A stretch of 64,000 nt of DNA from Selenomonas sp. GACV-9 (lineage in GTDB: Bacteria; Bacillota; Negativicutes; Selenomonadales; Selenomonadaceae). This document shows positions 1 to 64,000 of the stretch, piece by piece. The stretch spans positions 62,001-126,000 of the forward strand of contig FPAX01000002.1 of NCBI GenBank assembly GCA_900116485.1, written 5' to 3'. A program made the position numbers and the translations under genes. Within the stretch, counting starts at the first letter, position 1; each line of letters starts with the position of its first letter. The notes under the pieces were generated by a model. That model did no database searches. It was given only the letters and a program-made list of their open reading frames with translations, and was not told the origin of the DNA.

Positions 1-1208
1 TACACGCTTGCCACACACACGATTCCAGAGATCACCAGAAATGTCGGCTGATAACCAATTGAATCATGCAGTGCTCCTAAAGGAGCCGAGAAAATAATCT
101 GGCCAACCTGCGCAGCAATCTGGAAGCCAACCATATAGAGCGTCGCCGAGATACGCGTATCGAAATGGAGCGTAAAATAACGGAAGATGGCCAAAATAAA
201 CAGTGCTGTCTCCGGAGCATGCAGCAGCTTGATCACTGCTACACCGAACGGATTCGTAACCAAGCCGCAGCCGCCGATACGCAAGATCATGATTGCACAG
301 CTGAGGAGAATGGCCTTGCGGACACCAATCTTTCTCATGAATACAGGCACCAACCCCATCATCAGGAATTCCAAAAATACTTCAACGGAGTTCAGCACAC
401 CATAAGCCTGCTGCCCCTGTTCCGGCGTTGCAAAGAAACGGGTGAAAAACTCAGGAAACATCTGTTGATCGAACACCGTATAAAACGTCCAGCTCATAAC
501 CACAAAAAGTATGATCTTCCAAACGTCAAAGATTTTGAATACACCCAGGATCTCTCGCATCGATGGTGTTTTATTATCTTTTCTGCTCTCTTCTTTATCC
601 TCATAATGCGCCAGATTTTTCGTGTCGCGCTCAGGTCTCCATACCAGCAAGCTCACGAACAATATGGCAGAAATCGCCGACCCCGTCCAAAAGATCAGAT
701 ACGGATTGATGGTAAATAGGAATCCGGCGGCCAGCGCTGCCACAGCATAGCCAAAGGAGCCCCATGCCCTTGCCTGTCCATACTCAAAATGATACCGCCG
801 GCTCATGCGCTCAGTCACAGCCTCAAACACAGGGCAAGCTGCCAAATACGAAATTGCCAAATAAACCGCACCAACCATCGCACCAAGGAAAAAATTGTTT
901 TCCAGCATCGGTACATACACCCAGGTAAAGAACGGTGCTATGAATATCTGTAACCCAATCAAAGCCAGCAACAGATTTTTCCTCATGCCAAGTTTATCCT
1001 GAATCGAACCATAAACAAACATCAAGACCAGCGCGACCGCCGAACCAAACGAAAAAATCGTACCTACTTGAGTCCCCGAAAAACCTTGTTTTGTCGTGAG
1101 CCATATCTGGAAAAATGACCACCAGATTCCCCAGCCCATAAAGAATAACAACAACTGTGTAGAACCAACACGATAAAATGGATTTTGAAATGCCTGTAGA
1201 AATTTCAT
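1..1208 (-). CDS. cscB: Sucrose:H+ symporter, LacY/CscB family (3' end cut by window)
   Basis: The protein is a major-facilitator permease of the oligosaccharide:H+ symporter family (LacY, RafB, CscB). About 402 codons are visible; family members have about 415, so only the last residues lie outside the window. The start is ATG at 1208 behind a GGGGGA ribosome site. The LacY-type loop motif DKLGMRKN sits near residue 70, and SRRYHFEYGQARAWGSFGY matches the helix 4/5 region that carries the LacY substrate arginine. Alternating hydrophobic segments fit 12 helices. The gene lies 47 bases downstream of a GH32 sucrase in the same direction, so import of sucrose is the likely role; raffinose or another oligosaccharide is possible. 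Confidence 0.85.
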   Translation of the reverse strand, partial: MKFLQAFQNPFYRVGSTQLLLFFMGWGIWWSFFQIWLTTKQGFSGTQVGTIFSFGSAVALVLMFVYGSIQDKLGMRKNLLLALIGLQIFIAPFFTWVYVPMLENNFFLGAMVGAVYLAISYLAACPVFEAVTERMSRRYHFEYGQARAWGSFGYAVAALAAGFLFTINPYLIFWTGSAISAILFVSLLVWRPERDTKNLAHYEDKEESRKDNKTPSMREILGVFKIFDVWKIILFVVMSWTFYTVFDQQMFPEFFTRFFATPEQGQQAYGVLNSVEVFLEFLMMGLVPVFMRKIGVRKAILLSCAIMILRIGGCGLVTNPFGVAVIKLLHAPETALFILAIFRYFTLHFDTRISATLYMVGFQIAAQVGQIIFSAPLGALHDSIGYQPTFLVISGIVCVASV

Positions 1209-1255
1209 GGTAAATCCCCCTTATCCATACCATTTCTGCCCCGATTATCTAGCGG

Positions 1256-2641
1256 TCAATATTGATTGGCCTGTGCCTCCAAGGCGTAAACCTTAGCAAC
1301 TTCAGCCCCCCAGGGAAGCTGCATCGTCAAATCGTTCTGCCAATAAATCCGTTCGGTAAACGTAAATTCCCCCTCGTTCACAAACAATTCTGCAGAACTA
1401 TTATCAATATACACCGTCAAATCCAGCTGCGCCGCCGAACGCATGGTGAGCGACCGCTCGCCATCCTCCGTTGTACGCCTAAGCGTCAGACGCCTGTCCC
1501 TCCTATCTATCTCCAAACTAAGCGTCTGCTGTCCATCACTCAATTCCAAAAGCTTTTGCTTGCCATCGGGGATATCCCCAAAAACCAGCTCCACTTCAGC
1601 CGTACGTGGTATCGCCAGCTGTTTTCCAGCAGCCAGATTGCCATCCCATAGTTTTTTCTCGCGCAGCAGCTGCATTTCTTGAATCGGCCGCTGATATATA
1701 TGATTATCCTTTATGGATAATTCCCGAGGAATCGTCAAAGCCCCCGCCCAGCCATCTGTCTTTTCATACATGGGCGAATCCCAAGCATTCATCCACGCTA
1801 CCATGATTCTTCTTCCATCTGGTGCCAGCATGGTCTGCGTAGCATAAAAATCATGCCCATGGTCGATTTCCTCGAACTGGCCGCGAATGAATTCCTTGTC
1901 ATCTGTAACCTGTCCCAGCATATAGCCCGTCTGATTGAGATTGCGGAACCGATCGCCCTGCGCTTCTACCCCTTGCGGCGACATCAGTAAAACGTCCTGC
2001 CCCATCAGAGGGAAAAAATCCGGACACTCCCACATATAACCTTCACTTTTTACATTTGCAGCTTTTGCTAAGACACTGACCTTCTCCCACTGCTTGAGAT
2101 CCTTTGACTGATAGAGCAGCGCCCGACCTAAGCCGTCCTTTCCTTGGCTCCCCAGCACCATATAGAAAGTCCCCGCCTCCTGCCAAACCTTAGGATCGCG
2201 AAAATGTTTTGTATTATCCGCCGGTACCTGCAAGACCGGATTTCCTTCATATTTTACGAAATGAACGCCATCCTCTGACCACGCAAGGTTCTGATCCTGA
2301 TAAAACGCCTCGCTGTCTGCAGGGTCGGTCAAATGATGACCTGTATAGATCAGCCAAAGTTTATCCTCATAGACAACCGCACTGCCAGAAAAGCAGCCAT
2401 CCTCCGCTTCATCTGGTGTCAACGCAACAGGCAGCGTCTCCCAATGTACCAAATTCTTGCTCCGCGCATGCCCCCAATGCATCGGCCCCCATTCAGCCGC
2501 ATATGGATAATACTGATAAAACATATGATAATAGCCTTTGAACCAGGAAAAACCATTGGGATCATTCATCCATCCGCCGCTGGTCATCAAATGATACCCT
2601 AGTCTATATCTTTGATTATTCACCCGTATTTTTTCTTTCAT
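1256..2641 (-). CDS. cscA: GH32 sucrase / beta-fructofuranosidase (sucrose hydrolase)
   Basis: This cytoplasmic glycoside hydrolase family 32 enzyme of 461 residues cleaves sucrose, or sucrose 6-phosphate, to glucose and fructose. All three GH32 signatures are visible: WMNDPNG with nucleophile D27, FRDPK with D149, and WECPDFF with acid/base E205. A C-terminal beta-sandwich follows from about residue 340. There is no signal peptide, so the substrate must be imported, and the neighbouring H+ symporter rather than a PTS suggests free sucrose. ATG at 2641 follows GGGGGATAATCG. A consensus promoter and two LacI-type operators lie directly upstream, so expression is probably sugar-inducible. Confidence 0.93.
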   Translation of the reverse strand: MKEKIRVNNQRYRLGYHLMTSGGWMNDPNGFSWFKGYYHMFYQYYPYAAEWGPMHWGHARSKNLVHWETLPVALTPDEAEDGCFSGSAVVYEDKLWLIYTGHHLTDPADSEAFYQDQNLAWSEDGVHFVKYEGNPVLQVPADNTKHFRDPKVWQEAGTFYMVLGSQGKDGLGRALLYQSKDLKQWEKVSVLAKAANVKSEGYMWECPDFFPLMGQDVLLMSPQGVEAQGDRFRNLNQTGYMLGQVTDDKEFIRGQFEEIDHGHDFYATQTMLAPDGRRIMVAWMNAWDSPMYEKTDGWAGALTIPRELSIKDNHIYQRPIQEMQLLREKKLWDGNLAAGKQLAIPRTAEVELVFGDIPDGKQKLLELSDGQQTLSLEIDRRDRRLTLRRTTEDGERSLTMRSAAQLDLTVYIDNSSAELFVNEGEFTFTERIYWQNDLTMQLPWGAEVAKVYALEAQANQY

Positions 2642-2669
2642 CGATTATCCCCCATAGCTTCTTCTTTTT

Positions 2670-2685
2670 CTCAAACCGGTTCGAG
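2670..2685. promoter_or_regulatory. LacI-type operator O2 upstream of the sucrase gene
   Basis: CTCAAACCGGTTCGAG is a 16-base palindrome with one mismatch and a central CCGG typical of LacI-family operators. It matches the second site at 2713-2728. It lies downstream of the predicted transcription start of the sucrase gene. Binding by the adjacent LacI-family protein is inferred. Confidence 0.65.
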
Positions 2686-2712
2686 ATTTATTCGAAAATA
2701 CATCGAACCAAT

Positions 2713-2728
2713 ATCGAATCGGTTCGAT
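2713..2728. promoter_or_regulatory. LacI-type operator O1 next to the -10 box
   Basis: ATCGAATCGGTTCGAT is a palindrome with one mismatch, built on the same TCxAAxCGGTTCGA core as the site at 2670-2685. It abuts the -10 box and covers the predicted start of transcription, so repressor binding would block initiation. The site centres are 43 bases apart, about four helical turns. Confidence 0.7.
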
Positions 2729-2734
2729 GTATTA

Positions 2735-2763
2735 ATAATAACGCCGCAAATACGATTTGTCAA
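2735..2763 (-). promoter_or_regulatory. Sigma-A promoter for the sucrase-permease operon
   Basis: On the minus strand a perfect TTGACA (2763-2758) is separated by 17 bases from TATTAT (2740-2735). Transcription would start near 2728 inside the first LacI operator. An 11-base perfect inverted repeat (2743-2753 and 2766-2776) encloses the -35 box in its loop. Confidence 0.75.
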
Positions 2764-2806
2764 TAGTATTTGCGGCAAATATATAGCATATAATAAAAAA
2801 TAGGAC

Positions 2807-3781
2807 TCAACAAGTATTGCCATCCAGGATAAACGGATCGATAACCCAAGGACCGTCTTCATACGTACCATTGACCATCTGCAGCACTTTACGTACCGAT
2901 AGCTCCGCCAATTCACGAATCGGCTGCCGCACAGCAGTGATTGGCTCTAACCCCATCCGCGTCACCGCTGTGCCATCATAGGCAAGCAAGCGCAAATCAT
3001 CAGGGACACGCCGCCCCAGCGCGGCAGCGACATGCAAACACGCCGCAATAGCCAAATCTGCTCCCAGTACGCCATCTACATCCGGATACTGCTGGAATAA
3101 CTGCTGTGCTGCCGCTGCAAAGCTCGGATAATCAAACGCATTCCACGGCATCTCAACCACGTCCACTCTTACCCCATGCGCGTGTAAGATATCTGCCGCA
3201 TTGAAATGATATTCGTTGGCTGGCGTCTGTACCCCTTGATAACCTATGACTTCGACAATATGCCTGCACCCATGCGCCAAAAAGCGCTCCGCCGCCAATT
3301 GTCCTCCTTTTTTATGATTGCAATGCACAATCGGAATCCGATCATTCAGATAACGGTCAAAGGCCACGATAGGCTGCTGGACATCTGCATACAGCGAAAC
3401 ATCCAGTGAATGGGCGCCCATGATGATGCCATCCATAGTCCGCCGCTTGAGCATATCCACAAAGGTCCGCTCCCCATTTTCTTTATGCTGCGTACAGCAT
3501 AGCATCATCTTGCAATTCTGGTCATAAAGCGCAGCCTCCAGTGCTTCGATGACCTCACCAAAAAATGGATGCGATACCGATGGCATGATGACACCGATCG
3601 TATTTGTCCGGCTAAGAGACAGATTGCGCGCTACCTCACTCGGCACATATTTGAGCTTCTTCATGGCAGCCTCGACTTTTTGCCGTGTGGCTTCCGAAAC
3701 ATAGCCTTTCTTATTCATGACCAATGATACAGTACTTGCTGCTACCCCTGCTTCTTTCGCTACATCTTTTATCCTAACCAT
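2807..3781 (-). CDS. LacI-family transcriptional repressor (probable sucrose regulator)
   Basis: The 324-residue protein has a LacI helix-turn-helix at residues 3-25 (IKDVAKEAGVAASTVSLVMN), the hinge region, and a periplasmic-binding-protein-like effector domain from about residue 60. LacI repressors bind palindromic operators with a central CG and are released by a sugar. Two such operators lie between this gene and the sucrase gene, which supports local control of sucrose uptake and hydrolysis. It starts at ATG 3781 behind AGAGGA, 30 bases after the PHP gene, so it may also be read through from uvrC. The effector (sucrose, fructose or glucose) cannot be told from sequence. Confidence 0.88.
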   Translation of the reverse strand: MVRIKDVAKEAGVAASTVSLVMNKKGYVSEATRQKVEAAMKKLKYVPSEVARNLSLSRTNTIGVIMPSVSHPFFGEVIEALEAALYDQNCKMMLCCTQHKENGERTFVDMLKRRTMDGIIMGAHSLDVSLYADVQQPIVAFDRYLNDRIPIVHCNHKKGGQLAAERFLAHGCRHIVEVIGYQGVQTPANEYHFNAADILHAHGVRVDVVEMPWNAFDYPSFAAAAQQLFQQYPDVDGVLGADLAIAACLHVAAALGRRVPDDLRLLAYDGTAVTRMGLEPITAVRQPIRELAELSVRKVLQMVNGTYEDGPWVIDPFILDGNTC

Positions 3782-3811
3782 TGCTATCCTCTAATCCCGT
3801 GTCTTATCCTA

Positions 3812-4672
3812 TCATTTCCCGCAATGCGCCCTGACCTGGGCAAAGAACTCATACGGCACGGCCATATTATTGTCAATACCTGTCCCGAGCTCGATTCCCG
3901 GACGGTTCGTACCATGGAAATCCGTGCCGCCCGTTGGCAGCAGACTGTATTTGTCAATCATGGCCGCAGCAAACGCCTTATCTTCCTCGGTATAGTTTGG
4001 ATAATAACGCTCCATCCCATCGAGGCCAAGACTATGCAGATAACAGATAGCCTCTTCCTGCTGCTCACGCGTCAGACCCTTGAGGCCGATATTCTTATGG
4101 AAATGCGCCAGTGATGTCACGCCACCCGCCTCATGGATAAGCGGCAGCGCTTCCTCGACCGTAATCGTCTTATTGAGCCCAAGTTCAGCAGCCGCTGGAT
4201 CGAGATAATTATCCCAGAGGGGCTGCGCCCGGTCATACATGTGCAGCGACACCAGATAGCGCATGATGGCATAGCGGTCAAACGGGCCATCATAGGCAAA
4301 GGGACGCACCTTCTCTACGGAAATATCTACGCCCTTGTCCCTGACGTAGGCGATGATTTCCTCGATTTTTCCTTCCTTGACCGCGCGGATCTTCTTATAG
4401 ACCTTCTGAAACGATGGATGCTCTGGATCGAAGCCAAGGCAGACGATATGCACCTTGCGCTCACCAAAAGTCGCCGCAAGCTCCATGCCCGGGATGAATT
4501 CGATACCAGCTTCCCTTGCCGCTGCAGCGGCCTCCGCATTGCCCGCAATAACATCGTGGTCGGTCAACGCCAAAGCCGAAAGGCCACGCTCCTTGGCAAG
4601 CCTAACCAGCTCAGCCGGACGGTAGCTGCCATCAGATACCAGCGAATGGACATGCAAATCAACTGTTTTCAT
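3812..4672 (-). CDS. PHP-domain metal-dependent phosphoesterase (YciV/RNase AM-like)
   Basis: This 286-residue protein belongs to the PHP superfamily, which uses a histidine/aspartate metal cluster to hydrolyse phosphoesters. Metal-ligand motifs are visible: DLHVHSLVSDGS at residues 5-16, LTDHD near 38, GMEL near 61, AHFHK near 190 and GTDFHG near 254. The closest described members, TrpH/YciV, act on nucleoside 3',5'-bisphosphates and short RNA 5' ends. Its start codon overlaps the end of uvrC by 14 bases, so translation is coupled, a hint that the two are expressed together. Substrate assignment is inferred from family only. Confidence 0.85.
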   Translation of the reverse strand: MKTVDLHVHSLVSDGSYRPAELVRLAKERGLSALALTDHDVIAGNAEAAAAAREAGIEFIPGMELAATFGERKVHIVCLGFDPEHPSFQKVYKKIRAVKEGKIEEIIAYVRDKGVDISVEKVRPFAYDGPFDRYAIMRYLVSLHMYDRAQPLWDNYLDPAAAELGLNKTITVEEALPLIHEAGGVTSLAHFHKNIGLKGLTREQQEEAICYLHSLGLDGMERYYPNYTEEDKAFAAAMIDKYSLLPTGGTDFHGTNRPGIELGTGIDNNMAVPYEFFAQVRAHCGK

Positions 4673-6509
4673 TTATATCTTTATCCTTCCCTCGAAATTC
4701 CTGTTGTGCCAAAAAGAAATTAAAGACGGCCTCCGCCGCTGGCCGGTTCATGCCTGGCGCCGCCATGAGTTCCTCGACCCCAGCCGCCTTGATGCGGCTG
4801 AGCGTGCCGAAATGCGACCATAGCGCCTGCCGGCGTTTCGGCCCGATACCGACGATATGGTCAAGCACCGAGACAAGATTGCGCTTGCCGCGCAGTTTGC
4901 GATGATACGTAATCGCAAACCGATGGGCCTCATCGCGAATGCGCTGGATAAGGTATAATGCCTGGCTATGGCGCGGCAGTACCACCGGCTCTGACTCGCC
5001 CTCACGGAATACGAGCTCAAACTGCTTGGCCAGGCCAACCACCGGCACCTTTTTATGTCCGGCATGCTGGCGGATGATTTCCAGTGCCGAGGAGAGCTGT
5101 CCCTTGCCACCATCGATGACGATGAGGTCTGGCAGCTCATTTTCCGGCAGGCCCACATAGCGCCGCGTCGTTACCTCGCGCATCGACAGGAAGTCATCCG
5201 GCTTGCCCTCGGTGCTCTGGATCTTGAAGCGCCGGTAATCCGACTTCTTCGGCAGGCCGCCTTCAAAGACAACCATCGACGCCACAGTCTCACTGCCCTG
5301 GATATGTGAAATATCGAAACACTCCATGCGATCAGGCGGATTCCTGAGCCCCAGATAACGCCCGAGCTCCTCGACTGCCCCGCGTGTCTGGTCGTTGGCC
5401 TGCTTGATGCGTGCAGCCTCATCCGCCAGATATTTCTGCGCATTGCCCGCAGCCATTGCCACGATATCATGCTTAGTCCCGCGCTGCGGACACAAGATCT
5501 GCACCTTGGCTTTGCTTTTCTTCTCACTGAGCCAGGCTTCGAGCAGCTCGCGCTCAGCTGCTGGCAGCTCCAACGGCAGCAATACCTCGCGTGGAATAAA
5601 CGCGGCCCGATGATAATACTGCTGCAAAAAAGCCGCCAGGATTGCTTCGTCGCTTTCCTCTTCCGTACTCTGCAACAGGAAATGCTCACGGCCAATCATC
5701 TTGCCTGCACGAATGAAGAAAATCTGCACAACGACGCCGATTTCCGAACGCGCCATGCCGACGGCATCCTGATCGCCCGAACCTGTGACGATATTCTGCT
5801 TCTCTGCTACCTTGCGCACAGCCAGCAATTGATCGCGCAATCGCGCCGCCAGCTCGAAATGATAGGCATCGGCCGCCGCCTCCATGCGGAACTGCAGCTC
5901 CCGCTCCACATCATCGGTGCGCCCTTCCAAAAACAACAGCACCGCACGGATCATCGCATCATAATCGACCTTCTCGACCTTGCCGGCACACGGTGCCAGG
6001 CAGCGCTTGATATGGTACTCAAGGCACGGCCGCACCTGCAGATGCCTGCAGGTCCGCAGCGGGAACAGACGCCGCAGCAGCTTTAGGCTTTCATGAACTG
6101 CCGTCGCATTCGTATACGGGCCAAAATAACGCGCCCCATCCTTCAAGACCCGCCGCGTGATGAACACGCGCGGGAAATCCTCCTGCACCGTCACCTTGAC
6201 ATACGGATAGCTCTTGTCGTCCTTGAGGCTGATGTTATAGCGTGGCCGATGCTTCTTGATGAGGTTGCACTCGAGGATCAGCGCCTCCACCTCGGAATGG
6301 GTCATGATGATCTCGAAATCTGCGATATGGGAAACCATCGCCCGCACCTTCGGCGTGTGATTCTTGTTCGACTGGAAATACTGCCGCACACGGTTCTTGA
6401 GCACCACGGCCTTGCCCACATAGATGATCTTGCCCTGCTCATTCTTCATGAGATAGACGCCAGGCTTATCGGGCAGCAGCTTGAGCTTTTCCTCTACGAT
6501 CTCATTCAT
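4659..6509 (-). CDS. uvrC: Excinuclease ABC subunit C
   Basis: UvrC makes both incisions around bulky DNA lesions in nucleotide excision repair with UvrA and UvrB, which are encoded elsewhere in this window (57981-62858). The 616-residue protein has an N-terminal GIY-YIG nuclease (KPGVYLMKN and IIYVGKAVVLKNRVRQYF), a cysteine cluster (CLEYHIKRCLAPC), a UVR motif near residue 210, the RNase H-like nuclease domain (ECFDISHIQG) and C-terminal helix-hairpin-helix repeats (HIVGIGPKRRQAL). I chose ATG 6509 because AAGGAAG lies 7 bases upstream; an in-frame TTG at 6530 has no comparable site. The promoter carries an unusual palindrome. Confidence 0.97.
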   Translation of the reverse strand: MNEIVEEKLKLLPDKPGVYLMKNEQGKIIYVGKAVVLKNRVRQYFQSNKNHTPKVRAMVSHIADFEIIMTHSEVEALILECNLIKKHRPRYNISLKDDKSYPYVKVTVQEDFPRVFITRRVLKDGARYFGPYTNATAVHESLKLLRRLFPLRTCRHLQVRPCLEYHIKRCLAPCAGKVEKVDYDAMIRAVLLFLEGRTDDVERELQFRMEAAADAYHFELAARLRDQLLAVRKVAEKQNIVTGSGDQDAVGMARSEIGVVVQIFFIRAGKMIGREHFLLQSTEEESDEAILAAFLQQYYHRAAFIPREVLLPLELPAAERELLEAWLSEKKSKAKVQILCPQRGTKHDIVAMAAGNAQKYLADEAARIKQANDQTRGAVEELGRYLGLRNPPDRMECFDISHIQGSETVASMVVFEGGLPKKSDYRRFKIQSTEGKPDDFLSMREVTTRRYVGLPENELPDLIVIDGGKGQLSSALEIIRQHAGHKKVPVVGLAKQFELVFREGESEPVVLPRHSQALYLIQRIRDEAHRFAITYHRKLRGKRNLVSVLDHIVGIGPKRRQALWSHFGTLSRIKAAGVEELMAAPGMNRPAAEAVFNFFLAQQEFRGKDKDINENS

Positions 6510-6546
6510 CGGCTCACTTCCTTTCCTCAATAAATCGATGCTTCTT

Positions 6547-6575
6547 ATTATACTCCATTTGACCGGTCAAATGAA
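6547..6575 (-). promoter_or_regulatory. uvrC promoter with a 16-base palindrome in the spacer
   Basis: The -10 TATAAT is at 6552-6547 and a weak -35 TTCATT at 6575-6570, spacing 17. A perfect 16-base palindrome, ATTTGACCGGTCAAAT (6557-6572), fills the spacer and overlaps the edge of the -35 box. A repressor bound there would block polymerase. It is not a Gram-positive LexA box. Confidence 0.5.
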
Positions 6576-6688
6576 ACGCAAAATCTGTATACAGTATAAA
6601 TAATTCTTCTGAAGAATTGCTATAATAACCGAAAATTATCATTGCATTTATCAGACAACTGTGCTAGAATTCGTTCATGAAGTTTTTG

Positions 6689-6705
6689 TTAGTAACAGGT
6701 ACTAA
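6689..6705. promoter_or_regulatory. FapR-like operator upstream of the biotin carboxylase gene
   Basis: TTAGTAACAGGTACTAA has perfect inverted half-sites TTAGTA and TACTAA with 5 bases between them, the same layout as the FapR operator known from Bacillus. FapR responds to malonyl-CoA, the product of acetyl-CoA carboxylase. The site ends 10 bases before the -35 box. Presence of a FapR protein in this organism is not shown by this window. Confidence 0.45.
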
Positions 6706-6715
6706 TACCAGTTGA

Positions 6716-6744
6716 TTGACACTAATAAACTTATTTAGAATTAT
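6716..6744 (+). promoter_or_regulatory. accC promoter
   Basis: TTGACA at 6716-6721 is followed after 17 bases by AATTAT at 6739-6744. The start codon lies 36 bases downstream behind AGGAGG (6768-6773). Confidence 0.6.
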
Positions 6745-6779
6745 TTCTATTTAATTTGTTAAGTTTAGGAGGTAATCCT

Positions 6780-8189
<1,410 letters not shown>

Positions 8190-8200
8190 TCGAATACTGA

Positions 8201-8236
8201 AACATCGTTCTCTTTTTCGAGAACGATGTTTTTTAT
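8201..8236 (+). terminator. Rho-independent terminator of accC
   Basis: Arms AACATCGTTCTC (8201-8212) and GAGAACGATGTT (8219-8230) pair perfectly and run into a T-rich tail. The CATCGTTCTC stem recurs at 8731-8766. Confidence 0.9.
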
Positions 8237-8278
8237 TGCACATATATAAAATAAGCACTACAAGTCATTGCAATTTCA

Positions 8279-8308
8279 TTGACTTTACCTACATATCAGC
8301 TGTAAAAT
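8279..8308 (+). promoter_or_regulatory. Promoter of the antitoxin gene with abutting palindrome
   Basis: TTGACT (8279-8284) and TAAAAT (8303-8308) are 18 bases apart. A perfect 10-base palindrome TATACGTATA (8308-8317) starts at the last base of the -10 box and is followed by AGGAGGG, a plausible autoregulatory operator for a RelB/DinJ antitoxin. Confidence 0.55.
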
Positions 8309-8329
8309 ATACGTATAGGAGGGATCAGT

Positions 8330-8599
8330 ATGGCTACAGCAACAATACAAGTGCGCATGGATTCAGCATTGAAAAAAGAAACCGAAGCTGCACTCAAAAG
8401 CATGGGACTCAACATGTCCACAGCAATCCATCTTTTCTGCCGTCAGGTTGTGAACCAAGGGCGCATTCCTTTTGATATTGTCGCCCCCAACATCCCCAAT
8501 GCAGAAACCAGAAAAGTTTTAGACGACGCTCTGGCAGGAAAGAATCTTAGTCGTTCCTTTTCTACAGTAGACGAAATGTGGGATGACCTGAATGCTTAA
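8330..8599 (+). CDS. RelB/DinJ-family antitoxin
   Basis: This 89-residue protein matches the RelB/DinJ antitoxin family. A ribbon-helix-helix region (ATIQVRMDSALKKETEAALK and the following GLNMSTAIHLFCRQVV) binds DNA, and the C-terminal tail (STVDEMWDDLNA) would wrap the toxin. ATG 8330 follows GGAGGG. The gene overlaps by 8 bases a short frame that starts like a YafQ toxin and ends like one but lacks the middle. The antitoxin itself looks complete and could still autoregulate or cross-neutralise a related toxin elsewhere. Confidence 0.9.
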   Translation: MATATIQVRMDSALKKETEAALKSMGLNMSTAIHLFCRQVVNQGRIPFDIVAPNIPNAETRKVLDDALAGKNLSRSFSTVDEMWDDLNA

Positions 8600-8720
8600 C
8601 GTCCGTTACTCTACAAAGTTCAAAAAAGATTTCAAACTAGCCAAAAAGCGTGGTCTTCCGATGCACGAACTAGAACTACTCGCCTATCGTACAGGAACAC
8701 ATAGTGACTTATTTCAATAA
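8592..8720 (+). pseudogene. YafQ-like mRNA interferase toxin with internal deletion
   Basis: The frame of 42 residues starts in the antitoxin stop region, as expected for a dinJ-yafQ pair. Residues 1-28 (VRYSTKFKKDFKLAKKRGLP and flanks) match the toxin N-terminus, and RTGTHSDLFQ matches its last ten residues. YafQ toxins have about 92 residues, so about 50 central residues are missing. Of the known YafQ catalytic positions (H50, H63, D67, H87, F91), only the last two would remain. The frame is kept across the joint, so a short hybrid peptide may still be made. Toxicity is unlikely. Confidence 0.8.
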
Positions 8721-8730
8721 CACCGCACAG

Positions 8731-8766
8731 AAGGCATCGTTCTCATTTCTTGGAGAACGATGCCTT
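8731..8766. terminator. Hairpin at the end of the toxin remnant, related to the accC terminator
   Basis: AAGGCATCGTTCTC (8731-8744) pairs with GAGAACGATGCCTT (8753-8766) around an 8-base loop. It ends the toxin remnant on the plus strand and forms the last codons of the XRE gene on the minus strand. Neither side has a long T run, so termination may be weak. Confidence 0.55.
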
Positions 8767-9099
8767 CTTGCTGTCTACCTTCAGATTTTCCTGTAGCTCA
8801 AAATCAACCAGCCGCGAAAAGAACTCCTGCTTGTCCGCTGGCAAGCGCCGATACCGCTCAAGCAGAGAAATTTCCTCTGGCAACAGACGGCTATCATCTG
8901 GCTGAAAGCCTAACAAATCATCCACACGCACCTGAAACAATGCCGCAATCTTCATCAGCATGACATTGTTCGGACTGCGCTGTCCTGCCTCATAGTTTGC
9001 ATAGGTAGCCCTGCTGATGCCCAGCCTATCGGCCACATCCTGCTGCCGCAGTCCACGAGCCGCGCGTATGCTCTGGAGATTCTTCGAAAGCTCCGTCAT
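8743..9099 (-). CDS. XRE-family transcriptional regulator
   Basis: The protein of 118 residues has a Cro/C1 helix-turn-helix (LRQQDVADRLGISRATYANYEAGQR, about residues 18-42) in the N-terminal half. The C-terminal part (LPEEISLLERYRRLPADKQEF) is common in small phage- or plasmid-type regulators and suggests dimerisation. ATG 9099 is preferred over an upstream start at 9165 because GAGGAAGTGAGGG lies directly before it. It starts 4 bases after the RHH gene stop, so the two form an operon. Its last codons come from the hairpin at 8731-8766. The target is unknown. Confidence 0.85.
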   Translation of the reverse strand: MTELSKNLQSIRAARGLRQQDVADRLGISRATYANYEAGQRSPNNVMLMKIAALFQVRVDDLLGFQPDDSRLLPEEISLLERYRRLPADKQEFFSRLVDFELQENLKVDSKKASFSKK

Positions 9100-9103
9100 A
9101 CCC

Positions 9104-9295
9104 TCACTTCCTCTGCTTCGTCTCCACCTTTCCTCCGCCTGCCATATCCCCCAGCGCATACTCACAGCACTGCTGCACCAGATTGTTGACCGATACCCCC
9201 TGTGCCGTTGCCACTTCAGTGAGCCGCTCCAACAAATCTACAGGCAGACGAAATGTCTTATTCATCATCTCAGAGTTTTTCTTTACTACAAACAT
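9104..9295 (-). CDS. Small ribbon-helix-helix-like protein
   Basis: This 63-residue protein has the pattern of an Arc/CopG-type ribbon-helix-helix regulator: a short strand (NKTFRLPVD), then helices LLERLTEVATAQ and SVNNLVQQCCEYAL. A downstream in-frame ATG (residue 10 or 11) could be the real start; ATG 9295 has GAGG 9 bases upstream. It is followed immediately by an XRE regulator gene. Such pairs often regulate each other or mark a small mobile remnant. No toxin partner is visible. Confidence 0.7.
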   Translation of the reverse strand: MFVVKKNSEMMNKTFRLPVDLLERLTEVATAQGVSVNNLVQQCCEYALGDMAGGGKVETKQRK

Positions 9296-9399
9296 TCAAT
9301 CGCCTCACTATCTTCAAACTCGAAATAACGCATAACATCCTTATCTCACTTACCTCTTCGGCAATGCAAATCAAATTTCTGTGGCATTTTATCTAAATC

Positions 9400-11073
9400 C
9401 TATCCTCGAACCAATGTAGTTTCATCACCAGTTTTCATATACTGCATTCCGTTATATTTTCTCTCCGATGGTTCGTATTCCTTATTTATAACGCTTTTAC
9501 TCGGTTCGTAGTCCTTAGTCTCAATCGATAAGATATCCAGCAACACATGAATCATATCATCTGTCATAAATGGCCGATCAACAGAAGCAGCTATCCTACT
9601 AGTTAACGCTGGACGCTTTTTGCTAAAAGAATCAGAAGTCCAAATCAACATCGGTATTTCTATCATGTGTTTTGTCCCCTGTGATTCCGTATGCCCTACA
9701 AAATCTCTATCTTCATAAACCTCATCCGCATGATCAGATACATATATGACTATTGCATCCTCATTTTTAAATTTCTCAATAATGGAATCTACAATATAGT
9801 CATTATATAATACAGCATTATCATATTCAGCTCGAATCTGTTTTTGCCTCACATCGCTCCCCTTCGTTTCGTCATCCGCTTTGAATTTTGCAAATTCTTG
9901 CGGATAACGTTTGTCATATGATCCATGAGTCCCCATAAGATGAACTACAACAAAATTCTTCTCTGCAAAACCCATATTATCCAGCATCGGCAATAATGCT
10001 CCATCCGGCAACGAGCTATCCTCTCTGCTTTCGCGAATCTCTGTAAAATATTTCTCAGTGCATCGTTTAGAATAGAACTTATCTAAACTCCAAACGCCAG
10101 AAGATTCCTGATTCGACAACCACACTGTACGATAATTCGTTTGCCGTAGAATATCAAACAGATTATCATAACGGAACCATTCATCATCCATGCCTCGACG
10201 ATAAAAAGTGAACAACTCTCGCATAACCGTCAATGTATGTGAATGATGGCTAATAACATCAGAAAAAACATACAGACCCTCATTAGATTTACGCTTACTC
10301 AACAATGGATTTGTATTCAAATCATAGCCATACAAACTCATGTGATTCCGGCTTGTTGATTCACCAACTATAAAAATTACATAAGGGATATCGCTATCAT
10401 CTCGAGTTATTGAAACAACATTTTTCGAGGCTTCTTTTTCGTATTTTTCGTATGCTTTAACATTTTCATACCCAACTTGTACAATATGAAACAATCGCAT
10501 AATAGGAACATCTTGATTAGTGGCCATCCACCACTGGTTTAAGCCTAATCTTCCCATGTCAACAGCACCAAAAGCAAAAACAAAAGCGACAAGCATCCCC
10601 CCCCAGAGGACACGTCTTTCTATCCATTCCGCCCATTTCACTATAAGTCCAATACCTAAAATACTGATTGCCAAAACCAATAAATATCTAACAGTCACAA
10701 ACTGTTCCACATACTCCAAAGCTTCATGTTTATTAGTCGATATAATCACATCAAACATACCTGTATTAAACGGATATCCATACTGATACACAGAAAAACA
10801 ATCTAAGAAGAAAGCAGTTCCTGCAATAGCGAAAATAATGAGTGCAGCAATTCTATGCAAACACTTATGCTTTATCAAGGATAAGATAAAGCATAAAGCT
10901 AATGCTCCAAGAAGGCTACGTTCTAAAACCACCAAAGAATGCAATTTAGATCCACTTACGATTTGATAAAATAAATAAGGCGTATTCAAAAATATCAATA
11001 AAAACATATAAAAAACAGAAAAGTTTTCACTTTTGTATTTTTTCAATCTAGATAAACAACGAATACACCTCAT
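9400..11073 (-). CDS. Membrane phosphoethanolamine transferase, EptA/CptA family
   Basis: The 557-residue protein has five N-terminal membrane helices (to about residue 170) and a sulfatase-fold catalytic domain outside the membrane. The metal/nucleophile pattern of EptA-type enzymes is present: GEST with E238, a threonine at position 280 in SHTLTV, MGTHGSYDKRYP, and YVSDHADE. These enzymes move phosphoethanolamine from phosphatidylethanolamine to lipid A, core sugars or other glycans. The gene starts 9 bases after the broken phosphonopyruvate decarboxylase frame, at the 3' end of the polysaccharide locus. The acceptor may therefore be the locus glycan or the outer-membrane lipid. This part of the pathway looks intact. 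Confidence 0.85.
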   Translation of the reverse strand: MRCIRCLSRLKKYKSENFSVFYMFLLIFLNTPYLFYQIVSGSKLHSLVVLERSLLGALALCFILSLIKHKCLHRIAALIIFAIAGTAFFLDCFSVYQYGYPFNTGMFDVIISTNKHEALEYVEQFVTVRYLLVLAISILGIGLIVKWAEWIERRVLWGGMLVAFVFAFGAVDMGRLGLNQWWMATNQDVPIMRLFHIVQVGYENVKAYEKYEKEASKNVVSITRDDSDIPYVIFIVGESTSRNHMSLYGYDLNTNPLLSKRKSNEGLYVFSDVISHHSHTLTVMRELFTFYRRGMDDEWFRYDNLFDILRQTNYRTVWLSNQESSGVWSLDKFYSKRCTEKYFTEIRESREDSSLPDGALLPMLDNMGFAEKNFVVVHLMGTHGSYDKRYPQEFAKFKADDETKGSDVRQKQIRAEYDNAVLYNDYIVDSIIEKFKNEDAIVIYVSDHADEVYEDRDFVGHTESQGTKHMIEIPMLIWTSDSFSKKRPALTSRIAASVDRPFMTDDMIHVLLDILSIETKDYEPSKSVINKEYEPSERKYNGMQYMKTGDETTLVRG

Positions 11074-11082
11074 AACAATCTC

Positions 11083-12141
11083 CTAAACACTCGCAACATA
11101 CCCCATAAAGTTTTGTTTATTCTCCAACGCCGTAGTCGTCGGACGCCCCAAATCTTCCCGTGCACCGATTGCACTTGCTACCTCGATAAAGCGAAGACCT
11201 GCCGTTGTCTTTGCAGCTTGCAGTGCTTTGTCTAGTTCTGCAAAAGATGCTGCCTGGCTTACCATATCATAGCCGCAAGCCTTTGCAACAGCTGGCAAAT
11301 CAGCACTCTGCGCCACAGTCGGCATCCCACCTACGGTTTCATGCGCGCCGTTATTGATGACGATATGCACGAGATTCTGTGGTTTCACAGATCCCATGAC
11401 CGCCATCGCCCCCATATGCATAAGCACTGCACCATCGCCATCGATGCACCAGATTTTCTGTTCTGGTTTATTGATGGCTACGCCCAGCGCAATCGAGGAA
11501 GCATGCCCCATCGAACCTACCGTCAGGAAATCGTATTTATGACTCTGCCCATTTGCCTCTCGCGTTTCAAAAAGCTCACGGCTGGCTTTACCTGTCGTCG
11601 AGATGATTGGATCTTCGCCCGACACCGCAACGATATGCTGGATGATTTCCTCACGCAGCATCTGATTATCGTTCTTATAGATGACTTTCTCCTCATAGGA
11701 AAGAGCGCCCTTGCGGATGACAAAGGCCACATTCTTGCCTTTCTGTAAGGATGCATTGTATTCCGTCATCACAGACTGCAGCTCATCGACCGTCGTCTCC
11801 TTGCTGATGACAAAGCTCTGGATATCCATATCATCCAGCAGCTTTATCGTTACCTGTCCCTGATAGATATGCTGCGGTTCATCATGAATGCCCGGCTCAC
11901 CACGCCAACCGATGACAAAGATCATCGGAATCGCATATACCTTATCACTTAGCAGCGATGCGACCGGATTAATGATATTGCCCTCGCCGCTGTTCTGCAT
12001 ATAGACAACGGGCACTTTGCCGGTAGCCAGATGATATCCTGCCGCCAGCGCCGCACAATTTCCCTCATTTGCTGCAATGATATGATGCTCCATGTCGATA
12101 CCATAGGTATGCATCAGATATATCCAATGGACGAATCGCAC
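11083..12141 (-). pseudogene. aepY: Phosphonopyruvate decarboxylase, N-terminus deleted
   Basis: Phosphonopyruvate decarboxylase is a thiamine-diphosphate enzyme that drives phosphonate synthesis by making phosphonoacetaldehyde. From YLMHTYGIDMEHH onward the sequence is collinear with the family, including HIIAANEGN, the Y(M)QNSGEGN segment, and the ThDP motif GDGAVLMH...INNGAHE. About the first 30 residues, normally containing FTGVPDSLL, are absent. The reading frame instead emerges from the end of a nucleotidyltransferase gene in another frame, with GTG 12141 the first possible start. A deletion that fused two genes explains this. The missing segment contributes to the pyrimidine-domain fold, so activity is doubtful. 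Confidence 0.8.
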
Positions 12142-12757
12142 AGGAACCGCTGACTTCGTTCAAAGCATTTTCCGCATAGCAGGAAGTGTTTCCCGTCTCA
12201 CAGAATGCAACGATTTTCGTCAGCCAAGTTCCCCAATCTTCTTTCGTCAACTTGTAAAGCGGCTGCGCAACCATTGCCTTCTCAAAGAATTCAATGCCTA
12301 CCTTCTGGATCTTATCATCAACAACAACAGCCTTGAAATCTTTCTGCGGCAGTGCCTCCGTCGAGCTGACCGCCATGACACTGCCCTCCGCAGCCATGAG
12401 CTGGTCAAACACAGAATTCTCGAAAACTAGATCCCCATGCATCAGGATAAGGTCCGTATCCTGCAGATACTCTTTCGCCTTGAAAATCGAATAGATGTAG
12501 TTCGTGTCCTTGAATTTATCATTATGGACAAAGGTAATCTTCAACGGCAGATCAAGCCCCTGCACATACTTCACCAGGACATCTGCAAACGCACCAGTCG
12601 TGATAACCACTTCATCTACACCAGCATCCACAAGACTCTGCAGCTATCTGCTAAGAATCGTCTCCCGACTGGAAATCTCCGTCATGCACTTGGGTTGTTC
12701 TGCCGTCAAAACGCCCATACGAGTTCCCATACCAGAATTTAAAATCAATGCCTTCAA
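12065..12757 (-). pseudogene. LicC/PntC-type cytidylyltransferase, amber codon and 3' deletion
   Basis: The gene begins with TTG at 12757 behind GGAGGAGATAGTT and encodes a nucleotidyltransferase like those that activate choline phosphate or 2-aminoethylphosphonate with CTP. The signature loop LNSGMGTRMGVLTAEQPKCM is intact. Codon 38 is TAG (12646-12644) where relatives have glutamine (SRQLQSL). The frame reopens and is recognisable up to IRPLDIS, then ends in unrelated residues at the joint with the phosphonopyruvate decarboxylase frame. The family's C-terminal segment (ME(I/V)D..EDL) is missing. In related loci a PEP mutase sits between or is fused to these genes; it is absent and may have been lost in the deletion. 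Confidence 0.8.
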
Positions 12758-12802
12758 AACTATCTCCTCCAACAAGTTATCAATAACAATAAATTCGAGC
12801 AA

Positions 12803-13912
12803 TCATCTTCTGCATGAAAGCACGATTTCACATATTTTATCCACTACATCAAAGTTCAAATCTGCATAAAGTGGTAATGTCAATACATGTTTACTCATAT
12901 GCAAAGCAACAGGTGTTTTATTGACATCATATTTATTATGAAAACACTCAAACGTATTGGTCAGTGGATAGAAATATTTTCTAGCCCCTATCCCCTCTCT
13001 TCCCAGTGCTTCAACCACTTCATTCCGCGTAGATCCGAATTTTTTCTCTTCAAAGATTACCGGGAAATATGCGTAATTAGGCTCTACATCTTTTTGAATA
13101 GGATTAAGCTGTAATCCTTCTACATTTTCTAGGTGCTCACGATAACGTTCTACCACAGCTTTACGCTTGTTTATTTCTTCATCCACATGGCGTAAATTAC
13201 AAATCCCCATTGCCGCACAAAATTCATTCATTTTTGCATTAGCCCCCACTGCATCTACACACTCTGGGCCTCGAATACCAAAATTCTTCAGTCGATAAAG
13301 TTTTAACCCAAACTCTTCATCTTTAAAACAAGCTGCACCACCTTCAATACTATTAAAAACCTTTGTCGCATGAAAACTAAAGCAAGAAACGTCACCAAAA
13401 GTTGCCGTACTTTTACCTTTATATTTCACGCCAAAAGTATGCGCAGCATCATATATAACTTTCAACTCATATTTTTTTGCAATACGTTCAATTTCTTCTA
13501 TATTGCAGACATTCCCATAAACATGTACTGGCATTATCGCAGATGTTCTATCTGTAATAAGGGATTCTATCTTATTTACATCCATGGTAAAATCATCTGG
13601 ACTAATATCACAAAAGACCGGTGTCAATCCATTACGGACGATTGCATGCGTTGTCGACGCAAACGTGAACGGAGTCGTAATGACTTCTCCTTGTAAATTC
13701 AATGCCTGCAATGACAATTCCAATGCCATATGCCCATTAGTAAATAAGTCAATATTTTGTACTCCTAAATACTCCTTTAATTCTCCTTGAAACGTTTTAT
13801 GCTTAGCCCCCATGTTCGTAAGCCAATGACTGTCCCATATATCTTTAATTTCTTCAACATACTCATCCATTCTAGGTAACGAAGACCTAGTAACAAGAAT
13901 ACTATTTGCCAA
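12803..13912 (-). CDS. DegT/DnrJ/EryC1/StrS-family PLP aminotransferase
   Basis: This 369-residue PLP enzyme belongs to the family that aminates keto sugars attached to nucleotides. Visible features are TNGHMALELSLQAL (about 58-71, cofactor phosphate region), TTPFTFASTTHA, the DAAHTFG segment with the PLP-ring aspartate (about 156) and SFHATKVFNSIEGGA with the Schiff-base lysine (about 185). It lies 45 bases upstream of the nucleotidyltransferase remnant. It could aminate a dTDP- or UDP-keto sugar of the locus glycan. Nearby phosphonate genes make a phosphonate-related substrate conceivable, but 2-aminoethylphosphonate transaminases normally come from another aminotransferase class. Confidence 0.88.
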   Translation of the reverse strand: MANSILVTRSSLPRMDEYVEEIKDIWDSHWLTNMGAKHKTFQGELKEYLGVQNIDLFTNGHMALELSLQALNLQGEVITTPFTFASTTHAIVRNGLTPVFCDISPDDFTMDVNKIESLITDRTSAIMPVHVYGNVCNIEEIERIAKKYELKVIYDAAHTFGVKYKGKSTATFGDVSCFSFHATKVFNSIEGGAACFKDEEFGLKLYRLKNFGIRGPECVDAVGANAKMNEFCAAMGICNLRHVDEEINKRKAVVERYREHLENVEGLQLNPIQKDVEPNYAYFPVIFEEKKFGSTRNEVVEALGREGIGARKYFYPLTNTFECFHNKYDVNKTPVALHMSKHVLTLPLYADLNFDVVDKICEIVLSCRR

Positions 13913-13954
13913 GATTTACCGTCTCCTATCCTAAATAACATCTTTATATTGAAA

Positions 13955-14681
13955 CTACTTCTTCGTAATGCGATTTTCTTTTATCTTCAGGGGAAGTTTC
14001 ATATATTCACCATAAAGCTCATCCAAAAACAGCATCAGAATTCGAAGGTCCATAAAATAACTCATCTGAAAACTTATATTTTTTCAACGGGAAAATATCA
14101 TCATAATAAAAACCATAATCTGAAATCAGATTCGACATAATCAATTTACTACCACTAGAGATTTTCTTTCGCATCTTAGCTATATCTTCTTGCCGCCGGT
14201 CATATTCTTCTTGTGTTATCAAATCCTTCTTCAATCGCCTATCGATATACAATTGATATTCATTTGCTTTTTGTATATACAGTTCTGATTGCTTGCAAAA
14301 CTTAGCCCGATATAAATCAACGTTAAGCCCTTTATGTGCATAACAGCTGTCTTGTGGATAGCATTTATACGTTGTCATAGTATTTAAATCTTTTACCCTA
14401 GCCCACCCATGAAAGAATAACGGCTCCGACTTTTCATCCTCAACAAACATATCATCTGGTAATTCATTTCTCAAGCATTCGATTGCAGCATCATATTCAT
14501 CATCGAACAAATAAAAATCGAAGTCATCATCCCAAGGAATAACCCCCTTATGTCGAACAGCTCCCAAAAGTGTACCATATGCAATCATGTATTTGAAATT
14601 ATTCTTCTCTAAAGCATCTCTTATTACCACTGACATTTCAAAGAGCCTTCTCTGAATATCTTGCAAACTATATACTTTCAT
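13955..14681 (-). pseudogene. LicD-family phosphotransferase, frameshifted near the 3' end
   Basis: LicD enzymes attach phosphocholine or similar groups from CDP carriers to surface glycans. The hallmark GTLLGAVRHKG followed by PWDDDFD is present near residues 36-53. The frame stops at 14019 with a short unrelated end (DAVFG). Removing one T from the run of five before GGATGAG restores the expected tail DELYGEYMKLPLKIKENR and a stop at 13955-13957. A single-base insertion therefore truncates about 20 conserved residues. It could be a true mutation, a phase-variable tract or an assembly error. The start overlaps the ATP-grasp gene stop by 4 bases. Confidence 0.8.
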
Positions 14682-15961
14682 GTAAAATTCACCTTCAACA
14701 GAACATCCACATCATCCGGCGCAAATACAGGTATGCCACAATTATCTTTTACATCGCATCGTTCCGCATAAGAATCATCGATAAATATAGCTTTTTCGCC
14801 ACAGATGTAGTCTGATTTTTTCTCATCTTTAGTTATATGGATAACCTCATCAAATATATCCAGTAGCCGAAGTGACTTCAAGTTCTCATATAAATCACCA
14901 TCATGCCGAGAAAGCAAAACCACTTTAATATTAGAATTTCTGCATTGGAATAAAAAAGATACCAGCAATGCATTCACCTTATTATCTCCCAATTTTATGC
15001 AGTCATCATAGTCAATAAATACAATATCATACACCAAATCACATCTATACCTGCAATTTAGCGCCCTATCCATTACGACCTTACAATCATTCAGCAATAT
15101 CCTAACATCATAATCAAATGCATCAAAAATACTCAACAGTGCAAAATTAACGCCAATCGCTCTTGCCACTCCTGATGAACCACCAAAACGAGCTGCTATC
15201 TCTAAAAGGCATAGCTCACCACTTGAAGTTTCCTTGACTTGCACAAACCAGGCACCACGAAAGGCAATCGCGTCATTTATTTTACTCGCGAATGCAAAAA
15301 ACCTTTTTTGATCATCCTCATAGCTTGTGTTCACACTGATACCATTTCGGATGCGATTCCTGCATCTTGCTGAAGCAAAATGCAACTCGCCATGCCTATC
15401 GGTAAAACAATCTATCGTGTATTCTTGCCCAGATAAATATTCTAACAGTAAATATTCTTCGTCTTTTTCACGCAGAAACGATTCTACCTCTACATAACTA
15501 TCAATTTTTTTTGTCCCCCTTGCCCCATACCCGATAGTCGGTTTTGCAAACACAGGATATTCACGAATGTTTTCTTTAGTGTATACAACTGGCACACGTA
15601 CTATGTCTTTTAGTTTTTCATAAGTTTTTCGTTTAGATAAACATATTGCTGTAGTTTCTTGACATGATGTTATGACTTTACATCCTAGATATTCCTCATT
15701 TTTCTTCAATACAGCAATTACCGAATCCATTGCCGGATAGATTGCATCAATATTGCGTTCACAAATTATCTCTTTTAATGCTGGTAGAAAGTTTTCATCA
15801 TGAATCTGTGGAACATCACCGATATAATCATCATATGCATACTCTCCATGATCATGAACAGAACTCGCACCTATCAAATGAAAATATGTTGAAAACTTAA
15901 CACTTCTCCGAATCTCTAAACCAATTTCAGACCCACACGGAAACACCATAACATTTTTCAT
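14678..15961 (-). CDS. ATP-grasp ligase with C-terminal HAD-like domain
   Basis: This 427-residue protein joins two folds. Residues 1 to about 290 form a carbamoyl-phosphate-synthase-like ATP-grasp unit, with FAKPTIGYGARGTKKI (ATP-loop lysine), LLEYLSGQEYTIDCF and LLEIAARFGGSSG (metal-binding acidic/Asn-type region). Residues from about 310 look like a haloacid-dehalogenase domain: VFIDYDDCI in place of the usual DxDxT/V motif, VVLLSRH, and FIDDSYAER. ATP-grasp enzymes join a carboxylate to an amine via an acyl phosphate. The HAD part may be a phosphatase. The gene couples translationally to licD (ATGA overlap), so a role in decorating the polysaccharide is likely. The exact reaction is unknown. 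Confidence 0.75.
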   Translation of the reverse strand: MKNVMVFPCGSEIGLEIRRSVKFSTYFHLIGASSVHDHGEYAYDDYIGDVPQIHDENFLPALKEIICERNIDAIYPAMDSVIAVLKKNEEYLGCKVITSCQETTAICLSKRKTYEKLKDIVRVPVVYTKENIREYPVFAKPTIGYGARGTKKIDSYVEVESFLREKDEEYLLLEYLSGQEYTIDCFTDRHGELHFASARCRNRIRNGISVNTSYEDDQKRFFAFASKINDAIAFRGAWFVQVKETSSGELCLLEIAARFGGSSGVARAIGVNFALLSIFDAFDYDVRILLNDCKVVMDRALNCRYRCDLVYDIVFIDYDDCIKLGDNKVNALLVSFLFQCRNSNIKVVLLSRHDGDLYENLKSLRLLDIFDEVIHITKDEKKSDYICGEKAIFIDDSYAERCDVKDNCGIPVFAPDDVDVLLKVNFT

Positions 15962-17425
15962 CTATTCTATACCTTCATTCTTGTTTTTCATTTTTAAAAA
16001 AACTTCATAAACATATCTAAGAGATTTTAACTTAAACAGCCACGCCATCGATATGTAAGCCACACCTCCCGCAACAACTTGAAAAAAAATAACCATAGCC
16101 AACGGCAATTCAACTCGCCCAATCAGCCAAACTATTCCGCCAGCCATAACAGCCAATATGATAGCTGGTAAAATATCTCTCATTTGTTGGAAATATCCGT
16201 ATTTAAGCAGTTTATGATTTGGCCAGGAATTTACTAGCTGACTTATTCCCGACATGACCAATAAGCCATACGCCATAACCAACAATCCATATTGCATCGT
16301 GTATAATAAAACAGCTATACCAACAATCTTTTTTATTACTTCCATCCCCAAGAACAAATCACTTCTCCCCAACGCCTTAATCGCATTGAGATTTGCAGTA
16401 TGAAGAGGATAAAACATATAGATGATACAATAAACAACAAAAAAAGGAACACATGGCAGCCATTTGTCGGTTAAAACAAGCATAACAATATTTTCAGCAG
16501 AAAAAGCCATAATCATCATTATCGGTGCCATAATGAAAATACTTGTTTCCATCGCATGACGCGTCATCTCTTTCACCCTGTTATGATCCTCTTGTACATT
16601 TGACATTACAGGAAGTAAAATACTATCAATGGATGCGTTGATATTAGTCACTATTAAACTAGGGAATTTTTGGCCTTGATTAAAATAGGCTAAATCACTC
16701 GGTGAATAGAACTTACCAATCAGCAACTGCCAAAGCTGATTATACCCTGTGTCTAATACTGCAGACAGGAGCAATTTCCAACCGTAAGAAAACAAACCTG
16801 CTACACGACGAAAAGAAAAGTTCATAGACGGACGCCAAGATATAATCTTATCAACAACTATAACTCCAGCTATATTATTTATTAATTGCTGAGCAACCAA
16901 TGCCCATACTCCCACTCCTTCTATAGCCATACCTATTCCAACTACAGCAGACAATGCAGAAGAGACAAGCGTTGCATAAAAATAACACTTGAACTTCATT
17001 TTTCTTGATATATACGCCTGCTGAACACTACGCCAAGCAGCTATTATCAAGGTAATCCCCATCACGCGGATAAGTACTGTCAATTCGGTGACAGAATAAA
17101 ATCTTTCTATGTAGGGAGCACATAACCACAATGCAACATATAATATTACCCCGATAAATGTATTCAGGATAAATACAGAAGAAAAATCCAGCTCATCTGC
17201 ATCTTTTTTCTGTATCAATGCTACCCCCATACCATTGTCAACAAAAACAGATAGAATTGTTAAAAAAATTTGCACCAATGCAACAAGTCCATAATCTTCA
17301 GGCATCAGAATTCTAGCCAGAAAAACCGTTACAACAAACGAAATTCCTTGTGAGCCACAACGTTCTGCAAATTTCCAAAACAAATTTAAAACAATATCAT
17401 ATTTCGTAAAAGCCATTTTTCTCAA
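15962..17425 (-). CDS. wzx: Wzx-type polysaccharide flippase (MOP superfamily)
   Basis: A 487-residue integral membrane protein with about 12-14 predicted helices and the MOP/oligosaccharidyl-lipid flippase layout, closest in style to WzxC/TuaB (MAFTKYDIVLNLFWKFAERCGSQG at the start, FLARILMPEDYGLVALV near residue 35). Such proteins move undecaprenyl-diphosphate-linked repeat units to the outer leaflet before polymerisation. A Wzy-type polymerase and Wzz-type protein occur in the same locus, so a Wzx/Wzy-dependent glycan is made. The start overlaps the preceding glycosyltransferase stop; TTG 17425 or ATG 17416 are both possible. Confidence 0.85.
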   Translation of the reverse strand: MRKMAFTKYDIVLNLFWKFAERCGSQGISFVVTVFLARILMPEDYGLVALVQIFLTILSVFVDNGMGVALIQKKDADELDFSSVFILNTFIGVILYVALWLCAPYIERFYSVTELTVLIRVMGITLIIAAWRSVQQAYISRKMKFKCYFYATLVSSALSAVVGIGMAIEGVGVWALVAQQLINNIAGVIVVDKIISWRPSMNFSFRRVAGLFSYGWKLLLSAVLDTGYNQLWQLLIGKFYSPSDLAYFNQGQKFPSLIVTNINASIDSILLPVMSNVQEDHNRVKEMTRHAMETSIFIMAPIMMIMAFSAENIVMLVLTDKWLPCVPFFVVYCIIYMFYPLHTANLNAIKALGRSDLFLGMEVIKKIVGIAVLLYTMQYGLLVMAYGLLVMSGISQLVNSWPNHKLLKYGYFQQMRDILPAIILAVMAGGIVWLIGRVELPLAMVIFFQVVAGGVAYISMAWLFKLKSLRYVYEVFLKMKNKNEGIE

Positions 17426-18453
17426 CTCATCATTTTCGTCAATCTCATCTTCAAGCCTTTCAGCACCATATATAGAACAGGAAATCTTTTTATGATACGC
17501 ACCAATTTATGCTTACAAATCATCCATTTAACAGCATTAGAATCACAGACCGACAATTCGTTAATAATAGTATTCCATTTTTCAGCAGGATATACTCCCT
17601 CTAAATACATTCCTAACGATGACAGTACAACAACATATGCCACATCTTTTCCATATTTATGAGTTGTATAACAATTGAATTCTCCCAACCACGAACGTAG
17701 CGTATACAAATGTTTTAAATACTTTTCTTTATCATCAATCATACGATTAGTCCATGATCCTTCATTTATCCACCTGTATTTTGCCATTACTCGGGGGATA
17801 TAATGCACATTCCCAGATACCCCCAATAGCAACTGCACCGGATAATCTGTTATATCAGCCATTCGAACAAACGCAGGCAAATCTCCCTTAACATATTTAC
17901 TACGGAAGAACAATGAACAAGTCGCTTGAAATCCTCCACCGCCTCGAATCAATTCACGTATAGAAAAATTACGTTCACAATCTCCATGTTTATCATTACA
18001 TACCACAATTTCATTCTTTAGATATTCTACAGGATGGAACACACAAGCACAGTCTTTGTGTTTACTTATATAATCATACTGAATCTTTAATTTATTATTA
18101 TCCGTCCAATAATCATCTCCTTCACAAATAGCTATATATTCTCCACGTGCTAACTTGAACAAGTTATGCATGATTTGAACACCTTTTGAATATTGATTCT
18201 CCTTTTGAAAAATCGGCCTTATAATATCAGGATATTTTTCATAGTATTCTTTTATTATATCTGCTGAATCATCTTTAGACGCATCATCGTGAATCAAAAT
18301 TTCATATTTAAAATCCACTTTTTGATTAACAAATCCTTCTAATGTTTTCCTTAAATATTTCCCATGATTGTATACAGTGCATAATACACTGACCATGCCA
18401 ACTTCAATATCACTCTCACCATTCATATATATATCCATTCTAACCAAACACAC
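17422..18453 (-). CDS. Family 2 glycosyltransferase
   Basis: The 343-residue protein has an N-terminal GT-A domain: VSVLCTVYNHGKYLRKTLEG, then the UDP/metal segment ILIHDDASKDDS (about 53-64) and CEGDDYW with the metal-binding acidic residues near 113. The second half is less conserved. It transfers an unknown sugar to the lipid-linked repeat unit. Starts at 18453 or ATG 18438 are both possible; neither has a strong ribosome site. The gene overlaps wzx by 4 bases. The region directly upstream holds remnants of another GT2 and an acyltransferase, so this gene may follow an old rearrangement. Confidence 0.85.
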   Translation of the reverse strand: MCLVRMDIYMNGESDIEVGMVSVLCTVYNHGKYLRKTLEGFVNQKVDFKYEILIHDDASKDDSADIIKEYYEKYPDIIRPIFQKENQYSKGVQIMHNLFKLARGEYIAICEGDDYWTDNNKLKIQYDYISKHKDCACVFHPVEYLKNEIVVCNDKHGDCERNFSIRELIRGGGGFQATCSLFFRSKYVKGDLPAFVRMADITDYPVQLLLGVSGNVHYIPRVMAKYRWINEGSWTNRMIDDKEKYLKHLYTLRSWLGEFNCYTTHKYGKDVAYVVVLSSLGMYLEGVYPAEKWNTIINELSVCDSNAVKWMICKHKLVRIIKRFPVLYMVLKGLKMRLTKMMS

Positions 18454-18539
18454 CCCAATATAATTCCTACTTTTTTATAAAAACATCAACACATAATCCA
18501 TAAAACAGGATTCGAGCATTCGTTACAAATATTCCCCCA

Positions 18540-18917
18540 CAGCATGAAATCACACAGTCCACATGGTTGCGCATAAATTTAGTCCATTCTCGCAAAGCTC
18601 TTACAGTATGAAAAAACACCTTGGGATAGTAACTTCACAAACTCTCCACAGCACACAAGTACTTCCTGCAAGATATTTTGAACGATTCCTCTATTTTCAG
18701 GACTTGCTGCGAGCTTGTAATCCATAAAACCGTATGAAGAAAAATTCTTCTATTTTGTTAAACAAATTATCTATCGCCCCATCATCTGTTACCACAATAT
18801 GACAATCACACTGCACCTGCATAAGTACCATTTAAGCGTCAGTCGCAACTTTTCCCAAACAGGACGATAAGAACAAACCACAACACTGCAATCATAGAGT
18901 TCGGTTTTACTTGGCAT
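18540..18917 (-). pseudogene. Decayed family 2 glycosyltransferase fragment
   Basis: Starting from ATG 18917 the sequence reads like a GT2 N-terminus (CSVVVCSYRPVWEKLRLTLK). It then continues in a second frame (CDCHIVVTDDGAIDNLFNK) and in a third (DYKLAASPENRGIVQNILQ, then GEFVKLLSQGVFSYCKSFAR). At least two frameshifts and stop codons break it, and the C-terminal half is absent. The match to the GT2 pattern, including the nucleotide-binding TDDG, is clear when the frames are joined. It cannot make a working enzyme. Confidence 0.7.
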
Positions 18918-18969
18918 CTAAAATCATTGCCTTCCTTTAAAGTTTTACCCACTGTCCCATAGATTCATC

Positions 18970-19086
18970 CTAAACCTTCATAACTTTTGCAGGACTGCCA
19001 ACAACAATAGAATTTGCAGGGATATCGTGCGTCACTATACTATGACTGCCAATAATGCATCCTTCACCAATGAATTCCCATATCAA
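18970..19086 (-). pseudogene. C-terminal remnant of a hexapeptide acyltransferase
   Basis: Immediately after manB, a frame reads IGEGCIIGSHSIVTHDIPAN followed by SIVVGSPAKVMKV and a stop at 18972-18970. This is the closing part of left-handed beta-helix acetyltransferases of the MaaA/WbbJ kind. The first three quarters of such a gene, including the catalytic histidine region, are missing and no start codon is present. Together with the glycosyltransferase fragment next to it, it marks a scar of lost genes. Confidence 0.75.
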
Positions 19087-19095
19087 CCACTCCAG

Positions 19096-20448
19096 TTACG
19101 CACGAATACCAGTCAGCAGCTCTGAAGTTTTCTTTTGCATCAGCTCTTCATTCTGACGGGTCTCCACGTTCAGTCTTATGACTGGTTCCGTATTGGACTT
19201 GCGCAGATTAAAGCGCCAATCCTCAAACTCTACCGATAAACCGTCAAGCCGCGTTATCTTGCCTTTCGGACCATACTCTGCTTCGATGCGTTTCAGGACT
19301 TCATCCGCATCCTTGACCTTGCTGTTGATTTCCCCTGAGCATGGATATCGATCCATACGTTCCTTCATCAGTTCTGACAAGGTTTTATCTGTATTGGAAA
19401 GCAGTTCCAACACCAGCAGCCACGGAATCATGCCACTGTCGCAATAGGAAAAATCACGGAAATAGTGATGCGCACTCATCTCGCCACCATAAATGGCATT
19501 CTCCTCGCGCATCTTTTCCTTGATAAAGGCATGTCCGCTCTTGGACATCACTGGGATGCCACCGTTTTCCTTGACCAACTCTTCGGTATTCCAGATCAGT
19601 CGCGGATCATAGATGATCTTCTCACCAGGATTCTTCTGCAGGAACGCTTTGGCAAGGAAACCTACCATATAGTAGCCCTCGATGAAGTTTCCTTGCTCAT
19701 CGAACATGAAACAGCGGTCAAAGTCCCCATCCCATGCAATACCTGCATCAGCGCCAGACTCACGCACAGCTTTGGCGGTGGACTCACGATTCTCTGGCAG
19801 CAGCGGATTCGGCACACCATTCGGGAAGTTGCCATCCGGCGTATGATGAACCTTTACCAGCTCAAAGGGCAGATACTTCTCCATCACATCAAGGATTGGC
19901 CCTGCGGCACCGTTGCCGGCATTGACCACGATTTTCAATGGTTTCAGCTTGGCTACATCCACATAGGACAGGGTATGCTTCACGTAATCTTCCACGATAT
20001 CCAGCTTCTCGACTCGGCCAACGCTCTCTGCCTTAGCCGGAAGTTCACCATCTGCTACCTGCTTTTCCAATTCCCGCAGTCCCGTATCTCCTGAAATCGG
20101 ACGGGCTTCCTGCCGGACAAACTTCATGCCGTTGTATTCCTTAGGATTATGGCTGGCAGTGATCATGATGCCGCCGTCCAGCTGCAGATGTGCTGTGGCA
20201 AAGTAAATCATCTCCGTACCACATTGCCCGATGTCGATGACATCGCAGCCAGACTCCGTAAGACCTTTTACCAATGCCGCCTTCAAAACTGGGCCAGACA
20301 AGCGGATATCATTTCCCACGACAACTTTTCTCGCCGAGAACAGCTCAGGAAAAAATCGCCCAATACGGTAAGCTATCTCTTCATTTATGGTATCCGGATA
20401 AATACCCCTGATATCGTAAGCACCGAATGCCTCTACGCAAAAACTCAT
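19096..20448 (-). CDS. manB: Phosphomannomutase/phosphoglucomutase
   Basis: The 450-residue alpha-D-phosphohexomutase interconverts mannose 6-phosphate and mannose 1-phosphate (often also the glucose forms). It has the four family signatures: the phosphoserine loop [13 protein letters not shown] (serine near 98), the metal loop WDGDFDRC (near 237), the sugar-recognition segment GGEMSAHH (near 318) and the phosphate loop [14 protein letters not shown] near the C-terminus. It lies 11 bases after manC, so both supply GDP-mannose. Its stop is followed by an acyltransferase remnant. Confidence 0.93.
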
Positions 20449-20459
20449 ATAATCCTTCC

Positions 20460-21833
20460 TTATTCTGGGTCTGCAAACCTTACTATGTCATCCTCGCCGA
20501 TGTAGGCTCCATTCTGTATCTCAATCAGCTCCAAAGGGATCTTGCCTGGATTGGCCAACTGATGTCTTACCGTCTGGGGAATGAATACGGACTCTTCCTC
20601 ATGGATGAACATCCGCTCTTCCCCACGCACGACTTCAGCCGTACCGCGCAGGACTACCCAATGCTCTGTCCGATGGTAGTGCATCTGCAATGCCAGTTTC
20701 TTGCCAGGCATCACCCGGACTTTTTTCATCCGGTAGCCTTTGCCCTGGCCAATGATGGAGGATGTGCCCCATGCATGGAAAATTGTAGTATGTTCTACGA
20801 CCTCTTTACGGTTCATAGATTTAAGCTTTTCCACCACATTTTTTACCTTTTGGGATTCCCCCTTTTTTGCAACTACAATCACATCATCAGTTTCAACCAA
20901 TAGCAAATCATCAAGGCCAATACCAGCAATCAAACGGTCACACCCTATAATCAGGGAATCCTTGCATTCAAAAGTCAAAACATCACCTTTGACGGCATTA
21001 CCGTTATCATCCTTGGGAAGAATATCGTACATCGCATCCCAAGAGCCAATATCATTCCAATAACAGGACATTTCCACCATGCACACATTTTTTGACCGCT
21101 CCGCTACAGCGTAATCAATGGAAATTTCCGGCAAGTTAGCAAAGTTTTCCAACATCTGCTTATAACCTGCATCCATCTGCTGAGCAATTTTCGGCTGCCA
21201 GGTTTCCAATTCACGTTTTATTGTTTCCAAAGTAAAAGCAAACATCCCGGAATTCCAAAAATAATTACCCACTGCAACATATTTTTCTGCCGTTGCTAAA
21301 TCTGGTTTTTCTTTAAAAGAAACCACCTGCATAACATCATCAAACTTTTTACCAGCTTCAATATACCCATAACCTGTTTCCGGCTTTTTGGCAGGAATGC
21401 CGAACGTGACCCATTTACCGGTCATCGCTTCTTTTTCAGCCGTACGCATACATTGCTGAAATTTGTTCAAAGGCCGTATTACATGGTCAGCTGCAGCCAC
21501 TAGCAAAACTTCCTCATCAGCACAGCCAAGTTCCGAACGACAAAACTCTACACCAAGTGCAATAGCCGGAGCCGTGTTGCGAGCAACAGGCTCCAATAGA
21601 ATATGTGCAGCTTCTGCATGACATTCACTAAGTTCATTCTGCACATGATAGAAGTATTTCTGATTGGTAATTATGACAATATCCTCTGCTGAGACAAATG
21701 ATATAAATCGCTTCACAGTATGCATTAGTAATGAACAATCATCCTCTAAGCATAAAAATTGCTTAGGATAAGATTTTCGAGATAGTGGAAATAATCGCGA
21801 ACCACCACCACCGGCTAAAATTAATATTTTCAA
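20460..21833 (-). CDS. manC: Mannose-1-phosphate guanylyltransferase / mannose-6-phosphate isomerase
   Basis: This bifunctional enzyme of 457 residues makes GDP-mannose. The N-terminal nucleotidyltransferase domain shows [22 protein letters not shown] (residues 3-24), [16 protein letters not shown] and WNSGMFAF. The C-terminal cupin (type II isomerase) carries [21 protein letters not shown] with metal histidines, [22 protein letters not shown] chose TTG 21833 because GGGAGG precedes it by about 10 bases and the family begins exactly at this point. An upstream start would add residues unlike the family. It pairs with manB next to it, which indicates mannose or a GDP-mannose-derived sugar in the glycan. 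Confidence 0.92.
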
Positions 21834-21890
21834 GTTTAAATTTCCTCCCATATAGTATGGATGCGAATCAGAAAACTCAAAGGCCACTGT

Positions 21891-22200
21891 TTACGTGTCT
21901 TGAGATGTAGCACATTCCTCAATGTGCCTCCCAATATTCACGATTTCTTCCACTGCTTGCAGCCTGGATTCAACAATTTCTCGCCTCAAATGCGTTACCA
22001 CAAGAAAAACTCCCAAAAACAGTGAGCGCAGCCATTCAACCTGCAATTGTCATAAAAACGGCTCGCTAATTGCAGCAAAATGCCCACTGGGGTTGAGAAT
22101 CCTGCGCTCATTTTCAGTCACATCTTTCAAAATTACAGTATTCCAGGCCTATGTAAAAGCATTTCGCCTCACCGCCTTACTGACAACATAGCATTATCCT
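21891..22200 (-). pseudogene. Degraded unidentified reading frame
   Basis: A frame of about 100 codons runs through this stretch and is interrupted by two in-frame stops. It reads VILKDVTENERRILNPSGHF, then, after a stop, QLQVEWLRSLFLGVFLVVTH and REIVESRLQAVEEIVNIGRH, ending at 21893. The composition looks protein-like, with a hydrophobic segment followed by an amphipathic helix, but I do not recognise the family. It sits between an acyltransferase gene and manC. It is probably a dead gene. A non-coding explanation remains possible. Confidence 0.35.
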
Positions 22201-22276
22201 TTAATCTGCTTGGTTTTCTAATTTACGTAAGGACATTCTAAAAGGTGTCTTAGTTATAATCATCAAATATTCTCCA

Positions 22277-22777
22277 TCACCTTCGTGTTTCAATCACATA
22301 ATCCCCACAATTTTTTACAACAGAATTGGAACATATTTCACCATTTACCACAACATTCGCTCCAATTACACAGTTATCTCCAATTTTACTGCCGGCCAAT
22401 ATCTTAACGCCGCTACCAATCCAACAATTATTTCCTATACTAACCTCTTTTATGGAAAAACCTTGTTTATGTATTAATTGTGTGTTATCCGAAAACCGAT
22501 GATTATGATCATATATTTTTACATTCTCGCCAAAAATACAATCATCACCGATTTCAATATGATTGAGCGCCGTAATTGAACAGTTATAATTAAAAAAACA
22601 ATCTTTTCCAATTTTTAGAGTTGCATTATTTTCTATAATTACATGAAATCCCGGTCGGATAGACACCCTCTCTATGTATATATAGGGCGCATACATTTTT
22701 TTTAATATACTCACATACATTCGGCTATAAATACTGTAATATTTTCTGCGTACATATGATAATAATTTTCCTATCAT
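22277..22777 (-). CDS. Hexapeptide-repeat acyltransferase (WbbJ/maltose O-acetyltransferase type)
   Basis: The 166-residue protein has the left-handed beta-helix repeats of trimeric acetyltransferases (IENNATLKIGKDCFFNYNCS, IEIGDDCIFGENVKI, VSIGNNCWIGSGVKILAGSK, IGDNCVIGANVVV). The catalytic histidine is probably in YDHNHRF. It would acetylate a hydroxyl or amino group of the repeat unit using acetyl-CoA. ATG 22777 is preferred, with GGAGAAGAG upstream; it overlaps the stop of the GT8 gene (TAATG), indicating coupling. A similar gene survives only as a fragment beyond manB. Confidence 0.87.
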   Translation of the reverse strand: MIGKLLSYVRRKYYSIYSRMYVSILKKMYAPYIYIERVSIRPGFHVIIENNATLKIGKDCFFNYNCSITALNHIEIGDDCIFGENVKIYDHNHRFSDNTQLIHKQGFSIKEVSIGNNCWIGSGVKILAGSKIGDNCVIGANVVVNGEICSNSVVKNCGDYVIETRR

Positions 22778-23739
22778 TATTCTCTTCTCCACATTTTTAA
22801 CATTCGCTTAGCAAAAGCAATAATGAATTTTTTTCGACTTAAAACAAGCTGATCTGCCATTCCATTTTCCAACACAGGATTAACATCCCATATCATTTCC
22901 ACAAATTTGTTTTTTTCCATTCCCCATGGCGAAGCCGCTAAATATTGCCAAAAAATAATATCAAGACGCGAAGTTTTAACTTTCCATGGTTTGTTATAAG
23001 GATTATTAAAGTGTAATATACAATTGTTTATATCTGTTTTATCATCGTTCAAATGGTTAACAAAAACATTATATTTACCGTCGATTATTTTTTTATCTTC
23101 TAAAAACATACTGTTTAATGCGTCTTGATCCAAAAGAGGCGCATCAGGATATTTCGTAAGAAAAGCTATGTTATCATTCAAAAAATCATATTTTTCTCTT
23201 ATTTTTGCAAGATTCATTAACATAACGCCGGCGTTAAAATATTTATCAGTATAGTAATCTTTATCCTTATAAAATTTATACTTTCGAGGCAATCTATTTG
23301 GAACAATAGCATGTGATAAAGTATCTCTAACCGCTGCTATGGAGCAATCTGAGATATCAATATTATATAATTCACTTATGTCCATACGACAAATAATATC
23401 GCAATCAAGGTACAATACTCGCTCTATAGTTTTTAACTCTTTTTCTATAAAAAATCTAAATAAAGTCCCCGGAGAAAACTCTGCTATAGCTTTGCAATTT
23501 AATAATTTTGCAGGTAAATCAACTTTATAAAAAGTTATCTTTGCATTATTATCATCAATCATCTCTATTAATTTATTTTTATTTACATTTCGCAATGTAT
23601 TATCATGAAGAACATGAAAATGTAATTTTGATTTGTTATGACTATTTATTAATATTGAATATATCATAACGCCTGCATACATACTATACTTACCATCCGG
23701 TTCCCAAATAGAAGTAACAATATTAATTTCATCCAACAT
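22777..23739 (-). CDS. Family 8 glycosyltransferase
   Basis: The 320-residue protein resembles GT8 galactosyl/glucosyltransferases of lipopolysaccharide synthesis. Typical elements are INIVTSIWEPDGKYSMYAGVM at the start, the metal-binding DxD as YLDCDI (near 107), YFNAGVMLMNL and LLDQDALN, plus HFNNPYNKPW near the C-terminus. GT8 enzymes retain the anomeric configuration and use UDP-Glc or UDP-Gal. I chose ATG 23739, behind AAAGGGAAG, rather than an earlier start that would add 33 residues unlike the family. The local DNA is very AT-rich, which suggests horizontal acquisition of this segment. Confidence 0.87.
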   Translation of the reverse strand: MLDEINIVTSIWEPDGKYSMYAGVMIYSILINSHNKSKLHFHVLHDNTLRNVNKNKLIEMIDDNNAKITFYKVDLPAKLLNCKAIAEFSPGTLFRFFIEKELKTIERVLYLDCDIICRMDISELYNIDISDCSIAAVRDTLSHAIVPNRLPRKYKFYKDKDYYTDKYFNAGVMLMNLAKIREKYDFLNDNIAFLTKYPDAPLLDQDALNSMFLEDKKIIDGKYNVFVNHLNDDKTDINNCILHFNNPYNKPWKVKTSRLDIIFWQYLAASPWGMEKNKFVEMIWDVNPVLENGMADQLVLSRKKFIIAFAKRMLKMWRRE

Positions 23740-23968
23740 TAAATATCTTCCCTTTAATATAATTACCAATTTCGCGACTATTTTAAAAGGTTTTGTAGCA
23801 AGTAACACTTGCAGATAATTTTTCGATTCTGCATACAATAACAGTTATACATGTACCTCTATTTTCTTTAACATTAAAGCACAAAACTTTAACCAATATA
23901 ATAATCAAATGTATATTATTACCGTATACGAATCGAATCACTAAGCAAACGAATGTATAATTTCTTCC

Positions 23969-25081
23969 TTAGTTAAATAAAATATTTATTTCCTCTTTTT
24001 TTATGCTCTTCATCATCATAATAAATTCTTTTCGTTTGGTTAACATATCTAAAAAATCTTCTTCTTCAAAAACATGGTTGTTTACCTTTATCATTTCAGC
24101 TGCAAAGTCCCCCATATCTCTATGTATATAAATATGTGTCAGTCCATTATACTTAATATTTTCCATTCCAATTGGTGTTGAAATAATTTCCAAGCCGTTT
24201 ACAATTGCTGTTAAAGTCCTATTCTTGGTCCCCGAGCCAGATGCCAAAGGTATACAATGTACATCTCGTCCAAATCTACATACATCATAATAATCTTCTA
24301 TAAATCTAACGTATTTCACTTTAACATGACTAATACCACGAAATAATTTTGCAACCCATTCATTATTTTTCCCAAGTACAACTATAAATAATTCTTTAGT
24401 CAAATCCTTTTCACGTTTTTTTAATGAACTCACTAGCGCATTTATAGTCACCTCTTGATATGTTTTGGCCAAATCACCAGAAAAAATAAACCGTTTTTCT
24501 CCACTACAATCTAATAATTCGTTAACATTTATATCATATTGCTCATTAGATAAAATTGGATGATGTAAGAACCGTACTTTATTAATATCTTCACAACAAC
24601 GTTTTTTTAGTACTTGCCTTATATATCTTCTATCGTTTTTTCCAACTACAATATATCTATAACATTTATTTATAAGAGCCTTTTCGTGCAATTTGCTTAT
24701 ACATATAAATAATCTACGTATTGTATTTTTTCTAAACCAATTTTGTGTTACTCTATAAAGGCTAGAGGCATTTAATATTAATGAATCAGGACTTACAATT
24801 ATTGTCTTTTTCCATTGTTTTTTCGACACAATCCAAAATAGATACCCTGGAAAAACAATTATTCTATCATAATCATCATAATCAAAATCTAATTTATTAA
24901 ATACATACCCCCCCATTTGATAAAATGCTCTTTTGATTTTTCCTTGATGAGGCTCTAAATACATAACATCAATACTATGATTATCGTCTAACTCTTTTTT
25001 TATTTCCCATATTAATCCCTTTCCTCCCCCCCAGTCTGAAATCTCTAATTTTTTTCTCTCTATCAGCACTAGTATCTTCAT
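23969..25081 (-). CDS. GT-B fold glycosyltransferase (GT1/GT4-like)
   Basis: A 370-residue protein with the two-domain GT-B pattern. The N-terminal half begins MKILVLIERK and includes an acceptor-side region with GGGKG. The C-terminal half shows RFIFSGDLAKTYQEV, LFIVVLGKNNEW, and the donor-binding segment IPLASGSGTKNRTLTAIVNGLEIISTPIGMENI. It probably adds one sugar of the repeat unit. It is flanked by 229 bases of AT-rich DNA before the GT8 gene, in which I see no gene. The donor is unknown. Confidence 0.78.
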   Translation of the reverse strand: MKILVLIERKKLEISDWGGGKGLIWEIKKELDDNHSIDVMYLEPHQGKIKRAFYQMGGYVFNKLDFDYDDYDRIIVFPGYLFWIVSKKQWKKTIIVSPDSLILNASSLYRVTQNWFRKNTIRRLFICISKLHEKALINKCYRYIVVGKNDRRYIRQVLKKRCCEDINKVRFLHHPILSNEQYDINVNELLDCSGEKRFIFSGDLAKTYQEVTINALVSSLKKREKDLTKELFIVVLGKNNEWVAKLFRGISHVKVKYVRFIEDYYDVCRFGRDVHCIPLASGSGTKNRTLTAIVNGLEIISTPIGMENIKYNGLTHIYIHRDMGDFAAEMIKVNNHVFEEEDFLDMLTKRKEFIMMMKSIKKEEINILFN

Positions 25082-25266
25082 AAGTCAATCTACCCTTCTA
25101 TAATTTGTTTTAAGCAACGTCCTAAAAAACAATCCCAAAACAAATATATAAAAACAATTCTATGTGCATAAGCTCTCCATATTCATATGACATGTATATC
25201 CATGCTTTCAATTTTATGACATGCTAGACATTCCAACACACGATAACTAATCATTTACCATCATTA

Positions 25267-26376
25267 TCATATAGTCTTAAACGGGAAAAATAAATTTGGA
25301 TAAGCAGATAATCCCCAATAAAATTTCAAACCGCAATATACAAACAAAATAACCCATAATAACAATTTATATTTGATTTTATATGAAACCAGCGCTAAAC
25401 TTGCCAACAAAAACGACTCAAAACAGAAAAAATATATCGATAATCTACCGACCATAATCCCCATACTGCCTGTAAATGCAATCATTAATACTACACTAAA
25501 TGTATATAGATTCAATAACCCGTTATAAATAGGAAACTTTCTACTAATTGCATTCTTAAAATAGTACAAACACGGAAGAAAAACAATGCGCCTTGCTATG
25601 CTTACTACAATGGCCATTTTGCCATATTCTGTTTCATCTGCCAGTGCATCTGTAACATCAGAACTTGTATATTCTGCCAGTTTAACCATCACTCTTATGT
25701 CCGCATCAAACCAATACTCTACAACACTTGTTAATATTTTTTCAAAAACTCCTGTAACAGTTATTAACATCGCTAATAACACAAGATATGTACATTTTTT
25801 AGTTCCTATATCCTTATAATATAAATAATACGCTAAAAAGAAAATAATTGCAGTAAAATGAAATTGCATTGCCATCAACACACAAAAAGCAAATTTCAGT
25901 TTTTCTCTATCCACAATATATCTAACAGAAAAAAGGCATATTGCAATAGCAATATGTTGTCTTACAGGAAAAATATCTCCATTAAAATTCGCAAAATTTA
26001 TCCAAACAGCTATTAATGGATAGGGACTAAATTTATATAATGTTTCATATTTCAAACCCACTATAATTAAACTTATTAATCCAAGAAGTATATTATAAGA
26101 ATCAAAAGTTATTTTCACCAAATAATTTAATATTGCATATCCTGCCTCAAAGCCATATATCGAATTATGCATATATTCATCTAACTCTTCATTACCCATA
26201 TAAAAGTCATAATACGAATACCAATCCGTACCAGTTTCCCAGCGAACCGCTCCTAATGCCGCAATAAAAAAAGCCAGCAATATAAGTATATTTTTTTTAG
26301 CATTACAATTAATATTAAAAAAATCAAAAATACCTGTAATTGAAAATAACAAATATGAAAGTATATATATAAGCAT
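25267..26376 (-). CDS. EpsG-family polysaccharide polymerase (Wzy role)
   Basis: The 369-residue membrane protein has about 9-10 predicted helices and the EpsG family marker RWETGTDWYSYYDFY near residue 45, followed by GFEAGYAILNYL and FPVRQHIAIAI near 137. EpsG/Wzy proteins polymerise undecaprenyl-linked repeat units on the outer face of the membrane. The locus also has Wzx and Wzz proteins and no other polymerase candidate, so this is the likely Wzy. Very AT-rich codon use matches its neighbours. Confidence 0.82.
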   Translation of the reverse strand: MLIYILSYLLFSITGIFDFFNINCNAKKNILILLAFFIAALGAVRWETGTDWYSYYDFYMGNEELDEYMHNSIYGFEAGYAILNYLVKITFDSYNILLGLISLIIVGLKYETLYKFSPYPLIAVWINFANFNGDIFPVRQHIAIAICLFSVRYIVDREKLKFAFCVLMAMQFHFTAIIFFLAYYLYYKDIGTKKCTYLVLLAMLITVTGVFEKILTSVVEYWFDADIRVMVKLAEYTSSDVTDALADETEYGKMAIVVSIARRIVFLPCLYYFKNAISRKFPIYNGLLNLYTFSVVLMIAFTGSMGIMVGRLSIYFFCFESFLLASLALVSYKIKYKLLLWVILFVYCGLKFYWGLSAYPNLFFPFKTI

Positions 26377-26403
26377 ATAATATGTCCTCTTTAATCATAT
26401 ATA

Positions 26404-27219
26404 TCATGACCAAGATCTAATCCTGACTTTTATGACTCTTCTAATATATTTTATGATTGAAAAAATATACACTGCTACAAACATCACTAATGGCAATTTG
26501 TTTTTGTTATATAAATCAATAAAATTTTTTAATTCCCCTTTTTCCATTTCTAACATTCTTCCACTTAACCCCGATGAACCATAAAACGGTTTAAATACTC
26601 TTGCCAAAGCCCTATCAATATAAACCACCCGATAGTTATTAAACAACAACTCACACCATAACGATGTATCTTCCGCATATCTTTTATCAGTTTTAAATCT
26701 ATACGGGATACTTCTCTTTAGCATAACACTCGGAGTCATCATTTGATTTTTAAATAGCGCGCGATATTTATTTACATAAAACCATCTGTAATTTTCATCA
26801 TCGTCTTTATTCTCATCTAAAATCATTTTATGACATGATATATCTATATCATCACTGTTTTCCATAATTCCAAATTGTACTTCTAGTTTATTAAAGAACC
26901 AAGCATCATCAGCATCTAAAAAAGCTAAATACTTTCCTTTCGCCTTGTCCCATGCATAATTTCTAGCCTGCCCCGCACCAACATTAACGGCATTTCTTAT
27001 TATAATAAGCTTTATAATATTCTTATAAGCAGCTTTAATATCCTTTAAAACAGTCCAGGAATCATCGCTACTTCTATCGTCTACTATAATAACTTCTTGT
27101 GGTAATACGGTTTGTTCGATTACCGAAGCCACCGCACGTTCGATTGTTGTTGCTGCATTATAACATGGTATAATTACTGAAACTGGCACTACTTTTTTCA
27201 AATCATTTTCCATCCCCAT
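26404..27219 (-). CDS. Family 2 glycosyltransferase
   Basis: The protein of about 270 residues is a GT-A enzyme with VSVIIPCYNAATTIERAVASV at the start, IIVDDRSSDDSW near 43, the metal-binding FLDADDAWF near 98 and an acceptor loop. A C-terminal hydrophobic segment (VMFVAVYIFSIIKYI) suggests membrane anchoring. It overlaps the upstream glycosyltransferase gene by 22 bases. The precise start is uncertain: ATG 27219 or ATG 27213, both without a clear ribosome site, so translational coupling is likely. Sugar specificity is unknown. Confidence 0.83.
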   Translation of the reverse strand: MGMENDLKKVVPVSVIIPCYNAATTIERAVASVIEQTVLPQEVIIVDDRSSDDSWTVLKDIKAAYKNIIKLIIIRNAVNVGAGQARNYAWDKAKGKYLAFLDADDAWFFNKLEVQFGIMENSDDIDISCHKMILDENKDDDENYRWFYVNKYRALFKNQMMTPSVMLKRSIPYRFKTDKRYAEDTSLWCELLFNNYRVVYIDRALARVFKPFYGSSGLSGRMLEMEKGELKNFIDLYNKNKLPLVMFVAVYIFSIIKYIRRVIKVRIRSWS

Positions 27220-27998
27220 TTGTTAAAATAATAAAACGCCGACTTTATATTAATAAGCATTAATTTTATCGAATGATGTGCCCCTTTATTCCATATATGC
27301 TTTACTTTATTAGACGGTTCGTACATCGACTTTTTTGTTATATTTATTCTTCTTGTTATATCTGCATCTTCTAAATACATAAATATATTCTCATCAAAAC
27401 CTCCAATCGATCTATATGTTTCTCCTCGTATGAACATGCAACACCCCGAAGCGTATTCTATACCAAATGTTTCATTATAATCCTTGTCCCTCATTTCATA
27501 ATAATACTGCCTTTTTCTTAAATACTCACAATTAAAAGACTTCAAAAATCGTCGCATAAACAAATCAAAAAAAGTGGGATTTCTTTTACATAAATATTGT
27601 AAATCTCCGTTTGGATATTCAACTCTAGGCACTAACAGTCCTATATGTTCATTTTCTTTCATCTTCTTAGAAAAAACATATAATAGATTATCTGTCAAAA
27701 ACAAATCAGGATTATATATTAAATAATTTTCAGCGAGGGGATATCTTTCGGCATTTCGATTATGACCATAGCCAAAACCATAATTATACTTAGATTCAAC
27801 CACATCTATTTTATCGCATTTTATGGATTTTATCAGACTGACTGTGTCATCACTAGAAAAATTATCAAAAACGACTATCTTAAAATCTATTCCTTGAGAA
27901 TGCTCTATAATTGATTCTATAACCTCTTTAATATTCTCCTGATTATTATATGTAACAATGCTCACAACGAGGCCATTAAAATCCATATTATTATTCAT
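27198..27998 (-). CDS. Family 2 glycosyltransferase, rhamnosyltransferase-like
   Basis: This 266-residue protein matches the WbbL-like branch of GT2: VVSIVTYNNQENIKEVIESI, VVFDNFSSDDTVSLI, the NYGFGYGHNRN segment and YNPDLFLT, followed by ASGCCMFIRGETYRSIGGFD and FMYLEDADITRRI. Proteins with this pattern often transfer rhamnose or GlcNAc early in repeat-unit assembly. It follows the initiating transferase gene by 3 bases. Specificity is inferred by resemblance only. Confidence 0.83.
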   Translation of the reverse strand: MNNNMDFNGLVVSIVTYNNQENIKEVIESIIEHSQGIDFKIVVFDNFSSDDTVSLIKSIKCDKIDVVESKYNYGFGYGHNRNAERYPLAENYLIYNPDLFLTDNLLYVFSKKMKENEHIGLLVPRVEYPNGDLQYLCKRNPTFFDLFMRRFLKSFNCEYLRKRQYYYEMRDKDYNETFGIEYASGCCMFIRGETYRSIGGFDENIFMYLEDADITRRINITKKSMYEPSNKVKHIWNKGAHHSIKLMLINIKSAFYYFNKWGWKMI

Positions 27999-28001
27999 AT
28001 T

Positions 28002-29393
28002 CTAATAATCTCCATATATATTTTTCCCAATATCATATTTCTCTAAATCTATAGGTTTTTGTTTTATGCCTGCACCCTCAGTAGCGCTCTTGGTAAATAA
28101 TACTTTTACCGTCTGTACGATAATAGACAAATCTGTTAGAATACTACAGTTTTCGATATACATAAGATCATAAACAAGTTTGTCAAAGGCTGTCGTATTA
28201 TACTTTCCATAAACTTGCGCCATTCCTGTAATACCAGGCTTAACATTATGACGATAGGCATATTCCGGAATTTCCTTTGTGAATTGTTCTACGAAAAAAG
28301 GACGTTCCGGCCTAGGACCTACTATGCTCATATCACCTACAACCACATTCCAAATTTGGGGCAATTCATCCAATCTTACAGTTCTGAGGAATTTGCCCAG
28401 TTTTGTAATTCTTGAATCGTTTTCTTGTGCCAGCATGGGGCCTGTATATTTTTCAGCATCTACCCGCATGGTACGGAATTTGTAAACACGGAACTCTTTA
28501 CCATTTTTGCCTGTCCTTATTTGGCTGTAAAGAATCGGGCCAGGATCAAAGATCTTGATTGCCAGAGCTGTCACAGCCATAAATGGCAAGGCACAGATAA
28601 AGCCAATACCTGCTACTAAAACATCTAACAGACGTTTCAGTGTACGAACTTCCAAACTGGGATAAAGGCTTTGAGGTCTGAATACAGGAATATCATCAAT
28701 CTTGTCTAAAACAGCTCCCGCACAAAAAATCTCATAGGTGTTCGGGATAAGCATTGCCGTCTTGCCTGTTTGGTGACAGTAGTTTATAACAGCCACTTTG
28801 TAGCGATGACGTATTTCCGAACAAAGGATAATCACGTCTATGTTCTCCGACGCTCTTTTCCAGTCGCTCGCCCCCATATCCGTGCAAATATATTTCAGTT
28901 TCAAATTTAGTTGCGGCTGTAAGCGCAAACGGTTATACACATGGTCGCATTCCTCGGCAGTACCCATCAGCATTACTGTACGGCTGTTATGAATTTTTTG
29001 CTCGAAACTCCAACCTAAGTAACGCCAAGCTATGAGCATTATTCCTTGCAGAATACAACTAAAAGCTACAACACTGCGGGAATAAGAAAACTCCTGTATG
29101 AAGAAGCTTAGCGCCATTACTAAAATAAAGGTACACAGGGTTGCCACCGCTGTGCTAAGAATTATTTCAGCAAACCGCTTACACGCAATAGAGTAAAGAC
29201 CATTGATATTCAAAAGCAGACCACTGATTATCATAATTACGGGAAGCATCCCAGAATATAAATAAATGTTGTTCAGAATAAATTCACGATCTAAGACTAT
29301 ACCCGCAGCAATTATGTAGGCCATTACAATGAAGGCCACATCTCCTAGTAATAGTATTAACTTGCGGGATTTTGGGAAGTTGCGCGTACGCAC
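28002..29393 (-). CDS. Initiating polyprenyl-phosphate glycosylphosphotransferase (WbaP/WcaJ type)
   Basis: This 463-residue membrane enzyme starts glycan synthesis by transferring a sugar phosphate to undecaprenyl phosphate. Four to five helices lie in the first 150 residues, then a CoA-binding-like region, a further helix near 275, and the catalytic domain with KIFDPGPILYSQIRTGKNG, FRVYKFRTMRVDAE, LDELPQIWNV and GPRPERPFFV. GTG 29393 is chosen because AAAGGAGG lies 7 bases before it; a longer frame reaches into wzz. The gene starts 14 bases after wzz. The sugar is probably galactose or glucose 1-phosphate. Confidence 0.9.
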   Translation of the reverse strand: MRTRNFPKSRKLILLLGDVAFIVMAYIIAAGIVLDREFILNNIYLYSGMLPVIMIISGLLLNINGLYSIACKRFAEIILSTAVATLCTFILVMALSFFIQEFSYSRSVVAFSCILQGIMLIAWRYLGWSFEQKIHNSRTVMLMGTAEECDHVYNRLRLQPQLNLKLKYICTDMGASDWKRASENIDVIILCSEIRHRYKVAVINYCHQTGKTAMLIPNTYEIFCAGAVLDKIDDIPVFRPQSLYPSLEVRTLKRLLDVLVAGIGFICALPFMAVTALAIKIFDPGPILYSQIRTGKNGKEFRVYKFRTMRVDAEKYTGPMLAQENDSRITKLGKFLRTVRLDELPQIWNVVVGDMSIVGPRPERPFFVEQFTKEIPEYAYRHNVKPGITGMAQVYGKYNTTAFDKLVYDLMYIENCSILTDLSIIVQTVKVLFTKSATEGAGIKQKPIDLEKYDIGKNIYGDY

Positions 29394-29406
29394 CAATGTG
29401 CCTCCT

Positions 29407-30762
29407 TTATGCTTCTTCTCGTTTATAGCAGACCAAGCCGTAACCAAAGCTGATTAGGCATCCAATCACGAACCCAACGGCCGTAATTATTTTCTTACGA
29501 GGGCCAGCGGGCTTATCTTCATCCGGCAAATTTGCTGAATCGATTACCTGTATATCCATACTCTGCATAGCTTCCTGAATCTTATCCTGCTCACATTGTT
29601 GCACTAGGCTCATATAGATCTTCTGCTTGATTTCCGCATCACTCTTGAGCTGCAGGAATTTCATCATATCATCCGGCAGCTTGCCGATTTCCTGTTCTTT
29701 CCTTTCTTTCTGTGCCTTGATGGCAGATTCACTAGCAACTGCTGCCTCCCTCTCTGCCTCAGCCACAGCCTGATTCTGCAGTAGTGTCATCTGGGCAGCA
29801 TTAATCGTGGCTGCATTCGAGCTGACGATTGCGTTTACCTCATTTTCCAACGAATTGTGTAATTCGTTCAGCTGACGCTGTGTTGCAATCACTTCCGGAT
29901 GCTTGTCCGTTAATTTCTGTTTAAGGCCTACCAATTCCACCTCTTTGTCGACAATTGATGAACGTATACTTTGAACCGTACTATTATCATTGATGCTATA
30001 TTTACGCGTACCTGCCTTCTGCTCACCAAGTTTCTGCGTTGCCACATCATACTGCGCTTGTGACGATTTCTGCTTAACCTGCATTTCACTAATCGCTTTG
30101 TCAAAGGCCGACAGTTGCTCGAGCGCTTCTTTTGCCTGGTCATCCGGACTGTAAATCTGATGTTCTCTAGAGAATGTCGCCAATTTCTGTGCTGCATCAT
30201 CGGATTCTTTCTTTGCTGTTTCAATACGCTCATTGAGGAATTTCACGAGCAGACTCTGTGTCTGCTGGTTCATATCCGTCTGCATAGCCAGGAAGTTATC
30301 CACTACTCCCTGACTTATTTTCTGTGCCTCTTCCGGCGTACGCCCCTTAGCTATGACAGTAATCAGATTCGTTTGTTTGATATTTTTGATATCCAGATTA
30401 CTTTTCGCAAAACCAGCAGCACTCGGCTTATGTTTTTCATCCGGCCATTCCAGAGAGTCGATAACCGGCTCCAGTACATGACGAGATTTCATCAACTCTA
30501 TATAGTTAGTTGGCGAAGCAGAACCACTACCACCACCGCCAATGCTTATCCCCAGCATACTTGCCATGGAGGATAAGCCGCTGATATCTTTACCTACGCT
30601 TCTCGTCTGTACCAGTGCTGTCGACTCGTATTGTTTCGGCATGACCAACGCTGCCCCCATGGCGACAATGGTGCAACCGGCAATGATGCCTCCTACAACC
30701 TTCTTTCGCTCCAGCATGATCTGTATAAATCGCCCAAGGTCGATGCTCTCTTCGTTTTCCAT
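29407..30762 (-). CDS. wzz: Wzz/GumC-type chain-length determinant (polysaccharide co-polymerase)
   Basis: The 451-residue protein has an N-terminal cytoplasmic segment, a first membrane helix (VGGIIAGCTIVAMGAALVM, about 23-41), a long periplasmic coiled-coil region (roughly 150-370) and a second helix (IITAVGFVIGCLISFGYGL) preceded by the proline-rich PAGPRKK typical of Wzz. It sets polymer length together with the Wzy protein. No tyrosine-kinase domain is fused. It is the first gene of the polysaccharide locus. The 5' region carries paired TCTCAAAAC repeats and palindromes. Confidence 0.88.
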   Translation of the reverse strand: MENEESIDLGRFIQIMLERKKVVGGIIAGCTIVAMGAALVMPKQYESTALVQTRSVGKDISGLSSMASMLGISIGGGGSGSASPTNYIELMKSRHVLEPVIDSLEWPDEKHKPSAAGFAKSNLDIKNIKQTNLITVIAKGRTPEEAQKISQGVVDNFLAMQTDMNQQTQSLLVKFLNERIETAKKESDDAAQKLATFSREHQIYSPDDQAKEALEQLSAFDKAISEMQVKQKSSQAQYDVATQKLGEQKAGTRKYSINDNSTVQSIRSSIVDKEVELVGLKQKLTDKHPEVIATQRQLNELHNSLENEVNAIVSSNAATINAAQMTLLQNQAVAEAEREAAVASESAIKAQKERKEQEIGKLPDDMMKFLQLKSDAEIKQKIYMSLVQQCEQDKIQEAMQSMDIQVIDSANLPDEDKPAGPRKKIITAVGFVIGCLISFGYGLVCYKREEA

Positions 30763-30860
30763 ATTGTAGTAACGCTCCTTTATTCGTCGTGTATTTCGTG
30801 ACTAAATTTTCCGTGCAACTATTATCAAAAAGTGTACTTATTGATAATGCACGAAAAATG

Positions 30861-30889
30861 TCTCAAAACTTGTCGTATATTCTCAAAAC
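30861..30889. repeat. Two TCTCAAAAC direct repeats, 20 bases apart, upstream of wzz
   Basis: TCTCAAAAC occurs at 30861-30869 and 30881-30889, exactly 20 bases (about two helical turns) apart. TCTCAAAA recurs at 30970-30977 inside the palindrome. Such phasing is usual for tandem activator sites. No regulator is identified. Confidence 0.45.
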
Positions 30890-30921
30890 CTTCATCTAGA
30901 CACGTAAAATAGGCAAAAAAA

Positions 30922-30950
30922 TAGACATCCACAACGCCATTTGTTATAAT
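30922..30950 (+). promoter_or_regulatory. Promoter divergent from wzz, reading into a hairpin cluster
   Basis: TAGACA (30922-30927) and TATAAT (30945-30950) are separated by 17 bases on the plus strand. Transcription would begin near 30957 and pass through three hairpins before the terminator at 31103-31134. Confidence 0.55.
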
Positions 30951-30956
30951 GGAGGT

Positions 30957-31136
30957 TGTGAATGCGCTGTCTCAAAAAGTACACTTTTTGAGACAGCGCA
31001 TCATTTATGCAATCAATAGCATTACACGCAAAAAGAGCATGGACACACTGCTTTGTGTTTCCATGCTCTTTCTTGTTGTCGTGTTATTTTAGGCATAAAA
31101 ATAGCCCGCTGTATCAATTGATACAACGGGCTTTAT
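30957..31136 (+). ncRNA. Candidate small RNA with three stem-loops
   Basis: A promoter at 30922-30950 points into about 180 bases that contain three strong hairpins and little else. Arms are 30963-30980/30983-31000 (18 perfect pairs), 31032-31043/31060-31071 with an inner CACA/TGTG extension, and 31103-31117/31118-31132 (one mismatch). The last is followed by TTTATCTT. A weak alternative is a 44-residue frame from GTG 30958 with a hydrophobic end, but its ribosome site is only 2 bases away. The last two hairpins may instead serve as terminators for the tRNA on the other strand. Confidence 0.35.
31103..31134. terminator. Bidirectional terminator downstream of tRNA-Leu
   Basis: AGCCCG-C-TGTATCAA pairs with TTGATACA-A-CGGGCT with one mismatch. 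On the minus strand it is followed by ATTTTTA and would end the tRNA transcript. On the plus strand TTTATCTT follows. Confidence 0.75.
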
Positions 31137-31143
31137 CTTCAAG

Positions 31144-31228
31144 TGGTGCGGATGACAGGGGTCGAACCTGCACGTCGTGAGACACTGGATCCTAAGTCCA
31201 GCGCGTCTGCCAGTTCCGCCACATCCGC
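31144..31228 (-). tRNA. tRNA-Leu (anticodon UAG)
   Basis: An 85-base cloverleaf is visible on the minus strand: acceptor GCGGATG pairs with CATCCGC, followed by encoded CCA. The anticodon arm is CTGGA-CTTAGGA-TCCAG, giving anticodon TAG. The T arm holds GGTTCGACCC. A long variable arm (TGTCTCACGACGTG) is as expected for tRNA-Leu. Confidence 0.97.
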
Positions 31229-31274
31229 AGGAACTTAAGTATTATATCATGTTTTTCATTAGTCTGTCAATTCA

Positions 31275-32435
31275 TCATGCCCGTACCAACAGTGGCTCAA
31301 AAAGGTCTACGAGCCAGGAGCCGAAACTGAACCCCTTGTCTACCTTGCCGACTGTCATGTCGACGCTGCCAATCTGCTCGCCGTCATACTTGATGATGGC
31401 CTTGCCGACTACGTCGCCATTCTTATGGGGAGCGGTGATGACTTTTGGCAGGTCATAGGCGACGGTGTAGTGCGTTGCATCCTCGCCGTTCAGCAATGGA
31501 TAGTTGATGTCGCTGGCCAGATAGACATCGGTTGTCGCCTGTTTGGCGCCCTTTACCCAGACGCGGCGATGGACGCGCTCTTTCGAGAGGCCTTTGACCA
31601 TCTTCACATGGTCAAAGCCATAGTCAAGGATAGCCTGCGCGTCGGTAAAGCGGTCTTCCATCGTCGGTGTCTGCATGAGCACGACGATGAGTTCCACGCC
31701 GTTACGCTTGGCCGATGCGGCCAGGCAGCCACCGGCCGCCTGGGTCCAGCCTGTTTTGATGCCGGTCATGCCCTCGTATTTGCCGAGCAGTTTATTGGTA
31801 TTTTCCACTGGCAGATAGTGATTGGCCGGAAAGGCCCACTGGATCTTATCATGCTTCTGCCGCACAATCTCGCGGAATTTTGGATTTTCCATCGCATAAC
31901 GGGCCAGTCTCGCAATATCCCTAGGCGTCGAGTAATGGTCAGGATTGGTCAGGCCGTTGGGATTGGCAAAATGCGTATCATTCATGCCCAGCTCCCGGGC
32001 CTTCGCATTCATGCGTTTGGCAAAGTCTGCCACGTTGCCATCGATCTGCTCGGCTACGGCCACAGCCGCGCCATTATCTGAGACCATCAGCATGCCCGTC
32101 AGCAGCTCGTCAGCCGTCAGCCGTTGTCCGGCCTTGATGCCCAGTGGGCAGTCCTCGGTTTCTGCCGCCGTCGGCGAAATGAAAACCTCCGCATGGGGAC
32201 CGATGTTTTCTAAGCCCAGGATGCCTGTCATGATCTTTGTCGTGCTGGCCGGATAGTGGCGCTCATCGGCATTTTTCTCCCAGATGACGCGGCCCGTCGA
32301 TGCCTCGATGAGGATTGCCGCCTTGGCCTTGATCTGCGGTTCCTGTCCGCCGTCTTCGGCTCCAGTCACAGGCATCTGTATGATAAGCAGGCATACCAGT
32401 AAGATGCCCGCCATGATTCCCTTGGAAAATCTCAA
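31275..32435 (-). CDS. D-alanyl-D-alanine carboxypeptidase (penicillin-binding protein 5 type)
   Basis: The 386-residue S11 peptidase trims the terminal D-alanine from peptidoglycan stem peptides in the periplasm. A signal peptide (GIMAGILLVCLLIIQMPVTG) precedes the mature enzyme. The three active-site motifs are ASTTKIM (SxxK, near 63), SDNGAA (SxN, near 119) and GIKTGWT (KTG, near 226), followed by the PBP5 C-terminal domain and an amphipathic tail (FGSWLVDLFEPLLVRA) that anchors to the membrane. The start appears to be TTG 32435 with GGGAGG 12 bases before. tRNA-Leu follows. Confidence 0.92.
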   Translation of the reverse strand: MRFSKGIMAGILLVCLLIIQMPVTGAEDGGQEPQIKAKAAILIEASTGRVIWEKNADERHYPASTTKIMTGILGLENIGPHAEVFISPTAAETEDCPLGIKAGQRLTADELLTGMLMVSDNGAAVAVAEQIDGNVADFAKRMNAKARELGMNDTHFANPNGLTNPDHYSTPRDIARLARYAMENPKFREIVRQKHDKIQWAFPANHYLPVENTNKLLGKYEGMTGIKTGWTQAAGGCLAASAKRNGVELIVVLMQTPTMEDRFTDAQAILDYGFDHVKMVKGLSKERVHRRVWVKGAKQATTDVYLASDINYPLLNGEDATHYTVAYDLPKVITAPHKNGDVVGKAIIKYDGEQIGSVDMTVGKVDKGFSFGSWLVDLFEPLLVRA

Positions 32436-32454
32436 AATCTTGCTAAACCTCCCA

Positions 32455-32488
32455 TAAAAAACAGAGCCCTTCCAAATTGAAAGGCTCT
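32455..32488 (-). terminator. Terminator of the ctsR-radA operon
   Basis: On the minus strand AGAGCC-TTTC and GGAA-GGGCTCT form a stem around AATTT, followed by GTTTTTT. It lies between radA and the carboxypeptidase gene. Confidence 0.75.
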
Positions 32489-32528
32489 ATTATTATAGCA
32501 CTTTATGCCGCAATATGCATCTGACCGG

Positions 32529-33908
32529 TCAATCTTTCGGCATGGCCAGCCGCAATGCATCGCTGATGGTCTCGGCCCCATAGAGATGGATGCCGTCGAC
32601 CTCACGCGCCAGCTGCCGGTAGTTCTTCATCGGCAGCACCACATGCTCAAAGCCGAGCCGCTTGGCCTCGTTGATGCGGATGTCAGCCTGGCCGACGGCG
32701 CGCACCTCGCCTGAGAGTCCCACCTCGCCAAAGACGATGGTCTTGGGACGCAGCAGGCGGTTGGCGAAGCTGGAAGCCATCGCCACGCAGATGCCGAGGT
32801 CGGCTGCCGGTTCATCGATGCGGATGCCACCGGCTACCTTGACATAGACATCGCAGGCACCAATCTGCAGGTGCACACGCTTTTCGAGCACGGCCAGCAG
32901 CAGCTGGATGCGCTTGATGTCGACGGAGTCAGCCGTGCGGCGCGGCGGCACATAGGGCGTCGGTGCGACCAGGGCCTGCAGCTCGACGAGCAAGGGCCGC
33001 GTGCCCTCGACAGTCGGGATGATGACCGTACCGCTGTCGCCGACACGGTCAGACAGGAAGAGCTTGGACGCGTCAGGCACATCGACGAGTCCCACCTCGC
33101 GCATCTCGAAAAGCCCCAGCTCATTCGTGCTGCCAAAGCGGTTCTTGACAGCCCGCAGCACGCGGTACTCGGCATTGCGCTCGCCCTCGAAGTACAGCAC
33201 CGTATCGACGATATGCTCAAGAACCCGCGGGCCAGCCAGATTGCCCTCCTTAGTCACATGACCGATGACGAATGCGGCAATGCCGTTCGTCTTGGCAATC
33301 CGCAGGAGGTCTACGGAGCACTCGCGCACCTGCGAGACACTGCCCGGCGCGCTCTGCACATCGGGCTTGAAGATGGTCTGGATCGAGTCGATGACCAACA
33401 GGTCAGGCTTGATATTTGCCACATGGGCCTCAATCGTCTCGAGATTCGTCTCACTGACAACATAGAGGGTATCCGCGATGGCCTTGAGCCGGTCGGCACG
33501 CATGCGCACCTGCCGGGTGCTTTCCTCGCCAGTCACGTAAAGCACCCGGTGGCCGCCCCGCGCTACATCGGCGCAGACCTTGAGCGTGAGGCTCGACTTG
33601 CCGACGCCGGGATCGCCGACTATCAGCACCATCGAGCCTGGAATCACGCCACCGCCGAGCACACGGTCAAGTTCGCCCGAGCCCGTCGCAAATCGCGGCA
33701 GGTCCTCAACCTGCACCTCGGCAATCGGCTGCGGCTTTACGGCATCCGATAATCCCAGCCGCAGGCCGCCGCCCCCAGCAGGTTCGGGCGTTATGGTCTC
33801 CTCGACCATCGTATTCCAGGCACCGCAGCCGGGGCAGCGGCCCAGCCACTTAGGGGCATCATAGCCGCATTCCTGGCAGACATAGACAGTTTTCTTTTTC
33901 TTTGCCAT
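32529..33908 (-). CDS. radA: DNA repair protein RadA/Sms
   Basis: The 459-residue RecA-like ATPase promotes branch migration and processing of recombination intermediates. It has an N-terminal four-cysteine zinc finger (CQECGYDAPKWLGRCPGCGAWN), a Walker A GDPGVGKSSL near 100, Walker B LLVIDSIQT, the RadA signature KNRFGSTNELGLFEM near 255 and a Lon-protease-like C-terminal domain. It is the last gene of the ctsR operon, a common Firmicute order, after a 42-codon frame. Confidence 0.96.
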   Translation of the reverse strand: MAKKKKTVYVCQECGYDAPKWLGRCPGCGAWNTMVEETITPEPAGGGGLRLGLSDAVKPQPIAEVQVEDLPRFATGSGELDRVLGGGVIPGSMVLIVGDPGVGKSSLTLKVCADVARGGHRVLYVTGEESTRQVRMRADRLKAIADTLYVVSETNLETIEAHVANIKPDLLVIDSIQTIFKPDVQSAPGSVSQVRECSVDLLRIAKTNGIAAFVIGHVTKEGNLAGPRVLEHIVDTVLYFEGERNAEYRVLRAVKNRFGSTNELGLFEMREVGLVDVPDASKLFLSDRVGDSGTVIIPTVEGTRPLLVELQALVAPTPYVPPRRTADSVDIKRIQLLLAVLEKRVHLQIGACDVYVKVAGGIRIDEPAADLGICVAMASSFANRLLRPKTIVFGEVGLSGEVRAVGQADIRINEAKRLGFEHVVLPMKNYRQLAREVDGIHLYGAETISDALRLAMPKD

Positions 33909-33909
33909 A

Positions 33910-34030
33910 TTATTTCCCTATCCTTTTGAGCAGACGGATTGTCCAGCGTCCGAGCCAGACAATCGACCAGAGCAGATTCGCGAAGAAATCCAGGATCCTG
34001 CCGCTACGGCTCTCTGGAGCCAATCTGTTC

Positions 34031-34038
<8 letters not shown>
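33910..34038 (-). CDS. Small cationic hydrophobic protein between clpC and radA
   Basis: A 42-codon frame fills the clpC-radA gap exactly. Its ATG (34038) overlaps the clpC stop by 8 bases and its TAA ends two bases before the radA ATG, so coupled translation is plausible. The sequence is basic at the ends (MPKNRLAPESRSGR and RLLKRIGK) with a hydrophobic, tryptophan-rich middle (ILDFFANLLWSIVWLGRW). This suggests one membrane helix or an amphipathic membrane-binding helix. I do not recognise a family. Confidence 0.55.
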
Positions 34039-36516
<2,478 letters not shown>

Positions 36517-36520
<4 letters not shown>

Positions 36521-37605
36521 GGATGTTCCTCCGCGCTCACGCGATGGTCCAGCAACGCTTGCCGCGTCTTGCGGGCCCTGAGCCGGTCAATCTCATTCTT
36601 GGACATATTCGCATTCTCGGCCAGATTCTGCAGATAGCTCTTGCGGCTGGCCAGCAGGATATCGGCATAACAATCAGCCGTAACCTCACTGATGAGCTTT
36701 AGATCGATGCCGAGGCGAACCTTCGAGAGCAGCTCCATCGTTTCCTTCTCGGACAGCAGCCGCGCGTAGGCCAGTGTGCCATAGGCGCGCCATACCTCGT
36801 CTTCGAGCTGTTCCTTGCGATAGAGAGCCAGGGCCTTGCGGGCCCGGCGTTCATGGGCGACGATTTCCGTCACGGCACTCTTGAGGTTCTCAATGAGCTC
36901 CTCCTCCGAAAAGCCCAGCGTCAGCTGGTTGGAAATCTGGAACAGGCAGCCAATCGGCTCCTTCGCATCGCCGTAGAGGGCGCGGACAGCGAGCCCCAGC
37001 TGCGGCGAGATGTTGATGATGCTGCCGACATTGCGCGTGAACACGAGTCCTGGCAGATGCAGCAGCACCGAGGCCCGCAGGCCTGTGCCGAGATTCGTCG
37101 GGCACGACGTCAGATAGCCCATCTTTTCATCAAAGGCAATATCGAGCTTGGACTCGATGAGATCATCGAGCGTCGAAGCTGTACTCATCGGCAGGTCAAG
37201 ATTGAGCCCCGGCGCCCAGCACTGGATGCGCAAATGATCCTCTTCGTTGACCATAATGCTGATGCAGCGGTCATACGACACATAAGCCGCCCGATGCTGG
37301 GGATTCTTGACGAGATTCTCCGTAATCAGCTGCTTTTCAATCAAGACTTCACGCTGTACTGTCGACAACCGTTCGACATCGACACGGTCAAACGACATGC
37401 CCATCGATTTCTCGAGTTCCGGCAAAACACCATCCGTCGCTACGAGCACTTTTGCCAGCTGATTGAAGTCAGCCCGATTCGGGAACGGCTCGCCGCGCAG
37501 ATTGCGGGCCAAGCGGATGCGGCTTGCGATGACGACATCGCTGTCCGTACCGCCACTTTTGAGCCAGGTGAGATCCTTATCCCGCAGCAATTCATTGATT
37601 GCCAT
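36517..37605 (-). CDS. mcsB: Protein arginine kinase McsB
   Basis: McsB (362 residues) phosphorylates arginine residues, marking proteins (including CtsR) for ClpC-ClpP degradation. It has the phosphagen-kinase catalytic fold: ASRIRLARNLRG near 27, the VNEEDHLRIQ flap near 119 and the RASVLLHLPGLV region near 178. It overlaps mcsA by 14 bases and clpC by 4, so the genes are translated together. Confidence 0.95.
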
Positions 37606-38143
37606 CAGCCACGCCCCCTTCCTTGCTTAAAAGCTGAGCCTCAAGGGCCCTTATCTTATCACGCAGCTCCGCTGCCTTCTCATATTCTTCCTGGGCCACA
37701 CTATCCTGCAGCTTTTGGCGCAGCATGCCAATCTCATGCTTGAGCTCGAGAGTGCCCCCCGTACGGTGCGGAATCTTGCCGCGGTGCAGGCTCGAGCCAT
37801 GAATGCGGCGCAGCAGCGGCTCCAGCTGCTGCCGGAAAGTCTGGTAGCAGTCCGCACAGCCGATCTTGCCCGACTGCTGGAAGTCATGATAGCTCATGCC
37901 GCAGCTCGGGCAGACGAGCTCATGCTGCCCGGTCTGGCGCAGTTCCTCCTTATCCGCGTGGTTGCTGAAGATTCCCTTAAGGAAATCATCCATCGATACA
38001 TTGCGCGGATGGTGCTCAGTCGCCATGAATTCGCCATAGGCTGCCGCACACTTCTCGCAAAGATTCTTCTCTACCCGCCCATCGGGGCCAATCTGGGTAA
38101 TATGAACGACCGCCTCATTGCGGCCGCAATCGTCACATAACAT
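37592..38143 (-). CDS. mcsA: McsA, activator of McsB
   Basis: McsA (183 residues) is a zinc-binding adaptor that stimulates McsB kinase. Four CxxC pairs are visible (CDDCGRNE, CEKCAAAY, CPSCGMSY, CADCYQTF). A C-terminal UVR motif (EEYEKAAELRDKIRALEAQL) resembles the segment used by UvrB and ClpC. It lies 35 bases after ctsR. Confidence 0.94.
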   Translation of the reverse strand: MLCDDCGRNEAVVHITQIGPDGRVEKNLCEKCAAAYGEFMATEHHPRNVSMDDFLKGIFSNHADKEELRQTGQHELVCPSCGMSYHDFQQSGKIGCADCYQTFRQQLEPLLRRIHGSSLHRGKIPHRTGGTLELKHEIGMLRQKLQDSVAQEEYEKAAELRDKIRALEAQLLSKEGGVADGNQ

Positions 38144-38178
38144 CCGTTTCTCCTCCTTTGCAAAAATGCTCCGACCTG

Positions 38179-38631
38179 CTACGAGAAATTTTCCAGTGTC
38201 AGCAGCATAGACTTCAACAGATGCACACGTTCCTCATCCGTACATGTCGGCGACTCGAACACCGATACCACGACCTGCATCACGAGAGCTGCCTCACGAT
38301 TCGTTATCATCTGATGCTGCAGCAGATAATGCACCATGGACTGTACCATCGGCAATTCCGTGTCCTTATCTATCTTGTCGAGCATGTCCTGATAGACCAT
38401 ATTGCGCGTCGGCACTTGCACGATGCGGATAAAGCCGCCAAGACCACGGCGGGATTCGACCACAAAGCCCTTGTCCTGGGTGAACCGCGTCGACAGCACA
38501 TAGCTGATCTGGGAAGGCGCACAGGAGATCTCATCGGCAATGTCCGTACGCCGCAGCTCCACCTTGCCATCCTGCTGTGCCGCCAGCTGGCGCAGGATAT
38601 AGGCCTCAATCAAATCTGCGATATTGCTCAC
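38179..38631 (-). CDS. ctsR: CtsR heat-shock repressor
   Basis: CtsR (150 residues) represses class III heat-shock genes (clp family) and is inactivated by heat and by McsB. The winged helix-turn-helix near residues 25-50 (VELRRTDIADEISCAPSQIS) is followed by the glycine-rich wing ESRRGLGGFIRI, a CtsR hallmark. I chose GTG 38631, since the family begins here with xNIADLIE and AAGG lies 8 bases upstream. The operator-like site upstream fits autoregulation. Confidence 0.95.
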   Translation of the reverse strand: MSNIADLIEAYILRQLAAQQDGKVELRRTDIADEISCAPSQISYVLSTRFTQDKGFVVESRRGLGGFIRIVQVPTRNMVYQDMLDKIDKDTELPMVQSMVHYLLQHQMITNREAALVMQVVVSVFESPTCTDEERVHLLKSMLLTLENFS

Positions 38632-38651
38632 AATAATCACCTTCTATTTAA

Positions 38652-38685
38652 ATTGACCATTTGACTTTTATCTCACTCTATTATA
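38652..38685 (-). promoter_or_regulatory. ctsR promoter and CtsR-like operator
   Basis: TATAAT lies at 38685-38680. Downstream, AAGTCAAATGGTCAAT (38667-38652) contains two direct CtsR-type half-sites (AGTCAAA, GGTCAAt). The known site separates the heptads by 3 bases; here only 1 separates them. GGCGTTATAATAGAGT around the -10 is identical to the uvrB promoter. Confidence 0.6.
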
Positions 38686-38720
38686 ACGCCTTTGCGCCGA
38701 TTTTGCTACTGGGAAAATCG

Positions 38721-38764
38721 GGCAACGAAAAAGGAGCTGGTCTAGCAGCTCCTTTTTCGTTGCC
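38721..38764. terminator. Strong bidirectional terminator downstream of the zinc-binding protein gene
   Basis: Arms of 19 perfect pairs, 38721-38739 and 38746-38764, enclose a 6-base loop. The stem contains AAAAAGG/CCTTTTT runs, so it can stop transcription in both directions. Confidence 0.85.
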
Positions 38765-38780
38765 CCCAGAGGGGAAGGCT

Positions 38781-39677
38781 TTATTGCAGTGCAGTCTTGA
38801 GGGTTTCCATATTCTTTTTCATCGTATCGATGTATGCATCCATAGCAGATTCATTTGCCTCACCCGTTACTATCGGGTCCAAGGTATAAATCTTGGCGCC
38901 GGTCTCGCGAGCTATGGTCTCAGCAGCTGTTGGCGAGTACTGTGGTTCGACGAACAGCACCTTGACTGGCAGATCCTTGACCTTGGCTATGGTTTCCTCG
39001 AGTTCCTGCGGCGCCGGCTCAGTGCCCGGCTCGCGTTCGATGACATCGACGATATTGAGCTTGAACTCCTTAGCCAGATACGGGAATGCCTCATGGAACG
39101 TCACGATATCCTTATGGGGCAGATTGTCGAGCTCCGCATGCATTTCTTTCTTGAGCGCTTCAAGTTTCATGCAGTAGTCCAGCGCATTCTTGCGATACTC
39201 ATCCTGATGGGCAGGGTCTGCCTCACAGAGCTTGGCCGTGATGGCCTTGACCTGGGCAATCGAGTAAGTCACCGACGTCCAGACATGAGGATTTTCTTCA
39301 TCGCCGTTCTTCAGCAGATTGATATCCTTGTAGTCCGCCGCCTCGATGACCTTGAGTTTCTTGTTCTGCTTTACGGCCTTGTCGAGGAAACTCTCCATGC
39401 CAGCACCATTGGCGACAAATACATCGGCCTTTTCCAGCGTCTTCATATCTTCCGTCGTCAGCTGGTAGTCATGCAGACAGCCCGTCTGGGGCTTGGTCAT
39501 ATTGATAACCTCGACGCCCTCGACACCCTTCGTGATGTTGATGACATCGATATACATCGGATAGAACGATGTGACGATGGTAAAGTCCTTCTTATTGCCA
39601 GACGGCTGCAAGGAACTGCACCCCACCGTCATGAATGCCATCATGAGCATCAACAAAAACACCACTATTTTCTTCAA
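38781..39677 (-). CDS. Zinc/manganese ABC transporter substrate-binding lipoprotein (ZnuA/AdcA family)
   Basis: The 298-residue cluster A-I solute-binding protein delivers a metal ion to an ABC importer. TTG 39677 has GAGGGGGA upstream and gives a clean lipoprotein signal (KKIVVFLLMLMMAFMTVGC, lipobox cysteine at 20). Metal-site elements include GCLHDYQLTTED, ENPHVW and TFHEAFPYLAKEF with candidate ligand histidines, and the ERE..TEPAPQEL region. The acidic-histidine-rich loop of ZnuA is absent. No permease or ATPase genes adjoin it. A terminator follows immediately, so it is monocistronic or the last gene after the STAS module. Confidence 0.88.
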   Translation of the reverse strand: MKKIVVFLLMLMMAFMTVGCSSLQPSGNKKDFTIVTSFYPMYIDVINITKGVEGVEVINMTKPQTGCLHDYQLTTEDMKTLEKADVFVANGAGMESFLDKAVKQNKKLKVIEAADYKDINLLKNGDEENPHVWTSVTYSIAQVKAITAKLCEADPAHQDEYRKNALDYCMKLEALKKEMHAELDNLPHKDIVTFHEAFPYLAKEFKLNIVDVIEREPGTEPAPQELEETIAKVKDLPVKVLFVEPQYSPTAAETIARETGAKIYTLDPIVTGEANESAMDAYIDTMKKNMETLKTALQ

Positions 39678-39756
39678 GCAAATCCCCCTCTTCAGCAGCC
39701 AGCTGCTTTTCATAAGCTTATCATAAATACATTGTAACAACTGTGTCAAGCTGCCG

Positions 39757-40158
39757 CTAACGCATAGCCTTGCTGATCATCAGCCGGTTACAACCATCAC
39801 GATATTCATACTGCATGCTGTCCACGTTCTTCTTGGCCAGGAAAATCCCCAAGCCGCCTCCCTGGCGCTCCTCTAAGCGCAAGGTAATATCAGGGTCCTG
39901 CCTTTTCAAGGGGTCATAGGGCAGCCCTTGATCGATAAACGTCAGTTCCAGCCGCGAAGATTCCGGCTGCCAAAAACCTTCAATCGTCACATCGCCTGTC
40001 TCGGCGCCATACGCATAACTAGCAATATTGACAAATATTTCCTCCACCGCCAGATCCAGCTGAAAACGTTTCTGCGACGAAATCTCCTGCTGCGCCAGCA
40101 GGCTGTCCACAAATGCATTGACCTGTGGAAGATTATCCACCTCTGCCTTAAGCTGCAT
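39757..40158 (-). CDS. Anti-sigma-factor-type serine kinase/ATPase (RsbW/SpoIIAB-like)
   Basis: This 133-residue HATPase_c_2 protein resembles RsbW and SpoIIAB, which bind and phosphorylate a STAS antagonist and hold a partner protein. The N box LDLAVEEIFVNIASYAYG (ATP/Mg-binding Glu and Asn), the G1-type DQGLPYDP and the G2 loop GGGLGIFLAKKNVD are all present. ATG 40158 is preferred since AAGGAAGG lies 6 bases upstream; an earlier ATG at 40200 overlaps the STAS gene. The upstream STAS protein is its natural partner. No sigma factor gene adjoins it. Confidence 0.88.
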   Translation of the reverse strand: MQLKAEVDNLPQVNAFVDSLLAQQEISSQKRFQLDLAVEEIFVNIASYAYGAETGDVTIEGFWQPESSRLELTFIDQGLPYDPLKRQDPDITLRLEERQGGGLGIFLAKKNVDSMQYEYRDGCNRLMISKAMR

Positions 40159-40183
40159 CTCATGCCTTCCTTCCCCGCAGGAT

Positions 40184-40489
40184 TCACTCTGCTGATTCAA
40201 TCGTCAAAAAGCTGCTGAAACCAGTCATCTCGAATATATCGCGCACATTATCACCTACATGGATAAGTTTCATTTCCCCCAGATGCTTCATGCGTTTTTG
40301 AGCAATCAAAAGGGAATGGAGCCCCGCCGATGCGATATACTCGAGCCCGGCAAGATCCAGGATCAGCTCCGTGACTCCATCGAGTTCCTTTTCCAGCAAG
40401 GTATTGAACTGTGGTGCCGTGACCGCATCCATCCTGCCGGACAATGCCAGTTTCAGCGTCGTTCCCTGTCGTTCCTGCTTGATATCCAT
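40184..40489 (-). CDS. STAS-domain anti-sigma-factor antagonist
   Basis: The 101-residue protein is a single STAS domain like SpoIIAA/RsbV: LKLALSGRMDAVTAPQF at the start, LILDLAGLEYIASAGLHSLL with the phosphorylatable serine (S58 or the adjacent position), and a C-terminal segment. When dephosphorylated such proteins sequester the kinase partner. It lies 27 bases downstream of the condensation/CNB gene and 25 bases upstream of the HATPase gene, so the three form one operon. Output partner unknown. Confidence 0.9.
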   Translation of the reverse strand: MDIKQERQGTTLKLALSGRMDAVTAPQFNTLLEKELDGVTELILDLAGLEYIASAGLHSLLIAQKRMKHLGEMKLIHVGDNVRDIFEMTGFSSFLTIESAE

Positions 40490-40516
40490 AACTGTCTGCT
40501 GCTCCTTTCAAGTCCT

Positions 40517-42367
40517 TCAGGACTGTACCCAAAGCCGTTGATATTTTTCCATCTGCCGGCAAAGATGCTGGATCACACTCTGGGCTACGGCTGGTTCTTT
40601 GCGCAAGATGCTCTCCATGGTAATCCTCGGGACAGCCAGCAGCATTGCCTGCTCGGTCAGAATCTCCAGCGCCAAGTTTATCTTGCGTTCCGGCAGCAGG
40701 ATCATCTCATTGACCCAGGAGTTCTCTGCCAGGATGTCGAGGGTATTGTACCAGCCATCGCCTGTCTCTATGCTGCGAGCCACTTTGCCCCGCACAACGA
40801 AAAGGAACTGTTCATCGACATCCTTGCCGATGAACCTGTCACCTTCATAGCATGGCAAGAGCTTGGCGGTTCCCGCGAAAGACTGCACCAATCCCTTTTC
40901 GCAAGACTGGAGCAGCTGCAGACGAGACAAGGCATCCAATAGTTCCATCCGGACGAAAGCATACTCTGCCGGTTTCTGCCTGCTGTGCTCCTGCCAATTC
41001 TCCATGAATTTGCGGTAGTCCAGATGCCAGTCCGTCAGCATCTGCCGCAGGATCTGTCCGTAATCCTGAGCGAGCTTTCCTATCCCTTCCGGCGTGAAAT
41101 ACAAGCTGTTATAGGCAAACGTGATCGCAATCTCTTTTTCTCCATAACGGAAACGCAAACCCAGACACATATCGCGGATATCCACGACCTCCTGGGTCAC
41201 GATATTCCCATCGGCATTTCCTTGGCGCTGCGAATAGCCAGCCTCCTCTTGGAAGAAATCGCTGAAATTCAGCACATGGTCAAAATCCGTTTCGTCCTGT
41301 CCCATGATAGCCCGTATATCTTCACGCCCCAGCGCTGCATACGAATGCGCCACCCGGAACTGCTTGAGCACCTGGTTGACAATCTCCTGTACAGCAGGTT
41401 CGCCCTCTACCCGCAGACGGAAGGGCAGCAGGCTCTGACTGCCTCGCGCCCCATTGCGGCTCGGCGCCAGCAGGCAAAAAGCCACATCCTGGCATTCGTT
41501 CTCTCCCTGCAGCAAGAGCCCCCACGCAGTCTGCAAGATAGACAGCAGCACCATCTTGTTATCCTTTGACAGCTTCCGCAGTTCTGACAAGACATCACCA
41601 GGAATATGGGTCAGATAGCTCTGCATCCTTCCCTGCTTTCCTGCCGCCAGTACAGCAGGTTTATTCACACAGTAAGGGATACGAGCAGGCGGTGGCAACT
41701 CGCTGAGCAGCTGGCTCCAATACTTGCGGATTGGTTCGGCGAGTCTCACCGTCCCAACTGGCGGAACGGCTGCCTTCTCCAGCGGCATATTCCTAAGCGC
41801 GCGGAAGATATTGCTCACATTGAAGCTTGCGATTACCGCCTGCACGCCTGTGACCACCACCGCGTATTCTTCCACGCCGGTATGGTAGACGGCAAACCGC
41901 AGCAGGCTGCCATGCCGCAGGTCAAAACCCTGACGCAGATCAGCCTCCATCAGTCGGCGCAGGTTGTCATCGAGATCCTGCCCCGTAAGCTTTTCGAGAT
42001 TACGATACATGATCTCGGGCAGGTCGCGCCGCTCCTTGAATACTATCGCTCGCATCTCCCGGCCCACGCAGCAGAAATTGAGCCGCAGGATATCTTCATG
42101 CTCCGTCAGGGTCCGGATTGCCAGATTGAACCGCAAGGGCAACAGGCTTCCCTGAAACTTATACAGGATCTGGCGCAACGGACTTACAGGTATGGCTGCC
42201 TCTCCCTGTGACAAAACCTGCTGCTCTCCCTCAGTCAGCTCCCTGACATATTCTATCCGATTGGCTGAGTACCCCCAACGTTCATCTACCTGGGCACCGT
42301 ACAGCTGGCGAAGGATTTCCTGCTGCTCTGCTGGCAGCTCTGCAACATCCCATTTACGCACATTCAT
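40517..42367 (-). CDS. Degenerate NRPS condensation-domain protein with C-terminal cyclic-nucleotide-binding-like domain
   Basis: The 616-residue protein has two parts. Residues about 40-460 follow the NRPS condensation fold: EHEDILRLNF (motif C2), FDLRHGSLLRFAVYHTG, LLPFRLRV (C5 region), and HSYAALGREDIRAIMG and FDHVLNFSDFF near the end. The catalytic HHxxxDG is replaced by TGVQAVI, so amide-bond formation is unlikely. Residues about 470-616 look like a CRP-type cNMP-binding domain (DRFIGKD, QFLFVVRGKVAR, WVNEMILLPERKINLALEIL). The usual phosphate-binding cassette is altered and no DNA-binding helix-turn-helix follows. The STAS and HATPase genes downstream suggest a signalling role. No signal peptide or membrane helix is seen. 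Confidence 0.7.
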   Translation of the reverse strand: MNVRKWDVAELPAEQQEILRQLYGAQVDERWGYSANRIEYVRELTEGEQQVLSQGEAAIPVSPLRQILYKFQGSLLPLRFNLAIRTLTEHEDILRLNFCCVGREMRAIVFKERRDLPEIMYRNLEKLTGQDLDDNLRRLMEADLRQGFDLRHGSLLRFAVYHTGVEEYAVVVTGVQAVIASFNVSNIFRALRNMPLEKAAVPPVGTVRLAEPIRKYWSQLLSELPPPARIPYCVNKPAVLAAGKQGRMQSYLTHIPGDVLSELRKLSKDNKMVLLSILQTAWGLLLQGENECQDVAFCLLAPSRNGARGSQSLLPFRLRVEGEPAVQEIVNQVLKQFRVAHSYAALGREDIRAIMGQDETDFDHVLNFSDFFQEEAGYSQRQGNADGNIVTQEVVDIRDMCLGLRFRYGEKEIAITFAYNSLYFTPEGIGKLAQDYGQILRQMLTDWHLDYRKFMENWQEHSRQKPAEYAFVRMELLDALSRLQLLQSCEKGLVQSFAGTAKLLPCYEGDRFIGKDVDEQFLFVVRGKVARSIETGDGWYNTLDILAENSWVNEMILLPERKINLALEILTEQAMLLAVPRITMESILRKEPAVAQSVIQHLCRQMEKYQRLWVQS

Positions 42368-42485
42368 CAGAGCTCCTCTATCTAAAATATACGGTCATCG
42401 CTTCAGTATTATCTTAAAATTCGCCAATCAGGCAGCTTTTCCCTGCCTAGCCAGTGAAAAACATCCACCAATGCTGAAAAGCAAC

Positions 42486-42520
42486 AAAAAATTCCCTTCA
42501 GGAAAATCCTGAAGGGAATT
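42486..42520 (-). terminator. Terminator of the propionate operon
   Basis: AATTCCCTTCAGGA (42490-42503) and TCCTGAAGGGAATT (42507-42520) pair perfectly; on the minus strand a T6 run follows. Confidence 0.9.
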
Positions 42521-42544
42521 CTTACTCTCTATAGCGATCTATGA

Positions 42545-42934
42545 TTAGCCGAGGATAACCAGCGACTCATGCGCTTTTACGCTCTGGCCAGCATCAACGT
42601 TGAACTTCTTGACAACGCCATCAGCATCAGCAGCAATCTCGTTCTGCATCTTCATAGCCTCGAGGATCAGCAGCGTCTCGCCGGCTTTGACAGCCTGGCC
42701 TTCGCTGGCGACGAGTTTGACGATCTTGCCCGGCATCGGGGCATCGATGGAATGCTCACCAGCGCCAGCGGCAACAGCCTCTTTCTTCGGAGCTGCCGGT
42801 GCAGCCGGAGCCGGTGCCGGAGCAGCTTTCGGAGCCGGTGCAGCAGCCTTCGGAGCTGCCGGAGCAGCAGCTTTTACTTCTTCGACCTCTACTTCATAAG
42901 CATTGCCGTTAACAGTAATATTGAACTTTTTCAT
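42545..42934 (-). CDS. mmdC: Biotin carboxyl carrier subunit of methylmalonyl-CoA decarboxylase
   Basis: This 129-residue carrier has an N-terminal strand region, an alanine/proline-rich flexible linker (about residues 23-55) and a C-terminal biotinyl domain with EAMKMQN, whose lysine takes biotin. The biotin shuttles CO2 between the carboxyltransferase and the membrane decarboxylase subunit. ATG 42934 follows GGAGG. It is the last gene before the operon terminator; the membrane subunit gene does not follow. Confidence 0.93.
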
Positions 42935-42971
42935 TAATAATTCCTCCAAATACCTTCAACTTCGGAATCAA

Positions 42972-43127
42972 TCAAAACTGTTTGGCCAGACCGCCGCGAG
43001 CGGAAAGAGCCCATACATCGCTGCGCTTGATGCGGACAGCGATAACTTTATTCGACATCATCATCTGGACAGCAGCCGTAATAGCAGCTACTACCTCAGG
43101 CGATACGCCATTTGCTTCTGTTTTCAT
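42972..43127 (-). CDS. mmdE: Small methylmalonyl-CoA decarboxylase epsilon-like subunit
   Basis: A 51-residue protein lies between the alpha subunit and the biotin carrier. It reads VSPEVVAAITAAVQMMMSNK then VIAVRIKRSDVWALSARGG, like the short epsilon subunit of Veillonella methylmalonyl-CoA decarboxylase, which resembles the C-terminus of the delta subunit. It has no membrane helix, so unlike delta it cannot anchor the complex alone. ATG 43127 follows GGAGGG. It starts 14 bases after mmdA. Confidence 0.8.
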   Translation of the reverse strand: MKTEANGVSPEVVAAITAAVQMMMSNKVIAVRIKRSDVWALSARGGLAKQF

Positions 43128-43141
43128 AGCTCGCCCTCCGA

Positions 43142-44671
<1,530 letters not shown>

Positions 44672-44788
44672 TATATACCTCCTATAATTAGCTTGTGAGC
44701 ATCCTGTCAATGACAAGATACTCATACACTGCAATCTCTATTTTGCACTATTTGTGTGAAAATTGCAAGACTAATTTATTACCAGGTA

Positions 44789-45205
44789 TCAATCACGCTG
44801 GCAGAGTTCGAGGAGAACACCATGGGATGCTTTCGGATGAACGAAAGCAATCTTGGCACCACCGGCACCGATACGCGGCGTTTCATCAATCAGGCGGACG
44901 CCTTTTTCCTTGAGATCAGCCAGCGCTGCCTCGAGATTGTCAACACGCAGAGCGATGTGCTGGATGCCACCGCGGCCGCCGTTCTTCTCGATGAACTTGG
45001 CAATCGGGGACGTCTCGTCCGTAGCTGCCAAAAGCTCGATCTCGCTGCCGTTCGGCGTCGGGAAGAAGCCCGTCGTTACTTTCTGCTCAGCAACGGTCTC
45101 CTCACCATTTGCCGGCAGGCCCAGCATATCGCTCCAGAAGGAACCAACTTCCTTGAGGTCAGAAACTGCAACACCAATATGATCTACGCCTAATACTTTA
45201 AACAT
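44789..45205 (-). CDS. mce: Methylmalonyl-CoA epimerase
   Basis: The 138-residue vicinal-oxygen-chelate enzyme interconverts (R)- and (S)-methylmalonyl-CoA, linking the mutase product to the decarboxylase substrate. DHIGVAVSDL (first metal histidine), IQHIALRVDNLE (second) and HGVLLELCQR (Glu) mark the paired beta-alpha-beta repeats. It lies between meaB and mmdA in the operon. Confidence 0.95.
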   Translation of the reverse strand: MFKVLGVDHIGVAVSDLKEVGSFWSDMLGLPANGEETVAEQKVTTGFFPTPNGSEIELLAATDETSPIAKFIEKNGGRGGIQHIALRVDNLEAALADLKEKGVRLIDETPRIGAGGAKIAFVHPKASHGVLLELCQRD

Positions 45206-45236
45206 GATTTATTCCTCCATTCTATAATCTTGAAAT

Positions 45237-46175
45237 TCATTTGAGCATCTCGTCCATGACCTCGCCGATAACTGTGTACGGGTCAGTCTCATGCTGCCTG
45301 ATCTGCTCAACATAGCCATCCAATCTGCCACTGTCGACAATCTTTTTCTTGATGTAACTGCCGATATTGCTACTAAGGATATCGAGTATCTCATCCCTGG
45401 TACGCTTCGTCCGGCGTTTGGCCAGTTCGCCATTGCCTTCGATATACGTCCGATGCTTCTCTACTGTTCCTAAGAGCTCAGTGATGCCCTCATTCTGGCT
45501 GGCTACCACTTTCGTGATTGGCGGACGCCAGTCCGTCATCAGGCTGTCAAGATCAAGCATCATGTTGATCTCGCGAACCAGCTTATCGGCACCATCAAGA
45601 TCTGACTTGTTGATGCAGTAAAGGTCGCCGATCTCGAGGATGCCAGCCTTGATGGCCTGGATATCATCGCCCATGCCTGGAATCAATACGACCATGGTCG
45701 TATCCGCAGCCTTGACGATATCTACCTCAGATTGGCCGACACCGACGGTCTCGACGATGATGATGTCCTTTCCGAAGGCATCCAATGCTTTGACAGCGTC
45801 AGCGGTCTTATGGGAAAGACCTCCAAGACTGCCACGAGTGCCCATACTGCGGATAAAGACTCCCTCGTCAAGAGTCAGGCCATTCATGCGGATGCGGTCG
45901 CCTAAGATGGCACCGCCCGTGAACGGGCTGGTCGGGTCAACAGCTATTATACCAACGGTCTTGCCCTGGGCGCGGTACTCTCTTGCAATCTTGTCCGTGA
46001 GCGTACTCTTGCCAGCGCCAGGCGGCCCCGTGATACCTAATACATAGGCATGTCCGGTATGGGGATAGAGCCTCTTCATGATGTCGGTCGCTTCATCATA
46101 TTCATTCTCGATGGCCGTGATAGCCCGCGAGAGTGCCAGCCGGTTGCCTTTCAGCAGTTCTTCTGCAATATCCAA
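45237..46175 (-). CDS. meaB: MeaB/ArgK GTPase, chaperone of methylmalonyl-CoA mutase
   Basis: The 312-residue SIMIBI-class GTPase protects and reloads methylmalonyl-CoA mutase with adenosylcobalamin. Walker A GPPGAGKSTLTD near 52, VDPTSPFTGGAILGDRIRM near 87, ETVGVGQSEVD (switch) near 141 and NKSDLDGA near 193 are visible. It lies downstream of both mutase genes, the normal genetic partner. Confidence 0.95.
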   Translation of the reverse strand: MDIAEELLKGNRLALSRAITAIENEYDEATDIMKRLYPHTGHAYVLGITGPPGAGKSTLTDKIAREYRAQGKTVGIIAVDPTSPFTGGAILGDRIRMNGLTLDEGVFIRSMGTRGSLGGLSHKTADAVKALDAFGKDIIIVETVGVGQSEVDIVKAADTTMVVLIPGMGDDIQAIKAGILEIGDLYCINKSDLDGADKLVREINMMLDLDSLMTDWRPPITKVVASQNEGITELLGTVEKHRTYIEGNGELAKRRTKRTRDEILDILSSNIGSYIKKKIVDSGRLDGYVEQIRQHETDPYTVIGEVMDEMLK

Positions 46176-46256
46176 AATGCCACCACCTTTCGGTAGTTTT
46201 CACAAAAATGATGCTGGGAGGAAGCATGCTTCCTCTTCCCAGCACCACTATGAGTA

Positions 46257-46652
46257 TTAGAGTTTTACATGTTCATTGATGAATTTGACGACATCACCAG
46301 TCGGCGTGCCCGGCGTGAATACTTCCGAAACGCCAGCCTCTTTGAGAGCCGGGATATCGCCCTCAGGAATGACGCCGCCACCGATGATCAGCACGTCGTT
46401 CATGCCATTCTTATGGATGAGGTCGACGACTTTCGGGAACAGGTGACCATGGGCACCGGAGAGGATGCTCATAGCGACGACGTTGACATCCTCCTGCAGA
46501 GCTGCCTCAGCAATCTGCTCCGGCGTCTGGCGCAGGCCCGTATAAATGACCTCGAAACCAGCATCGCGCAGAGCGCGGGCGACAACCTTAGCACCGCGGT
46601 CATGACCATCAAGACCCGGTTTAGCGACTAATACTCTGATTTTCTTTTCCAT
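46257..46652 (-). CDS. Methylmalonyl-CoA mutase, cobalamin-binding subunit
   Basis: The 131-residue B12-binding domain carries [18 protein letters not shown] with the DxHxxG motif whose histidine coordinates cobalt, then SILSGAH and GGGVIPEGD. It stands as its own gene behind the catalytic subunit, whereas many bacteria fuse it. ATG 46652 follows GGAGG with 8 bases spacing. Confidence 0.94.
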
Positions 46653-46711
46653 TTTGAATTCCTCCAAAAACGTAAACGCTATTCTTGTCCGATTGTTCGC
46701 GATAGGGACGC

Positions 46712-48358
46712 TTACAGGCTGACATGAGCCTCATACTCGCCGAATACCTCACGCATGACGTTGCAGATCTCGCCAAGGGTTGCATACGTCTTGACAGCAG
46801 CGAGGATATGCGGCATGAGATTTTCATTCTCATCCTGGCAGGCCGTCTTCAGGTCAGCCAGAGCAGCTTTTACTGCCTCATTATCGCGTTTCGCTTTCAT
46901 AGCCTCAACCTTAGCCTTCTGACGCTCACCGACGGCCTCGTCGACTTTCAGCAGGCCTTTTGGAGGTTCTTCTTCCATCTGGAATTTATTGACACCGACG
47001 ATGGTGCGGGCACCAGACTCGACATCCATCTGCCATTTGTAAGCAGAATCCTGGATTTCCTTCTGGATGTAGCCCTTCTCGATAGCGGCAACTGCGCCAC
47101 CGAGATCGTCAATCTTCTTGATATAATCCCAAGCCTCAGCCTCGATGCTGTTGGTCATGGACTCTACATAGTAGGAGCCAGCCAGCGGATCGATGACATC
47201 AGCCAGGCCGCTCTCGTAGGCAACAATCTGCTGCGTACGCAGAGCAATCGTAACGGATTCCTGCGTTGGCAGGGCCAGTGCCTCATCACGGGAGTTCGTG
47301 TGCAGGGACTGAGTGCCCCCCATGACAGCAGCTGCCGTCTGCAGGGCAACGCGGACGATATTGTTGTTCGGCTGCTGAGCCGTCAGCATCGAACCAGCCG
47401 TCTGGGTATGGAAACGCAGTTTCATGCTCTTATCGCTCTGGGCATGGAAACGCTCCTTCATGACTTTCGCCCAGATACGGCGGGATGCGCGGAACTTCGC
47501 TACCTCTTCCAGGACGTTGTTGTGTGCGTTCCAGAAGAAGGACAGGCGGCCAGCAAAGTCGTCAATCTTGAGTCCAGCCTTGATAGCTGCCTCGCAGTAA
47601 GCGATACCATCGGCAATCGTGAAGGCGATTTCCTGAGCAGCTGTGGAACCAGCCTCACGGATATGATAGCCGGAAATGGAAATCGTATTCCATTTCGGTA
47701 CGTTCTGGGAACAATACTCGAAGATATTCGTGATCAGGCGCATGGACGGACGCGGCGGGAAGATATACGTACCGCGTGCGGCATACTCCTTGAGGATATC
47801 GTTCTGAATCGTACCACGCAGCTGGTCAGCCGGTACACCCTGTTTCTCAGCTACAGCGATATACATAGCCAAGAGGACCGATGCCGGTGCATTGATGGTC
47901 ATCGACGTGGAAACCTTGCCGAGATCGATCTGATCGAACAGCGTCTCCATATCAGCCAGCGAGTCGATAGCAACACCGACCTTGCCGACCTCGCCTTCAG
48001 AAATCGGATCCGTAGAATCATAACCGATCTGCGTCGGCAGATCGAAGGCACAGGACAGGCCCGTTGCACCGTTCTCGATCAGCATGCGATAGCGTTTGTT
48101 TGATTCCTCAGCGGTGGAGAAACCAGCATACATACGCATCGTCCAGAAACGACCGCGATACATCGTCGGCTGGACACCGCGGGTGTACGGATAAACTCCT
48201 GGGAAACTGATCTCGTCAGCATAATCCGTATCCTTGATGTCAATCGGCGTGTAAAGGCGTTTTTCCGGCAGATGTTCACGCTCCGGGAAACGTGCGATTG
48301 CTTTTTCGACGCTGGCTTCGTATTTGGCGAGCTCAGCCTGGATTTTCTCATTGCTCAT
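46712..48358 (-). CDS. Methylmalonyl-CoA mutase, catalytic subunit (split type)
   Basis: The 548-residue TIM-barrel subunit rearranges succinyl-CoA and (R)-methylmalonyl-CoA using adenosylcobalamin. It contains the [20 protein letters not shown] segment near 60-80, [16 protein letters not shown] near 103-118, and [19 protein letters not shown] near 283. The length, ending shortly after the barrel, shows that the cobalamin domain is absent and supplied by the next gene. It is the second gene of the propionate operon. Confidence 0.95.
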
Positions 48359-48421
48359 TTGGAAATTCCTCCTGATTCATTCAGTCAATCTATATCTATA
48401 TATTATCTGTATGTGATTTTC

Positions 48422-49924
48422 TTATTTTGCCATGCTGCCTGTCTCGACGAAACGCTCATGGAAGGAAAGCGCCTCTTCAAGGATGTGCGGCGTATGGGCA
48501 TGCTTCGTTGCCTCAGTCGCACGGTTGAAGTAATCGAGCAGGATTGGGCGATAATCCGGATGTGCGCAGTTGTTGATGATCTCAAGGGCACGCTCACGCG
48601 GTGCCTTGCCCCGCAGATCGGCAATGCCCTGCTCCGTGATGATGATATCTACATCATGCTCCGTGTGATCGATATGCGAACAGAACGGAACAACAGCGGA
48701 AATCTTGCCTTCTTTAGCAATCGACGGCGTATAGAAGATGGTCAGGTAAGCGTTACGGGCAAAGTCGCCGCTGCCGCCGATACCGTTCATCATCTTAGTC
48801 CCCGTGATATGCGTCGAGTTGACGTTGCCATAGATATCGACCTCGATGGCCGTGTTCATGGCGATGACACCTAAGCGATGGACGACCTCTGGGCTGTTGG
48901 AGATTTCCTCCGGACGCAGCAGCAGGTATTTCTTATACTTGGCTACATCCTTGTAGAAACGAGCCATGCCCTCTGGCGACGGGCTGAATGCCGTGCCCGA
49001 TGCAAAATTCAACTTGCCAGCATCGATAAGGTCGAGCATGCCGTCCTGGATGACCTCGGTGTAAACCGTCAGATCTTTGAGGTCAGAATCGACAAAACCA
49101 GCGATAACGGCGTTAGCGACGTTACCGACACCAGACTGCAGCGGCAGCAGGTTCTTCGGCATGCGGCCAGCCTCGATTTCCTTGTTGAGGAACTCCAGCG
49201 TGAACTCGCTCATCTTCTTGGAATCTTCATCGATTGGTTTCAATGGACGCGTGTGATCTGGAATATCGCAGGGAACGATGTATTTGATCTTTTCCGGCGT
49301 ACACGGGATATAGGTCGTGCCCACGCGGTCATTGGCCTTGACGATTGGAATCGGCAGGCGGTTCGGCGGATCCATCGGGATGTAGACATCGTGCATGCCT
49401 TCAAGATCCAGCGGCTGCGAGGTGTTGACCTCGACGATGACGACATCCGCGCTCTGGACATACGATGCAGCATTGCCCAAGGAAGTCGTCGGGATGATAT
49501 TTCCCTCTTCCGTAATCGCGCAAGCCTCGACAACGGCTACATCGACATTGCCCAGATAGCCGCAGCGGCTAAGCTGTGCCGACTCCGACAGATGCAGGTC
49601 GAGGTAATCGACCGAACCGTCGTTGATCTCATTGCGCAGTACCTTGTCTGTCTGATACGGCAGACGCTGCTTAATGCCATGTACCGATGCCAGTGCATCA
49701 TCAAGCTCCGGGCCCGTAGAAGCGCCCGTCCACAGGTTAATCGCAAATGGCTCCTTTTTCATGCGCTCAACGAGTGCAAGCGGAACAGCCTTCGGATACG
49801 CAGAAGCGGTAAAACCGCTCATAGCGACGTTCATATCCGGTTTGAAGAATGCTGCAGCCTCTTCAGCCGATACGATTTTCGCTTGCAATGCTTTGTTGCG
49901 TACGCGATCGAGAATGTCAATCAT
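48422..49924 (-). CDS. Acetyl-CoA hydrolase/transferase family CoA-transferase (succinate:propionyl/acetyl-CoA)
   Basis: The 500-residue class I CoA-transferase likely moves CoA from propionyl- or acetyl-CoA to succinate, giving succinyl-CoA for the mutase. The oxyanion-type loop SGVGNVANAVI and the catalytic glutamate in YTEVIQDG (near 296) are present. ATG 49924 follows GGAGGATTTTCC. It is the first gene of the operon, 63 bases before the mutase. Upstream palindromes may be regulatory. Confidence 0.9.
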   Translation of the reverse strand: MIDILDRVRNKALQAKIVSAEEAAAFFKPDMNVAMSGFTASAYPKAVPLALVERMKKEPFAINLWTGASTGPELDDALASVHGIKQRLPYQTDKVLRNEINDGSVDYLDLHLSESAQLSRCGYLGNVDVAVVEACAITEEGNIIPTTSLGNAASYVQSADVVIVEVNTSQPLDLEGMHDVYIPMDPPNRLPIPIVKANDRVGTTYIPCTPEKIKYIVPCDIPDHTRPLKPIDEDSKKMSEFTLEFLNKEIEAGRMPKNLLPLQSGVGNVANAVIAGFVDSDLKDLTVYTEVIQDGMLDLIDAGKLNFASGTAFSPSPEGMARFYKDVAKYKKYLLLRPEEISNSPEVVHRLGVIAMNTAIEVDIYGNVNSTHITGTKMMNGIGGSGDFARNAYLTIFYTPSIAKEGKISAVVPFCSHIDHTEHDVDIIITEQGIADLRGKAPRERALEIINNCAHPDYRPILLDYFNRATEATKHAHTPHILEEALSFHERFVETGSMAK

Positions 49925-50013
49925 GGAAAATCCTCCCTCATCAGTGCCGACCCATCTTCGGTTCCGGCACCAGATTTTAACGATTGGGACGCCGCATCTT
50001 GTTTCGAATTCCT

Positions 50014-50030
50014 TGTTATGATTCATAACA
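50014..50030. promoter_or_regulatory. Perfect palindrome upstream of the propionate operon
   Basis: TGTTATGATTCATAACA has 8-base perfect arms around one base, 90 bases before the first gene. Further TTATGAT/ATCATAA half-sites lie at 50059-50090. The rex gene is next door, but the spacing differs from a classic Rex box (TTGTTAANNNNTTAACAA). The binding protein is unknown. Confidence 0.4.
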
Positions 50031-50134
50031 TGTGGAAGTATAACACGAAGTTATCAACATTATGAATTATAATCATAGATTATCATAACACTATGCCTTG
50101 ATTATGCCCCATGACTAAGGATAGCACGAAAAGA

Positions 50135-50165
50135 AAACGCCGTCAAGTTAGACTTGACGGCGTTT
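50135..50165 (-). terminator. Terminator of the valS-folC-rex operon
   Basis: AAACGCCGTCAAG (50135-50147) and CTTGACGGCGTTT (50153-50165) pair perfectly; TTTCTTTT follows on the minus strand. Confidence 0.9.
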
Positions 50166-50207
50166 GACGAGATTTCGTGCAAAGCTTCACGTATGAATTT
50201 TTTGTGC

Positions 50208-50837
50208 TTATTTGCGGGTAATATGATATGACAAGCTACTAAGACCAATTGATAAATCTTCATTGACGATATGCATGGTCTCAGGCACTTCCATCTTGAT
50301 CGGGGCAAAATTCCAGATGCCTTTTACGCCTGCATCGACGAGCTTATCTGCTACGCCCTGGGCAAAGGCAGCCGGCACGGCAATGATGCCGATATGGATA
50401 TTGCGCTCCTTGACAATAGCCTTCATGTTGCGGATATCCTCAACCTTGACATGATTGACCGTCGTCCCGATGACATTCGGATCCTGGTCAAAAAGTGCCA
50501 CGAGGTTGAACCCTAGCGTCACGAAGTTCTGATAGTTCGCCAGCGCCGCACCAAGATGACCGATGCCGACCACAGCGATATTCCAATGGTTATCCAGTCC
50601 TAAGATCTCACCTACATTGCGCTTAAGCTCATTGACATAATAGCCCACGCCCTTCTTGCCGAACTGGCCGAACGACGCCAGATCCTTACGGATCTGCTCG
50701 GGGGTGATGCCCAGCCGGCGGCCAAGCTCATCAGAGGAGATAATATCGATCCCCTCATCCTGCGCCAGACGCAGGGTACGGAAATATAACGGAAGGCGGT
50801 CGATGGTTGCCTTAGATATATTCACTTGACCTTTCAT
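50208..50837 (-). CDS. rex: Redox-sensing transcriptional repressor Rex
   Basis: Rex (209 residues) senses the NADH/NAD+ ratio and represses fermentation and respiration genes when NADH is low. It has a winged helix domain (LGRRLGITPEQIRKDLASFG near 43-62) and a Rossmann domain with the NAD-binding VVGIGHLGAAL near 88. ATG 50837 follows GGGAGG. It is the last gene of the T-box-valS operon and lies next to the propionate operon, a plausible target. The operon downstream starts 283 bases away. Confidence 0.95.
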   Translation of the reverse strand: MKGQVNISKATIDRLPLYFRTLRLAQDEGIDIISSDELGRRLGITPEQIRKDLASFGQFGKKGVGYYVNELKRNVGEILGLDNHWNIAVVGIGHLGAALANYQNFVTLGFNLVALFDQDPNVIGTTVNHVKVEDIRNMKAIVKERNIHIGIIAVPAAFAQGVADKLVDAGVKGIWNFAPIKMEVPETMHIVNEDLSIGLSSLSYHITRK

Positions 50838-50849
50838 ATATACGCCTCC

Positions 50850-52283
50850 CTATTCTTCATCTTGTTCTGCTGGTTCATTCAAGATTGCCAGCGCTGCTGT
50901 CAATGCGGCCATCATCCACAGGAACATCGACGATGGGATATTGAACAGCAGATCATCGGTAAAGCCGTTGAGGGCCACCGACAGGATGGCAAGGCCCAGT
51001 CCCAAGGACAAGCCGCCTAGCAGGCGGTAGTCCTGCCAGTCACAGCAGTCCTTCCAGAACGGTGTCGCCGGTGTATCCTGGGTAGCCTGCATGCTCTGCT
51101 CGACACGCTGGAGTTCCGCATCAGCCGCCGCATCTTCCCTGAGGTCAAAGGGCGTCGCCTCGACTGGCGCGGGAACCGGCGGCAAGAATTTCTGCCGCAG
51201 TGCCAGTCCCATCGTGCCGAAAAAATACCATAAGAACGCCAGCGCTCCCGGAATGCCGATTTCCGCCGCATAGTTCAGGTAGAGATTATGCGCATGCACG
51301 ATGCGGATATCCGCCCCCTGCAAATAGAAATCATATTCCGGATAGACCATCCAGTACGCACCCCAGCCAATGCCGAAGAAGGGATGATCCTGGATCATGG
51401 CCACGGTACTTTCCCAAAAAGCCAAACGCATCTCCGAGGAAGTATCGACCTTCGTGAATACCGAGGTCAGCCGCTCGTAAAGCACGGGATCAGCCAGCAG
51501 CAGGATGCCGCCAACGACAACACAGCCCAGCAGGATGCGCCAGTCTTTCAGCATGCCATAGATCACCAGGATCACGGCCATGACCAGCAGGGCACCGCGG
51601 GCATACGTCATAGCCAGGCAGGCAGCTGCCAGTACCATGAACACGCCCAGCACGATGCGCTTGGCCTTGCTGTCCGCTTTGACAAACAGGCCAAAAGCCA
51701 GGCAGATGATGATATCGAGATAACCAGCCAAGATGTTGGGATTCTCCCAAGTCGAGAAAACGCGTTTCCGCAGCTCGGGGAACGCATCGCCATCCACCCA
51801 TTTCATCGCACTGATGTCGATGCCGAAAATGAACTGATAGATGCCATAGAGCACCACAAACACAGCGGCAGCAGCCATGGCCAGCAACACCTGCCGGATT
51901 TGCCGGGCATCGCGGGCCTGCTGGCCCACCAGGAAGTAAGTCAGCGCATAGACACCCACGAGATTGTACCAGTTGTAGAAACTGAACCCGCGATCCGGTG
52001 AGCCCACGATCGAGACACCACTCAGCAGCAGGAACAGGCACACAGGCACATCAAAGGGCAGATGACGGAACTTGAACGCGCGGTCCACCCGGAACCGCAG
52101 CACCGTGAGCACGACGCCTGCCAATAAGGCAATCGTTGCCCCTGCCGGCCACAAGGCTAGCAAGAACACTTCGGCCAGCAGCGCATACCAGGACCAGTCC
52201 GTAAAGCGCTTGCACCATTTCTGGCGGAATGCCTCACGGCGGCGCTGATGGATTTCCCGCATGGAATCAGACTCCACAGCCAT
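50850..52283 (-). CDS. O-antigen ligase/polymerase-like membrane protein (WaaL/Wzy_C family)
   Basis: The 477-residue integral membrane protein has about 10-12 helices and the Wzy_C/O-antigen-ligase region (FGIGWGAYWMVYPEYDFYLQ then HAHNLYLNYAAEIGIPGALA, near 310-345). The HxxN pattern is typical of ligases. It may attach or polymerise an undecaprenyl-linked glycan outside the membrane. ATG 52283 overlaps the folC stop (TGATG) with AGGGGG before it. Its position between folC and rex is unusual and far from the polysaccharide locus. Confidence 0.8.
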   Translation of the reverse strand: MAVESDSMREIHQRRREAFRQKWCKRFTDWSWYALLAEVFLLALWPAGATIALLAGVVLTVLRFRVDRAFKFRHLPFDVPVCLFLLLSGVSIVGSPDRGFSFYNWYNLVGVYALTYFLVGQQARDARQIRQVLLAMAAAAVFVVLYGIYQFIFGIDISAMKWVDGDAFPELRKRVFSTWENPNILAGYLDIIICLAFGLFVKADSKAKRIVLGVFMVLAAACLAMTYARGALLVMAVILVIYGMLKDWRILLGCVVVGGILLLADPVLYERLTSVFTKVDTSSEMRLAFWESTVAMIQDHPFFGIGWGAYWMVYPEYDFYLQGADIRIVHAHNLYLNYAAEIGIPGALAFLWYFFGTMGLALRQKFLPPVPAPVEATPFDLREDAAADAELQRVEQSMQATQDTPATPFWKDCCDWQDYRLLGGLSLGLGLAILSVALNGFTDDLLFNIPSSMFLWMMAALTAALAILNEPAEQDEE

Positions 52284-53593
52284 CACATTTCCCCCTTCCG
52301 TTCAAGCAGCAGATGGCGGACTTCGCCGACCAGATACAATGACCCCGCCATGATCAAAAGCTTTTCGCTATTGGCAAGCTCCAGCGCACGGTCAAGGGCC
52401 TCGCCGTTATCAGCGATTGCCTCAACATGCTGGACATGCGGCGATGCGCGTCTTGCCAGCTCCTGCGGGTCTGAGGCCCGCTCCGAATCAGGAACGGTGA
52501 CCACCACCGTATCGTTGGGCCGCAGCAAGATATCCAGCATCGTCTCGATGTCCTTATCTTTGAGGATTCCGAGCAGCAGCACGCGCTGCTCAGCTGGGAA
52601 ATAGAGATCCAGGCTGTCGCGCAGGGCCTGCATGCCAGCTGGATTATGGGCACCGTCAACAATGACTGATTGTCCTCCCAGCTCGATGCGCTCAAACCGT
52701 GCTGGCCAGTTGACCATCTTCAAGGCCTCACCTATCGTGATCTCGTTGACCCTCTCGTCGATATTATGGATCAGCTGAGCCGTCATGACAGCCACAGCAC
52801 TATTGGCTACCTGATGGCGTCCTAGCAGACGCAGTTCATAGGGCGTCTGCAGCTGTCCCAGCAGCGCGGAAGTGAACTGCACTTGCTGTGTGCGTCCGTC
52901 ACAGGAAAGATAATCCATCTGGAAATCAACGCCTGACACAAACACATCGGCGTTCTTCGCCTCTGCCGTCTGACGGATGATTTCCAGTGGCACACCATCG
53001 GCTGCTGTAACGACTGGTACGCCCTCCTTGATAATCCCTGCTTTATGCTCAGCGATGCCTTCGAGGGTTCCGCCACAGCGATCCGCATGCTCAAAGGTCA
53101 CATTGGTGATGACCGAAACCTCCGGCGTGATGACGTTGGTCGAATCAAGCAGGCCGCCGAGGCCAACCTCGATGACTGCGTACTCCACATGACGCATGGC
53201 AAAATAGAAGAATGCCAGCGCCGTCAGCACCTCGAACTGGGTCGGGCACTCATCGCCTTCGGCTACCATCTGCTCCACATAGGTGCGGATGGTGCTCAGG
53301 CAGTCGGCAAATTCCTGCTCGCTTATGGGCTGGCCATCCACCTGGATGCGCTCCGTATAGGAGACCAGATGCGGCGAGCTGTACATGCCCGTATGGATAT
53401 CCGAACGGCGCAGGATGCCGGCGAGCATCGCCGACACCGATCCTTTGCCATTCGTACCAGTCACATGAATGGTGCGATACCGGTCCTGCGGCACATCCAG
53501 GAGCTCCAGCAGCCGCTGGATGCGCGAAAGCCCCAGCTTGATGCCAAAGATATTCAGCCCCTCCAGATAGGCGAGGGCTTCCTGATAATTCAT
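52283..53593 (-). CDS. folC: Folylpolyglutamate synthase / dihydrofolate synthase
   Basis: The 436-residue ATP-dependent ligase adds glutamate to dihydropteroate and folates. The signature HVTGTNGKGSVSAMLAGIL (Walker loop) near 41 and VIEVGLGGLLDSTNV near 144 are clear, and the C-terminal Mur-ligase domain holds VDGAHNPAGMQAL near 311. It follows valS by 17 bases, a common order in Firmicutes. Confidence 0.95.
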   Translation of the reverse strand: MNYQEALAYLEGLNIFGIKLGLSRIQRLLELLDVPQDRYRTIHVTGTNGKGSVSAMLAGILRRSDIHTGMYSSPHLVSYTERIQVDGQPISEQEFADCLSTIRTYVEQMVAEGDECPTQFEVLTALAFFYFAMRHVEYAVIEVGLGGLLDSTNVITPEVSVITNVTFEHADRCGGTLEGIAEHKAGIIKEGVPVVTAADGVPLEIIRQTAEAKNADVFVSGVDFQMDYLSCDGRTQQVQFTSALLGQLQTPYELRLLGRHQVANSAVAVMTAQLIHNIDERVNEITIGEALKMVNWPARFERIELGGQSVIVDGAHNPAGMQALRDSLDLYFPAEQRVLLLGILKDKDIETMLDILLRPNDTVVVTVPDSERASDPQELARRASPHVQHVEAIADNGEALDRALELANSEKLLIMAGSLYLVGEVRHLLLERKGEM

Positions 53594-53610
53594 GTTACGA
53601 TTCTCCTATC

Positions 53611-56286
53611 TTAGAGCTTCGCCAAATCCTGAATGCGGCTCTCCACCGATTTTTTCTTTTCTTCATAGCCAGCGAGTTTCTCTTTCTCACCAGCAACAAC
53701 CTGCTCCGGAGCTTTGCTCAAGAAGCCTTCGTTGCTGAGCTTGCCCGTAAGGCGTTTGATTTCCTTCTCGAGTTTCTCCAGCTCTTTATTGAGGCGGGCT
53801 GTCTCCTTCTCCACGTCGATAAGGCCCTTGAGAGGTAGATAGATCTCGACGCCATTTACCACACCAGCCATGGCGTTTTCCGGTGCATCGGCGCCAGCCG
53901 GCAGGATGGTGACTGGCTCCGAAGATGCCAGTTTGTCGAGGTAGCCCGTATTCTCAGCAAATACTTCCCGCAAGGACTCATCCTTGAAGTTCAGGATGAC
54001 TTCGCTCTTCTTGCTCGGAGCAGCCCCAACTTCAGCGCGCATGTTGCGGATGGATTTGATGCTCTCCATAATAGCCGTCATCTGTGCCTCGATATCATCG
54101 CTGATACGGGCAGCATCAGCCTGCGGCCACTGGGAGATCATGATGCTCTTGACTTCCTCTGCATGAGGAACCTTCTGCCAGATTTCCTCGGTGAGGAACG
54201 GCATGAACGGATGCAGCAAGCGCAGCGTGCCCTCGAGGACATGGGAAAGCACATACAGAGCCGTATTGCGGGCCCGGACATTTTCCGTATCGTAGAGGCG
54301 GGCTTTCGTAAGCTCGATGTACCAGTCGCAAAACTCATTCCAGAGGAACTCATAAATCATGCGGCCAGCCTCGCCCAGCTCGAATTTGTCGAGGTTCTCG
54401 GTGACGTCGCGGACCGTGCGGGCATAGCGCGAGAGGATCCAGCGGTCAGACAGCGTGTAATCTTCTTCGCTAGGCACGAAATCCTTGTCAAAGCCCTCGA
54501 GGTTCATGAGCATGTAGCGGGATGCGTTCCAAATCTTGTTGGCAAAGTTGCGGGCCGACTCGACACGCTCCCAGTAGAAGCGCATGTCATTGCCCGGCGT
54601 GTTGCCCGTAATCAGCATGAAGCGCAGCGTATCGGCACCGTACTTCTCGACAACCTCAACCGGGTCGATACCATTGCCCAGGGATTTGCTCATCTTACGG
54701 CCCTGGCTATCGCGGACGAGGCCATGGATGAATACGTGCTTGAATGGAATATCCTTGCCAAACTCCAAGCCCATCATGACCATGCGGGCAACCCAGAAGA
54801 AGATGATGTCATACCCCGTAACGAGCGTAGCCGTCGGATAGAAATGCTCCAGCTCCTCGGTCTTTTCCGGCCAGCCCATGGTCTCAAAGGGCCAGAGCCC
54901 CGAAGAGAACCAGGTATCGAGAACGTCTTCATCCTGATGGATATGCTTGCTGTGGCAGTGCGGGCACTCCGTAAGGTCCGTGCGCGAAACGCTGGTCTCG
55001 CCGCAGTCATCGCAGTACCAAGCAGGGATACGATGCCCCCACCAAAGCTGACGGGAAATGCACCAGTCGCGGATGTTTTCCAGCCACTGGATATAGGTCT
55101 TGGAGAAACGCTCCGGCACGAACTGGATCTTGCCGCTCTTTACAGCCTCGATAGCCGGCTCAGCCAGGGACTCCATCTTGACGAACCACTGCTTGGAAAC
55201 CAGCGGCTCAATGGTGCTGTGGCAGCGGGAGCAATGGCCAACGGCATGCTCATGCTCTTCCACCGATACGAGAACGCCGAGCTCCTCCAGCTCTTTGACC
55301 AGGGCCTTGCGGCATTCATAGCGGTCCATGCCCTCGTACTTGCCAGCGCCTTCCATCATCTTGCCCGTATTGCTGATGACCTTGATTTCCTCCAAGTGAT
55401 GACGCTGTCCCATCTCAAAGTCGTTGGGGTCATGGGCCGGCGTAACCTTGACGGCACCCGTACCGAAGGATTTGTCGACATACTCATCGGCAAACAGCGG
55501 AATCTCGCGGTTGACGATTGGCAGGATCAGCGTCTTGCCAACGATATCCTTATAGCGTTCATCCTCCGGATGAACGGCAACGCCCGTATCGCCGAACATC
55601 GTCTCGGGACGGGTCGTGGCGATTTCGACATACTGGTCCGTGCCTTTGACCTGATAGCGCAGATGCCAGAGATGGCCCTGCTCCGTCTCATGCTCGACCT
55701 CGATGTCGGAGATGGCCGTGTTGCAATCCGGGCACCAATTCGTGATGCGCGTGCCCTGATAGATGAGGCCCTTCTCATAGAGGCTTACGAATACCTCGCG
55801 GACGGCCTTCGAGCAGCCCTCGTCCATCGTGAAACGCTGACGATCCCAGTCGCAGGAGGAACCCAGCGTACGCAGCTGATACATGATACGGTTGCCGTAC
55901 TGCTCTTTCCAGTCCCAGACGCGCTCGAGGAATTTCTCACGGCCGAGCTCGTAGCGGTTCGTGCCCTCTTCGCGCAGTGCACCCTCAACTTTGGCCTGAG
56001 TCGCGATACCGGCATGATCGCAGCCCGGTACCCAAACCGTGTTGAAGCCCTGCATGCGATGATAACGGATCAGGATATCCTGCAGGGTATTGTCGAGGGC
56101 ATGGCCCATGTGCAGCTGGCCCGTGACATTTGGCGGCGGAATAACCATGCTGTAGGGTTTCTTGCTCTTGTCTACCTCAGCATGGAAGAATTTATTCTCC
56201 TCCCAATACTGATACCATTTCTTCTCGAACGACTGCGGGTCGTAAACCTTCGGGATGTTGTTTCCCTGTTCCTGATTCTCTGCCAT
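53611..56286 (-). CDS. valS: Valyl-tRNA synthetase
   Basis: The 891-residue class I synthetase charges tRNA-Val. It has the HIGH-type motif [14 protein letters not shown] (near 48), the editing domain ([19 protein letters not shown] near 218), the KMSKS signature [11 protein letters not shown] (near 529), an anticodon-binding domain and a C-terminal coiled coil ([20 protein letters not shown]). ATG 56286 is behind AGGAGGTTTATC. A T-box leader precedes it, so low charging of tRNA-Val would raise expression. Confidence 0.97.
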
Positions 56287-56299
56287 GATAAACCTCCTA

Positions 56300-56560
56300 A
56301 AACTAAATAAAGCGCTCTCGTCCAAAAGGACGAAAGCGCCTGCCTTCGTGGTACCACCTATCTTCCCATGCAGATAAAACCTGCATGACTCTAAGCCGTA
56401 ACGTGGCTGACGGCCCTGCCTACGTCGCTTTCAGCAGGGCAACTCCGAAGCTACCTTCCAGACACCGGATGCAGAGACTTCCACCTGCCGTCTCCTCTCT
56501 GAGGCACCGATTGCTGTACTCCTCTTCTTCCTCGTTGTTGTCGATTTGATGATTCAGATG
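56300..56560 (-). promoter_or_regulatory. T-box riboswitch leader of valS
   Basis: On the minus strand the leader holds a T-box element (AGGTGGTACCACG, 56360-56348) just before a terminator (arms GGCGCTTTCGTCC and GGACGAGAGCGC, 56340-56312). Its Stem I region contains GGTGTCTGG; GTC (56463-56461) could be the specifier for valine. The TGGTACC part includes the bulge that pairs with the uncharged tRNA 3' end. Uncharged tRNA-Val would favour antitermination. The exact specifier assignment needs folding. Confidence 0.85.
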
Positions 56561-56620
56561 TCGTTAATTTTATCATACCTGTCCCGCATTTGCAACGCCC
56601 GAAATTTTATCTTTTAATAA

Positions 56621-56649
56621 TTGAAACAAATATATTAAGCGATTATACT
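56621..56649 (+). promoter_or_regulatory. Promoter of the VanW-family gene
   Basis: TTGAAA (56621-56626) and TATACT (56644-56649) are 17 bases apart; the start codon follows 34 bases later with AGGAG upstream. Confidence 0.6.
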
Positions 56650-56682
56650 ATAAATAGATTGTAAGCAGGAGTAAAGATTGAT

Positions 56683-57933
56683 ATGAATTTTTCGTCCATA
56701 TCCCTAAGCAAAGCAGCTGCCATCATCACCATCGGCATGGCCTTCACGGTCGTCGTCGTCGGCAGCGTATCGGTCTCGGTTACCAACCAGAACCGTGTCA
56801 TCATGGGCGTCCAGGCTAATGGCAAGAGCCTTGCCGGCATGACCAAGAAAGAAGTCCATGATTTCTTCCAAAGAGAATCTCAGCAGGCACTCAAGCGGCC
56901 AGCTGCCGTGCTGACTTATAAGAATCGCCAGTGGTCCATTGCCCCAGCTGATATCGACCTGCACGGCAAGGTCAACGAGGCGGCTGAAGCCGCTTATGCC
57001 ATTGGCCGTAATCAGAACGGCATCAGCAATATGATCACGCAGATGACCTGTGCCCTTGTGGGTCGCAATGTCACGATGACCGCGGCCTTTGATAAGGACA
57101 AGCTCGATGCCCAGCTCGCCAAGATCCAGCAGCAGCTCGACACGCCGCCGGTCAACGCCGAGGCTCAGCTGCAGAAAAATGGCACCATCAAGAAGACGCC
57201 CGGTGTCATCGGCTTGACCCTCGATACGAAACCGATTGCCGAGGAGCTGGCACCGCAGTTCGAGGCCCTGAAGCTGACGGCCAAGGTTGACTTGCAGCCC
57301 CAGGAGCATCCTCCCTTCGTCATGGATGCAGACCTTGCGGCCATCGACGGCGTGCTGGCCTCCTACACCACGCGCTTTTATCCTGGCGACCGCGGCGATA
57401 ATATTGGTCTTGCCGCCAGCCATCTGCAGGGCGCGCTCATACGCAGCCAGTCAACGCTCTCCTTCAACAGCATCGTCGGCCAGCGCACCTATGAGGCCGG
57501 CTATAAAGATGCCGGCGTCATCGTCGACGGCGAGCACAAGATTGACGTGGGCGGCGGTGTCTGCCAGGTCAGCAGCACGCTCTACAACGCCGTCCTGCTC
57601 GCGGGCATGACCCCAACCGAGCGCGCAAACCACTCGCTGCCATCAGCCTACGTGCCTGCCGGGCGCGATGCGACAGTCGCCGATAATCTGCTGGATTTCG
57701 TCTTCCGCAATCCACTGCCGCATCCGGTCTATCTGCGCGTATCCAACACAGGCTCAGCGCTGACCATCTACGTACTCGGCACCAAAGCCGACCTGCAGGG
57801 CCAGACCATCGCCCTCGTCACCGAAGGCTCCGCCAAGAATCCGTCGCTCTACCGCATCTGGAAACGCAACGGCCAGGTCGTCGACCGCGAGTACCTGCAT
57901 ACCGATCATTACTCCGATCCGAAAGAAACATGA
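56683..57933 (+). CDS. VanW-family cell-envelope protein
   Basis: The 416-residue protein has an N-terminal membrane anchor (AAIITIGMAFTVVVVGSVSV), a PG-binding-4-like region with repeated strands (about 60-220) and a VanW domain near 245-380. VanW hallmarks are STLSFNSIVGQRTYEAGYKDA, GGGVCQVSSTLYNAVLLAG and FRNPLPHPVYL. VanW proteins are linked to vancomycin-resistance clusters but the biochemical role is not settled; a peptidoglycan-related function at the membrane is likely. It stands alone and shares a terminator with uvrA. Confidence 0.85.
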   Translation: MNFSSISLSKAAAIITIGMAFTVVVVGSVSVSVTNQNRVIMGVQANGKSLAGMTKKEVHDFFQRESQQALKRPAAVLTYKNRQWSIAPADIDLHGKVNEAAEAAYAIGRNQNGISNMITQMTCALVGRNVTMTAAFDKDKLDAQLAKIQQQLDTPPVNAEAQLQKNGTIKKTPGVIGLTLDTKPIAEELAPQFEALKLTAKVDLQPQEHPPFVMDADLAAIDGVLASYTTRFYPGDRGDNIGLAASHLQGALIRSQSTLSFNSIVGQRTYEAGYKDAGVIVDGEHKIDVGGGVCQVSSTLYNAVLLAGMTPTERANHSLPSAYVPAGRDATVADNLLDFVFRNPLPHPVYLRVSNTGSALTIYVLGTKADLQGQTIALVTEGSAKNPSLYRIWKRNGQVVDREYLHTDHYSDPKET

Positions 57934-57941
57934 TATACAGC

Positions 57942-57980
57942 AAAGTGCCGCAAGCTTTTCAATCAGCTTGCGGCACTTTT

Positions 57981-57982
<2 letters not shown>
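57942..57982. terminator. Shared bidirectional terminator between the VanW gene and uvrA
   Basis: AAAGTGCCGCAAGC (57942-57955) pairs with GCTTGCGGCACTTT (57966-57979) and T/A runs flank both sides; the two genes converge here. Confidence 0.9.
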
Positions 57983-60809
<2,827 letters not shown>

Positions 60810-60821
60810 TGCCTTTTCCTC

Positions 60822-62858
60822 TTATTTCTTCGGTGGCAGGCTGCCATCGAGTTCCAATATCATATCGCGAAGCTCTGCGGCCCGCTCGAATTCCAGTGCC
60901 CGGGAGGCCTGCTGCATCTCGCGGGTAAGGGTCTTGATGAGGTTTTCCTTGTCCTTCTTGGTGAGCTTTTTCTTCTTGCGCTTGCCATCGGCAGAATAAT
61001 CCGCGGAAGATTCTGCCACCAACGTCGTTTCGATAAGCGGCTTGATGGGCTTCTTGATGGTCTTGGGCACGATGCCGTGCTCGTTGTTATAGGCCTGCTG
61101 GATTTCCCGGCGGCGCTCGGTTTCATCAATGGCCCGTTTCATCGAGTCCGTGATGCGATCCGCATACATGATGACATGGCCATTGGCATTGCGCGCCGCC
61201 CGGCCGATAATCTGGATAAGGGAGGTATCCGAACGCAAAAAGCCCTCCTTGTCGGCATCGAGGATGGCGATAAGGGAAACTTCCGGCATATCGAGGCCCT
61301 CGCGCAAAAGATTGATACCCACCAGCACATCAAACTCGCCAGCGCGCAAATCGTGGATGATCTCAGCGCGCTCAATGGTGGCGATGTCCGAGTGCAGATA
61401 GCGAACCTTGACACCTGTTTCCTTCAGGTAATCGGTGAGGTTTTCGGCCATTTTCTTGGTCAGCGTCGTGACCAGCACGCGCTCGTCCTTCGCGATGCGA
61501 ATCTTTATCTCTGCCAGCAGATCATCAATCTGTCCCTCCAGAGGACGTACCTCAATCTCGGGGTCTAACAGTCCCGTCGGACGGATAATCTGCTGGGCGA
61601 CCTGCTGGGCTTTACCCAGCTCGTATTTGCCTGGCGTAGCCGAAACGTAAATAATCTGATTGATGCGCGCGGCAAACTCCTCGAAGGTCAAGGGCCGGTT
61701 ATCAAAGGCCGAGGGCAAGCGGAAGCCGTTTTCCACCAGGGAAACCTTGCGGCTGCGGTCACCAGCGTACATCGCATGGACCTGAGGCAGGGTGACATGG
61801 GACTCATCCATGACAATCAGGAAATCCTCCGGGAAATAGTCGAGCAGCGTATAGGGCGCATCCCCGGCCTTGCGGTGAGTGAGATGACGCGAGTAGTTTT
61901 CGATACCCGAACAGTAACCCATTTCCTGCATCATCTCGAGGTCATACTTGGTGCGCTGCTCAATGCGCTGTGCCTCCAAGAGCTTCCCCTGTTGCTGGAA
62001 CATTGCCACCTGCTGCTCCAGCTCCGTGCGGATATCCGCCATGGCAATCTTGAGATCTTCATCCTCGGTGACATAGTGGGAAGCCGGGAAGACCATCACA
62101 TGGGTGCGCTCGCCGTAGACCTCCCCTGTAACCACATCAAATTCCACCATGCGGTCAATCTCATCACCGAACAGCTCAATGCGCACTGCCCGGTTGTTAT
62201 AGCCGGCGGGGAATACCTCCACCACATCGCCGCGCACCCGGAACCGGCCGCGCTCAAAGGCGATGTCGTTGCGCTCGTAACGAATCTGCACCAGCTTGCG
62301 CAGGATAGCCTCCCGTTCCACCTCCTGCCCCTTGTGCAGGGAAAGCACCATCTCATGATAGCTCTCTGGGGAGCCTAAGCCATAGATGCAGGAAACCGAG
62401 GCCACGATGATGACATCACGCCGCTCGAACAGGGAACAGGTCGCCGAGTGACGCAGTTCATCGATTTCATCGTTGATGGAGGAATCCTTTTCAATATAAG
62501 TATCCGTCGAGGCGATATAGGCCTCAGGCTGATAGTAATCGTAGTAGCTGACAAAGTAGCCGACGTAATTGTCCGGAAAGAAGGTCTTGAACTCACTGGC
62601 CAGCTGAGCCGCCAAGGTCTTGTTATGAGCAATGACCAGCGTCGGCTTCTGCACTTTCTCAATGACCTTGGCTATGGTATAGGTCTTGCCGGTACCAGTG
62701 GCGCCCAACAGCACCTGGGCATCCTGGCCATTCGTGATGCCCGCCGCCAAATCGTCGATAGCCTGGGGCTGGTCGCCCATGGGGGCAAACGGTGCCACCA
62801 CCTTGAAGGGAATATTCGTATCGAATTGGGTTGTATTCAGTTTCGGCACCATCGCCAT
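60822..62858 (-). CDS. uvrB: Excinuclease ABC subunit B
   Basis: UvrB (678 residues) is the damage-verifying helicase that loads UvrC. It has Walker [16 protein letters not shown] (near 46), the beta-hairpin region ([20 protein letters not shown]), the DESH box ([11 protein letters not shown]), the C-terminal helicase half ([18 protein letters not shown]) and the UVR motif [18 protein letters not shown] that binds UvrC. ATG 62858 follows GAGGAGG; an earlier start would add 46 unlike residues. The promoter -10 region is identical to that of ctsR. Confidence 0.97.
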
Positions 62859-62898
62859 GACAAGACCTCCTCTGCCTTTTATCGAATGTGTGTACTCT

Positions 62899-62928
62899 AT
62901 TATAACGCCATTTTCTCCCTTTTGTCGA
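62899..62928 (-). promoter_or_regulatory. uvrBA promoter
   Basis: TCGACA (62928-62923), 18-base spacer, then TATAAT (62904-62899) on the minus strand. GGCGTTATAATAGAGT is shared with ctsR. Confidence 0.6.
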
Positions 62929-63063
62929 CCAGCAAAAGCACTCCAATTCCGCATCTTTTGCATACTATTTATATCTTTTCCCGCTTTTCTAGGCAAATAC
63001 AGCAGGTTATAATAAAGACAACAGCATTCATTTATATTTTTTTACGCATAGGATGTGATTATT

Positions 63064-64000
63064 ATGGAAAAATCATCGTATCTCAAGAATTACGGCTTTG
63101 TGCTCTTCATGCTGATTGGCATCGTCTCAGGCACGTTGCTGGGCCTTTACTTCCCTGAGGCCAAAGGCCTGAAACCCCTGGGCGACCTCTTCATCAACTT
63201 GATGTTCTGCATCGTCGTGCCCATGGTCTTCGTTTCGATTGCCTCGGCCATCGCCAACATGGACTCTGCGGGCCGCGCCGGCAAAGTCATGGGCATTACC
63301 GTAGCCACCTTCTCCATTACGGCACTGATTGCCGCCATTGTCATGTATGGAGTCGTCTCCTGCATTAACATCGTGCCAGTTGGCTTCTCCGTTAGTGAAA
63401 TGGTGACCTCCACCGAAGAACTCACCAAGATTACCGCCGGGGAACTGCTGGTCAACTTCTTCACAAAGCCTGACTTTGCCGAACTGCTCTCTCGCCGCGC
63501 CATGCTGCCGCTGATCATCTTTGCCGTCATCTTCGGCTTCGGCGTTCAGCTCTCAGGCGGCAAAAAGACCATGACGGCCAAACTGCTCGATGACCTGTCG
63601 CGCTGCATCATGAAGACGGTCACGATCATCTCCTACTATGCTCCCATTGGTTTCTTTGGCTTCTTTGCCAACCTCGCCGCCACCTACGGCACCGACCTTA
63701 TGGGTGGCTATGCCAAGACGCTGCTCGTATACTACGGCATGTGCTTTCTCTACATGTTTGTCTTCTTCCCCCTCTATGCCTGGTATGGCGGTGGCCGTCA
63801 TGCCATCCCTGTCATGTGGCGCAACCTGTTCAAGCCGGCAGCCGTATCCTTTGGCACCTGTTCCTCAGTCGCCACCATTCCTACCAACATGGAGGCCGCC
63901 AAAGCCAGCGGCATCTCCAAGGAAGTCACCGATATTGTCATGCCACTGGGTGCCACCATGCACATGGACGGCTCGGCTATGGGCGCCATCGTGAAGGTCG
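63064..64000 (+). CDS. Dicarboxylate/amino acid:cation symporter, DAACS family (3' end beyond window)
   Basis: About 312 residues of a DAACS transporter (GltP/DctA-like) are visible, with helices throughout (FVLFMLIGIVSGTLLGLYFP, LFINLMFCIVVPMVFVSIAS). The segment GTCSSVATIPTNMEAA resembles the SSS-type HP1 loop. PLGATMHMDGSAMGAIVKV matches the helix 7 cation-site motif (N/HMDG). It imports glutamate, aspartate or C4-dicarboxylates with H+ or Na+. Succinate or fumarate uptake would fit the propionate pathway, but the window does not show the substrate. Confidence 0.9.
   Translation, partial: MEKSSYLKNYGFVLFMLIGIVSGTLLGLYFPEAKGLKPLGDLFINLMFCIVVPMVFVSIASAIANMDSAGRAGKVMGITVATFSITALIAAIVMYGVVSCINIVPVGFSVSEMVTSTEELTKITAGELLVNFFTKPDFAELLSRRAMLPLIIFAVIFGFGVQLSGGKKTMTAKLLDDLSRCIMKTVTIISYYAPIGFFGFFANLAATYGTDLMGGYAKTLLVYYGMCFLYMFVFFPLYAWYGGGRHAIPVMWRNLFKPAAVSFGTCSSVATIPTNMEAAKASGISKEVTDIVMPLGATMHMDGSAMGAIVKV

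Follow-up and report, generated by a model that had tools for sequence, protein, structure and literature searches.

A condensation/CNB fusion gene forms a short unit with STAS and HATPase genes

We analyzed a window of 64,000 nucleotides from Selenomonas sp. GACV-9 (contig FPAX01000002.1, positions 62,001 to 126,000 of the forward strand). The initial annotation had described a gene for a protein combining a condensation-like with a cyclic-nucleotide-binding-like (CNB) domain, followed by genes for a STAS protein and an anti-sigma-type ATPase (HATPase), and our analysis confirms these three genes as one short unit on the minus strand (42367-39757) in the order fusion-STAS-HATPase. The unit comprises and is flanked by the following features:

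40517..42367, minus strand: 616-residue fusion protein (condensation fold and CNB fold)
40973..42262, minus strand: condensation-fold part, residues ~36-465
41825..41845, minus strand: VQAVIAS, residues 175-181, at the place of the HHxxxDG motif (alignment with four NRPS condensation domains and 21 family rows)
40520..40972, minus strand: CNB-fold part with a long C-terminal helix, residues 466-616 (own model, Foldseek, VIA)
40664..40717, minus strand: phosphate-cassette region WVNEMILLPERKINLALE, residues 551-568 (column counts over 36 rows)
40184..40489, minus strand: STAS anti-anti-sigma-type protein, 101 residues (Pfam 4.1e-15; TIGR00377 67.4 bits, cut-off 53.45)
40328..40330, minus strand: codon of STAS Ser54, the likely phosphorylation site, invariant in 10/10 STAS rows
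39757..40200, minus strand: RsbW/SpoIIAB-like HATPase, likely start at 40158 (Pfam HATPase_c_2 4.9e-21)
42487..42523, minus strand: terminator-like hairpin in the gap between the biotin-carrier gene and the fusion gene, 5' of the unit (consensus scan, 17 pairs)
39720..39749, minus strand: promoter-like site 3' of the unit, before the znuA-type gene (consensus scan, 11/12)

The fusion and STAS genes are separated by 27 bases, with AAAGGAG preceding the STAS start, and the listed STAS and HATPase frames overlap, the distance becoming a gap of 25 bases if the HATPase begins at the well-placed ATG at 40158. Both flanking sites are consensus matches only, with five terminator-like sites found versus 2.6 expected in shuffles and one promoter-like site versus 2.1 expected. 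The neighbours are ordinary, i.e. methylmalonyl-CoA mutase, a B12-binding protein, MeaB, a glyoxalase-family protein, a carboxyltransferase and the biotin carrier upstream, and a ZnuA-type protein, CtsR, a UVR-motif protein, a guanido-phosphotransferase and a Clp ATPase downstream.

The predicted condensation fold has lost both catalytic histidines

Structure prediction yields the whole condensation fold at high confidence, in agreement with the initial annotation, and the top VIA row for the fusion protein is SgcC5. Since the first Foldseek and VIA lists reach the condensation part only, the CNB part was folded separately. The loss of the HHxxxDG motif had been proposed with TGVQAVI in its place; the loss stands, while the register had to be corrected by two residues to VQAVIAS. 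In the alignment both histidines are absent from all 21 family rows and the HH pair is present in all four NRPS rows; the DG is retained by L074 and by one of the two L073 copies. The C4 stretch following the motif is shortened in the closer rows. The proposed lack of adenylation and carrier domains likewise holds for the 616 residues and for the 14 proteins encoded at 34031-48358, among which we also found no synthetase gene and no P450 gene.

As judged from its sequence, the fusion protein looks CATALYTICALLY dead, and ordinary peptide-bond formation is unlikely in view of the lost catalytic histidines and, for the closer rows, the reduced C4 stretch. An alternative would be an enzyme with altered chemistry, e.g. 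an acyltransferase relying on other residues, being timed by the switch. Conservation of the complete predicted fold is consistent with this, as is the match to SgcC5, which is a stand-alone condensation enzyme, but the uniform absence of the histidines, the shortened C4 stretch and the absence of an adenylation or peptidyl-carrier gene among the scanned neighbours render it improbable.

The CNB-fold part appears to depart from the canonical phosphate cassette

Modelling the CNB part alone, followed by Foldseek and VIA, supports the CNB fold suggested earlier as a predicted structure. Within the phosphate-cassette region W551, N553, L558 and E568 are invariant over 36 rows and position 554 is Glu in 31 of them. 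The places expected to hold the Arg-Ser pair are occupied by Lys (12), His (9), Arg (7), Asn (3) and hydrophobic residues, in a register set by hand against E. coli CRP rather than by structure alignment. The departure from the canonical cassette noted before is supported in this register, as no conserved Arg-Ser pair is present at these hand-set places in the 36 rows. The further idea of the fusion protein reading a cyclic nucleotide gains no support from the cassette, and ordinary cNMP binding by the CNB part appears unlikely because other residues occupy the Arg-Ser places of the hand-set register. The chain ends with the C-terminal helix, so that no DNA-binding domain follows the CNB part. 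As a separate observation, genome G051 encodes an NRPS that ends with a CNB part; we do not propose it as the source of the fusion.

The STAS and HATPase proteins retain the hallmarks of a partner switch

The partner-switching context proposed for the unit is supported by the STAS and HATPase genes beside the fusion gene and by fuller clusters in relatives. STAS Ser54 is presumably the equivalent of SpoIIAA Ser58. The HATPase scores 75.5 bits against HATPase_c_2, its EExxxN, DxGxP and GGxG motifs are invariant in 8/8 rows, and it falls below the curated RsbW and SpoIIAB cut-offs (24.8 of 145 and 15.9 of 135). Judged by these residues, both switch parts look alive.

Four SpoIIE-domain matches are present in this genome (G000), the best being a dCache-HAMP-SpoIIE protein at G000:C15:513575-515761, which has the right architecture and lies outside the fusion-linked phosphatase clade in the tree. 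There, the proteins of G000, G001 and G012 group as a separate clade, outside a 14-row clade containing most of the fusion-linked or switch-linked phosphatases. When its own row is left out of the profile, this genome's phosphatase reaches 749.7 bits, which does not exceed the scores of the proteins from G009 (765.9 bits) and G019 (772.1 bits), two genomes lacking the fusion; the G000, G001 and G012 phosphatases together reach 749.7-765.6 bits, like the proteins of fusion-less genomes. An apparent association of a close phosphatase with the fusion (16/17 fusion genomes versus 1/43 others at >=890 bits) was dropped, since the profile behind it started with the row of this genome's own phosphatase; the phosphatase result of the rpoB tree test was dropped as well.

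No SigB/F/G gene above the TIGR02980 cut-off was detected in this genome, its two full-length sigma-factor matches being of the RpoD and the FliA/WhiG type.

The fusion gene takes the last position in the switch operons of two genera

While a single-protein scan of genome contigs returned no relatives, an alignment scan returned 29 contig loci encoding the fusion, all in records titled as Selenomonas, Anaerovibrio, Schwartzia or uncultured members of Selenomonadaceae, Veillonellaceae or Selenomonadales. A profile search of a large protein set returned the 21 family proteins and NRPSs; it scored 7994 candidates only, so that absence beyond Negativicutes does not follow.

Fuller partner-switch clusters hold the fusion gene elsewhere, in several arrangements: DUF3737-MatE-aminotransferase-HATPase-STAS-phosphatase-fusion in Anaerovibrio, phosphatase-HATPase-fusion-STAS in L007 and L071, fusion-HATPase-STAS in L014, fusion-STAS in L066-L070 and STAS-fusion in L028. 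In L001 and L002, the closest relatives, the fusion gene lies at the same site with neither a STAS nor a HATPase gene beside it. A dCache-HAMP-SpoIIE phosphatase gene adjoins the fusion gene in other genera. Genus g3 shows the order phosphatase-STAS-HATPase-fusion in all four fetched loci (L196-L199), its switch genes being divergent (STAS 56-64, HATPase 66-68 and phosphatase 310-320 bits against the profiles of this analysis), and genus g7 shows STAS-HATPase-fusion in two of nine fetched loci (L160, L161). The STAS and HATPase genes overlap by four bases in the five loci inspected, i.e. GTGA in L196, L198 and L199 and ATGA in L160 and L161. In spoIIAA-spoIIAB-sigF the order is STAS, HATPase and sigma factor, and the target gene comes last in sigF and sigB operons.

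Wide separation of the genes in relatives, named beforehand as refuting the initial interpretation, gave a mixed picture. Counting same-strand neighbours within 5 kb at 60 fetched loci, which are hand-picked fusion matches outside the window's genus and in part repeat named loci of the 29, a STAS gene lies near the fusion gene at 24, a HATPase gene at 16, a phosphatase gene at 19, any of these at 25 and none at 35; matches such as the one in G107 were left out of this set, and only the first of tandem copies was counted. Distant full-length homologues in G037 and G048 sit among unrelated genes in genomes with no HATPase match, which implies that the fusion protein can exist without this switch. 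A 206-residue gene following STAS in several Selenomonas, absent from this genome, was considered as a degenerate HATPase and rejected at a profile-comparison probability of 1%.

Fusion, STAS and HATPase co-occur across genomes

Among 60 relatives, own genome included, a strong fusion match is present in 17. A close STAS is found in 17/17 genomes with the fusion versus 1/43 without, and a close HATPase in 15/17 versus 0/43, the two misses being genomes of 79% and 81% completeness. Both profiles were built from genes beside fusions, the window's rows among them; with these rows left out, the window STAS (135.8 bits) and HATPase (179.4 bits) still exceed the thresholds used, which were chosen after the scores had been seen (STAS 120 bits, HATPase 150 and 130 bits, fusion E 1e-90 in the set of 151 genomes). 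In these 151 Selenomonadaceae genomes, the fusion and a close HATPase occur together in 62, the fusion only in 13, the HATPase only in four and neither in 72, i.e. a close HATPase in 62/75 genomes with the fusion versus 4/76 without (Fisher 3e-24, kinship ignored). In five of the 13 fusion-only genomes (G075, G095, G107, G115, G122), the coordinates place a HATPase of weaker score immediately upstream of the fusion.

In a 40-genome rpoB tree, comprising 35 members of the family and five further genomes, the fusion shows at least five changes of state. Three independent well supported pairs are available, in which STAS changes the same way in 2.9/3 and HATPase in 2.5/3 on average; three pairs are too few to attain significance. 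The most clear-cut example is the clade of G000, G001 and G012, in which fusion, STAS and HATPase are all present, while the sisters G009, G018 and G019 have no close-type representative of any of the three, their biotin-carrier gene adjoining the znuA-type gene at the fusion site.

These distributions bear on plain co-inheritance, according to which shared descent and chance proximity, rather than a direct interaction, would account for the genes being found together. The distant homologues in genomes without HATPase and the unlinked loci would agree with it, as would the relatedness of the genomes, which are not independent and leave three pairs for the tree test. However, the same genes adjoin the fusion gene in several orders and genera, and in G001 and G012 the fusion gene is located apart from the STAS-HATPase pair, and nevertheless the three sister genomes lack both. 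We therefore consider co-inheritance alone quite improbable.

The fusion protein as candidate target of the switch

The position of the fusion gene in the sigma gene's seat in g3 and g7, its co-variation with STAS and HATPase and the lack of a SigB/F/G gene suggest the fusion protein being the target of the switch, held by the HATPase and released by STAS in place of a sigma factor, a reading to which we give close to an even chance. The earlier interpretation as a partner-switching sensor thus survives in its switch context and is turned round in the role of the fusion protein, which the gene order of g3 and g7 makes more likely an output than a sensor; the target, which the initial annotation had placed outside its view, would be the fusion protein itself, as the gene order in two genera puts it in the target's place. 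Where the cluster is complete, the dCache-HAMP-SpoIIE phosphatase is the likelier sensor.

Several observations stand against the fusion protein as target: 35 of the 60 loci are unlinked, the G037 and G048 homologues occur without HATPase, 13 of 75 fusion genomes have no close HATPase and four genomes have a close HATPase without the fusion, this genome's phosphatase lies outside the fusion-linked clade, the HATPase is under all curated RsbW and SpoIIAB cut-offs, and the tree offers three pairs only.

The converse assignment, in which the ligand-bound fusion protein is an input tuning the switch via STAS, HATPase or phosphatase and the HATPase targets RpoD, FliA or an unseen protein, draws on both fusion parts being predicted ligand-binding folds, on the RpoD- and FliA/WhiG-type genes in this genome and on a precedent in Chlamydia, where an Rsb network is reported to act on the main sigma factor (PMC4552016). 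We regard this assignment as rather unlikely, as the last position of the fusion gene in g3 and g7 is that of the target in the sigF and sigB operons, and as the dCache-sensor phosphatase already provides an input in the complete clusters.

Taking the fusion protein as the target, the cycle might proceed as follows. In the absence of a signal, the HATPase would phosphorylate STAS on Ser54 and hold the fusion protein. In complete clusters the dCache-HAMP-SpoIIE protein probably reads an extracellular small molecule, and upon the signal the SpoIIE-type phosphatase would dephosphorylate STAS, which could then capture the HATPase, resulting in release of the fusion protein. The freed pseudo-condensation fold may bind an acyl, aminoacyl or carrier-bound ligand or another protein without making a peptide bond, and the CNB part may serve dimerisation or bind a ligand other than a cNMP. 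This leads to a tentative model, which we hold with rather less than even confidence, according to which Selenomonadaceae swapped the sigma factor of an RsbW-type switch for a retired NRPS condensation domain joined to a CNB part. In this model, a signal would release an effector that binds a ligand or a protein rather than initiate transcription.

Meaning and comparison with known systems

Many Selenomonadaceae are rumen bacteria. If the model is true, a biosynthetic catalytic fold has been converted into the output of a signalling system, and rumen bacteria have a signalling route that ends outside sigma-driven transcription. It would also explain database entries named 'condensation domain-containing protein' without a synthetase around, and would advise caution against counting these as biosynthetic genes. 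Our literature search found no paper dealing with the fusion protein or with a condensation domain as a component of a partner switch. Several bacteria have STAS/HATPase switches that lack a SigB/F partner, and some of their targets are called unknown (PMC8256260); in the present case, gene order together with co-occurrence points to one candidate.

The arrangement with the fusion gene is a variant of the known partner switch. It resembles SpoIIAA-SpoIIAB-sigma F and RsbU-RsbV-RsbW-sigma B in its invariant-serine STAS, its HATPase with intact motifs and the SpoIIE-type phosphatase of complete clusters, as well as in the order STAS-HATPase-third gene in two genera (g3, g7), and differs in that the third gene encodes a condensation/CNB fusion instead of a sigma factor and in the window's order fusion-STAS-HATPase. 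BtrUVW, SypA/SypE and HmpUVW are partner switches with a non-sigma or unknown target and share the STAS/kinase/phosphatase set and an output that is not, or not known as, a sigma factor, whereas here gene order, together with co-occurrence, points to a candidate target with folds that are absent from their descriptions as far as the accessible text of PMC8256260 goes.

Compared to CRP/FNR-family sensors such as GlxR and HcpR, the fusion protein has neither a DNA-binding domain nor a conserved Arg-Ser pair at the hand-set places. From NRPS condensation domains and SgcC5 it differs by the loss of both histidines, the shortened C4 stretch, the lack of a synthetase nearby and the attached CNB part. 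The X-domain of glycopeptide synthetases is a condensation-like domain docking P450s, and its use of a condensation fold for protein binding rather than catalysis is the likeness to the function proposed here, 6m7l being among the 50 Foldseek rows of the fusion protein. The X-domain, however, is part of a synthetase, whereas the fusion protein is a stand-alone protein encoded beside a phospho-switch.

Variation of the fusion gene among relatives

The gene encoding the fusion of predicted condensation and cyclic-nucleotide-binding (CNB) folds occurs as a tandem pair at loci L179, L185 and L073 of relatives, and S. ruminantium carries a second paralogue, which neighbours a LysR regulator, the polynucleotide phosphorylase gene and a small gene that weakly matches an acetyltransferase.

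L179:6869-10552 (-), tandem fusion genes
L185:6688-10424 (-), tandem fusion genes
L073:8079-11880 (-), tandem fusion genes
L013:7420-9863 (+) and surroundings, S. ruminantium paralogue
G148:C7:49582-50556, short fusion relative, genus g42
L078:3024-4833 (-), split fusion gene, genome G016

Genus g42 has short relatives in G148 and further genomes, in open frames of 349-378 aa; their matches to the fusion profile cover its N-terminal third, in G148 also its CNB part, and skip the central region of the condensation fold. We found the fusion gene of L078 as two overlapping frames in the assembly, adjoined by an intact STAS gene, and G016 has another, full-length copy.

Genes accompanying the switch and CNB domains elsewhere

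Many Selenomonas carry a conserved gene of ~206 aa after STAS, being present in 14 of the 60 relatives scanned and absent from the window's genome, with no match in Pfam or NCBIfam. HATPase_c_2 forms the C-terminus of a MatE transporter encoded near switch phosphatase and HATPase genes, a single 863-aa protein in G010 and G011 comprises phosphatase and HATPase, and in genera g42 and g39 the HATPase lies within open frames of 847-884 aa.

L071:9907-10527 (+), ~206-aa gene
L007:10205-10828 (+), ~206-aa gene
L014:10690-11316 (+), ~206-aa gene
L007:3578-5332 (+), MatE-HATPase_c_2
L085:10627-12375 (-), MatE-HATPase_c_2
L085:7225-9816 (-), phosphatase-HATPase
L086:5218-7809 (+), phosphatase-HATPase
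L077:5775-17999 (-), NRPS ending in CNB domain, genome G051

The G051 NRPS, 4075 aa within the fetched stretch and containing four condensation, three adenylation and three carrier stretches, ends in a reductase domain and, after it, a CNB domain that scores 43.5 bits, above the Pfam cut-off.
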